From: an uncultured Alphaproteobacteria bacterium
Lineage (GTDB): Bacteria > Pseudomonadota > Alphaproteobacteria > Puniceispirillales > Marisalimonadaceae
Assembly: GCA_937142855.1 (NCBI GenBank)
Contig: CAKZQZ010000089.1
Location: forward strand, 1-34,370
Reading direction: 5' to 3'
DNA: 34,370 bases
Part shown: positions 1 to 34,370 of the stretch, one piece after another
Position numbering within the stretch: position 1 is the stretch's first letter
Layout: each line of letters opens with the position of its first letter
Program-made: the position numbers and the translations under genes
The notes under the pieces: generated by a model
Database searches by the model: none
Seen by the model: only the letters and a program-made list of their open reading frames with translations
Told to the model about the DNA's origin: nothing

Positions 1-98
1 CCACCTATTCCATGAAGGAATAATACCATTTCTCCTTGTCCAGAATAGTCAACTGAAATAGATGGTTTGCTTCCAATTTTTATACTAGTTACACTCAT
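1..98 (-). CDS. Alpha/beta hydrolase, N-terminal fragment (runs off the window)
   Basis: The first 32 codons of a minus-strand gene starting at ATG 98-96 are visible, and the rest lies beyond base 1. The translation begins MSVTSIKIG and reaches VLFLHGIGG, a hydrophobic strand followed by the HGxGG oxyanion-hole motif typical of the alpha/beta hydrolase fold. It starts 6 bases after the DUF924 stop and so is probably the last visible gene of the same minus-strand operon (MFS transporter, small ORF, DUF924, hydrolase). The catalytic Ser, acid and His are outside the window, so substrate and activity cannot be judged. The fold call is reasonably safe, but family membership is open. Confidence 0.6.
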   Translation of the reverse strand, partial: MSVTSIKIGSKPSISVDYSGQGEMVLFLHGIG

Positions 99-104
99 TA
101 AAAT

Positions 105-644
105 TTAGAACCTACTACCTGGTAATTTTAAAAATTCTAATTCTGATTGAGTTGAATTTCTACCCAACATTTTATTTCTATGAGGAAACCTTCCAAACCT
201 TTCTATGATTTCTTTATGTTTCAAAGCATATTTAAACGTATTTGAATTTGTGTATTCTTTAAAATAAGGTAGACCAAGTTCATGATCCTTTATATTTTCA
301 CTATGCATTAGGGGCATTAATAGAAAGCTGTTTTTATGATAGTCTTTTTCTTTCAAGAAATTGCTTTGAATAGCTATCTTAGATAATTGTATAGCTTTTG
401 TGTCGCCTTGATATGCCTTATCAGTATTCCTAAAAACATTTCTAGTAAATTGATCTAAAACAATTATTGATGAAAGGTAAGTATCTAAAGAGAGAAAAAA
501 TTCTTTAATTTCAGTTTTCATATAAAATTTTATAGTATCAAAAAATTTATCTTTGATTAGGGCGTCAAAATCTCTATTTTTCCTAAACCACATTTTAGGA
601 GTACATTGTACAAACCAAAATTCGAGAATTGGTTGACTATCCAT
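105..644 (-). CDS. DUF924 family protein (YnjA-like all-helical)
   Basis: A 179-residue protein matching the whole length of the DUF924 family (about 180-200 aa, TPR-like helical, function unknown). Hallmarks seen: an N-terminal ILEFWF block, the central IIVLDQFTRNVFRN stretch followed by A-x-x-x-D-x-x-A, MPLMHSE, and a C-terminal FGRFPHRN-x-x-LGR-x-ST-x-x-E block. The ATG at 644 shares its A with the TAA stop of the preceding 51-codon ORF (TAATG), which implies translational coupling. It sits between a transporter and an alpha/beta hydrolase, but this gives no firm clue to function. Family assignment is confident; role is unknown. Confidence 0.88.
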   Translation of the reverse strand: MDSQPILEFWFVQCTPKMWFRKNRDFDALIKDKFFDTIKFYMKTEIKEFFLSLDTYLSSIIVLDQFTRNVFRNTDKAYQGDTKAIQLSKIAIQSNFLKEKDYHKNSFLLMPLMHSENIKDHELGLPYFKEYTNSNTFKYALKHKEIIERFGRFPHRNKMLGRNSTQSELEFLKLPGSRF

Positions 645-799
645 TATTGCTTAAACTCTCTTAAAATTTTAGCTATTTCTTTTCCCATTTCTTTTTGCCC
701 AAAGAATGGTGCTTCCTCGCAAGCTTTGGCAAGAAATTTTATATCTTTTGTTTTTAAATATTTTTCCCATAGTGATTGCATTAAAGTTTCAAGTTTCAT
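644..799 (-). CDS. Small coupled ORF, 51 aa, unknown
   Basis: This reading frame is open from 877, but the preferred start is ATG 799-797. That ATG shares its A with the stop of the MFS gene (TAATG), and the ORF itself ends with TAATG into DUF924, so it fits exactly between its neighbours. The 51-residue product (MKLETLMQSLWEKYLKTKD..., ending REFKQ) is charged and probably helical, with no signal peptide or membrane segment. One Cys lies in KACEEAPFFG. I do not recognise the family. The stop-start chaining on both sides is good evidence that it is translated. The longer 77-aa version would overlap the transporter by 79 bases and is less likely. Confidence 0.6.
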   Translation of the reverse strand: MKLETLMQSLWEKYLKTKDIKFLAKACEEAPFFGQKEMGKEIAKILREFKQ

Positions 800-2028
800 T
801 AATTCACCGTAATTATTTTTGAATTTTGGTATATAATAAATAAATAAATCATTATACATAAGTTCATAATATTCCAAAAAATTCCATTTATAAATGCTAA
901 CCTATATGAGTTCGTAAAGTCATAAATTTCTCCAGACAACCATCCTCCTAATGACATTCCAATAATAGTTGCAAAAATTAACCAACCAACTCTTTCGGCA
1001 ACTTCATTTGAAGGTAAAAATTTACTAATAATCACAGCATATATTGGTACAATTCCTCCTTGAGACAAACCAAAGCATATTGCAACTATATACAATGATA
1101 ATTGGCTATTAAAAGGGAGAAACATAGTAAGAGAAATGGCTTGCAAAGAAGATCCTAAAATCAGAGTTTGAATTGGCCCTATCTTATCTGAAAGAAAACC
1201 GAAAATTACTCTACTTGCTACTGCTGCAAACAACATAAAAGACAAGATCTCTGTTCCAACTGCTAATCCATAACCATTATCTATACATAATGGGACTATG
1301 TGTACTTGAGGCATAGACATTGCAACACAACAAAGAACACCAGCAATCATTAATAATATTTGTATTTGTCTATTACTTATTGATAGGTTAACTTTTGAGT
1401 TTATATCTTCATCTTGTGTAGTTAATTTTTGTTCGTTATTCATTTTAGGCACTTTATTACCTAAAAAATAAAATAAAATTGGTATTAATATACTACACAC
1501 TAAAGCGATGAAAAGATGTGCGTTTCTCCAGTCACCCTCTATTATAAAATCTTTGATTACAAAAGGCCAAATTGCTCCACATAAATGTTGGCCACTTGCA
1601 ACTAGCGAGACGGCTAACCCTTTTCTTTTATAGAAATAATTTGAAATATCAGCCATCATTGGGCCAAAAAAGGCAGCGGCAGAAAAACCTAAAAAAAATT
1701 GAATGGTAGATAGCCAAAAAACATTTTTGGCAAAAAATGACAATACATATGAAGTGACTAAAAGGCTTAATGCAAAAATAATAGGCTTTTTAATTCCAAT
1801 TTTATCAAGCATACGGCCAATGATTACATTTCCAAACCCATAACCAAACATGGTTGCAACATAAGGGTAAGTTGAAGCAGCTCTATCTAGTGTAAATTCG
1901 TTTTGGATATTAGGTAAAATAATTACTACTGACCACATACCAGCAGTTCCGATCACGCTCATAGCAAAAATAATAGCAAGTCTAAACCAAGCCTGTTGGC
2001 TATCTTGTTCTACTAGATTATTTTGCAT
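799..2028 (-). CDS. MFS transporter, oxalate/formate antiporter-like
   Basis: A 409-residue polytopic membrane protein with about 12 hydrophobic segments and a hydrophilic central loop (around residues 190-215, rich in K, N, E and D), the usual two-bundle MFS layout. The loop after TM2 carries the MFS signature region (GRMLDKIGIKKP), and an equivalent FGFLSDKIGP lies in the second half. The motif distribution resembles the OFA/monocarboxylate type of MFS proteins, so an organic anion is a plausible substrate, but this is inference. It heads a minus-strand operon with a TAATG overlap to the next ORF. The 95-base gap to the divergent PhyH gene presumably holds both promoters. Confidence 0.85.
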   Translation of the reverse strand: MQNNLVEQDSQQAWFRLAIIFAMSVIGTAGMWSVVIILPNIQNEFTLDRAASTYPYVATMFGYGFGNVIIGRMLDKIGIKKPIIFALSLLVTSYVLSFFAKNVFWLSTIQFFLGFSAAAFFGPMMADISNYFYKRKGLAVSLVASGQHLCGAIWPFVIKDFIIEGDWRNAHLFIALVCSILIPILFYFLGNKVPKMNNEQKLTTQDEDINSKVNLSISNRQIQILLMIAGVLCCVAMSMPQVHIVPLCIDNGYGLAVGTEILSFMLFAAVASRVIFGFLSDKIGPIQTLILGSSLQAISLTMFLPFNSQLSLYIVAICFGLSQGGIVPIYAVIISKFLPSNEVAERVGWLIFATIIGMSLGGWLSGEIYDFTNSYRLAFINGIFWNIMNLCIMIYLFIIYQNSKIITVN

Positions 2029-2123
2029 TAAGAGTTGCTCTTCATATTTATTTAATTAACATATTTATAGTTGGATTTAAATATCTAACAAGATCATGTC
2101 TTAATAATCCAGAGGTGCTTGTA

Positions 2124-3014
2124 ATGTTATTATCAGAGGAACAAATACAATTTTATAATGATCAAGGTTATTTATTGGTCGAGGACGTAATAACTGAAAG
2201 TCAGCACAAAAAAATGTTAAATTTAATTGAAGGTTTTTTTGAAAATTCAAAAAAAATTACGGAAAATGACAATGTTTTCGATTTAGAAGAAGGACATTCT
2301 TTTAATAACCCAAGGCTAAAAAGAGTGAAACAGCCTCATCAACATACTCCATTTTTTTGGGATATAATTAAAGAATCTAAGATAGAATCTATTCTTGTTG
2401 ATCTCTTAGGAAATGACGTTTCCCTAAAAACAAGTAAATTAAACACAAAAGCACCAGGTGGTGGTGCAGCTGTTGAATGGCATCAAGATTGGGCTTTTTA
2501 TCCACATACAAATGATAAAGTTTTAGCTTTGGGTTTAATGTTAAACGATGTTGAAATTGATAATGGCCCCTTAATGGTTATTCCAGAAAGTCATAAGGGA
2601 CCAGTCTTAAGTCATAATAATGGTGGTGTTTTTTGTGGAGCAATTAATCCAGATGATAAAAATTTTGACTTGTCAAAAGCAGTTACTTTAACTGGTAAGG
2701 CTAGATCAATGACAATCCATCATGCTCGAACTTTACATGGTTCAGCACCTAATAATAGTGATAGAGATAGGATAGTTTTATTTTATGAATGCAACTCTGC
2801 AGATGCATGGCCTCTAGTGGGAGTGGGAGCATATTTAAAAAATTTAAATCCTATAGAATTATGTAATCAATTAGAAAGACAAATGGTATGCGGTGAAGTG
2901 AGCTATCAACCTGTAATGGAAAACGTTCCAGTTGTACTTCCGCTTCCTCCGGCGCCAGATTATGGCTCTATTTTTACAACACAAAAAACAGGAGGGGCAA
3001 AGTCGGTATTTTAG
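2124..3014 (+). CDS. Phytanoyl-CoA dioxygenase (PhyH) family Fe(II)/2-oxoglutarate oxygenase
   Basis: A non-haem Fe(II)/2-oxoglutarate-dependent hydroxylase of the PhyH family. Using ATG 2124 it is 296 aa. The iron triad is visible as H120-x-D122 (EWHQDW) and distal H205 (TLHGSAPN), followed by the 2-oxoglutarate-binding Arg (R214 or R216). The NDVEIDNGPLMVIPESH stretch is characteristic of the family. A GTG at 2115 would add three residues, but AGAGG at 2111-2115 is placed correctly for ATG 2124. The substrate is unknown; PhyH relatives act on acyl-CoAs, ectoine, phosphonates and others. Its stop is interlocked with that of the opposing aldolase-like gene. Confidence 0.87.
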   Translation: MLLSEEQIQFYNDQGYLLVEDVITESQHKKMLNLIEGFFENSKKITENDNVFDLEEGHSFNNPRLKRVKQPHQHTPFFWDIIKESKIESILVDLLGNDVSLKTSKLNTKAPGGGAAVEWHQDWAFYPHTNDKVLALGLMLNDVEIDNGPLMVIPESHKGPVLSHNNGGVFCGAINPDDKNFDLSKAVTLTGKARSMTIHHARTLHGSAPNNSDRDRIVLFYECNSADAWPLVGVGAYLKNLNPIELCNQLERQMVCGEVSYQPVMENVPVVLPLPPAPDYGSIFTTQKTGGAKSVF

Positions 3015-3778
3015 ATTTTATAATCGGCAGATTGTCTATCTAGTTTTCTTAATAATGCAGGCCAGGCAAGTCTATCTTTACCTAAATCAAACATTCCAAC
3101 AGACTGTTCTTGGGTTGTTTTTATTGCTTCTTTAGAGGGTACATTAATACTACCAGCAGCCTGAGCTCTTATTTGTGCAGAACAAGCTCTTTCAAGAAAA
3201 TATATCCCCATAAAAGCTATCCCGCAAGTTTTACCTACAGATAACGTTCCGTGATTTTTTAAGATAAATAAGTTTTTATCTCCTATATCTTCTATCAATC
3301 TTTCTCTTTCACTATGATCCAAAGCAAGTCCTTCATAATCATGATAGGCGATATGAGGATGTATTAACATTGATGTCTGACTAATAGGTAATAAACCATC
3401 CTTTTGAATTGAAACAGCAACTCCATCATTTGTATGAAGATGAAGCACGCATTGAGCATCTTCTCGTGCAGAATGAATAGCACTATGTATTGTAAAACCT
3501 GCAGGATTTACTTCGTATGGAGTATCTATGACTGCGTTGCCATTAAGATCAATTTTAACTAGGCTAGACGCTGTTATTTCATCAAACATTAAACCGTAGG
3601 GATTTATAAGAAAATGATGTTCTGGACCTGGAATTCTTAGAGATACGTGAGTGTATATTAAGTCGTCCCATCCATATAAGGCTATTAGTCTATATGTGGC
3701 AGCAAGATCTAGTCGAAGTTGCCATTCTTGATCTGTGATTTGACTTCGAAGCTTGTTTGTATCGATCATATGATTCAT
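3011..3778 (-). CDS. Class II aldolase/adducin N-terminal domain protein
   Basis: A 255-residue single-domain class II aldolase/adducin protein. Zinc-ligand histidines are recognisable at H113 and H115 (VLHLHTNDG) and H176 (LKNHGTLSVG). The usual catalytic Glu of fuculose-type aldolases is absent from its expected region, which reads NPAGFTIHSAIHSA as in the adducin-like bacterial subgroup. Aldolase activity should therefore not be assumed. An AAGGAAAA Shine-Dalgarno upstream supports the first of two close ATGs. The gene converges on the PhyH dioxygenase and overlaps it by 4 bases. Confidence 0.85.
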   Translation of the reverse strand: MNHMIDTNKLRSQITDQEWQLRLDLAATYRLIALYGWDDLIYTHVSLRIPGPEHHFLINPYGLMFDEITASSLVKIDLNGNAVIDTPYEVNPAGFTIHSAIHSAREDAQCVLHLHTNDGVAVSIQKDGLLPISQTSMLIHPHIAYHDYEGLALDHSERERLIEDIGDKNLFILKNHGTLSVGKTCGIAFMGIYFLERACSAQIRAQAAGSINVPSKEAIKTTQEQSVGMFDLGKDRLAWPALLRKLDRQSADYKI

Positions 3779-3844
3779 TAAAATTTTCCTTTATAAACTT
3801 TGTTTAAAATATTAATTCAATTTAAAGTTAGAAACTATAGAAAT

Positions 3845-4261
3845 TTACATTTCTGTGATTTCTATTCTTTTCTTTAATTTTTTGACTGGTTCTCTTTTAT
3901 ATAACTTTATTATCAATATTCCATTTTTTATAATTGCTTCATCAACTTCAATATTTTGTTCTAAACGAAAAGATTGCTTAAATGATTTATTACGAATTCC
4001 TTTGTGAATGATATTTTCATGGGAGTTAAATTCTGGTGCTTCAACCTCTAATTTTAGAAAATCATCAAATTGAATTAAAGAAATTTGATTTTCATTTATC
4101 CCTGCAAGTGCAACATGAATTTCATACTGATTATCGCCATGCTTCAATACATCAAAGGCTATATTAGAAATAGCAGTATTAGAAGTCTGATTTTCTAGAT
4201 CGTTAAAAAAATCATCATAACCAACGTAGAATTTAAGAATATTTTTTGGAGAAAGGTTCAT
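3845..4261 (-). CDS. Small heat shock protein, Hsp20/alpha-crystallin (IbpA type)
   Basis: A 138-residue ATP-independent holdase chaperone. The architecture matches IbpA-type proteins: an N-terminal LSP...YVGYDDFFNDLEN segment (IbpA has an equivalent LSPLYRS..GFDRLF), an alpha-crystallin domain from about residue 33 with the V-A-L-A-G-I strand motif and NGILIIKL near its end, and a C-terminal I-E-I anchor in the KKRIEITEM tail. It starts 1 base after the stop of the upstream 94-aa ORF, so the two are almost certainly co-transcribed. I looked for an obvious ROSE-type RNA thermometer or sigma-32 promoter upstream of the pair and saw none. Confidence 0.9.
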   Translation of the reverse strand: MNLSPKNILKFYVGYDDFFNDLENQTSNTAISNIAFDVLKHGDNQYEIHVALAGINENQISLIQFDDFLKLEVEAPEFNSHENIIHKGIRNKSFKQSFRLEQNIEVDEAIIKNGILIIKLYKREPVKKLKKRIEITEM

Positions 4262-4262
4262 G

Positions 4263-4547
4263 TTATTGATCTATTCTAAAAATTCTTTCACCTTCAATTA
4301 ATTTAATCTTAGTATTACCTTTAACTTCGTTGAGTTCATCAGCCATTATTTTCATGACTTTAGTTGCATCTGCTTTGTTTTTAAAAGATGAAACAACAAA
4401 ACCTGTAGTCTCAGAAATTCTATAAACCTCACAACTTAGTTGACCGTTTTTAATATTCCTTGGAATCATAACATTCTGAAAAAATGCTATAATCATATCG
4501 CAATTAACTTTTGAAGTAGACTGGAACTCAGCAATTCTTGCGTACAT
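4263..4547 (-). CDS. Small protein upstream of Hsp20, possible dimeric alpha/beta-barrel fold
   Basis: A 94-residue soluble protein with a strong AAGGAG Shine-Dalgarno seven bases before ATG 4547. The alternating pattern (N-terminal strand MYARIAEFQ, helix, strand QLSCEVYRI, strand GFVVSSF, helix KADATKVMKIMADEL, C-terminal strand) looks like a ferredoxin-like ABM/dimeric alpha-beta barrel unit, but this is a judgement by eye. There are Cys in NCDM and LSCEV. It is directly followed by hsp20 with 1 base between the ORFs, suggesting a shared stress or quality-control role. I cannot name the family. Confidence 0.65.
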   Translation of the reverse strand: MYARIAEFQSTSKVNCDMIIAFFQNVMIPRNIKNGQLSCEVYRISETTGFVVSSFKNKADATKVMKIMADELNEVKGNTKIKLIEGERIFRIDQ

Positions 4548-4621
4548 TTTTTACTCCTTGTTAATTAGATATTTAAAATGTAATTTTATATTATTAATTC
4601 TAACTAAAGAAAAGTAACAAT

Positions 4622-4903
4622 ATGAAGATTTTTTATTTTTTGTTTTTAATTATTTTTTCTTTTAAGGCCTATGCGCATGAATGCGTTCTTCAGGGAACTT
4701 CTGCTAAGGACATTACAATTTACAATGCATGTAAGTCTGATTTAAAAAAAAATGATCATTCAAACAAAGCTTTAAATAACGCGTTGATAAAAAATAAAAT
4801 TAAAAAATTAAAAGAAGAAAACAAAATGCTTAAAAATCAATTATTAGAAATTAAGCTTAGGCTAAACACACTAATAAAAAATATTGAAACTTATGATAAC
4901 TAA
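4622..4903 (+). CDS. Small exported coiled-coil protein
   Basis: A 93-residue protein with a clear signal peptide: MK start, hydrophobic core FYFLFLIIFSF, and probable signal peptidase I cleavage after AYA, before HEC. The mature part has two Cys (in HECV and NACKSD) that could form a disulfide. It ends in a lysine-rich heptad-like stretch (about residues 55-88, with repeated L/I spacing in KIKKLKEENKMLKNQL), predicted here as coiled coil. It lies 18 bases upstream of the SDR gene in the same direction and may share its transcript. The family is not recognised; a periplasmic scaffold or adaptor role is only a guess. Confidence 0.6.
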   Translation: MKIFYFLFLIIFSFKAYAHECVLQGTSAKDITIYNACKSDLKKNDHSNKALNNALIKNKIKKLKEENKMLKNQLLEIKLRLNTLIKNIETYDN

Positions 4904-4921
4904 GATAGGAAGTGGTTTAAA

Positions 4922-5641
4922 TTGAAAAAGGCTCTTGTTGTAGGTGTTGGGCCATTAAATGGTCTAGGTGCACAATTATGTAAAAAAATTGCCCAGAATA
5001 ATTTTGAGGTATTTGTAGCTGGAAGAACTGAAGCTTCAATTAACGAAGTTGTAAAAAGCATTCATGAAGAAGGAAACAAAGCCAAGTCAATTATAGTTGA
5101 CGTTACCGACGAAAATCAAACTAAAAAGATGGTTGAAGAGGTAGGGTCTGGTTTGGATTTTGCCATTTATAATGTTGGAAATAACACTCCTGGAAAAATT
5201 ATTGACATTGAACCTAGTTACTTTAGAGAAAGCTGGGAGGCTGGCTGTTTTGGTGCGTTTTTATTTGCTCGTGAAGTTATCAAAGGTTTTTTAAGAGACA
5301 AAACTTCTGGAACACTTTTATTCACTGGAGCAAGTGCTTCTCTAAGAGGAAAAGCTAATTTTGGAGCTTTTAACTCAGCTAAAGGTGCCCTAAGAAATTT
5401 GGCTCAAGCAATTGCAAAGGAATACGCTGAAAATTCTATTCATGTTGGACATGTTATAGTCGATGGAGGGCTTGCTGGTGATAGGATTAAAAACAGAGTA
5501 CCTGACTTTAATGAAAGAGTAAAAGAAGGTAAATTGATAGATATAGAAAGTGTAACTGATGCTTACATGTTTCTTTATAATCAGAATAAACATGCTTGGA
5601 CTTTTGAACTTGATGTAAGAACTTTTAGAGAAAATTGGTAA
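4922..5641 (+). CDS. Atypical SDR lacking the catalytic Tyr
   Basis: A 239-residue Rossmann-fold short-chain dehydrogenase-like protein. It starts at TTG 4922 with AGGAAG at 4908-4913; an in-frame stop just upstream excludes an earlier start. The nucleotide-binding loop reads GVGPLNGLGAQ and AGR (residues 33-35) follows the second strand. The usual YxxxK active site is replaced by F150-NSA-K154, while Ser in GASAS (138/140) is kept. The C-terminal HVGHVIVDGG resembles a known SDR subgroup that also has Phe at this place. Classical Tyr-based proton transfer looks impossible, so it may be a different catalyst or a partner subunit. It is followed closely by a classical SDR. Confidence 0.85.
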   Translation: MKKALVVGVGPLNGLGAQLCKKIAQNNFEVFVAGRTEASINEVVKSIHEEGNKAKSIIVDVTDENQTKKMVEEVGSGLDFAIYNVGNNTPGKIIDIEPSYFRESWEAGCFGAFLFAREVIKGFLRDKTSGTLLFTGASASLRGKANFGAFNSAKGALRNLAQAIAKEYAENSIHVGHVIVDGGLAGDRIKNRVPDFNERVKEGKLIDIESVTDAYMFLYNQNKHAWTFELDVRTFRENW

Positions 5642-5661
5642 CTGAGGAGGAGAATTATATT

Positions 5662-6426
5662 ATGAAGCTTTTTGACTTAAGCGGCAAAGTTGCTCTTGTA
5701 ACTGGAGGGAATGGAGGTATTGGTCTTGCTATGGCAAAAGCTATTGGTGAGGCAGGAGCAAGTGTTGTTATAGCAGGAAGAAATGACGATAAAAATAAAA
5801 AGTCAGTTGAATTGCTTAAGAGCTTAAATATTGAATGTATATCACATATCGTAGATGTAACCGATGAGAATTCATGCAATTCACTAATTGATAACGCTGT
5901 TAATGATTATGGGAAATTAAATATTCTAGTCAATAATGCTGGTACAAATATTAGAAAAAGACCAGAAGAGTATGAATTAGAAGAATGGAAATCAATTATT
6001 GATACTAATTTAATAAGTATGTTTACTTGTTCAAAAAGAGCATTTTTACATTTTAAAAATGTTGGTGGAGGAAAAATTATTAATATTGGTTCTATGCACT
6101 CATTGTTTGGAGCACCGCTTGGAAGCGCATATTCTGCAAGTAAAGGGGGGGTGGTACAATTAACAAAAAGTTTTGCAAACACATGGGCTAAAGACAATAT
6201 CCAAGTAAATGCAGTTTTACCAGGCTATATAGATACTACTTTGACACGCCAAGCAAGAGTTGACATTCCTGAACTTCAAAAAAGAGTTGAAGAAAGAACC
6301 CCAGTCGGTCGTTGGGGAGATCCAGATGATTTGGGTGGAACAGCCGTATTTTTATCAAGTAATGCTTCTAATTATGTCACAGGCACTGCAATTCCTGTCG
6401 ATGGCGGTTATTCAATAAATGGGTAA
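5662..6426 (+). CDS. Classical SDR oxidoreductase (KduD/gluconate-5-dehydrogenase-like)
   Basis: A 254-residue NAD(P)-dependent short-chain dehydrogenase. The start at ATG 5662 is chosen because GAGGAGGAG lies 9 bases upstream; the frame is open back to 5635 but that overlaps the previous SDR. Motifs: TGGNGGIG (14-21), NNAG (91-94), S144, Y157 and K161 (AYSASK), and the PG motif at 187-188. The terminal VTGTAIPVDGGYSING is typical of KduD/gluconate 5-dehydrogenase-like SDRs acting on sugar acids, but substrate specificity in SDRs cannot be read from this. It is in an operon with the Tyr-less SDR upstream and the DapA-family gene downstream. Confidence 0.88.
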   Translation: MKLFDLSGKVALVTGGNGGIGLAMAKAIGEAGASVVIAGRNDDKNKKSVELLKSLNIECISHIVDVTDENSCNSLIDNAVNDYGKLNILVNNAGTNIRKRPEEYELEEWKSIIDTNLISMFTCSKRAFLHFKNVGGGKIINIGSMHSLFGAPLGSAYSASKGGVVQLTKSFANTWAKDNIQVNAVLPGYIDTTLTRQARVDIPELQKRVEERTPVGRWGDPDDLGGTAVFLSSNASNYVTGTAIPVDGGYSING

Positions 6427-6448
6427 ATTAAAATAGAAGGAAGGTAAT

Positions 6449-7378
6449 ATGGAAAATATTTTTAAAGGTTGTATGCCAGCTCTAATGACACCATGCAATG
6501 AAGATCTCTCTCCAAATTTTGATTTACTCGTGCAAAAAGCTGAAGAGCTTATAAACTTTGGTATGTCTGCTGTTATATATTGTGGATCTATGGGAGACTG
6601 GCCTCTTTTATCAGATGAGGAAAGACAAGAAGGAGTTGCCAGGTTAGTTAAAGCACGAATCCCTACTGTGGTAGGTACTGGAGCTATCAACACAAAAAAA
6701 GCGACAGATCATGCAAGTCATGCTCAAAAAGTTGGCGCTTTAGGGTTAATGGTCATACCTAGAGTTTTGTCCAGAGGACCTTCCTTATCTGCTCAGCGAT
6801 CACATTTTGCTTCAATTTTAAATGCTGCCCCTAATCTTCCTGCAGTTATTTATAATAGCCATTACTATGGTTTTTCAACTAGAGCAGATTTATTCTTTGA
6901 TCTTAAAAAAGAATTTACTAATTTAGTAGGATTTAAAGAATTTGGAGGAGCAAAAGACTTAACCTATGCAGCTGAACATATCACTTCACAGGATAAAAAA
7001 ACTTCTCTAATGATTGGGGTTGATACTACAGTTTTTCACGGTTATGTAAATTGTGGTGCAGTTGGAGCCATTACTGGAGTTGGAAACGCTTTTCCAAAAG
7101 AAGTTTTACATTTAATTGATCTTTGTAAAAAAGCTGCTAATGGAGATTCATTAGCAAGACAAAAGGCGAAAGAACTTGATGAAGCTCTATCTGTATTATC
7201 ATCTTTTGATGAAGGACCTGACCTTGTTTTATATTACAAATATTTAATGGTGCTGAATGGAGAAGACGCCTACAGATTGCATTTTAATCCAACTGACAAA
7301 CTTACTGATAGTCAAAAAGGTTTTGCAAAATCACAATATGATTTATTCAAAAGTTGGTACAAAAACTGGAATAATTAA
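6449..7378 (+). CDS. DapA/NAL-family enzyme, resembles HypD (1-pyrroline-4-hydroxy-2-carboxylate deaminase)
   Basis: A 309-residue class I TIM-barrel lyase of the DHDPS/N-acetylneuraminate lyase superfamily. The Schiff-base Lys is K163 (VGFKEFGG) and the catalytic Tyr is Y135 (VIYNSHYYG). The N-terminal PALMTPC, the YCGSMGDWPLL block and LSSFDEGPDLVLYYK closely resemble, from memory, the rhizobial/Brucella HypD group, which deaminates pyrroline-4-hydroxy-2-carboxylate to 2-oxoglutarate semialdehyde in hydroxyproline catabolism. The other hydroxyproline genes (epimerase, D-hydroxyproline oxidase) are not in the window, so another hydroxy-acid substrate is possible. AAGGAAGG precedes ATG 6449. 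Confidence 0.75.
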   Translation: MENIFKGCMPALMTPCNEDLSPNFDLLVQKAEELINFGMSAVIYCGSMGDWPLLSDEERQEGVARLVKARIPTVVGTGAINTKKATDHASHAQKVGALGLMVIPRVLSRGPSLSAQRSHFASILNAAPNLPAVIYNSHYYGFSTRADLFFDLKKEFTNLVGFKEFGGAKDLTYAAEHITSQDKKTSLMIGVDTTVFHGYVNCGAVGAITGVGNAFPKEVLHLIDLCKKAANGDSLARQKAKELDEALSVLSSFDEGPDLVLYYKYLMVLNGEDAYRLHFNPTDKLTDSQKGFAKSQYDLFKSWYKNWNN

Positions 7379-7380
7379 GT

Positions 7381-7402
7381 TTAAAACTAATTAAAGTTTT
7401 AA
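7381..7402. terminator. AT-rich perfect hairpin at a convergent junction
   Basis: TTAAAACT (7381-7388) and AGTTTTAA (7395-7402) form an 8-bp perfect stem around a 6-base AATTAA loop, directly after the HypD-like stop and overlapping the stop of the opposing 54-aa ORF. It is weak in G+C and lacks a clear following T-run on either strand. It could serve as a feeble bidirectional terminator or 3'-end stabiliser, or be a chance AT palindrome. Confidence 0.25.
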
Positions 7403-7563
7403 TCTTCACTTATATTTTCTGATAAGTCATTATTGTCAGAATGCTTGTAGGATTTGTTTTTTTTTGAATTAATTAATTTGCAACCTTCTCTAATTGTCAA
7501 TCCTATAACAACTCCACCAGCTAATCCAATTAATGTACCTTTTAAAATTCCTAGACCAAACAA
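7399..7563 (-). CDS. Small membrane protein ORF, 54 aa
   Basis: An unlisted short ORF starting at TTG 7563-7561 with AGGAA six bases upstream, ending at TAA 7401-7399. The product MFGLGILKGTLIGLAGGVVI... has a Gly-rich hydrophobic segment (about residues 3-23), then IREGCK and a polar, acidic C-terminus (DNNDLSENISED). This looks like a single-pass inner-membrane protein. It lies just downstream of tRNA-Arg on the same strand and converges on the HypD-like gene. The family is not recognised. The TTG start and small size leave some doubt, but the composition is coding-like. Confidence 0.5.
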   Translation of the reverse strand: MFGLGILKGTLIGLAGGVVIGLTIREGCKLINSKKNKSYKHSDNNDLSENISED

Positions 7564-7580
7564 TTTAAATTCCTAAATAA

Positions 7581-7657
7581 TGGTGAACGCGAGAGGATTC
7601 GAACCTCTGACCTACTGCTTAGAAGGCAGTTGCTCTATCCAGCTGAGCTACGCGTCC
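7581..7657 (-). tRNA. tRNA-Arg, anticodon UCU
   Basis: Read on the minus strand, 7657 to 7581 folds as a full 77-base cloverleaf: acceptor GGACGCG pairs with CGCGTTC, a D-arm with AGCTCAGCTGGATAGAGC, an anticodon stem-loop CTGCCTTCTAAGCAG with anticodon TCT, and the T-arm containing GGTTCGAATCC. The discriminator A is followed by an encoded CCA. It decodes AGA, a heavily used arginine codon in this AT-rich sequence. Confidence 0.96.
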
Positions 7658-7673
7658 ATATAAACAGATATAT

Positions 7674-7702
7674 TTATTATTACTAATAAATAATTAAGTC
7701 AA
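7674..7702 (-). promoter_or_regulatory. Candidate sigma-70-type promoter for tRNA-Arg
   Basis: On the minus strand TTGACT (7702-7697) is followed after 17 bases by TAATAA (7679-7674). This would start transcription around 7667, about 10 bases before the tRNA 5' end. The -35 match is good (5 of 6), but the -10 matches only 3 of 6 and AT-richness makes chance hits common. Confidence 0.35.
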
Positions 7703-7723
7703 AAGAATTGTACCAAAAGTTAA

Positions 7724-8128
7724 TTAGTAGTAAAAGATTTTTTGCATACAAGTCATTGGTTTTGGAATTTTATCCAGATTTTCTATACCGAGACCAACAC
7801 TCAAAACAATCGAAGATAATTTCGAAGTCACCTTATCAAAAGTCCAAGCAAAATCTGTGGTTTTAAAAAAATCTTTATCCTCCCAAATTACATAGGCTCC
7901 TTGTTTTTCTGCTATCAGGTTTCCAATATTAATAAATTTACCTTTTACTCTTCGGTAAACTTTTGGATTATCCATGTCTTTAGATCTATCAAAAAGAAAT
8001 TCAAACTTATATTTATCGTCACTACAATCAAAGCCCGCAGAAGGAAGATAAATTTCGTTTGCCATTATTTTATATGGAAGTATTAGTAAGAGTATAATTA
8101 TTAAAATAACATAATTTTTAAAAATCAT
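7724..8128 (-). CDS. Exported hypothetical protein, 134 aa
   Basis: The N-terminus (MIFKNYVILIIILLLILPYKIMA) is a signal peptide with likely cleavage after IMA, before NEIYL, giving a mature periplasmic protein of about 111 aa. The mature part has two Cys, one in the GFDCSDD segment near its N-terminus and one in MTCMQ near the C-terminus, which could form a disulfide. The sequence suggests mostly beta structure (FEFLFD, AYVIWED). I do not recognise the family. Only a weak GAAAG lies before the ATG. It is divergent from the VOC gene and sits 66 bases upstream of the tRNA on the same strand. Confidence 0.6.
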   Translation of the reverse strand: MIFKNYVILIIILLLILPYKIMANEIYLPSAGFDCSDDKYKFEFLFDRSKDMDNPKVYRRVKGKFINIGNLIAEKQGAYVIWEDKDFFKTTDFAWTFDKVTSKLSSIVLSVGLGIENLDKIPKPMTCMQKIFYY

Positions 8129-8205
8129 TAATAACGGTACTTTCTGATTAAATTTAGTTTATTGTTATTAATAACATAAACAAAATATAATAGAGAATTA
8201 ATATT

Positions 8206-8604
8206 ATGATCGTTTCAATTGACCATATTGTGATCACTGTTTCTGATATTAACAAATCAATTTATTTTTATTGTAATATTCTTGGAATGGAGATGAACGA
8301 ATTCTATTCTAAGTCAGATGACACTGTTAGAAAATCATTAAAGTTTGGCAATCAAAAAATTAATTTGCATAAAGCTTCAAACCCTTACAAACCTAATGCT
8401 CAAGTTGCTATTCCTGGAACACTCGACATATGCTTTCTCACGGAAAAACCCTTGAGTGAGTGGGTAAATATATTCAAAAATAATAAAATAAAAATAGAAC
8501 TAGGTCCTGTTAATAAAACTGGAGCCAATGGACCTATAGTATCTATTTACATTAGAGATCCAGATAAGAATTTAATAGAAATTTCAAATGAAATTACTAA
8601 TTAG
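8206..8604 (+). CDS. VOC family protein, GLOD5-like
   Basis: A 132-residue vicinal-oxygen-chelate (glyoxalase/bleomycin-resistance) protein with paired beta-alpha-beta-beta-beta units. Metal ligand candidates are H7 (DHIVITV), H55 (INLH) and E125 (NLIEIS). The order DHIV, FYCNILGMEM, KFGNQKINLH, PGTLDICFLTE, GPVNKTGANGP and IRDPDKNLIE closely matches the eukaryotic/bacterial glyoxalase-domain-containing protein 5 group. The substrate of that group is unsettled, so methylglyoxal or another electrophile is only a possibility. It converges on the EthD-like gene with 4 bases between stops. Confidence 0.85.
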   Translation: MIVSIDHIVITVSDINKSIYFYCNILGMEMNEFYSKSDDTVRKSLKFGNQKINLHKASNPYKPNAQVAIPGTLDICFLTEKPLSEWVNIFKNNKIKIELGPVNKTGANGPIVSIYIRDPDKNLIEISNEITN

Positions 8605-8608
8605 TCAA

Positions 8609-8911
8609 TTATATTTCCTGAGATAACTCTAATAATTCGCGTGTCCTTTTTACTTTGTAATTCCATTTATCATCAAATTTTTTGATTAACTTTTTTAAGC
8701 CTTTAGAGGAAATAGCTTTTTCAGCATCTCTTATATTTTTAAATTTATAAATTGCTAAGTGGAATTTTGTACCGTTTATCCATGCTCTTTTTGCATTTAA
8801 TGACATCAAAACTTCGTTAGCTTCAGTTAAATGTTCAATTTGATACCAATCGTCAAATTCCTTTTGATTAACAAGACTTGTATCAGATTTAACTATTAAG
8901 TATGCTGTCAT
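8609..8911 (-). CDS. EthD-like dimeric alpha/beta-barrel protein
   Basis: About 100 residues from ATG 8911; a TTG at 8926 would add five residues and neither start has a good Shine-Dalgarno. The N-terminal strand TAYLIVKSD, then FDDWYQIEHLTEA, a central strand HLAIYKF, a helix with AEKAI and the C-terminal FDDKWNYKVKRTRELLEL resemble a widespread proteobacterial EthD/ABM-like family with a WY...HL motif. Such proteins form ferredoxin-like dimers; catalytic activity is unproven for most. No operon partner is evident. Confidence 0.6.
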   Translation of the reverse strand: MTAYLIVKSDTSLVNQKEFDDWYQIEHLTEANEVLMSLNAKRAWINGTKFHLAIYKFKNIRDAEKAISSKGLKKLIKKFDDKWNYKVKRTRELLELSQEI

Positions 8912-8986
8912 TATAATTTTATTCAAAATGTATTCTTATATTTTTTAATTATACATATTTCAAAATTAAAAGTTATAAATAAATTA

Positions 8987-9017
8987 TTGACAAACTGTAT
9001 TTCTATTTTGCTATAGT
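8987..9017 (+). promoter_or_regulatory. Candidate promoter of the hibernation factor gene
   Basis: A consensus TTGACA (8987-8992) is followed by TGCTATAGT, an extended -10 (TGnTATAGT, hexamer 9012-9017), with a 19-base spacer. Start of transcription would be about 9023-9025, giving a very short leader containing only AGAGG before ATG 9036. The spacer is longer than the ideal 17 bases, but both boxes are good and there is no other gene for 75 bases upstream. Confidence 0.5.
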
Positions 9018-9035
9018 GTGAATAGAGGTTATTTA

Positions 9036-9635
9036 ATGAACTTTAAAATTTTTGGAAAGCAAGTAAAAGTAGGTGAAGTTTTTTCTAAATACGCAGAAGA
9101 AATTTTATTAAAATCAGTTCAAAAATACTTCCCTAATCCAGTCTCGTCGATAATTAGTCTTTCTAAAAAAAATAAATTTTTTTACATCATCATAGTTTTA
9201 CATATCAATAAGAAAATGGAGTTTACAGCTCAATCAAATGGGATGACAGCGAAGTTGGCGTTTGATGATGCTACAGAAAAATTATCTAAACAATTAAGAA
9301 GATATAAAAGAAAAATTAAAAATCATAAAAATAATGAATTAATAAATAAGCCTATTCCATTAAACGCTCAATTTCATATTATTAATGAGACTTCTAAACT
9401 TAATAAGAACGAAAACAAACCCATAAATAATGAACCTCTGATATTTGCAGAGTTAGGAACTGAAATTGAAGAATTAACTGTGGCTGAAGCTTTAGAAAAA
9501 ATGAAATTAGGAAACATACCAGCACTGATGTTTAGAAATAAAAAACATAGTGGCCTTAATATGATTTATAGAAGGCAAGATGATCTAATTGGATGGGTAG
9601 ATCCAAGAGGAAATAGAAATTCTGCAAAAATTTAA
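9036..9635 (+). CDS. hpf: Ribosome hibernation promoting factor, long form
   Basis: A 199-residue long-form HPF/RaiA protein. The N-terminal S30EA domain (about 1-100) starts MNFKIFGKQVKVGEVFSKYAEE and ends in a basic helix (KLSKQLRRYKRKIKNHK) that contacts the 30S subunit. After a linker, the C-terminal dimerisation domain (about 140-190) has EELTVAEALEKMKLGNIPALMFRNKKH, GLNMIYRR and DLIGWVDP. The long form drives 100S ribosome dimers in other bacteria and is typical of alphaproteobacteria rather than enterics. The frame is open from GTG 9018, but AGAGG at 9024-9028 fits ATG 9036. It is probably induced on growth arrest. Confidence 0.9.
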   Translation: MNFKIFGKQVKVGEVFSKYAEEILLKSVQKYFPNPVSSIISLSKKNKFFYIIIVLHINKKMEFTAQSNGMTAKLAFDDATEKLSKQLRRYKRKIKNHKNNELINKPIPLNAQFHIINETSKLNKNENKPINNEPLIFAELGTEIEELTVAEALEKMKLGNIPALMFRNKKHSGLNMIYRRQDDLIGWVDPRGNRNSAKI

Positions 9636-9636
9636 C

Positions 9637-10188
9637 TTAATTTTTTAATTCTTCCAGTCTTCTATCTCTTCCGCACATAAATCTATAATACTCATATTTA
9701 TAAGTGTTTTTTTTGTAATAATCTTGATGCTCTAATCTTACAGGATAGAATTTAGTTTCCTTTTCAATAGGAACAACAGATGATTTGGGAGCAACAGATA
9801 AAATTATATTTTTTTCTTCTTCATCTTTGTAATAAATAGCTGGTGTATATGATCTGCCTCTATCACAAAATTGCCCATTATTATCCTCATAATCAATCGT
9901 TTTAAAAACATGAACTACTAAATCTTTAAAAGTAATAACTTTTGGATTATACTCTACCAAGGCAGCTTCCCTATGATCTCCCCATTGCCCTGGAATATAC
10001 TTTGGATTTTTTGTTGTGCCGGCAGTAAAACCACTTGTTACATCAATGACACCAGGAAGTTTTTCCATATCAGCTTCTGTGCACCAAAAACATCCACCTG
10101 AATAAATAAAAGTCTCTGCAAAGGATGGAAAGTAAGATAATATATATATATTAAGAAACATAAAAACTTTGATAATCAATTTTCTCAT
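9637..10188 (-). CDS. msrA: Peptide-methionine (S)-S-oxide reductase, exported
   Basis: A 183-residue MsrA that repairs Met-S-sulfoxide. The active site GGCFWC gives the catalytic C33; C36 and the C-terminal C172 (FMCGRD) are candidate resolving cysteines. GQWGDHREAALVEY and YEDNNGQFCDRGRSYTPAIYY are family blocks. Unlike cytoplasmic MsrA, it has an N-terminal signal-like stretch (MRKLIIKVFMFLNIYILSYF) with likely cleavage after PSFA, so it should act in the periplasm. AGGATAAAATT precedes ATG 10188. It converges on hpf with one base between stops. No MsrB or MsrP partner is in the window. Confidence 0.92.
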   Translation of the reverse strand: MRKLIIKVFMFLNIYILSYFPSFAETFIYSGGCFWCTEADMEKLPGVIDVTSGFTAGTTKNPKYIPGQWGDHREAALVEYNPKVITFKDLVVHVFKTIDYEDNNGQFCDRGRSYTPAIYYKDEEEKNIILSVAPKSSVVPIEKETKFYPVRLEHQDYYKKNTYKYEYYRFMCGRDRRLEELKN

Positions 10189-10258
10189 AATTTTATCCTG
10201 TTCTAAAAAAGCTAAGTAGTAATAAACGTTTTAAATTCATCTAATAGGTTGTTTAATT

Positions 10259-11125
10259 TTGTTATTTACAAAAAATATAAAAGGTATTTTATTTATAATC
10301 TCTGCAGTATTGTGTTTTTCAATAATGAACGGTATTACCCGTGAGTTGTCCGAGACATACAATGTTATCACCTTAAATATGTTTAGGTATTGGTTTTTTG
10401 CATTAATTTTAATTTTAATAAACACATACAATAAAAAATCAACAGTGTTGATATCTAAAAGCAAAAAGAAATATTTACAAATATTTCGTGGTTCTCTTTT
10501 GGCAATACAAATGTGTTTTGCACATTATTGTTTTTTAAAATTAGGTTTGATAGAGACATCAGCTATTTTTGCAGTTGGTCCTCTAATAGTTACCGCTCTT
10601 TCAATTATTTTTTTAGATGAAAAAGTAGATTGGCAAAGAATACTCGCAATTATTTTTGGATTTATTGGTATTTTAATTATTCTAAGACCAGGTTTCAGAG
10701 GATTTGATCCTTTATCATTTTTAGCTTTAGCATGTGCATTTTCATATGCAACATATCAAATTCTCACTCGTTATGTTTCTAGTCATGATACCCCAACCAC
10801 TAGTTTTTTTTACACAGGTATAGCAGGTGCTTTTATTTTATCATTTGTTGGCCCTTTTTTCTTTATACAAGTGAAAGATTTTGATTGGTTTTTGATTTTA
10901 TTAATAGCTATTCTTGGAACTTCTGCTCATTTTTTTATAATTAAAGCTTATCAATTAGCACAAGCTTCTATATTACAGCCCTTTAATTATCTCCAACTCG
11001 TTTTTGTGTCTATAATAGGAATGATTTTCTTTAATGAAATTTTAGAAATTCCTGTACTTGTAGGCTCATCAATAGTTGTTTTAGCAGGTCTTTATAGTTT
11101 TAGAAGAGATACTGTAAAAGTTTAA
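10259..11125 (+). CDS. EamA/DMT-family transporter
   Basis: A 288-residue membrane protein with about 10 hydrophobic helices arranged as two EamA repeats. The first carries LNMFRYW and AIFAVGPLIVTALSIIFLDEKV; the second ends with LQPFNYLQLVFVSIIGMIFFNEIL, the conserved EamA ending. The start is TTG 10259 with AGG about 10 bases upstream; the next in-frame ATG would remove the first helix. DMT proteins export or import metabolites such as amino acids, and the substrate cannot be predicted here. It is divergent from msrA. Confidence 0.87.
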   Translation: MLFTKNIKGILFIISAVLCFSIMNGITRELSETYNVITLNMFRYWFFALILILINTYNKKSTVLISKSKKKYLQIFRGSLLAIQMCFAHYCFLKLGLIETSAIFAVGPLIVTALSIIFLDEKVDWQRILAIIFGFIGILIILRPGFRGFDPLSFLALACAFSYATYQILTRYVSSHDTPTTSFFYTGIAGAFILSFVGPFFFIQVKDFDWFLILLIAILGTSAHFFIIKAYQLAQASILQPFNYLQLVFVSIIGMIFFNEILEIPVLVGSSIVVLAGLYSFRRDTVKV

Positions 11126-11192
11126 TCTAGTTTTTTTATTTACATTTATTAATTCTTTTATTTATTCTTTATTTTTTGGAAAGAGAAAAATA

Positions 11193-12332
11193 ATGGAAAA
11201 ATTTTTACTAAATATAGATGATAAAGAATTAGATGATTTAAAATTTAAAATTTCACAAGGACGAATAATTGATTGGGGTTCTTATCATAAGGACGATGCT
11301 GGAATTTCATTTAAAAGGCTTTCATTTATTTTAGATTATTGGAAAAATGATTTTTCATGGAAAAAAGAAGAAAATAAGTTAAATAAATTCCAACAATTTC
11401 TTTTCAAAAAAAACGGTTTCACAACTCATTTTTTGCACATAAGATCAGAAAAAAAAAATAAAATACCACTTTTATTAATTCATGGATGGCCAGGTTCATT
11501 TTTTGAATTTTTTGACTTGATACCTCTCCTAACAAACGGACATGAAAATAGTTTGGGAAATGACTTAGATTTTGACCTCATAATTCCCTCACTGCCAAAC
11601 GTAGGTTTTTCTTTTGTTAAAAATCAAACTCCTTTGGATTTAGATGAGATTTCTGATCATTTGTTAAATTTGATGGAAAGTTTAGGTTACGATGAATATT
11701 TTATTCAAGGAGGTGATTTAGGTTCTTTTATAGCTTCAATTATGTCAGTTAAGTCACCACAAAAAATAAGAGGTATTCATTTAAATATGCTTCCTTTACC
11801 AAGAGGTTTAGATAAAAAGCCAAATAATGTTAAAGAAAAAAAATATTATGATGAATTAAAGAACTTTTTACATTACGAAGCAGGATACCAATATATTCAA
11901 GGGACAAAACCGTTTACTTTGGCCCATGCTTTAAATGCATCTCCAGTTAGTTTATGCGCATATATTAGTGAAAAATTCTATAGCTGGACTGATAATGAAG
12001 GTGATTTATTTAATATTATCAACATTGATACTATGCTAGCAAATATTTCTTTATATTGGTTTTCAGGGTGTATAGGTGCTTCTTTTTGGCCATACTTTGT
12101 TCGTCATAGATCTCCATATTGGCCGATTTCTAAGGATAAACCTATAGAGGTGCCAACTGGATATAGTGAATTCCCAAAAGAAATTTTTTCTCCACCTTTA
12201 AGTTTAGCTGAACAATATTATCATAATATCGTTTTTTGGCAGTCTCATAAGCATGGCGGTCATTTTGCTGCAATGGAAAATCCTTATGAGTTGGCTTCCG
12301 ACATTAATAAATTTGTTAAAAAAATTATTTAA
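11193..12332 (+). CDS. Epoxide hydrolase (EHN-type alpha/beta hydrolase)
   Basis: A 379-residue protein with the N-terminal epoxide hydrolase domain (about 1-110) followed by the alpha/beta hydrolase core. Motifs: oxyanion hole HGWPGS (97-102), LPNVGFSF, nucleophile elbow GGDLGS with Asp175, and catalytic His357 (HGGHFAAMENP). The layout matches microsomal/juvenile-hormone-type epoxide hydrolases, which open epoxides to diols through an Asp ester. The Leu after Asp175 replaces the more common Trp. There is a purine-rich AAAGAGAAAA before ATG 11193. It is followed 59 bases later by an NAD-dependent epimerase gene in the same direction. Confidence 0.87.
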   Translation: MEKFLLNIDDKELDDLKFKISQGRIIDWGSYHKDDAGISFKRLSFILDYWKNDFSWKKEENKLNKFQQFLFKKNGFTTHFLHIRSEKKNKIPLLLIHGWPGSFFEFFDLIPLLTNGHENSLGNDLDFDLIIPSLPNVGFSFVKNQTPLDLDEISDHLLNLMESLGYDEYFIQGGDLGSFIASIMSVKSPQKIRGIHLNMLPLPRGLDKKPNNVKEKKYYDELKNFLHYEAGYQYIQGTKPFTLAHALNASPVSLCAYISEKFYSWTDNEGDLFNIINIDTMLANISLYWFSGCIGASFWPYFVRHRSPYWPISKDKPIEVPTGYSEFPKEIFSPPLSLAEQYYHNIVFWQSHKHGGHFAAMENPYELASDINKFVKKII

Positions 12333-12391
12333 GATATTTATTTAATATTTTTAATGTAAGATTATAAATTGTTATAGCAAGGATATATGAA

Positions 12392-13372
12392 ATGAGTTTA
12401 GAGTTTTTAACGGATGATCTCTTGATCAAAACTAATAATTTTGATGGACCTGTGATTGTTACAGGTGCAGGTGGGTGTATAGGTAGTTGGATTTTAACTA
12501 TACTTTATAGATCTGGTATCCCTTGTGTAGGAATTGATTTGTCAGAAAAGAAGGATCGCCTTGAGTTAATTCTTGGTAATAAAACTTCTAAAATTAAATG
12601 GGAAGTTTGTGATATAACAAACCTAAAATCTCTAAAAAATATTGTGACTAGTTATAATGCATCTGCCATAATCCACTTAGCAGGTCTCCAAGTTCCTTTT
12701 TGTGCTGCTGATCCTGCATTAGGAGCTAGAGTAAATGTTGAAGGCACTATTAATATTCTTGAAACAGCTAAGCAAACCAACATTAAAAGGACTGTATATG
12801 CCTCTTCAGTAGCTGCACTTGGCATGCCTCCCAAAGGTCCATGGAAAGAAACACTTTATGGTGCTTATAAATTAGCTAATGAACACACCGCTTATGTTTA
12901 TTGGCAAGATTGGCAGGTGCCCTCGATAGGGATTAGGCCAAATATAGTTTATGGTTTGGCAAGAGACCAAGGTATGAGTTCTAAAAATACTTTAGCTATA
13001 CAAGCAGCTGTTCTCAATCAAAGCTATGAAATACCATTTAATGGTAAATATAGTTGGTTGTATGTTGGAGAAGCGGCTCAGGCATTTATAACTTCTGTTA
13101 GTAAAGATCTAACTGACGCTAATGTTTTCAACCTTAATGGAAGTTGTGAAACTATCGAAAATGGGTTAAACCTAATAAGACAAATAGATAAAAATACAAA
13201 TTTAAGTTGTCTTAATCAACCTTTCCCTTTTCCACCAGATTTAGATGATGATCCATTAAGAAAACATATAGGTAATTATCCATCTGTATCTGTAAAAAAA
13301 GGAATAGAAGATACATATAAAGCGTTTCAACAACTTAAGTTAGAAGGAAGATGTCCTGCTCTGTCAGAGTAA
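12392..13372 (+). CDS. NAD-dependent epimerase/dehydratase (extended SDR)
   Basis: A 326-residue extended SDR. The nucleotide-binding loop GAGGCIGS (about residues 25-32), D49 at the end of strand 2 (VGIDL, suggesting NAD preference), SSVAAL, and the active-site Y-x-x-x-K in LYGAYKLANE are visible, as is the IRPNIVYG block. AAGGA at 12379-12383 sits 8 bases before ATG 12392. Family members modify nucleotide sugars or reduce small carbonyls. No sugar-nucleotide genes are near, so a catabolic dehydrogenase role is just as likely. Confidence 0.85.
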   Translation: MSLEFLTDDLLIKTNNFDGPVIVTGAGGCIGSWILTILYRSGIPCVGIDLSEKKDRLELILGNKTSKIKWEVCDITNLKSLKNIVTSYNASAIIHLAGLQVPFCAADPALGARVNVEGTINILETAKQTNIKRTVYASSVAALGMPPKGPWKETLYGAYKLANEHTAYVYWQDWQVPSIGIRPNIVYGLARDQGMSSKNTLAIQAAVLNQSYEIPFNGKYSWLYVGEAAQAFITSVSKDLTDANVFNLNGSCETIENGLNLIRQIDKNTNLSCLNQPFPFPPDLDDDPLRKHIGNYPSVSVKKGIEDTYKAFQQLKLEGRCPALSE

Positions 13373-13506
13373 TTGTTTCTATCCAAAAAAGGACATTGAA
13401 TACATGGCTATATTAAGCACACAAAAAAATAAAAATATTCCTACAACAACTTTCATATTTTATTTGTAGCATAGTATTTTTTATAAATAAAATTTTAGGT
13501 AATAAG

Positions 13507-13713
13507 ATGAATGAAAAACTTCAAAAAATGGAAGAAAAAATAGCAATTCTTCAGAATGATTTATCTAGTATGAGCGATGAAATTTATAATCAACAAAAGG
13601 AAATTCAAGAGTTAAAATTACAAATCAAATTATTAAAATCTACCATACAAAATAACGACGATACAAATAAAAATAATTTTAGTATTTATAATGAAATTCC
13701 ACCACATTATTAA
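13507..13713 (+). CDS. slyX: SlyX family protein
   Basis: A 68-residue coiled-coil protein: continuous heptads run from about residue 1 to 47 (KMEEKIAILQNDLSSM..., QELKLQIKLLK), then a polar linker, and the chain ends in the hallmark PPHY. Length and C-terminus match SlyX. The function of SlyX is poorly known. The 134 bases before it contain no supported gene. Confidence 0.88.
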   Translation: MNEKLQKMEEKIAILQNDLSSMSDEIYNQQKEIQELKLQIKLLKSTIQNNDDTNKNNFSIYNEIPPHY

Positions 13714-13788
13714 GTTTCAACCTAAATTCTTGACTTGTTTAATTGTAAATATCAAATTAATTATATCTTTAAACAATAGGTTTAAATA

Positions 13789-13938
13789 ATGGAAGATCCA
13801 CAAGCTTTTTTATATTTAATTGTAGGCATAGTATGTTTGCTACTTTATAGAGTTTTAAAAAAAAGATGGAATATACGAAATAATGATAAGAAAAATTTGT
13901 TTAAACTCCTTTTCAAAAATATAGATAATAAAAAATAA
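13789..13938 (+). CDS. Small single-pass membrane protein ORF, 49 aa
   Basis: A short ORF from ATG 13789, with AATAGG 8 bases upstream, to TAA 13936-13938. The product MEDPQAFLYLIVGIVCLLLY... has one transmembrane segment (about residues 7-23) followed by a strongly basic tail (RVLKKRW, then K-rich). By the positive-inside rule this suggests N-out, C-in topology. It sits between slyX and the DinB gene in the same direction. The family is not recognised. The start signal and charge layout support it being real. Confidence 0.55.
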   Translation: MEDPQAFLYLIVGIVCLLLYRVLKKRWNIRNNDKKNLFKLLFKNIDNKK

Positions 13939-13961
13939 AATTATATTAGAAGGAAATTATT

Positions 13962-14465
13962 ATGAATAATAAGGAATATCTTCTAAATCTATTAAATTAC
14001 AATAGTTGGGCTAATGATGAGTTTTTTAAAGTGATCATCAAGTTGTCATCTGAAGAAATAAATAAGCAACGAAAATCTTTCATGAACAGTATAAGAAATT
14101 CTCTTAACCACTTGTTGGTTATTGACAAAGTTTGGTTAACAAATATGAAAAAAGAAAAACATACCTTTGATAATTTACAGACTATTTTATATGAAAATAT
14201 GGAACAATTATGGAAAGAAAAGAAAAAAGAAGAACAATTAATAAAAAACTATGTCGAAAATCTATCTGATAAAGAGTTTGAAGAAATTGTAGAGTGTGAG
14301 TTAATAGGTGGCAATAAAGTTTTAATATCTAGATCTATGATAATTACACATCTTGTTATGCATGGAGGTTATCATAGAGGAATTATTGCAGAGATGTTTG
14401 GTCAAATACCTTTGCCACCAATAGCTCAGGATATTACTACTTGGGAAAAATCAAAACTTAAATGA
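13962..14465 (+). CDS. DinB-family metal-binding four-helix protein
   Basis: A 167-residue DinB/YfiT-like four-helix bundle. The triad of metal-binding histidines is H50 (SLNHLL), H134 and H138 (HLVMHGGYHRG), in the standard spacing. The N-terminal NYNSWANDEFF is also typical. AGAAGGAAATT precedes ATG 13962. Bacterial members include thiol-dependent transferases and damage-inducible proteins; this one resembles the generic damage-inducible DinB group and its substrate is unknown. The hydratase-like gene follows 16 bases after it. Confidence 0.87.
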   Translation: MNNKEYLLNLLNYNSWANDEFFKVIIKLSSEEINKQRKSFMNSIRNSLNHLLVIDKVWLTNMKKEKHTFDNLQTILYENMEQLWKEKKKEEQLIKNYVENLSDKEFEEIVECELIGGNKVLISRSMIITHLVMHGGYHRGIIAEMFGQIPLPPIAQDITTWEKSKLK

Positions 14466-14481
14466 TAATTTATGAAAGCAT

Positions 14482-15255
14482 ATGAGTATGAAAGCTGCTG
14501 AAATAATTTGGAATTCTTGGAAAAATGGTAAAAAGATTAATACTCTCCCAATTGAATTAACACCGCACAATAGAACTGAAGCTTATGAAATCCAAGAAAC
14601 TCTTCAAGCACTCAGTAATTCTGAAATAACTGGTTGGAAGATTGCAGCAACTAGTTTAGACGGGCAAAGACATATTGGAGTAAATGGACCATTAGCTGGA
14701 AGAATTTTAAAGGATAAAACTTTTAAGCCAAACGATATAGCTGTTTTAGGTAATAACAAAATGGCTGTTGCTGAACCAGAGTTTGCTTTCAAAATTGCGA
14801 AAACTCTCGAACCTAAAAATTATTTATATAGTCCTGATGAGGTTATTAGTCTTGTTGAAGATCTTCATCTAGCAATAGAATTACCTGATTCACGTTTTGA
14901 AGATTTCTCTAAAGTTGGAGAGTTTAACTTGATTGCAGATAATGCATGCGCTCATCAGTTTGTGATTTCATCGCCTATTAAACATAATTGGCAAACTCTT
15001 GATTTTTCAAAGCATAAAGTCAGAATATTTAATGATAACAATCTTTCTCATGATGGTATCGGAGCAAATGTTTTGGGTGATCCAATAATTGCTCTTACGT
15101 GGCTGATAAATGAGTTATCTCAAAATAATATTACTCTCCATAAAGGTATGATAGTTTCTACTGGTACTTGTGCATTACCTTTGCCAATAGAGCAAGGTAA
15201 CAAGATCACAGCAGACTTTGGTATATTGGGTTTAATAGATATCAATATAGAATGA
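14482..15255 (+). CDS. 2-keto-4-pentenoate hydratase / fumarylacetoacetase-fold family
   Basis: A 257-residue member of the FAH superfamily closest to MhpD-type 2-hydroxypenta-2,4-dienoate hydratases. Acidic metal ligands are visible as E98-x-E100 (VAEPEFAF) and E133 (AIELPDSR), with GWKIAATS in the N-terminal half and TGTCALPLP near the end. MhpD-like enzymes act in meta-cleavage of aromatics, but many relatives are decarboxylases or hydrolases, and no ring-cleavage genes adjoin it. The start at ATG 14482 has only a weak GAAAGC upstream. Its stop overlaps the start of the next small ORF. Confidence 0.85.
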   Translation: MSMKAAEIIWNSWKNGKKINTLPIELTPHNRTEAYEIQETLQALSNSEITGWKIAATSLDGQRHIGVNGPLAGRILKDKTFKPNDIAVLGNNKMAVAEPEFAFKIAKTLEPKNYLYSPDEVISLVEDLHLAIELPDSRFEDFSKVGEFNLIADNACAHQFVISSPIKHNWQTLDFSKHKVRIFNDNNLSHDGIGANVLGDPIIALTWLINELSQNNITLHKGMIVSTGTCALPLPIEQGNKITADFGILGLIDINIE

Positions 15256-15425
15256 TAAAGTTAATATTAATAATTTTTATTATATTTATTATTTTGTATT
15301 TGTTCAGAAATTATTATTCTAGGATAATATTATTATCTAAAAAACTTTTTAGAAATCCGATCGTTAGATCATTAGCTCTAAGGGGTGTTTGGAGAGTATT
15401 AAGGTTACTTATTTTCAAAAGATGA
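15252..15425 (+). CDS. Small basic membrane protein ORF, 57 aa
   Basis: ATG 15252 overlaps the stop of the hydratase-like gene (ATGA), so translation is likely coupled. The 57-residue product has a strongly hydrophobic N-terminus (MIKLILIIFIIFIILYLF) followed by a very basic region with no acidic residue (RNPIVRS, LRGVWRVLRLL, ending FKR). One transmembrane helix with a cationic cytoplasmic, possibly amphipathic, tail fits. The stop TGA 15423-15425 abuts the tesA stop with no base between. I do not recognise the family. Confidence 0.6.
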   Translation: MIKLILIIFIIFIILYLFRNYYSRIILLSKKLFRNPIVRSLALRGVWRVLRLLIFKR

Positions 15426-16058
15426 CTAATACAATATTTTTTTATAAAAAATTAAAAATTCTGGGTAAATATTTTCAACTATTTTTTTTACCCCTATTTT
15501 ATTAGGATGAATCATATCACTTTGATTTAAATTTGGATTTAGGACTACATCCTTTAAAAAAAAGGGATATAAATTAGTTTGGTATTTTTGAGCTAATTCC
15601 TTATAAATTTTATTAAATTCGTTAACATAACTTGAACCAAGATTGTTTGGGGCTTTCATACCAATTAGCATAGTAGGCATTTTAATTTTTTTTAAATATA
15701 TCAAAATATTTTCAAGATTTTTAAAAGTTATTTTAGGTTCAATACCTCTTAATGCATCATTTGCACCACTAGAAATCACAACCCCATCAAATTTTTCTTC
15801 TAATACCCATTTAAATCTATTATAAAGACCCGTTGAGGTTTCTCCAGAAACACCACTATTGATAAGGTTAATTTTAAGATTAGATTTATCCAATTTCTTT
15901 TGTAATTGATTAACAAAACCGTTTTCTTTTAATAATCCGTAACCTGCAATTAGACTATCACCTAATATTAATATTCTAACGCTTTTGGAATAGGAAGTTT
16001 GCATTAGAGTTAATAAAAAGAAAAAAATTGTAAAATTTAATTTTATTATATATTTCAT
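15426..16058 (-). CDS. tesA: SGNH/GDSL esterase-thioesterase (TesA type), exported
   Basis: A 210-residue TesA/arylesterase of the SGNH hydrolase family. Block I GDSL gives S35, block II G69, block III GAND gives N100, and block V DMIHPN gives D181 and H184. The N-terminus (MKYIIKLNFTIFFFLLTLMQ) is a signal peptide, so the enzyme is periplasmic as in E. coli TesA, where it hydrolyses acyl-CoA and other esters and lysophospholipids. It is divergent from the ABC transporter genes ybbA-ybbP, the same neighbourhood as in enterics, which supports both calls. Confidence 0.92.
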   Translation of the reverse strand: MKYIIKLNFTIFFFLLTLMQTSYSKSVRILILGDSLIAGYGLLKENGFVNQLQKKLDKSNLKINLINSGVSGETSTGLYNRFKWVLEEKFDGVVISSGANDALRGIEPKITFKNLENILIYLKKIKMPTMLIGMKAPNNLGSSYVNEFNKIYKELAQKYQTNLYPFFLKDVVLNPNLNQSDMIHPNKIGVKKIVENIYPEFLIFYKKILY

Positions 16059-16126
16059 AATAGTCAGATAGTAATTTCAGTAAAAAATTTTTCGCCTAAA
16101 CGATATATTAAATTGTTAAATTATAA

Positions 16127-16807
16127 ATGAGTATTATGAAACAAAATACTATAATTAAATTAGAAAATGTGCATGTAAATCTAAAAAGTAATGTTGAGAC
16201 CATTAAGGCATTAAAAGGAATAAATCTAAATATTTTGGCTAATAGAAGTATTAGTATTATGGGACATAGTGGTGCTGGCAAATCAACATTAGCTATGACT
16301 ATCGCTGGACTAGAAAGTGTTACAGAAGGTAAGGTGTTCTACAAAGGTAAGGCAATTCATGATTTGAAAGAAGATGAATTAGCTGATTATAGATCAAAAA
16401 ATGTAGGGATTATATTCCAATCTTTTAATTTATTACCTTCTATGACAGCCTTAGAAAATGTAAACTTACCTTTAGAGATTTCTAGAGATTTTATAGATGA
16501 TAAAAAGAGTATCAAATTACTAGAAACTGTTGGTCTGAAAAATAGGGTTAGTCATTACCCTCATGAATTATCTGGAGGAGAGCAACAAAGAGTTGCTATT
16601 GCAAGATCCTTAATTTCATCTCCAGAAATTCTAATTGCAGATGAGCCAACTGGAAATTTAGATAAAAAAAATAGTAAAGAAGTTATTGAACTTATTTTTC
16701 AACTTCAAAAAAATCATAAATCAACTTTAATATTAGTTACTCATGATAAATCTTTGGCTGATTTGTGTGATGAAACTATTACTCTTGATAATGGCTTAAT
16801 TATATAA
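16127..16807 (+). CDS. ybbA: ABC transporter ATP-binding protein (YbbA/LolD-like)
   Basis: A 226-residue ABC ATPase: Walker A GHSGAGKS (46-53), Q-loop Q98, signature LSGGEQQR (148-155), Walker B with ADEPTGNLD, and switch H206. It belongs to the MacB/LolD/YbbA class that works with FtsX-type permeases, often as mechanotransducing pumps for lipids or lipoproteins. It is followed one base later by the large permease gene and diverges from tesA, matching the conserved tesA-ybbA-ybbP block. Two starts three codons apart are possible (16127 or 16136). Confidence 0.92.
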   Translation: MSIMKQNTIIKLENVHVNLKSNVETIKALKGINLNILANRSISIMGHSGAGKSTLAMTIAGLESVTEGKVFYKGKAIHDLKEDELADYRSKNVGIIFQSFNLLPSMTALENVNLPLEISRDFIDDKKSIKLLETVGLKNRVSHYPHELSGGEQQRVAIARSLISSPEILIADEPTGNLDKKNSKEVIELIFQLQKNHKSTLILVTHDKSLADLCDETITLDNGLII

Positions 16808-16808
16808 A

Positions 16809-19355
16809 ATGTTAGTCCTGAAAAAACTATTTTTAGAAAATAATTTTTTTTTAAAATTATCAATTAAGGAATTAAGAGGTTCTTTTAACGAATTTAAAAT
16901 AGTAATAACTTCAATTTTTATTGGAGTTTTTATTATTACTGCCGTTGGGAGTTTATCTCAAAATCTAAAATATCAAATTGATAATAAAAGATCCGAACTT
17001 CTTGGTGGTACATACGAGCTATCAACTACTTATCAAGAATTTCCAAGAGACGTTAAAAATTGGTTAGAACAAAATGGTAAAGTTTCTCAGATTGTAGAAA
17101 TGCGTACAATGCTATCCTCGCTAAAAAGCTTACCTTACAAACGTCGTATAGTAGAATTAAAAGCAGTTGATGAAAATTGGCCCTTAATAGGTGAGATAAG
17201 AATTAAAAGTGAAAAAAAAACTTCATCTAGCATAAAAATAAATGAAAATATTGATAAAATATTCATTGATGAAGGACTTAAAAAACAACTAAATATTTCT
17301 ATCGGTGACATAGTAAAGTTAGGAAATATTAAAGTTAAAGTAGAAGGAATAATTATAAAAGAACCAGATAGAATGTTTTCTTTTGCAACATTTGGTTCCA
17401 GAGTGCTTGTATCCTCTCAAACTTTAAAAAATACAGGTTTGATGGTCCCTGGCTCTCTCGTGAAATATAAATTAAAATTTATCCCAAACGATAAAAGATT
17501 AGAGTTATCTTTTTTAAATAAGTTAATAGAGGGAACGAATGTATCTTTAAAAAACATTCAAAATAGTACTAATAATTTTAATACTTTTATAGAAAGAACA
17601 ACATTATTTATATCTCTAGTTGGCCTCATAACTTTATTGATTTCTGGTGTTGGAATTTCGAATGGAGTAAAGGGATATTTAATAAAGAAGATAAAGAATA
17701 TAGCTATTTTAAAATCTTTAGGAGCAAAAAACACTCAAGTTTTCAAAATTTATCTTTTCCAAATGCTATTTATTTTTTTAATGGGGATAATACCTGCATT
17801 AATTTTTGGAATATCCATTCCTTTTTTATTTTCTTCTCTAATAGGAGATAAACTATTTTCTTCTTTCCAAGCTAAAATTTTTATGGAACCTATTTTTATA
17901 AGTTGTTCATTCGGTTTTGTAGTATGTTTACTATTTACAATCATTCCTTTATCTAAAACTTATGAAATTAAACCGATACACTTAATAAGAATATCTCGAG
18001 ATAAAATTTATAATGAATATTCTAATAAAATAAAAATATTTATAATTTTTTTAATTTGTTGTTTATGTTTTTTAACTATTAATTTAACTAGTGATATAAA
18101 GTTAGCTTTTTATATATTTGTTTCTCTATTTATTTCCTTAATTATGTTAACACTGTCTACTAATTTATTTTTTATGATTTTAAAAAAAATCAGTTTTAAA
18201 GTTGGCACAATAAAAGAAACTATTAGGAAGTCTATTGTCGATAGAAATACATTTTCAAAATCTATAGTAATTTCATTTAGTATAGGATTGTCGCTTTTGA
18301 TTACATTAAATATCGTTCAGGAAAGTTTAGATAGGAAAATTTATAATACTATTAATCAAGAAGCTCCAGATCATTTTTTTATAGACATTCAACCAAGTCA
18401 AATTGAAGATATAAAAAAAATAGCTATTAATTCAATTGGTACTAATAATCTCAATGCTCAGCCAATGCTACGAGGACGCATTACCAAATTAAATAATGTA
18501 AATGTTGAAAATTTAAAAGTTGATAAAGAAGTACAATGGGTTCTTAGAAGAGATAGGGCATTTACCTGGGGAAATACAAAGCCAAAAAATAATAAATTGA
18601 TTAGTGGTGAGTGGTGGAGCTCAGACTATAATGGTCCGCTTCTAGTTTCTATTGGTGATAAAATCGCTAAAGGATTAAATTTGAAGATTGGAGATAAAAT
18701 TGAATTTAATATTTTAGGAAGAAATTTTGTAGCTAAAATTCATAACACAAGAGAAATTATATGGGAAAATATGGGTATAAATTTTATATTTTTCTTAAGT
18801 GACAGTAAAATAAAAAATGCACCTCACACTTGGATTGCAACGAGTAAAAATCAAAACAAAGTTATGAGTGCGGATTTTGTAGAAAAAGTTGTATCTAAAT
18901 TTTCAAACATTTCATCCATATCAGTAGAAGAAAGTTATAAAGCTATTAGATCTTTATTAAAATTTCTAATTATTATTATCAATACAATTGCTTTTGTTAC
19001 TCTAATATCAGGTATAATAGTTTTGAATAGTATTTTAGATGTAAGTAAAAAAGATAAATTATATGAGGTGGCAGTCTTCAAAATTCTTGGTGCTAATCCA
19101 AAAAAAATTATTTCTTTGTGGTTTTGTGAGTATATGACTATAGGGTTTATATCTTCATTAATTTCTATTTTAATAGGTTGTTCAGTGAGTTATATTTTAC
19201 TTAATTATTTATTTAATATTGAATTTTATCTGAACTATATAACTTTAATTTTGTTCTCTCTAATTTTACCTATTTTTATTACAATTTTTAGCCTGTTAAA
19301 AATGTTAAATTTATTTTATTCTAAGCCGCTTAAAGTGCTTAGAGCGCATTATTGA
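16809..19355 (+). CDS. ybbP: ABC transporter permease, YbbP/FtsX family
   Basis: An 848-residue membrane protein, slightly longer than E. coli YbbP. Layout: TM1 near residues 30-50, a large extracytoplasmic domain (about 50-260), a cluster of three TM helices with the FtsX signature (GVGISNGVKGYLIKK and AILKSLGAKNTQ), more helices near 395-450, a second N-terminal-like TM around 480, a second periplasmic domain to about 700, and a final three-helix FtsX unit with KLYEVAVFKILGANPKKI. The two-FtsX-unit, roughly 10-TM plan is that of YbbP. With YbbA it likely handles an envelope lipid or other hydrophobic substrate, perhaps linked to periplasmic TesA. Confidence 0.9.
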   Translation: MLVLKKLFLENNFFLKLSIKELRGSFNEFKIVITSIFIGVFIITAVGSLSQNLKYQIDNKRSELLGGTYELSTTYQEFPRDVKNWLEQNGKVSQIVEMRTMLSSLKSLPYKRRIVELKAVDENWPLIGEIRIKSEKKTSSSIKINENIDKIFIDEGLKKQLNISIGDIVKLGNIKVKVEGIIIKEPDRMFSFATFGSRVLVSSQTLKNTGLMVPGSLVKYKLKFIPNDKRLELSFLNKLIEGTNVSLKNIQNSTNNFNTFIERTTLFISLVGLITLLISGVGISNGVKGYLIKKIKNIAILKSLGAKNTQVFKIYLFQMLFIFLMGIIPALIFGISIPFLFSSLIGDKLFSSFQAKIFMEPIFISCSFGFVVCLLFTIIPLSKTYEIKPIHLIRISRDKIYNEYSNKIKIFIIFLICCLCFLTINLTSDIKLAFYIFVSLFISLIMLTLSTNLFFMILKKISFKVGTIKETIRKSIVDRNTFSKSIVISFSIGLSLLITLNIVQESLDRKIYNTINQEAPDHFFIDIQPSQIEDIKKIAINSIGTNNLNAQPMLRGRITKLNNVNVENLKVDKEVQWVLRRDRAFTWGNTKPKNNKLISGEWWSSDYNGPLLVSIGDKIAKGLNLKIGDKIEFNILGRNFVAKIHNTREIIWENMGINFIFFLSDSKIKNAPHTWIATSKNQNKVMSADFVEKVVSKFSNISSISVEESYKAIRSLLKFLIIIINTIAFVTLISGIIVLNSILDVSKKDKLYEVAVFKILGANPKKIISLWFCEYMTIGFISSLISILIGCSVSYILLNYLFNIEFYLNYITLILFSLILPIFITIFSLLKMLNLFYSKPLKVLRAHY

Positions 19356-19415
19356 TTTTTACTTTATTCAATTACTCTAGATATATTTTTAAAGCTTTAC
19401 TAGAAAGAGGATTAA

Positions 19416-20462
19416 ATGCAGTTTAAAAAATTAGGAAACTCTGATCTTGAAGTTTCATCATATTGTCTTGGTACAATGACATTTGGCGAGGCAACTTCAG
19501 AAAAAGATGGGCATGAGCAAATTGATATATCCATAGATGCAGGCATTAATTTTTTTGATACTGCTGAAATGTATCCAACATGTCCTTTAAAAGCTGAAAC
19601 AACTGGTGATACAGAAACGATTTTTGGTAATTGGATTGACAATAATAGATCTAAAAGATCCGAAATAGTATTGGCTACAAAGATATCAGGCATTGGTTAC
19701 AATGCTGTTAGAAATGGAGAAGGAATAAATGGACGCTCAATAAAAATAGCAATTGAAGGAAGTTTAGAGAGACTTAAAACTGATTATGTAGACTTATATC
19801 AATTACATTGGCCGAATAGAGGATCATATCATTTTAGGCAAAATTGGAATTATAATCCTACAAATCAAGATACTAAAAAAACTAAAGAAAATATTATAGA
19901 AGTTTTAGAAACTCTATCAGAAATTCATAAAGAAGGAAAAATAAGATATATTGGATTGTCTAATGAGACATGTTGGGGAACGATGCAATTTATTAATTAT
20001 TTAAAAGATTTTCCAAATCTTAAATTAGTGTCTACCCAAAATGAATATAGTTTACTTTGTAGATTATATGATCTTGATTTGGCAGAAATGTCACATCACG
20101 AAAAAATTAGTTTATTAGCTTATTCGCCTTTGGCAGGTGGCTTCTTAACTGGCAAATACTTGGATGGAAAGGTTCCAAAAAATTCAAGACTTTCGAGAGT
20201 GTCAAGTTTGTTTGGAAGAATAAATGATAATTCAACAATAGCTGTTAGAGAATACGTATCTCTTGCAAGAAAATTTAATATTGAACCAGTTCATATGGCT
20301 CTTGCATTCTGTAACCAACGTTCATTTATGGGATCTGTGATTTTTGGAGCAACTGAAAAATTACAATTAACTAAAATAATAAATGGTTTAGATATTGTTT
20401 TGTCAGATGAATTGATAACAGAAATTAATAAGCTATATAAAAAATTTCCAATAACTTTCTAA
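19416..20462 (+). CDS. Aldo/keto reductase, Tas-like
   Basis: A 348-residue NADPH-dependent (beta/alpha)8 aldo/keto reductase. The catalytic tetrad is readable: D48 and Y53 (FDTAEMYP), K89 (LATKISG), H131 (LYQLHWPNRG). The N-terminal MQFKKLGNSDLEVSSYCLGTMTFGE, the EMYP...AETTGDTE stretch and the LGNW-like FGNWI match the Tas subgroup of E. coli. The physiological substrate is not known for Tas. ATG 19416 has AGAGG upstream (AAGAGGATTAA). It converges on the NylB-like gene with 28 bases between. Confidence 0.9.
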   Translation: MQFKKLGNSDLEVSSYCLGTMTFGEATSEKDGHEQIDISIDAGINFFDTAEMYPTCPLKAETTGDTETIFGNWIDNNRSKRSEIVLATKISGIGYNAVRNGEGINGRSIKIAIEGSLERLKTDYVDLYQLHWPNRGSYHFRQNWNYNPTNQDTKKTKENIIEVLETLSEIHKEGKIRYIGLSNETCWGTMQFINYLKDFPNLKLVSTQNEYSLLCRLYDLDLAEMSHHEKISLLAYSPLAGGFLTGKYLDGKVPKNSRLSRVSSLFGRINDNSTIAVREYVSLARKFNIEPVHMALAFCNQRSFMGSVIFGATEKLQLTKIINGLDIVLSDELITEINKLYKKFPITF

Positions 20463-20490
20463 TAGTTTTTTAAAATTTTGTTGAACTTAT

Positions 20491-21696
20491 CTAACTTAAG
20501 GTTTTCCCAATTTCTTCAAATACTTCAAACATTAATTCTTCAGTCTTGATGTTTATAGGGTCTGCAGCAGAGGACATTCTTATAATAGTTAATTCTTTAT
20601 TTGGATTTATCCAAATATTTTGTCCATGTATTCCTATTCCACAAAACTCATTATCATTAAAGCCTGTTTGGTACCATTTTGATCTATAGTTACCATTTGG
20701 AAACCTTTCTAAATTATCTTGATTAAGGTAGCATTTGTTATTTTTGTGACTTTGAATATCTTCTATCCACGAAGATGGGATTATTTCATCATTATTCTTT
20801 TTACCGTAGCAACGAACTAACTCAGAAATTATCAATAAATCGTATGGAGATATGCTTATTCCTCCAGCTGCCCTTGAAGCTCCCCATTTATCAACTGTAA
20901 CGTATGATTGATGAATAGTACCAGCTGGTTCAAATAATAATTCAGACATAATTTTAGAATATTTTTTTCCAGAAGCTCGTTCTATTATCCAACCTAATAA
21001 ATCACTATGAGGTGAACAGTAGTGATATTTTCTTCCATGTTCTAAATCTGATGTTGGTAATTTTGAAAGAAAATCATGTAAACCTAAAAAATTTAATTCT
21101 GTAGTTTGTTTAGGAATATCCCAGCCTGTTGAAGCTCTGTAATCTTTAAATATTTGTTCATTACCAGTATAATCTTCAACAAATCTTGAGGCAATATTCA
21201 TATCCAAGACATTTCTTACTGTGGCGTGTTCGTATGCACTTCCTTTGGTTTCTTCAATTATTGTAGAAACGGGACTGTCTAGATTTATAACTTTTTTACT
21301 TACTAGTATGCCGACTAATAAAGAGGTTATAGACTTTGAGAGTGAAAAGATAATATGAGGGGTATTTTCTTTTGTAAAATTATCAAAGAATTCATATTTA
21401 AGTACTCCTTTATGCATAACTAAAAAAGCATCTGTGTCACATTTTTTTAAAATACTTAGTAGATTTGATTTCATTCCCTTGTGATTTATAATTAGAGCAT
21501 TTAGGTCAACTAAGTTTTTGTTAAAATCAATTTTTTTGTTTCTACTTTCTGAGATAATAGCTGTTGGTATTAAGTCCCTTACATTTGAAAAAGACCATTT
21601 GCAATGAGGATATTTCCTCCAGTTTTCTAAAGAAACTTGATATTTTTGAGGTGGAGGGCTTCCTTGCATTATTTTATTAACTTCATAGTCTCGCAT
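20491..21696 (-). CDS. Serine hydrolase, class C beta-lactamase fold (NylB-like)
   Basis: A 401-residue penicillin-binding-fold serine hydrolase starting at ATG 21696, chosen because GTGAGGT lies 6 bases before it; the open frame extends 17 codons further, but without start signals. SxxK is S118-LS-K121 (FSLSKSIT) and the second motif is Y226-C-S (YHYCSPHSD), as in 6-aminohexanoate-dimer hydrolase relatives, which have YxS instead of YxN. A late GIHGQNIW block could be the third motif. No signal peptide is seen, so it is probably cytoplasmic. Likely activity is hydrolysis of a small amide or ester rather than beta-lactam resistance. Confidence 0.82.
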   Translation of the reverse strand: MRDYEVNKIMQGSPPPQKYQVSLENWRKYPHCKWSFSNVRDLIPTAIISESRNKKIDFNKNLVDLNALIINHKGMKSNLLSILKKCDTDAFLVMHKGVLKYEFFDNFTKENTPHIIFSLSKSITSLLVGILVSKKVINLDSPVSTIIEETKGSAYEHATVRNVLDMNIASRFVEDYTGNEQIFKDYRASTGWDIPKQTTELNFLGLHDFLSKLPTSDLEHGRKYHYCSPHSDLLGWIIERASGKKYSKIMSELLFEPAGTIHQSYVTVDKWGASRAAGGISISPYDLLIISELVRCYGKKNNDEIIPSSWIEDIQSHKNNKCYLNQDNLERFPNGNYRSKWYQTGFNDNEFCGIGIHGQNIWINPNKELTIIRMSSAADPINIKTEELMFEVFEEIGKTLS

Positions 21697-21798
21697 ATTA
21701 TACCTCACATATAAAAAAGGAAAAACTAAACGTAATATAATTGACAAAATATTATTTTAACAATACCCACTTATTAATTTAAATTGATAGAGTAAAAA

Positions 21799-23010
21799 AT
21801 GCAATTAAACTTAAATGATATTATAAATGTCCATAAAAAAATATCTGACAATGTAAAATGGACAGAGACTAGTTTTTCAAATTCTATTTCAGAAAAGCTA
21901 GGCGTAGATATTTATTTTAAATTTGAGAATAGACAATTTACTGGTGCTTTTAAAGTTAGAGGGTCATACGCAAAGCTACTTTCTTTTTCTGAATCCGAAA
22001 AAAGGTCTGGGGTAGTTGCTATGTCTGCAGGTAATCATGCTCAAGGTTTAGCTTTTATATCAAAAAAAATGAATATTAAATCCAATATTGTTATGCCTGA
22101 AGGTACACCTTTTACAAAAATAAGAAGAACTAAAAATTTTGGCGGAAACGTTATAATTAAAGGATCAAATTTAGATGCCTCTTATAACCATGTTCAGAGA
22201 CTTATTGAAGATAAAGGTTTCATAGAAGTTCATCCTTATAATGATATAAATGTTATATCAGGACAAGGAACTATATCTTATGAAATGTTATCAGATTGCA
22301 ATGAAATTGATACATTACTTATACCAGTTGGTGGTGGCGGTTTGATAGCAGGTTGTGCATTGGCAGCAAAATCAATGAATAAAAATATTAAAGTTATTGG
22401 TGTCGAGTCTGATTTGTATCCATCCCTTACAAATAAAATGTTTAATAAAAATATGAAGTGCAAGGGTTCTACACTTGCAGAAGGTATAGCTGTGTCCGAA
22501 GTAGGTAATACTCCATTTTCAATTATTAAAGAGCTAGTTGATGATGTTATAACAGTAACCGATAAATCAATAGAAAGAGCAATTGCAATGCTAGCTGAGC
22601 ACGAAAAAACTGTAGTAGAAGGTGCTGGTGCAGTTGGATTAGCTGCAATACTACAAAACAATCAAGTATTCATTGGAAAAAAAATAGGTATAGTAATTTG
22701 TGGTGGCAATATTGACTCTAAAGTTTTGTCTTCAATTTTAATGAGAGACTTAGTTAGGTCTGGGCAAGTTACCACTCTTACTATCACAATGCCTGATAAG
22801 CCAGGTCAACTTCAAATCATATCCAAAATTTGTGCTAATAATGGTGCCAATGTACTTCAAGTTGAGCATAGTAGATTTGCAATGGACTTGTCTGCTAGTT
22901 TAGCAAAATTAAACATTACAGTAGAAACTCAAAATACTGACCATTTAAATAAAATTATAAATGAAATTGAAAGACATGAATTGCCTGTAAATATTGAAGG
23001 TTTGATATAG
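21799..23010 (+). CDS. ilvA: Threonine ammonia-lyase with C-terminal ACT domain
   Basis: A 403-residue PLP enzyme converting threonine to 2-oxobutanoate plus ammonia. The PLP Lys is K52 (GAFKVRGSY), the Asn loop is SAGNHAQG (76-83), and the phosphate-binding glycine loop is GGGGLIAG (178-185). A single ACT domain from about 325 (TLTITMPDKPGQLQ...) gives the 400-aa architecture of the TdcB-plus-ACT class rather than the 510-aa double-ACT biosynthetic IlvA of E. coli. It may serve isoleucine synthesis or threonine catabolism. The gene stands alone and no ilv genes adjoin it. The exact symbol is therefore tentative. Confidence 0.9.
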   Translation: MQLNLNDIINVHKKISDNVKWTETSFSNSISEKLGVDIYFKFENRQFTGAFKVRGSYAKLLSFSESEKRSGVVAMSAGNHAQGLAFISKKMNIKSNIVMPEGTPFTKIRRTKNFGGNVIIKGSNLDASYNHVQRLIEDKGFIEVHPYNDINVISGQGTISYEMLSDCNEIDTLLIPVGGGGLIAGCALAAKSMNKNIKVIGVESDLYPSLTNKMFNKNMKCKGSTLAEGIAVSEVGNTPFSIIKELVDDVITVTDKSIERAIAMLAEHEKTVVEGAGAVGLAAILQNNQVFIGKKIGIVICGGNIDSKVLSSILMRDLVRSGQVTTLTITMPDKPGQLQIISKICANNGANVLQVEHSRFAMDLSASLAKLNITVETQNTDHLNKIINEIERHELPVNIEGLI

Positions 23011-23013
23011 ATT

Positions 23014-24072
23014 TTAATTAACTTTTTTTAATCTAAAACTGACTATTTCATTTGAAGAACCAATTCTTAATCTTGGTCCCCAACAACCAGATCCCGATGA
23101 AACATAAAGATTAGAAAAGTTATTTTTATACAAACCATAAATATATTTAAATTTCAACTTTACTACAAAGTTAAAAGGAAATATTTGTCCATTATGGGTA
23201 TGTCCTGATAGCATTAAATCAATTTTATCCTTTAAACTATCCCATATGTCAGGCTTGTGAGATATAACTATGTTAAATAATTTATCTTTTTTTAAATTAT
23301 TTACATATGAAATTTTATTAATCGGTAATTCTAAATCGTCAATTCCAATCAAATTTATTTTACCAATTTTTTGATTTTTGTTTTTTAATACTTGAATATT
23401 ATATTTTGTTAGTTCTTTAATTTTATCTTTATAACCTCTCAAATAATATTCATGGTTACCATTAACAAAATATATTTTCTTTTTAATAAGATTAAATAAT
23501 TTTAAGTTTTCTAATTTAAATGAACTTGAATCAATTAAATCGCCTCCAATTAAAATAAAATCATATTTAATATTTTCGATACTTTTAAATATTTTTTGAA
23601 TATGTTTTGGGCTATTTGTCCCTAAATGAGCGTCACTAAAAAAAATGATGTTATAATCTTTATCTATTTTGGAAGTGTCTATAGTTATATTTCTAATTGA
23701 TATGCTTTTTGCTTTGAATATCCCGTATAACGTTATGATTATGATTAAAATTAGTGAACTTATACCGATTGAAGTTTCTTCGAAGTATCCAAAATAGTTT
23801 ATTGTAATACTTACAATAACTACGATAAAGCTAATGAAACCAATCCCTAAACCTTCATATACAAAAAGTTTAAGTGGTTTGAAGGTTGTATATGATTTTA
23901 AATAATAAATAATTAACAAATAGAAAAAAATTGTGTTTATAACTGAAATTATTAAAGAAGTTTCTTCTTTGAATATATATTTGTTCAAAATTTCAAAAGG
24001 AAATATATAAAGAAAATAAGTAACAATTATTAGAGTTATTAAGAAAATATACTTAGATATAACGTTTTTCAT
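23014..24072 (-). CDS. Membrane-anchored metallophosphoesterase (YaeI/YkuE-like)
   Basis: A 352-residue protein with about four N-terminal transmembrane helices (residues 8-125) and a calcineurin-type phosphoesterase domain. Metal-binding motifs in order: SDAHLG, GGDLID, GNHEYY, ISHKPD and GHTHNGQIFPF. The layout matches the YaeI/YkuE type, which hydrolyse UDP-sugar or phospholipid phosphodiesters at the membrane; the substrate here is unknown. It begins one base after the photolyase stop, so both share a transcript, and it converges on ilvA with 3 bases between stops. The sequence is extremely rich in Ile and Lys. Confidence 0.86.
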   Translation of the reverse strand: MKNVISKYIFLITLIIVTYFLYIFPFEILNKYIFKEETSLIISVINTIFFYLLIIYYLKSYTTFKPLKLFVYEGLGIGFISFIVVIVSITINYFGYFEETSIGISSLILIIIITLYGIFKAKSISIRNITIDTSKIDKDYNIIFFSDAHLGTNSPKHIQKIFKSIENIKYDFILIGGDLIDSSSFKLENLKLFNLIKKKIYFVNGNHEYYLRGYKDKIKELTKYNIQVLKNKNQKIGKINLIGIDDLELPINKISYVNNLKKDKLFNIVISHKPDIWDSLKDKIDLMLSGHTHNGQIFPFNFVVKLKFKYIYGLYKNNFSNLYVSSGSGCWGPRLRIGSSNEIVSFRLKKVN

Positions 24073-24073
24073 A

Positions 24074-25510
24074 TTAAGATATTTTTAATTTAGCAAATGT
24101 AGAAAGAGCTTTTGCTCTAGAAATTTTAATATCTACAATAGGTTTTGGATACGTTTCTCCGAGTTTAATATTAGATTCTTTTAGAACCTCGTTAGGAGCA
24201 TCCCATGGATTAAATAAAAATTTATTTGGAAGCATGCTAATTTCTGGAATATATCTTCTTGTATAATCTCCATTAGGGTCAAATCTCAAGCCTTGTGTTA
24301 TAGGATTAAAAATCCTAAAATATGGGGCAGCATCTGCACCACAGCCTGCAATCCACTGCCAACCAGCACTATTACTTGCTAAATCAGCATCTACCAGACA
24401 ATCCCAAAACCATTTTTCCCCCTCATGCCAATGTAACAAAAGGTTTTTTACTAAGAATGACCCAACTATCATTCTTAACCTATTATGCATATAGCCGGTT
24501 GACCAAAGTTCTCTCATTCCAGCATCTATTATTGGGTATCCTGTTAGTCCTGATTTCCATGCTTTCAGAAATAATGAATTATTGTCCCAAGAAAAGTTAT
24601 CGAATTTCTTCTGTAAATTTTTCCTTGGCAAATCTGGAAAATAAAAAAGAAGATAATAAGAAAACTCGCGCCATCCCATTTCTGACAAAAATGTATCAGT
24701 ATCTTCAAAATTATTTATCTCCAAATGTTGTAAGTTCGAAATTTTATGCCAAATTGTGTTAGGTGAAATCTCTCCCCAATGTAAATGGGGCGAAAGTCTA
24801 GATACATTTTTTTTATTTGGAAAATTCCGACCTTCTTTATATCCATTTAGTTCAAAACTAATAAATTCTTCTAATCTTTGTTCAGCTGCTTTTTCGCCAA
24901 CATTCCATTTTTTTATTATTTTATTTTTCCAATTATGAGTTGGCAATAAATTTAAACTTTCAATATCTAAGCTTTTAATTTTTTGAAATTCATAATATTG
25001 AATTTTTTGAGGAGCCTTTGTTGGAATTCGAGGTCCTACGGCATTTAAACATCCCCTTCTATAATAAGGAGTAAAAACACGATAAGGTGTTCCATCATTT
25101 TTTAAAACCTCCCAAGGTTCCCACAAAAGTGATCCATTAAAGCTATTTGTTTCAATCCCCTTCAAATTTAAGGTTTCTTTAATTTTTTTATCCCTTTGAA
25201 TAGACCATGGTTCATAAACTCTATTCCAAAATACTTTATTGATTTTCTCTGTTTCACAAATTTCTGAGATGATTTTAAGTGGGTCAGCATTAAAAAAATG
25301 AAGTTTGTTTTTAAATTGCTTATTTAATTTTTCTAATGAATGGTGCAACCAAATCCTGCTAGCGCTGCCTAATTTATGTTCACCTGAATTGATATCATCT
25401 AATATGTAAATAGGGACTATGGCACCGTTATTGACTGCTGCTTTTAGAGCAGGATTATCATGTAATCTAAGATCTTGTCTTATCCAGTAAATGCTTACGT
25501 TTTTATCCAA
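24074..25510 (-). CDS. phrB: Deoxyribodipyrimidine photolyase (class I CPD)
   Basis: A 478-residue photolyase/cryptochrome protein. The N-terminal antenna domain starts WIRQDLRLHDNPAL. The C-terminal FAD domain shows SEMGWREFSYYLL, GYPIIDAGMRELWSTGYMHNR, the DADLASNSAGWQWIAGCG block with the electron-transfer Trp, and FRIFNP...GDYTRRYIPE. It repairs UV-induced cyclobutane pyrimidine dimers using blue light, as expected for a sunlit-water organism. The start is TTG 25510-25508 preceded by AGAGAT. The membrane phosphoesterase gene follows with a one-base gap. Confidence 0.94.
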   Translation of the reverse strand: MDKNVSIYWIRQDLRLHDNPALKAAVNNGAIVPIYILDDINSGEHKLGSASRIWLHHSLEKLNKQFKNKLHFFNADPLKIISEICETEKINKVFWNRVYEPWSIQRDKKIKETLNLKGIETNSFNGSLLWEPWEVLKNDGTPYRVFTPYYRRGCLNAVGPRIPTKAPQKIQYYEFQKIKSLDIESLNLLPTHNWKNKIIKKWNVGEKAAEQRLEEFISFELNGYKEGRNFPNKKNVSRLSPHLHWGEISPNTIWHKISNLQHLEINNFEDTDTFLSEMGWREFSYYLLFYFPDLPRKNLQKKFDNFSWDNNSLFLKAWKSGLTGYPIIDAGMRELWSTGYMHNRLRMIVGSFLVKNLLLHWHEGEKWFWDCLVDADLASNSAGWQWIAGCGADAAPYFRIFNPITQGLRFDPNGDYTRRYIPEISMLPNKFLFNPWDAPNEVLKESNIKLGETYPKPIVDIKISRAKALSTFAKLKIS

Positions 25511-25643
25511 TTTTATCTCTTTTACTAAATTTATAAATTACCCAGTCTGAAAATTACTAAATTAAATATAATAAATACAATTTGAAAGTTTATGCTTGTT
25601 TGATGGTATCTTAAATCATAACTTGTTATTATGGAAATTGTAA

Positions 25644-26816
25644 ATGTCATATAAAAAACCCTATGAAGGTTTAAAAGTTATAGATTTTTCTCAGGGCGTT
25701 GCTGGTCCATATTGTGGGATGCTATTAGCTCAACAGGGTGCAGAGGTTATTAAAGTTGAACCAATGGATGGAGATTGGGCTAGAAACTTAGGCCAAGAAT
25801 ATGGAGAACATTCAGCATTTTCTGTTGCAGCAAATCTAGGAAAAAAAAGTATTGTTATTGACTTAAAAAATCAAAAAAGCTTACAAATCATAGATAAAAT
25901 AATTAAGGATGTTGATGTTTTCATAGAAGGCTTTAGGCCTGGGGTGATTGACAAATTAGGCTTAGGATATGAGAGACTAAAAAAAAATAACCCAAAATTA
26001 ATTTATTTATCAATTTCTGGTTTTGGTCAGAAAGGTCCTATGAGCAAAAAACCTGCAATGGATCCTGTTATCCAAGCTTTTACAGGTTTCATGTCTGAAA
26101 ATAAAGGTCCTGATGATATCCCCCACAGAACACCAGTAATAATGTTTGATATGGCCACAGCCTTGTACGCTATGCAAATTATTTCTGCAACCATATTTGC
26201 TAGAATAAGTGAAAAATTTGGAAAAAAAATAGAAATAAGTTTAATGGAGTCAGCTGCAGCCTTTCAATCTATTAGATTAATGAGTGGCTATATGGAAGGA
26301 CCATATAAGCATGCATCTTCACCTTCAGGAACTTTCAAGACCAAAGATGGTTGGATACAATTAATAGTTGTTAAAAACCATGAGTTTAATAAGTTTTGTG
26401 ATGCAGTAGGTTGGAACAAGTTTAAGGATGATCCACGTTTTTCTTCTAATACAAAAAGGAGAGAGCATGAAAATTTTTTAACTAAAGAAGTGCAGAAACT
26501 ATTTGTTAACAAACCAACGGATTATTGGAAAAATTTACTTGACCAATACCAAGTCCAAAACGAAAAAGTACAATCATATAAAGAGCTTGTCGAAAGCAAT
26601 CAAAGTAAAGAACTTAATTTGATATCTTGGTTAGATCAACCAACGACTGGAAAATTATGGCCAATACCAAACATACCAGGACTTTCTAAATTAATTGAGA
26701 ACGATAGCAACAGCTCAGCTCCAAGTTTGGGACAACACACCAAAGAAATATTACTCAGTCAAGGTTACACTAACGAAGAAATATTAAATTTAAAGATACA
26801 AAAAATTATAGCTTAA
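25644..26816 (+). CDS. CoA-transferase family III (CaiB/BaiF)
   Basis: A 390-residue family III CoA-transferase. The N-terminal GLKVIDFSQGVAGPYCGMLLAQQGAEVIKVEP is diagnostic, and the nucleophilic Asp is D169 (IMFDMATALYA), the same number as in formyl-CoA:oxalate CoA-transferase. It moves CoA between carboxylic acids without a ping-pong intermediate release. Donor and acceptor cannot be inferred: there is no carnitine, oxalate or bile-acid gene nearby. It opens the plus-strand catabolic-looking stretch but converges on a tiny minus-strand ORF. Confidence 0.92.
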   Translation: MSYKKPYEGLKVIDFSQGVAGPYCGMLLAQQGAEVIKVEPMDGDWARNLGQEYGEHSAFSVAANLGKKSIVIDLKNQKSLQIIDKIIKDVDVFIEGFRPGVIDKLGLGYERLKKNNPKLIYLSISGFGQKGPMSKKPAMDPVIQAFTGFMSENKGPDDIPHRTPVIMFDMATALYAMQIISATIFARISEKFGKKIEISLMESAAAFQSIRLMSGYMEGPYKHASSPSGTFKTKDGWIQLIVVKNHEFNKFCDAVGWNKFKDDPRFSSNTKRREHENFLTKEVQKLFVNKPTDYWKNLLDQYQVQNEKVQSYKELVESNQSKELNLISWLDQPTTGKLWPIPNIPGLSKLIENDSNSSAPSLGQHTKEILLSQGYTNEEILNLKIQKIIA

Positions 26817-26817
26817 T

Positions 26818-26922
26818 CTATAAAATCCCAGTAATTGTAAAAAGTAAAGGAATGAATATTAATATAGCTAATATTACTTCCCCTTTTAAATTTTCTGTAA
26901 ATGTATACTGATCTTTACTCAT
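26818..26922 (-). CDS. Tiny membrane protein ORF, 34 aa
   Basis: ATG 26922 preceded by a near-perfect AGGAGGAA Shine-Dalgarno 5-6 bases upstream, ending at TAG 26820-26818. The peptide has a short polar N-terminus (MSKDQYTFTENLKGE) and one hydrophobic helix (VILAILIFIPLLFTITGIL) up to the last residue. This is a tail-anchored, single-pass pattern. Its stop is one base from the CoA-transferase stop. The very strong ribosome-binding site in an AT-rich region is the main evidence. The family is not recognised; small subunits of respiratory or transport complexes often look like this. Confidence 0.6.
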   Translation of the reverse strand: MSKDQYTFTENLKGEVILAILIFIPLLFTITGIL

Positions 26923-27017
26923 ATTTATTCCTCCTAAATAAACCATATTAATTTTTAAATAGAATTCAAGTATTTTTAATCCTATAAATAAGAATATTTG
27001 GAATAAAGGAAATTATT

Positions 27018-27140
27018 TTGACTTTTATTTTTGGAATAATATTAGCTGCACTAGTATTTTTTTTCTTTGACTACATTCAGGCTTTTCTTGTTTCTACAGG
27101 CCTCAGAGATCAGTTGGTAATATGGTTGCAGTCTTGGTAA
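27018..27140 (+). CDS. Tiny membrane protein ORF, 40 aa
   Basis: TTG 27018 preceded by AAAGGAAA (27005-27012), ending at TAA 27138-27140. The product begins MTFIFGIILAALVFFFFDY and continues IQAFLVSTGLRDQLVIWLQSW: one transmembrane helix, then a short amphipathic segment rich in aromatic and hydrophobic residues. It is divergent from the 34-aa ORF with 95 bases between, and lies 92 bases before the GMC oxidoreductase. Start-signal quality and composition support translation, but the TTG start and size leave uncertainty. No family recognised. Confidence 0.5.
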   Translation: MTFIFGIILAALVFFFFDYIQAFLVSTGLRDQLVIWLQSW

Positions 27141-27177
27141 TAATTATAAGTGATTTTTAGAGATACGTTTTTTATAT

Positions 27178-27206
27178 TTGAATTAAAAAGACGATAAACA
27201 TATTAT
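27178..27206 (+). promoter_or_regulatory. Candidate promoter of the GMC oxidoreductase gene
   Basis: TTGAAT (27178-27183) and TATTAT (27201-27206) are separated by exactly 17 bases. Transcription would begin near 27213, leaving a 20-base leader with GGAA before ATG 27233. The match is 4 of 6 plus 5 of 6 to the sigma-70 consensus, which can arise by chance in such AT-rich DNA. Confidence 0.35.
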
Positions 27207-27232
27207 AAAATTTTAAATTATCGGAAATTGAA

Positions 27233-28873
27233 ATGAGTAATAATTTTGACTACATAATAGTAGGGGCAGGTTCTTCTGGCTGTGTTTTGGCTAATAGACT
27301 TAGTGCTAATCCTAAAAATTCTGTTTGCTTGCTTGAAGCTGGACCTCCAGACTGGAACCCTTTCATTCATATACCGGCTGGTTTTATCAAAACATTAACT
27401 AACCCAAGTGTTAACTGGCTTTTTAAATCTGAGCCTAGTTGGGGTACAGCAGGGAGAGTTATTGATATTCCAAGAGGTAAAACACTTGGTGGATCAAGCT
27501 CTATTAATGGAATGGTTTTTAATAGAGGGCAAAATTTGGATTTTGATGTTTGGGCACAAAAAGGAAATAAAGGTTGGAGCTACTCTGATTTATTACCATA
27601 TTTTAAGAGATATGAAAATCGTATTGGAGAATATGATGAAAAATATAGGGGTGGCCTTGGAGAGTTGCCAATAACCGATTTAGAGTATCGTGACCCTCTT
27701 TGTGAAGCCTTTATAAAAGGTGCAATAGAAGAAGGAATACCTCTTAATAAGGATTATAATGGAGAAACCCAAGAAGGTGTTTCGTACGTGCAAAGAACAA
27801 CAAAAGGAAGATTCAGGGTAAGTGCAGCCAGAGCTTTTTTAAATCCAGTAAAAAATAGAAAAAATTTAAAAATCATTACTAACGCATTTGTTACAAAAGT
27901 TATAGTTGATAATAAAACTGCTACAGGAATAGAGTATTTTAAGGGTGGGAGATCTGGAAAAAAAATTACTTTAATTGCTAATAAAGAGGTTATTCTATCT
28001 TCAGGCGTTATTAAATCTCCTCATATTCTTCATCTTTCAGGAATTGGACCAGCTAAACATTTAAATGATTTAGGGATAAAAGTAGTGCATGATTTAAAGG
28101 GTGTTGGAATGAATCTAAGAGATCATTTTGCTCCTCGAATGACAGCAAGAGTTAAAAATATTCAAACTATAAATGAAAGAGCAAGGGGACTTAGATTATT
28201 AAAAGAAATTGGGAAATATTTCCTAGGCAAACAATCAATTGTCAACTTAAGCCCAACTTTAGTTTATTGTTTTTGGCATTCAGATGAAGCTGTAAGAAAT
28301 CATGATTTACAAATGACATTTACCCCAGCTTCCTACAAAGAGGGTGTACAATCTACACTTGACACTGAACCAGGATTTACAGTAGCAGCGTGGCAACAAA
28401 GACCTGAGTCACTTGGATGGGTAAAAATTAAAAGTGATGATCCTTTTGTCGCCCCAGAAATTCAACCCAACTACCTTGATGCTGAAGAAGATAAAAAGGT
28501 GGTTGTTGCTGGTTTGAAATTATCAAGAAGGTTAATGCATTCAAAAGCTTTATCAAAATATTTTGATTATGAAGTTTATCCTGGTTTAGACTATCAATCT
28601 GATGATGAACTTTTACAAATAGCCAGAGAAAGGGGTACTACTACATATCATCAAATGGGGACATGCAGAATGGGTCCTAAGAGTGACCCTACAGCAGTAG
28701 TTGATAATAATTTAAAAGTTTATGGTATCCAGAATTTAAGAGTTATTGACGCTTCAATCATGCCAACTATGTTATCAGCTAATTTACATTCAGGTGCAAC
28801 TTTGATAGGTGAAAAGGGCTCATCTCTTGTTTTAGGAGAGGAACCTATGGAAAAAGCAAATTTAAATTATTAA
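27233..28873 (+). CDS. GMC-family FAD oxidoreductase (alcohol dehydrogenase type)
   Basis: A 546-residue glucose-methanol-choline oxidoreductase. The FAD Rossmann motif is VGAGSSGCVLANRLS near the N-terminus, followed by LEAG and the GMC signature region GKTLGGSSSINGM. The active-site His is H473 (TYHQMGTCRMG). The second active-site position, aligned by eye with the Asn of choline dehydrogenases, is H519 (ANLHSGATLIGEKGS), making a His-His pair like aryl-alcohol oxidase. An alcohol other than choline is therefore a better guess, although such genes are often labelled betA. It is followed 34 bases later by the YghU-type GST, probably co-transcribed. Confidence 0.9.
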   Translation: MSNNFDYIIVGAGSSGCVLANRLSANPKNSVCLLEAGPPDWNPFIHIPAGFIKTLTNPSVNWLFKSEPSWGTAGRVIDIPRGKTLGGSSSINGMVFNRGQNLDFDVWAQKGNKGWSYSDLLPYFKRYENRIGEYDEKYRGGLGELPITDLEYRDPLCEAFIKGAIEEGIPLNKDYNGETQEGVSYVQRTTKGRFRVSAARAFLNPVKNRKNLKIITNAFVTKVIVDNKTATGIEYFKGGRSGKKITLIANKEVILSSGVIKSPHILHLSGIGPAKHLNDLGIKVVHDLKGVGMNLRDHFAPRMTARVKNIQTINERARGLRLLKEIGKYFLGKQSIVNLSPTLVYCFWHSDEAVRNHDLQMTFTPASYKEGVQSTLDTEPGFTVAAWQQRPESLGWVKIKSDDPFVAPEIQPNYLDAEEDKKVVVAGLKLSRRLMHSKALSKYFDYEVYPGLDYQSDDELLQIARERGTTTYHQMGTCRMGPKSDPTAVVDNNLKVYGIQNLRVIDASIMPTMLSANLHSGATLIGEKGSSLVLGEEPMEKANLNY

Positions 28874-28907
28874 TTAAGTAAAACAAGAAACAAATGAGGT
28901 ACATAAA

Positions 28908-29777
28908 TTGTCAGAACTAGGAGATTATAATCCCCCCAATAAATGGGTGTGGGATAAAGAAAATGGTGGGAAGTTTGCTAACATTAATAGACCTATTTCA
29001 GGCTCTACCCATCAAAAAGAATTACCGTTAGGTAAACATCCTTTCCAATTATATTCTCAAGGTACTCCGAATGGAATAAAAATAACTATTATGCTTGAGG
29101 AATTATTAGAGTTGGGCATAAAAGACGCTGAGTATGACGCATGGTTAATTAGAATTGGGAAAGGAGAACAGTTTAGTTCAGGATTTGTAGAAATAAATCC
29201 AAATTCCAAAATTCCAAGTCTGATAGATAATTCTGGAAACAAATCAATTAAAGTATTTGAATCAGGTTCTATTTTAATTTATTTAGCTGATAAATTTCAA
29301 AATTTTATCCCAAAATCTTTTGATGATAGAACAGAATGCCTTAATTGGCTGTTTTGGCAAATGGCTAGTGCCCCATATCTTGGTGGTGGATTTGGTCATT
29401 TTTATGCATATGCCCCCAAAAAATTTGAATATCCAATTGACCGTTTTTCTATGGAAGTTAAAAGACAACTAGATGTTTTGGATAAACTTCTATCAGATAA
29501 AACTTACATTTGTAACGAAGAGTATACAATTGCCGACATTGCAATCTGGTCATGGTATGGAGCTTTGGTTTTAGGGAGATTATATGGAGCAGAAGAGTTT
29601 TTAGATGTTAAATCATATAAAAACGTCGTTAAGTGGGCAAATTTAATTAATGAAAGACCTGCTGTTAAACGAGGAAGAATAGTCAATAAAATATCAGGAA
29701 ATTTAGATGAGCAACTCCATGAAAGGCATGATTCTAGCGATTTTAATGAAAAAACAGAAGATAAATTAGTGAAATAA
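28908..29777 (+). CDS. yghU: Glutathione S-transferase family protein, YghU type
   Basis: A 289-residue Nu-class GST closely resembling E. coli YghU along its whole length: W-x-W-D near the N-terminus, FANINRPISGSTHQKELP, GTPNGIKITIMLEELLELG, WLIRIGKGEQFSSGFVEINPNSKIP, FESGSILIYLA, NWLFWQMASAPYLGGGFGHFY, ERPAVKRGRIVN and the LHERHDSSDF tail. YghU binds two glutathiones and shows disulfide reductase and peroxidase activity. The start is TTG 28908 with GAGGT 7 bases upstream. It converges on the SDR gene with 3 bases between stops. Confidence 0.93.
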   Translation: MSELGDYNPPNKWVWDKENGGKFANINRPISGSTHQKELPLGKHPFQLYSQGTPNGIKITIMLEELLELGIKDAEYDAWLIRIGKGEQFSSGFVEINPNSKIPSLIDNSGNKSIKVFESGSILIYLADKFQNFIPKSFDDRTECLNWLFWQMASAPYLGGGFGHFYAYAPKKFEYPIDRFSMEVKRQLDVLDKLLSDKTYICNEEYTIADIAIWSWYGALVLGRLYGAEEFLDVKSYKNVVKWANLINERPAVKRGRIVNKISGNLDEQLHERHDSSDFNEKTEDKLVK

Positions 29778-29780
29778 TTT

Positions 29781-30539
29781 TTATAATTTTTCTATTCCTA
29801 GTCCAGCTATATATCTTCTATGCCATGTAGGACTAATTGTTATCTGATTAATACATACATGTTTTGGCATTTGAGACAGAAAAGCTATTGTTTCACCTAG
29901 ATCATCAGGCTGAAGCATTTTATTTTTTTGATCCAAAGTAAGTTTTTTAGGTCTTTTTTCTAAAATTGGCGTTGCAACCTCTCCAGGGCATAATGCGCAT
30001 GCTCTAATACCAACATTACAATATTTCATGTTAATTGTTTCAGTCATTGCATTTAGTGCATGTTTTGAAGATGTATATGAAACACCTGACAATAGACTTA
30101 CATGGTTTCCTGACCATGATGATACGTTTATAATTAGTCCATCCATTTTTTTTTTCATAATGGGTATAACTGACCTGCAGCAATAAAATAAACCGTTAAT
30201 ATTAGTTTGAATCACTTCATCCCAATCATTTTCATCAATTATGTCCCAGTCTCTATTCTCAATATTCATACCCGCACAATTTACTAAAATATCTATACTT
30301 TTAAATTCTCTTTCTATTTCTAGAGTAACTTCTTTAACCGATGATTTTTTTGTTATATCACATATTTTTATAAAGTTTTCATTGGTACATTTTAATGAAG
30401 TTTCTTTTAAGTTTTTGAGATTTCTTCCAGAAAGAATAACTTTCATTCCCATTTCTGAAAGCTTTATTGCTGCATTTTGACCAATGCCAGAACCTGCGCC
30501 TGTTACCCAAGCTATTTTGTTTTTTAAATTTCTTTTCAT
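29781..30539 (-). CDS. SDR family oxidoreductase
   Basis: A 252-residue classical SDR: TGAGSGIG (13-20), NCAG (87-90, NNAG variant), S140/S141, Y155 and K159 (SYTSSKHAL), PGEV at the catalytic-loop end. The C-terminus (QITISPTWHRRYIAG) departs from the usual VDGG ending and resembles SDRs of the NADP(+)-dependent serine/3-hydroxy acid (YdfG-like) type. AAAGG sits before ATG 30539. It is the second of a minus-strand TauD, SDR, SDR series with gaps of 18 and 39 bases. Confidence 0.87.
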   Translation of the reverse strand: MKRNLKNKIAWVTGAGSGIGQNAAIKLSEMGMKVILSGRNLKNLKETSLKCTNENFIKICDITKKSSVKEVTLEIEREFKSIDILVNCAGMNIENRDWDIIDENDWDEVIQTNINGLFYCCRSVIPIMKKKMDGLIINVSSWSGNHVSLLSGVSYTSSKHALNAMTETINMKYCNVGIRACALCPGEVATPILEKRPKKLTLDQKNKMLQPDDLGETIAFLSQMPKHVCINQITISPTWHRRYIAGLGIEKL

Positions 30540-30578
30540 AAAAAACCTTTTCTATTTTGAGTGTTAAATAATAAAAAA

Positions 30579-31382
30579 CTATTGAGCAGTAAGACCGCCA
30601 TCTACAACCAAACTTGATCCAGTCATAAAACTTGAGTTGTCAGAAGACAAAAATAATATTGTGTTTGCTACTTCTTGAGATGTACCTAGACGACCTAATG
30701 GAGTTTGCGTAATTCCTGTTAAGTGAGATTCTTTTAAAGACATATTAGGGTTTTGGTTTATTCTTGCTTCTGCAACTTGTTTTCCCATATCTGTTTCAAT
30801 TATTCCTGGGTGAACTTGATTAATTCTAATAGGATATTTTTTCTTACCAAAATATATTGCCATTGACTTAGTAAATGTCGTTATTCCTCCCTTTGTCATA
30901 GAATATAATGGATCTAATTGTGAGCCAACTAAACCTGCAACAGAACTTAAGTTGACTATGGAACTTCCAAATTCAGATTTTTCACCAGCTTTTTTTAAAA
31001 AGGGCATTAGATGTTTAGTTCCTAAAAAGACCCCGGTCAAATTAATGGATATCAATTTTTGGTATTCTGAAATTGTAACATCTGTTATTTCTTTACCCAA
31101 CCATACTCCGGCGTTATTGATTAAAATATCAACGGTTTTATTATTCTTCTCAAGAGAATTAGAAAAGTTAATCCACTCGTCCTCTTTAGCTACATTTATC
31201 TCAACAAAGCTCGCTTCATTACCATGGCAAGAAACCTCCTTTATTGTTTTTAAACCTTCTTTTTTGTTTGTGTCTAAGATAAAAATATTAGCTCCAGCCT
31301 GAGCTAAAGCTAAACAAACACTTTTACCAATTCCTTTTGAACCTCCGGTGACAATTGCATTTTTTCCGCTTAAAATTCTCAA
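30579..31382 (-). CDS. SDR family oxidoreductase
   Basis: A 267-residue classical SDR: TGGSKGIG (12-19), D37 at the end of strand 2 (suggesting NAD), NNAG (89-92), S146/S147, Y160 and K164 (YSMTKGG), PG after strand 6 and the terminal TGSSLVVDGG. It starts at TTG 31382 with AAAGGAAA 9 bases upstream. Resembles cyclopentanol dehydrogenase/3-oxoacyl-reductase-like SDRs, but the substrate is open. It lies 18 bases after the TauD-type gene and 39 before another SDR, likely one operon. Confidence 0.87.
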   Translation of the reverse strand: MRILSGKNAIVTGGSKGIGKSVCLALAQAGANIFILDTNKKEGLKTIKEVSCHGNEASFVEINVAKEDEWINFSNSLEKNNKTVDILINNAGVWLGKEITDVTISEYQKLISINLTGVFLGTKHLMPFLKKAGEKSEFGSSIVNLSSVAGLVGSQLDPLYSMTKGGITTFTKSMAIYFGKKKYPIRINQVHPGIIETDMGKQVAEARINQNPNMSLKESHLTGITQTPLGRLGTSQEVANTILFLSSDNSSFMTGSSLVVDGGLTAQ

Positions 31383-31400
31383 ATTTAATTTCCTTTATAT

Positions 31401-32222
31401 TTAGCTTTGTATCATAATTCTATATAAATAACGTTCTTCTTGCATATCATAATCACCATTTGCTTTATGCATCAAAATTCTGTTATCCCAAATAACAAAG
31501 TCACCATCTTTCCATATATGTCTGTATTCATTCTTAGGTTTAGATACGTAATGCATTAACTCATCAAGTAACGTTATAGTTTCTTTGGTAGAAAGTCCGA
31601 TTATTTTTTCTATTCGAATGGGGTTTATATAAAGGCAAATTTTTTTATTTTCTGGATGAACTTTTATAAGTGGATGAATTACTTCAGTTTGATTTTTTAT
31701 TTCTTTAGTTAAGGACATTAACTTTCTTTTGCTTAGTGAACTTTGATACACATGAAGTGCCTCTAAACTTTTGATCTTATTTTTTAAATTTAAAGGTAAT
31801 TCATTATAAACTAAATGCATATTAACAAATTGGGTATCCCCACCAATAGATGGCAGTAATTTAGCATGAAGAATTGTTGCCTTCGGTGGCCTTAAGTCAT
31901 TACTATGATCTGTATGGTAGCCTTCACCTGGAATGTAAGGTTTACCATCTTCAAACTTATCCTTATTAGAAATATAATGGACTAAATTGTTTTCTTTCAG
32001 AGCAAATTTTTTGTTATGCTGATTAAATATTTTTCCAAAAATTTTGGCACTATTGTAAAATTCATTTGGGTTTAAATTTTGGTTTCTAATGACCAAAACT
32101 GAATATTTAGAAAAAGTTTGATTAAGTTCTCTTATAATTGTCTTGTCGGGAATAGATTTAAGATCAATATCTAAAATTTCTGCGCCAGTATGCTCTGATA
32201 ATGGTTTTAAAGTAAAATGCAT
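31401..32222 (-). CDS. TauD/TfdA-family Fe(II)/2-oxoglutarate dioxygenase
   Basis: A 273-residue dioxygenase. Iron ligands are H103-x-D105 (GYHTDHSND) and distal H252 (ILMHKANGD), with R264 (EERYLYRIM) placed to bind 2-oxoglutarate. The N-terminal GAEILDIDL and the GGDTQFVNM block are typical of TauD, TfdA and related enzymes. Substrates in the family include taurine, alkyl sulfates, phenoxyacetates and amino acid derivatives. No taurine transporter is nearby. It is the first gene of the minus-strand operon with two SDRs, and is divergent from the cupin gene. Confidence 0.88.
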   Translation of the reverse strand: MHFTLKPLSEHTGAEILDIDLKSIPDKTIIRELNQTFSKYSVLVIRNQNLNPNEFYNSAKIFGKIFNQHNKKFALKENNLVHYISNKDKFEDGKPYIPGEGYHTDHSNDLRPPKATILHAKLLPSIGGDTQFVNMHLVYNELPLNLKNKIKSLEALHVYQSSLSKRKLMSLTKEIKNQTEVIHPLIKVHPENKKICLYINPIRIEKIIGLSTKETITLLDELMHYVSKPKNEYRHIWKDGDFVIWDNRILMHKANGDYDMQEERYLYRIMIQS

Positions 32223-32343
32223 AATTTAATAAAAAAGCTCCAATGTAAAATGATATTATTATAATCTTAAAGTAGCAATTAAATTTACAACATACATATT
32301 TTTAATTAGCATAATCATTATTATTTAATTTAGAGGTTTTATA

Positions 32344-33246
32344 ATGAATGTTGTTAGTAAAATAAATGAAACTCCACAAAATAGAGCTATATTTAATAGT
32401 CCTGACAATGTTTTTAATTGGTCTTGGCCTAAAGTACCTAGGCATAAATTTCTTAAAGAAAAAAATGAAGCTTATGATTTTGGTAAAAAAAGCTTGTTAA
32501 TACCACTTGATATTGCTCATATTTTGAACACACCCTATCCTGCAACAATTCCTTCTATTTTAGCTAGATATATAAGATTAAAAAAAGATAGTGCTCTTAG
32601 TCATGAATTTATTGCTTCAGGAGAAATTTATTATGTATTAGAAGGTCGTGGTGAAACTAAAAATAATGATGTAGTTATTAATTGGTCTAAAGGTGACGTT
32701 TTTTGTCTTCCTGGAGGAAATATTACTTATCATTCATCATTATCAGAAGACTCAATATTATTTTGTGTAACTAACGAGCCAATTTTGTCTTTTGAAAAGC
32801 TTATGCCCAAAAATAAAGATAATAATTCTTTAAAACCAACTCACTGGACCAATGAAAAAATTCAATCTCATCTAAATGAAATATACAACAGACCTAAAAC
32901 TAAAGAAACTGCAGGTGTAGCTATTCAATTTTCTACTCCTGACACTTTACCTAGCAGAAATACTATACCTATGATTAATACTGCTTTAAATACACTTGAA
33001 TCTGGAGGTGATCAAAGAGCACATAGACATAATGGTGCAGCGCTTACTCTTGCAATACAAGCTGAAAGTATTTATTCAAATATTGAGAATGAAAAATTTG
33101 ACTGGGAAGAAGGTGCTGTTTTAATTACACCTGGTACTGAATTGCACTCCCATCATAATAGAGGTTCAAAAAGAATGATGAGTTTTGTTGTACAAGATGA
33201 AGGTTTGCATTTTTATCTTAGAACAACAGGTTTTAGTTGGACTTAA
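32344..33246 (+). CDS. Double-cupin protein, gentisate 1,2-dioxygenase-like
   Basis: A 300-residue bicupin. First cupin (about 70-145): H87, E94 (HEFIASGEIYYVLEG) and H130. Second cupin (about 205-290): H227, H229 (RAHRHNGAALTL) and H268-H271 (LHSHHN). The arrangement and the terminal FYLRTTGFSW resemble gentisate/salicylate ring-cleaving dioxygenases, though it is shorter than typical gentisate dioxygenases (about 340-370 aa). Ring cleavage of a hydroxylated aromatic is plausible; without the downstream pathway it cannot be confirmed. AGAGG precedes ATG 32344, and the DsbA-like gene follows 22 bases later. Confidence 0.78.
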   Translation: MNVVSKINETPQNRAIFNSPDNVFNWSWPKVPRHKFLKEKNEAYDFGKKSLLIPLDIAHILNTPYPATIPSILARYIRLKKDSALSHEFIASGEIYYVLEGRGETKNNDVVINWSKGDVFCLPGGNITYHSSLSEDSILFCVTNEPILSFEKLMPKNKDNNSLKPTHWTNEKIQSHLNEIYNRPKTKETAGVAIQFSTPDTLPSRNTIPMINTALNTLESGGDQRAHRHNGAALTLAIQAESIYSNIENEKFDWEEGAVLITPGTELHSHHNRGSKRMMSFVVQDEGLHFYLRTTGFSWT

Positions 33247-33268
33247 TAATTTTAATAAGAGGTAGAGA

Positions 33269-33883
33269 ATGAATAACTTTAAGTTAGAAGTTTTTACTGA
33301 TTACGTATGTCCATGGTGCTATTTGGGAGATGCTAGAGTTAAAAAGTTAAAAAAAGCTTATGAAATAGATATTAAATTAATCCATTTTCCACTACATCCA
33401 GATACCCCAGTTGAAGGAAGAAAGTTATTAGACCTTTTTAGATCAACACAGGATGATATTGATAAAAAAAATCAAAACATGAGTGCTTTGATGAAAAATG
33501 AGGGGCTTCCTTTTAATGATAGGGTTTATACTTTTAATAGTAGGTTAGCTCAAGAAATTGGTGTATGGGCTGAAAAATTAGATCATAACACTTCTATACA
33601 CGATAATTTTTTCGAAGCTTATTTTGTACATGGTTTGAATATTGGATTAGAAAATGTAATTTTAGAAATTGTTGACAAATCTGGCCTTGATAGGGATGAA
33701 GCTAAAAAAATTATTCAAAACCGTTTATTTTCAGACGAAATAGATCAACATTGGAAGAAATCAAGAAACTATGGTGTAACAGGGGTTCCGACATACGTTT
33801 ATAATAATCAAAGTATAGTAGGTGCACAACCATTAGAAAATCTCTCTGAATTTTTAGATTATTTTAATGTCCCAAAGAAATAA
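33269..33883 (+). CDS. DsbA-family thioredoxin-fold protein (FrnE-like)
   Basis: A 204-residue DsbA/HCCA-isomerase-fold protein. The active motif is C14-PW-C17 (DYVCPWCYLG) and the cis-Pro loop is GVTGVPTYV, with an all-helical insert between, as in FrnE and 2-hydroxychromene-2-carboxylate isomerase relatives. It has no signal peptide, so it is cytoplasmic. CxxC favours a redox role (FrnE) over glutathione-dependent isomerase, which normally has Ser. AGAGGTAGAGA lies before ATG 33269. Probably co-transcribed with the cupin gene. Confidence 0.88.
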   Translation: MNNFKLEVFTDYVCPWCYLGDARVKKLKKAYEIDIKLIHFPLHPDTPVEGRKLLDLFRSTQDDIDKKNQNMSALMKNEGLPFNDRVYTFNSRLAQEIGVWAEKLDHNTSIHDNFFEAYFVHGLNIGLENVILEIVDKSGLDRDEAKKIIQNRLFSDEIDQHWKKSRNYGVTGVPTYVYNNQSIVGAQPLENLSEFLDYFNVPKK

Positions 33884-33915
33884 TTTATTCTTCTTAAACA
33901 TGAAGATATTATAAA

Positions 33916-34370
33916 ATGGTTAAAAAAAAGATATTATTTATCCATCATTCTCCATCTATAAATACAAGAAAATTATCAAAATGTGTTGAAAATAAAATTT
34001 ATAATTTAAATCTAAAAATTAATTTAAAGTCTTTAGCACCACTTAATGCTAATATAAATTCTTTTGATTCAGTAAATGGAGTGATAATTGGTACCACTGA
34101 AAATTTTGGATATATGGCAGGGTTAACTAAAGACTTCTTTGACAGAAATTATGATTCACTTAGACAAACAAAACAAGGTCTTCCTGTTTTTTATTATGTA
34201 AGGGCTGGCCAAGATGGAGAAGGTAGCAGATTGGCTATAAATAAAATATTAAAGGGTATGGGATGGAGACAGGTTTTGCCTCCAATAATTTTAAAAGGTC
34301 CTTGGAAAAATACATTTTTTGGCAATTTAGAAGATAAAGTTTCAAATTTTGCTCATGGAATTGAATTAGG
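33916..34370 (+). CDS. Flavodoxin-family/NAD(P)H-dependent FMN reductase-like protein, truncated by the window end
   Basis: An open frame of 151 codons from ATG 33916 to the end of the window. It shows the flavodoxin-fold FMN site: N-terminal strand KKILFIHHSPSINTRKL (phosphate loop) and the block GTTENFGYMAGLTKDFFDRNYD, then LPVFYYVRAGQDGEGS and GWRQVLPP. This resembles a small conserved proteobacterial flavodoxin-like family near WrbA. Its role is unproven; it may supply reduced flavin or reduce quinones in the aromatic-type cluster. It starts 32 bases after the FrnE-like gene with only a weak GAAGA ribosome-binding site. Confidence 0.75.
   Translation, partial: MVKKKILFIHHSPSINTRKLSKCVENKIYNLNLKINLKSLAPLNANINSFDSVNGVIIGTTENFGYMAGLTKDFFDRNYDSLRQTKQGLPVFYYVRAGQDGEGSRLAINKILKGMGWRQVLPPIILKGPWKNTFFGNLEDKVSNFAHGIEL

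Follow-up and report, generated by a model that had tools for sequence, protein, structure and literature searches.

Conserved, unannotated small membrane proteins are a recognized kind of gene product, as set out in two reports (PMC11364881 and, for the Pro-SMP finder, PMC10903887). The proteins of the smORF catalogue and the Pro-SMP set share several features with a pair of short open reading frames (ORFs) lying on a 34,370-nucleotide stretch of alphaproteobacterial DNA (the whole stretch analyzed; hereafter, the window), namely, fewer than 50 codons, one predicted membrane helix, conservation, and no known domain. The pair differs from the catalogue smORF proteins in comprising two separate families, in belonging to the SAR116 lineage, and in being encoded back to back. 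Both families may already be listed in smORF catalogues as anonymous clusters. Among the titles and opening lines of abstracts covered by the literature search, there was no paper on SAR116 small proteins and nothing on this pair.

A second described system is CydX, the small subunit of cytochrome bd oxidase, which is 37 aa long in Escherichia coli and carries the motif YxxWxxGx15[ED] (PMC4325964). Its likeness to our pair lies in its similar length and single helix, and it is an accessory subunit with few conserved residues. However, the CydX motif was found in 0 of 27 aligned plus-strand proteins and 0 of 23 aligned minus-strand proteins, and the pair is flanked by CoA-transferase, GMC oxidoreductase, and YghU-type genes, not by cydAB. 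With the motif missing and no cydAB neighbors, identity with CydX was rejected. By eye, the minus-strand protein also resembles in layout COX4_pro_2 (PF07835), subunit IV of the bacterial aa3 cytochrome oxidase; common to both are a short polar N terminus with an F...K stretch and one C-terminal helix. PF07835 matched two places in the same genome at E up to 1, neither of them in the window (C13:19618-19713 being over the cut-off), and this identity was likewise rejected.

Results

Locus layout and composition

The window is contig C89 of a 2.32-Mb genome (G000) and has an overall GC content of 29.6%. Named relatives carrying the locus are SAR116 alphaproteobacteria, e.g., AAA536-K22 and many AG- single cells. 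Taken with the GC content, these relatives suggest that the genome itself falls within that group. The relevant features are as follows:

25644..26816, plus strand: CoA-transferase family III gene (PF02515, E 5.2e-98), flanking
26818..26922, minus strand: gene for a 34-aa predicted small membrane protein (MSKDQYTFTENLKGEVILAILIFIPLLFTITGIL), convergent with the CoA-transferase gene
26923..27017, no strand: divergent spacer of 95 bp, presumed shared control region
26930..26935, minus strand: Shine–Dalgarno site AGGAGG of the minus gene, as read from the sequence
26963..26979, plus strand: conserved central element AATTCAAGTATTTTTAA, from spacer conservation
27018..27140, plus strand: gene for a 40-aa predicted small membrane protein, TTG start (MTFIFGIILAALVFFFFDYIQAFLVSTGLRDQLVIWLQSW)
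27233..28873, plus strand: GMC oxidoreductase gene (PF00732 and PF05199), flanking
28908..29777, plus strand: glutathione-dependent disulfide-bond oxidoreductase gene (NF008731, 501.8 bits, cut-off 325), which we take to be of the YghU type

The CoA-transferase frame ends at 26816 and the GMC frame begins at 27233, so that the space between them, 26817-27232, is exactly the 416 bp given by an earlier, sequence-only reading of this DNA. Among the eight gaps between main genes at 21799-32222, listed by hand from ORFs of at least 100 aa (3, 1, 133, 416, 34, 3, 39, and 18 bp), it is the largest. For the GMC gene, the top NCBIfam match was a choline dehydrogenase model, under its cut-off. Within the gap, GC content is 33.3% in the plus ORF and 23.8% in the minus ORF, compared to 16.8% in their intervening spacer and 16.3% in the stretch that separates the plus ORF from the GMC gene. 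For this reason, the composition that the sequence-only reading had called coding-like suits the plus ORF better than the minus ORF.

Two small ORFs with predicted membrane helices

The minus ORF opens with an ATG at 26922 and runs for 34 codons to a stop ending at 26818, with AGGAGG seven bases upstream of the ATG. The ORF lister begins this frame at an upstream ATG, 8 codons earlier (42 aa); since the homologues start at the inner position (27 with ATG and 2 with GTG of 29, window included), the inner ATG is taken as the conserved start. The plus ORF opens with a TTG at 27018, preceded by the Shine–Dalgarno-like AAAGGAAA, and has 40 codons, with its stop at 27138-27140. Over 30 plus homologues, the start codon is ATG in 27 and GTG in 2, the TTG occurring only in the window. 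Both ORFs, each behind a Shine–Dalgarno-like site, are as the sequence-only reading had described them. A strict Shine–Dalgarno core, defined as GGAG, GAGG, or AGGA at -16 to -4, was present in 26 of 29 minus homologues and in only 13 of 30 plus homologues; shuffled spacers contained it in 27 of 2,900 cases.

Among relatives, the minus protein is 34 aa long, with one case of 32 aa (L061), and six residues (M1, F8, E15, P25, L26, and F28) are invariant over 23 aligned rows. Its hydropathy peaks at 3.1 over 15 residues, and AlphaFold2 modeled one helix at 12-33 with a mean pLDDT of 79.8, which suggests a polar N terminus of ~11 residues followed by a single helix reaching the C terminus. The plus protein is 40 or 41 aa long in relatives (row L057 of alignment A3, which begins a codon too soon and lacks the last codon, was kept in later analyses), with a hydropathy peak of 3.0 over 15 residues. 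AlphaFold2 modeled three consecutive helices (2-15, 17-27, and 29-39; mean pLDDT 94.1), and 10 residues (G6, I7, F16, I20, G28, R30, D31, L33, W36, and L37) are invariant over 27 rows, so that the tail carries the invariant signature G-x-R-D-x-L-x-x-W-L. The model points to an N-terminal helix of hydrophobic character, behind which comes a helical tail that is more polar. Of the one transmembrane helix that had been assigned to each protein, the minus helix stands (12-33), while the plus protein is better described as one hydrophobic helix plus a more polar helical tail. Judging from hydropathy and the AlphaFold2 models, both proteins are very likely located in the membrane.

Conservation among close relatives

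Homologue searches covered 198 genomes. For the minus ORF, 43 genomes gave a match at E up to 1; the 31 that reached 2.3e-5 or better were counted, corresponding to 29 of the 40 genomes of the window's genus and both g3 genomes (G041 and G044). For the plus ORF, 63 genomes matched and 36 were counted at 2.2e-7 or better: the same 29 genus genomes and the same two g3 genomes at 5.5e-13 or better, with two of the three g4 genomes and three genomes of family f4 added at the wider threshold. Within the genus, therefore, both ORFs occur in the same 29 genomes (G000 included), and neither was found in the same 11 (G002, G006, G011, G013, G015, G017, G019, G021, G031, G033, and G039); weak plus matches in G015 (E 0.08) and G017 (E 0.19) were uncounted. 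A contig end interrupts the minus gene of G004, and locus L114 begins inside its own minus gene.

Of 33 named loci, 28 lie in genera g1 and g3, where the gene order is photolyase, CoA-transferase, minus gene, plus gene, GMC, and YghU-type gene, wherever the contigs reach far enough to show it. At L097 (NZHB01000063.1), the pair is intact with no CoA-transferase match at E 1e-3, and 361 bp separate the photolyase and minus genes.

In the 11 pair-less genomes, the best CoA-transferase match was only 33–34% identical, and on this basis the CoA-transferase orthologue was judged not found. G002, G013, and G015 have a GMC orthologue (83–86%) that is cut or truncated, and the best GMC match in the other eight was 45–47%. 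Given the missing CoA-transferase orthologues and the state of the GMC matches, absence of the pair may reflect incomplete assembly in most of these 11 genomes. In G013, the GMC orthologue (L164, G013:C1:358830-362582) keeps only residues 297-546, its 5' half having been replaced; upstream of this remnant, the opposite strand carries an unrelated frame, and the pair was not found in this genome. The truncation may be a real deletion or a misassembly, and unless it is the latter, the pair may be dispensable there.

Both frames are under purifying selection

In relatives, both frames are conserved together with their starts and stops, each ORF being shorter than 100 codons. No frame-breaking indel was seen among the homologues, whose lengths vary by whole codons only. 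Using 28 unique plus and 28 minus sequences, we obtained a pN/pS of 0.247 for the plus ORF and 0.296 for the minus ORF, compared to 0.38–3.26 for the shifted and reverse frames. These counts omit L061 (the 32-aa minus protein), L056 (minus gene cut by a contig end), and G005, in which both frames are intact, though its plus locus was absent from the output of the plus homologue search. Most differences in both ORFs fall in third codon positions. When alignment columns were shuffled, 0 of 300 shuffles gave a pN/pS as low as observed, for either ORF, and 0 of 300 were free of stops. Since synonymous sites are near saturation (pS 0.56–0.58), the true ratios are probably lower than those computed.

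AT-rich sequence yields many short ORFs, and the two frames might on that account be chance products of an AT-rich gap. This is ruled out by conservation, by the third-position pattern, and by the purifying selection that acts on both frames, leaving it a negligible probability. The central proposal of the sequence-only reading was that these are two real genes for tiny membrane proteins, to be checked by conservation and selection among homologues. It is borne out by frames kept in relatives, indels that are all multiples of three, and pN/pS values (0.247 plus and 0.296 minus) indicative of purifying selection. Together, these sequence comparisons argue that both ORFs are almost certainly genuine protein-coding genes.

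A conserved spacer between the two genes

All 29 of the 29 parsed pairs are divergent, with 93–109 bp between the starts. TTCAAG, flanked by T-rich stretches, is central in 28 of the 29 spacers, and ATTCAAGT is found in 26 of 29. Across the genome, the pattern AATTCAAGTNNTTTTWA has one exact match, the one in this spacer, and two further places at one mismatch. The conservation and central position of this element suggest that the two genes are probably under joint divergent control from the spacer. A promoter consensus scan of the region found 5 sites against a shuffle mean of 4.1, no better than shuffles, so the case for shared control is carried by conservation; promoter and terminator scans yielded nothing informative in this AT-rich DNA, and the positions of the best hexamers differ between genomes. 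No Rfam match was obtained at E up to 1 in 26700-27350, and a known structured RNA in the gap was rejected.

Further downstream, a promoter-like TTGAAT-17-TATTAT is present at window positions 27178-27206, between the plus gene and GMC, and on visual inspection of the aligned relatives parts of this stretch seem conserved. On these grounds, the GMC gene may have its own promoter there, in a region where the scan overall was no better than shuffles.

The plus family extends beyond the pair

Outside the conserved gene order, the plus gene was found in G042 and G047 of genus g4 (62% identity), 18–19 bp before a YghU-type gene, and in G106, G109, and G113 of family f4, another family of the order (40–48% identity). 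In f4, the plus genes converge on a cNMP-binding gene or on what looks like the remnant of one. The apparent remnant is seen beside the plus homologue at L067:6611-6898; by eye, the cNMP-binding gene is intact in L068 and L069. There was no convincing plus match in 13 genomes of genus g2, the matches in G054 and G055 (E 0.04 and 0.05) lying in a frame with a stop. The minus profile found 0 of 26 further genomes, including G042, G047, G106, G109, and G113, an empty answer that shows little by itself; the profile does find G000. The minus gene was seen beside the plus gene only in genera g1 and g3. Because it is more widely spread, the plus gene is probably the older of the two; it keeps no single fixed neighbor.

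A divergent second minus-like copy, 34–45% identical, occurs in G000, G001, G016, G028, and G041 (E 4.3e-4 to 6.7e-3 in a single-sequence search). In G000 this copy is at L062:1047-1151 (G000:C122; MNNKKYYFADSLFSEILLSVLMGMPLIFCATGLY), 88 bp after an 82-aa frame for an NrtS-type nitrate/nitrite transporter (711-959; NF038050). No such neighbor was seen by eye among ORFs of at least 70 aa in L063, L065, or L066. Minus-like places in G156 and G014 were dropped because of broken frames.

In a class-level search of 385 genomes at E up to 0.01, the plus profile (A1) gave 7 matches and the minus profile (A2) gave 3, G000 included. The best other match of each profile was opened and judged spurious, one being out of frame in a longer ORF (G417) and the other lying inside a 134-aa frame (G173), so that nothing credible was present among the matches opened.

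The plus tail resembles a stretch of ABC exporters in family f4 (L072:2962-4803 in G112, and L073 in G087). Over 198 genomes, this resemblance has E 9e-4 and worse per genome, and the plus profile scored 17.7 and 16.1 bits on the best stretch of the exporters, compared to at most 7.7 in 200 shuffles. The likeness is not significant after its choice as the top match among many genomes, and we treat it as a lead only.

Database searches

Neither protein had a convincing match in Pfam, NCBIfam, PHROGs, PADLOC, or PDB sequences; Pfam returned 0 families for the window's minus protein, and Foldseek of the plus model against the PDB returned 0 matches. Against PDB sequences, the plus profile A1 matched eight potassium-channel sequences (E 0.35–0.53) and the minus profile A2 matched nothing. 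Since short hydrophobic sequences give noise, we dismissed the weak library matches of the plus protein (coronavirus NS7B, 0.094; SK channel, 0.097; DUF7859, 0.11; phrog_3045, 0.48) and of the minus protein (DUF3930, E 0.066). A scan of IMG/VR with the plus profile A1 gave 17 pattern matches, none of them confirmed, and phage records gave no match for the plus protein and one for the minus protein at E = 10; a phage origin was accordingly rejected.

Discussion

Our best reading, which we hold to have an even chance of being correct, is that the pair encodes two lineage-restricted small inner-membrane proteins that share divergent control and serve as accessory or regulatory proteins for larger membrane proteins. 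Both genes would be transcribed outward from their common spacer, about 96 bp long and conserved at its center, and each protein would insert in the inner membrane via its hydrophobic helix. Each helix might then pack against a larger membrane protein, be it a transporter or a complex of the respiratory or redox type, and the small protein would act as its accessory or regulatory subunit, much as CydX serves cytochrome bd oxidase. Such a mode of action has in itself about an equal chance of being right or wrong. The presence of a short hydrophobic helix is a poor guide to function. All that was seen accords with the earlier suggestion that the two proteins could act as regulators or as small subunits in membrane complexes; however, no partner protein for either was found in this comparative analysis, and GMC proved an inconstant neighbor of the plus gene.

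The co-occurrence of both genes in the same genomes, their near-constant divergent spacing in g1 and g3, and the shared spacer core would also fit a single two-part small membrane complex formed by the products of the divergent pair. However, co-occurrence is weak evidence for a complex because neighboring genes tend in any case to be lost, or overlooked, as a unit, and the plus gene is present in five genomes (G042, G047, G106, G109, and G113) that gave no match to the minus profile; we consider such a complex unlikely. A more specific version, in which the pair is a dedicated, co-regulated micro-complex of the SAR116 lineage tuning one membrane transporter or redox enzyme, seems rather improbable. 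Here, an older, movable plus peptide would have gained a divergently expressed minus partner, whose family has a second copy elsewhere in the genome, and tuning would occur through helix packing.

A role for the plus protein in one pathway with the YghU-type oxidoreductase, in redox or thiol stress, would accord with the position of that gene, which comes directly after the plus gene in G042 and G047 and is set back by one gene in g1 and g3, but in f4 the YghU-type matches nearby are only 22–23% identical in two of three loci, with none in the third, and we regard this role, too, as rather improbable. It is improbable that the plus protein anchors the downstream GMC oxidoreductase to the membrane or serves as an accessory subunit of that enzyme. 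At the g1 and g3 loci, the plus gene immediately precedes GMC and is co-oriented with it, and in f4, at L069/L122, a 38%-identical GMC gene lies a few kilobases from the plus gene. Nevertheless, g4 GMC orthologues (70% in G045 and 67% in G047) have no adjacent plus gene, the plus gene of G042 and G047 precedes the YghU-type gene instead, and in f4 it adjoins the cNMP-binding gene. Small size and a single hydrophobic helix would also be expected of toxins of a type I toxin–antitoxin system, which one or both proteins might be; the genes are, however, syntenic and slowly evolving, with no PADLOC match and no Rfam match in 26700-27350, making this very improbable.

Both small families of this SAR116 lineage are solid as genes and, to all appearances, unnamed. 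The genomes of streamlined ocean bacteria are regarded as holding little spare DNA, and annotation often overlooks genes under about 50 codons. Since the largest "empty" gap of this neighborhood holds two conserved protein genes, some of the intergenic DNA left in genomes of this type may represent uncounted proteome. Both families offer concrete targets for testing in an ocean lineage that is largely uncultured.
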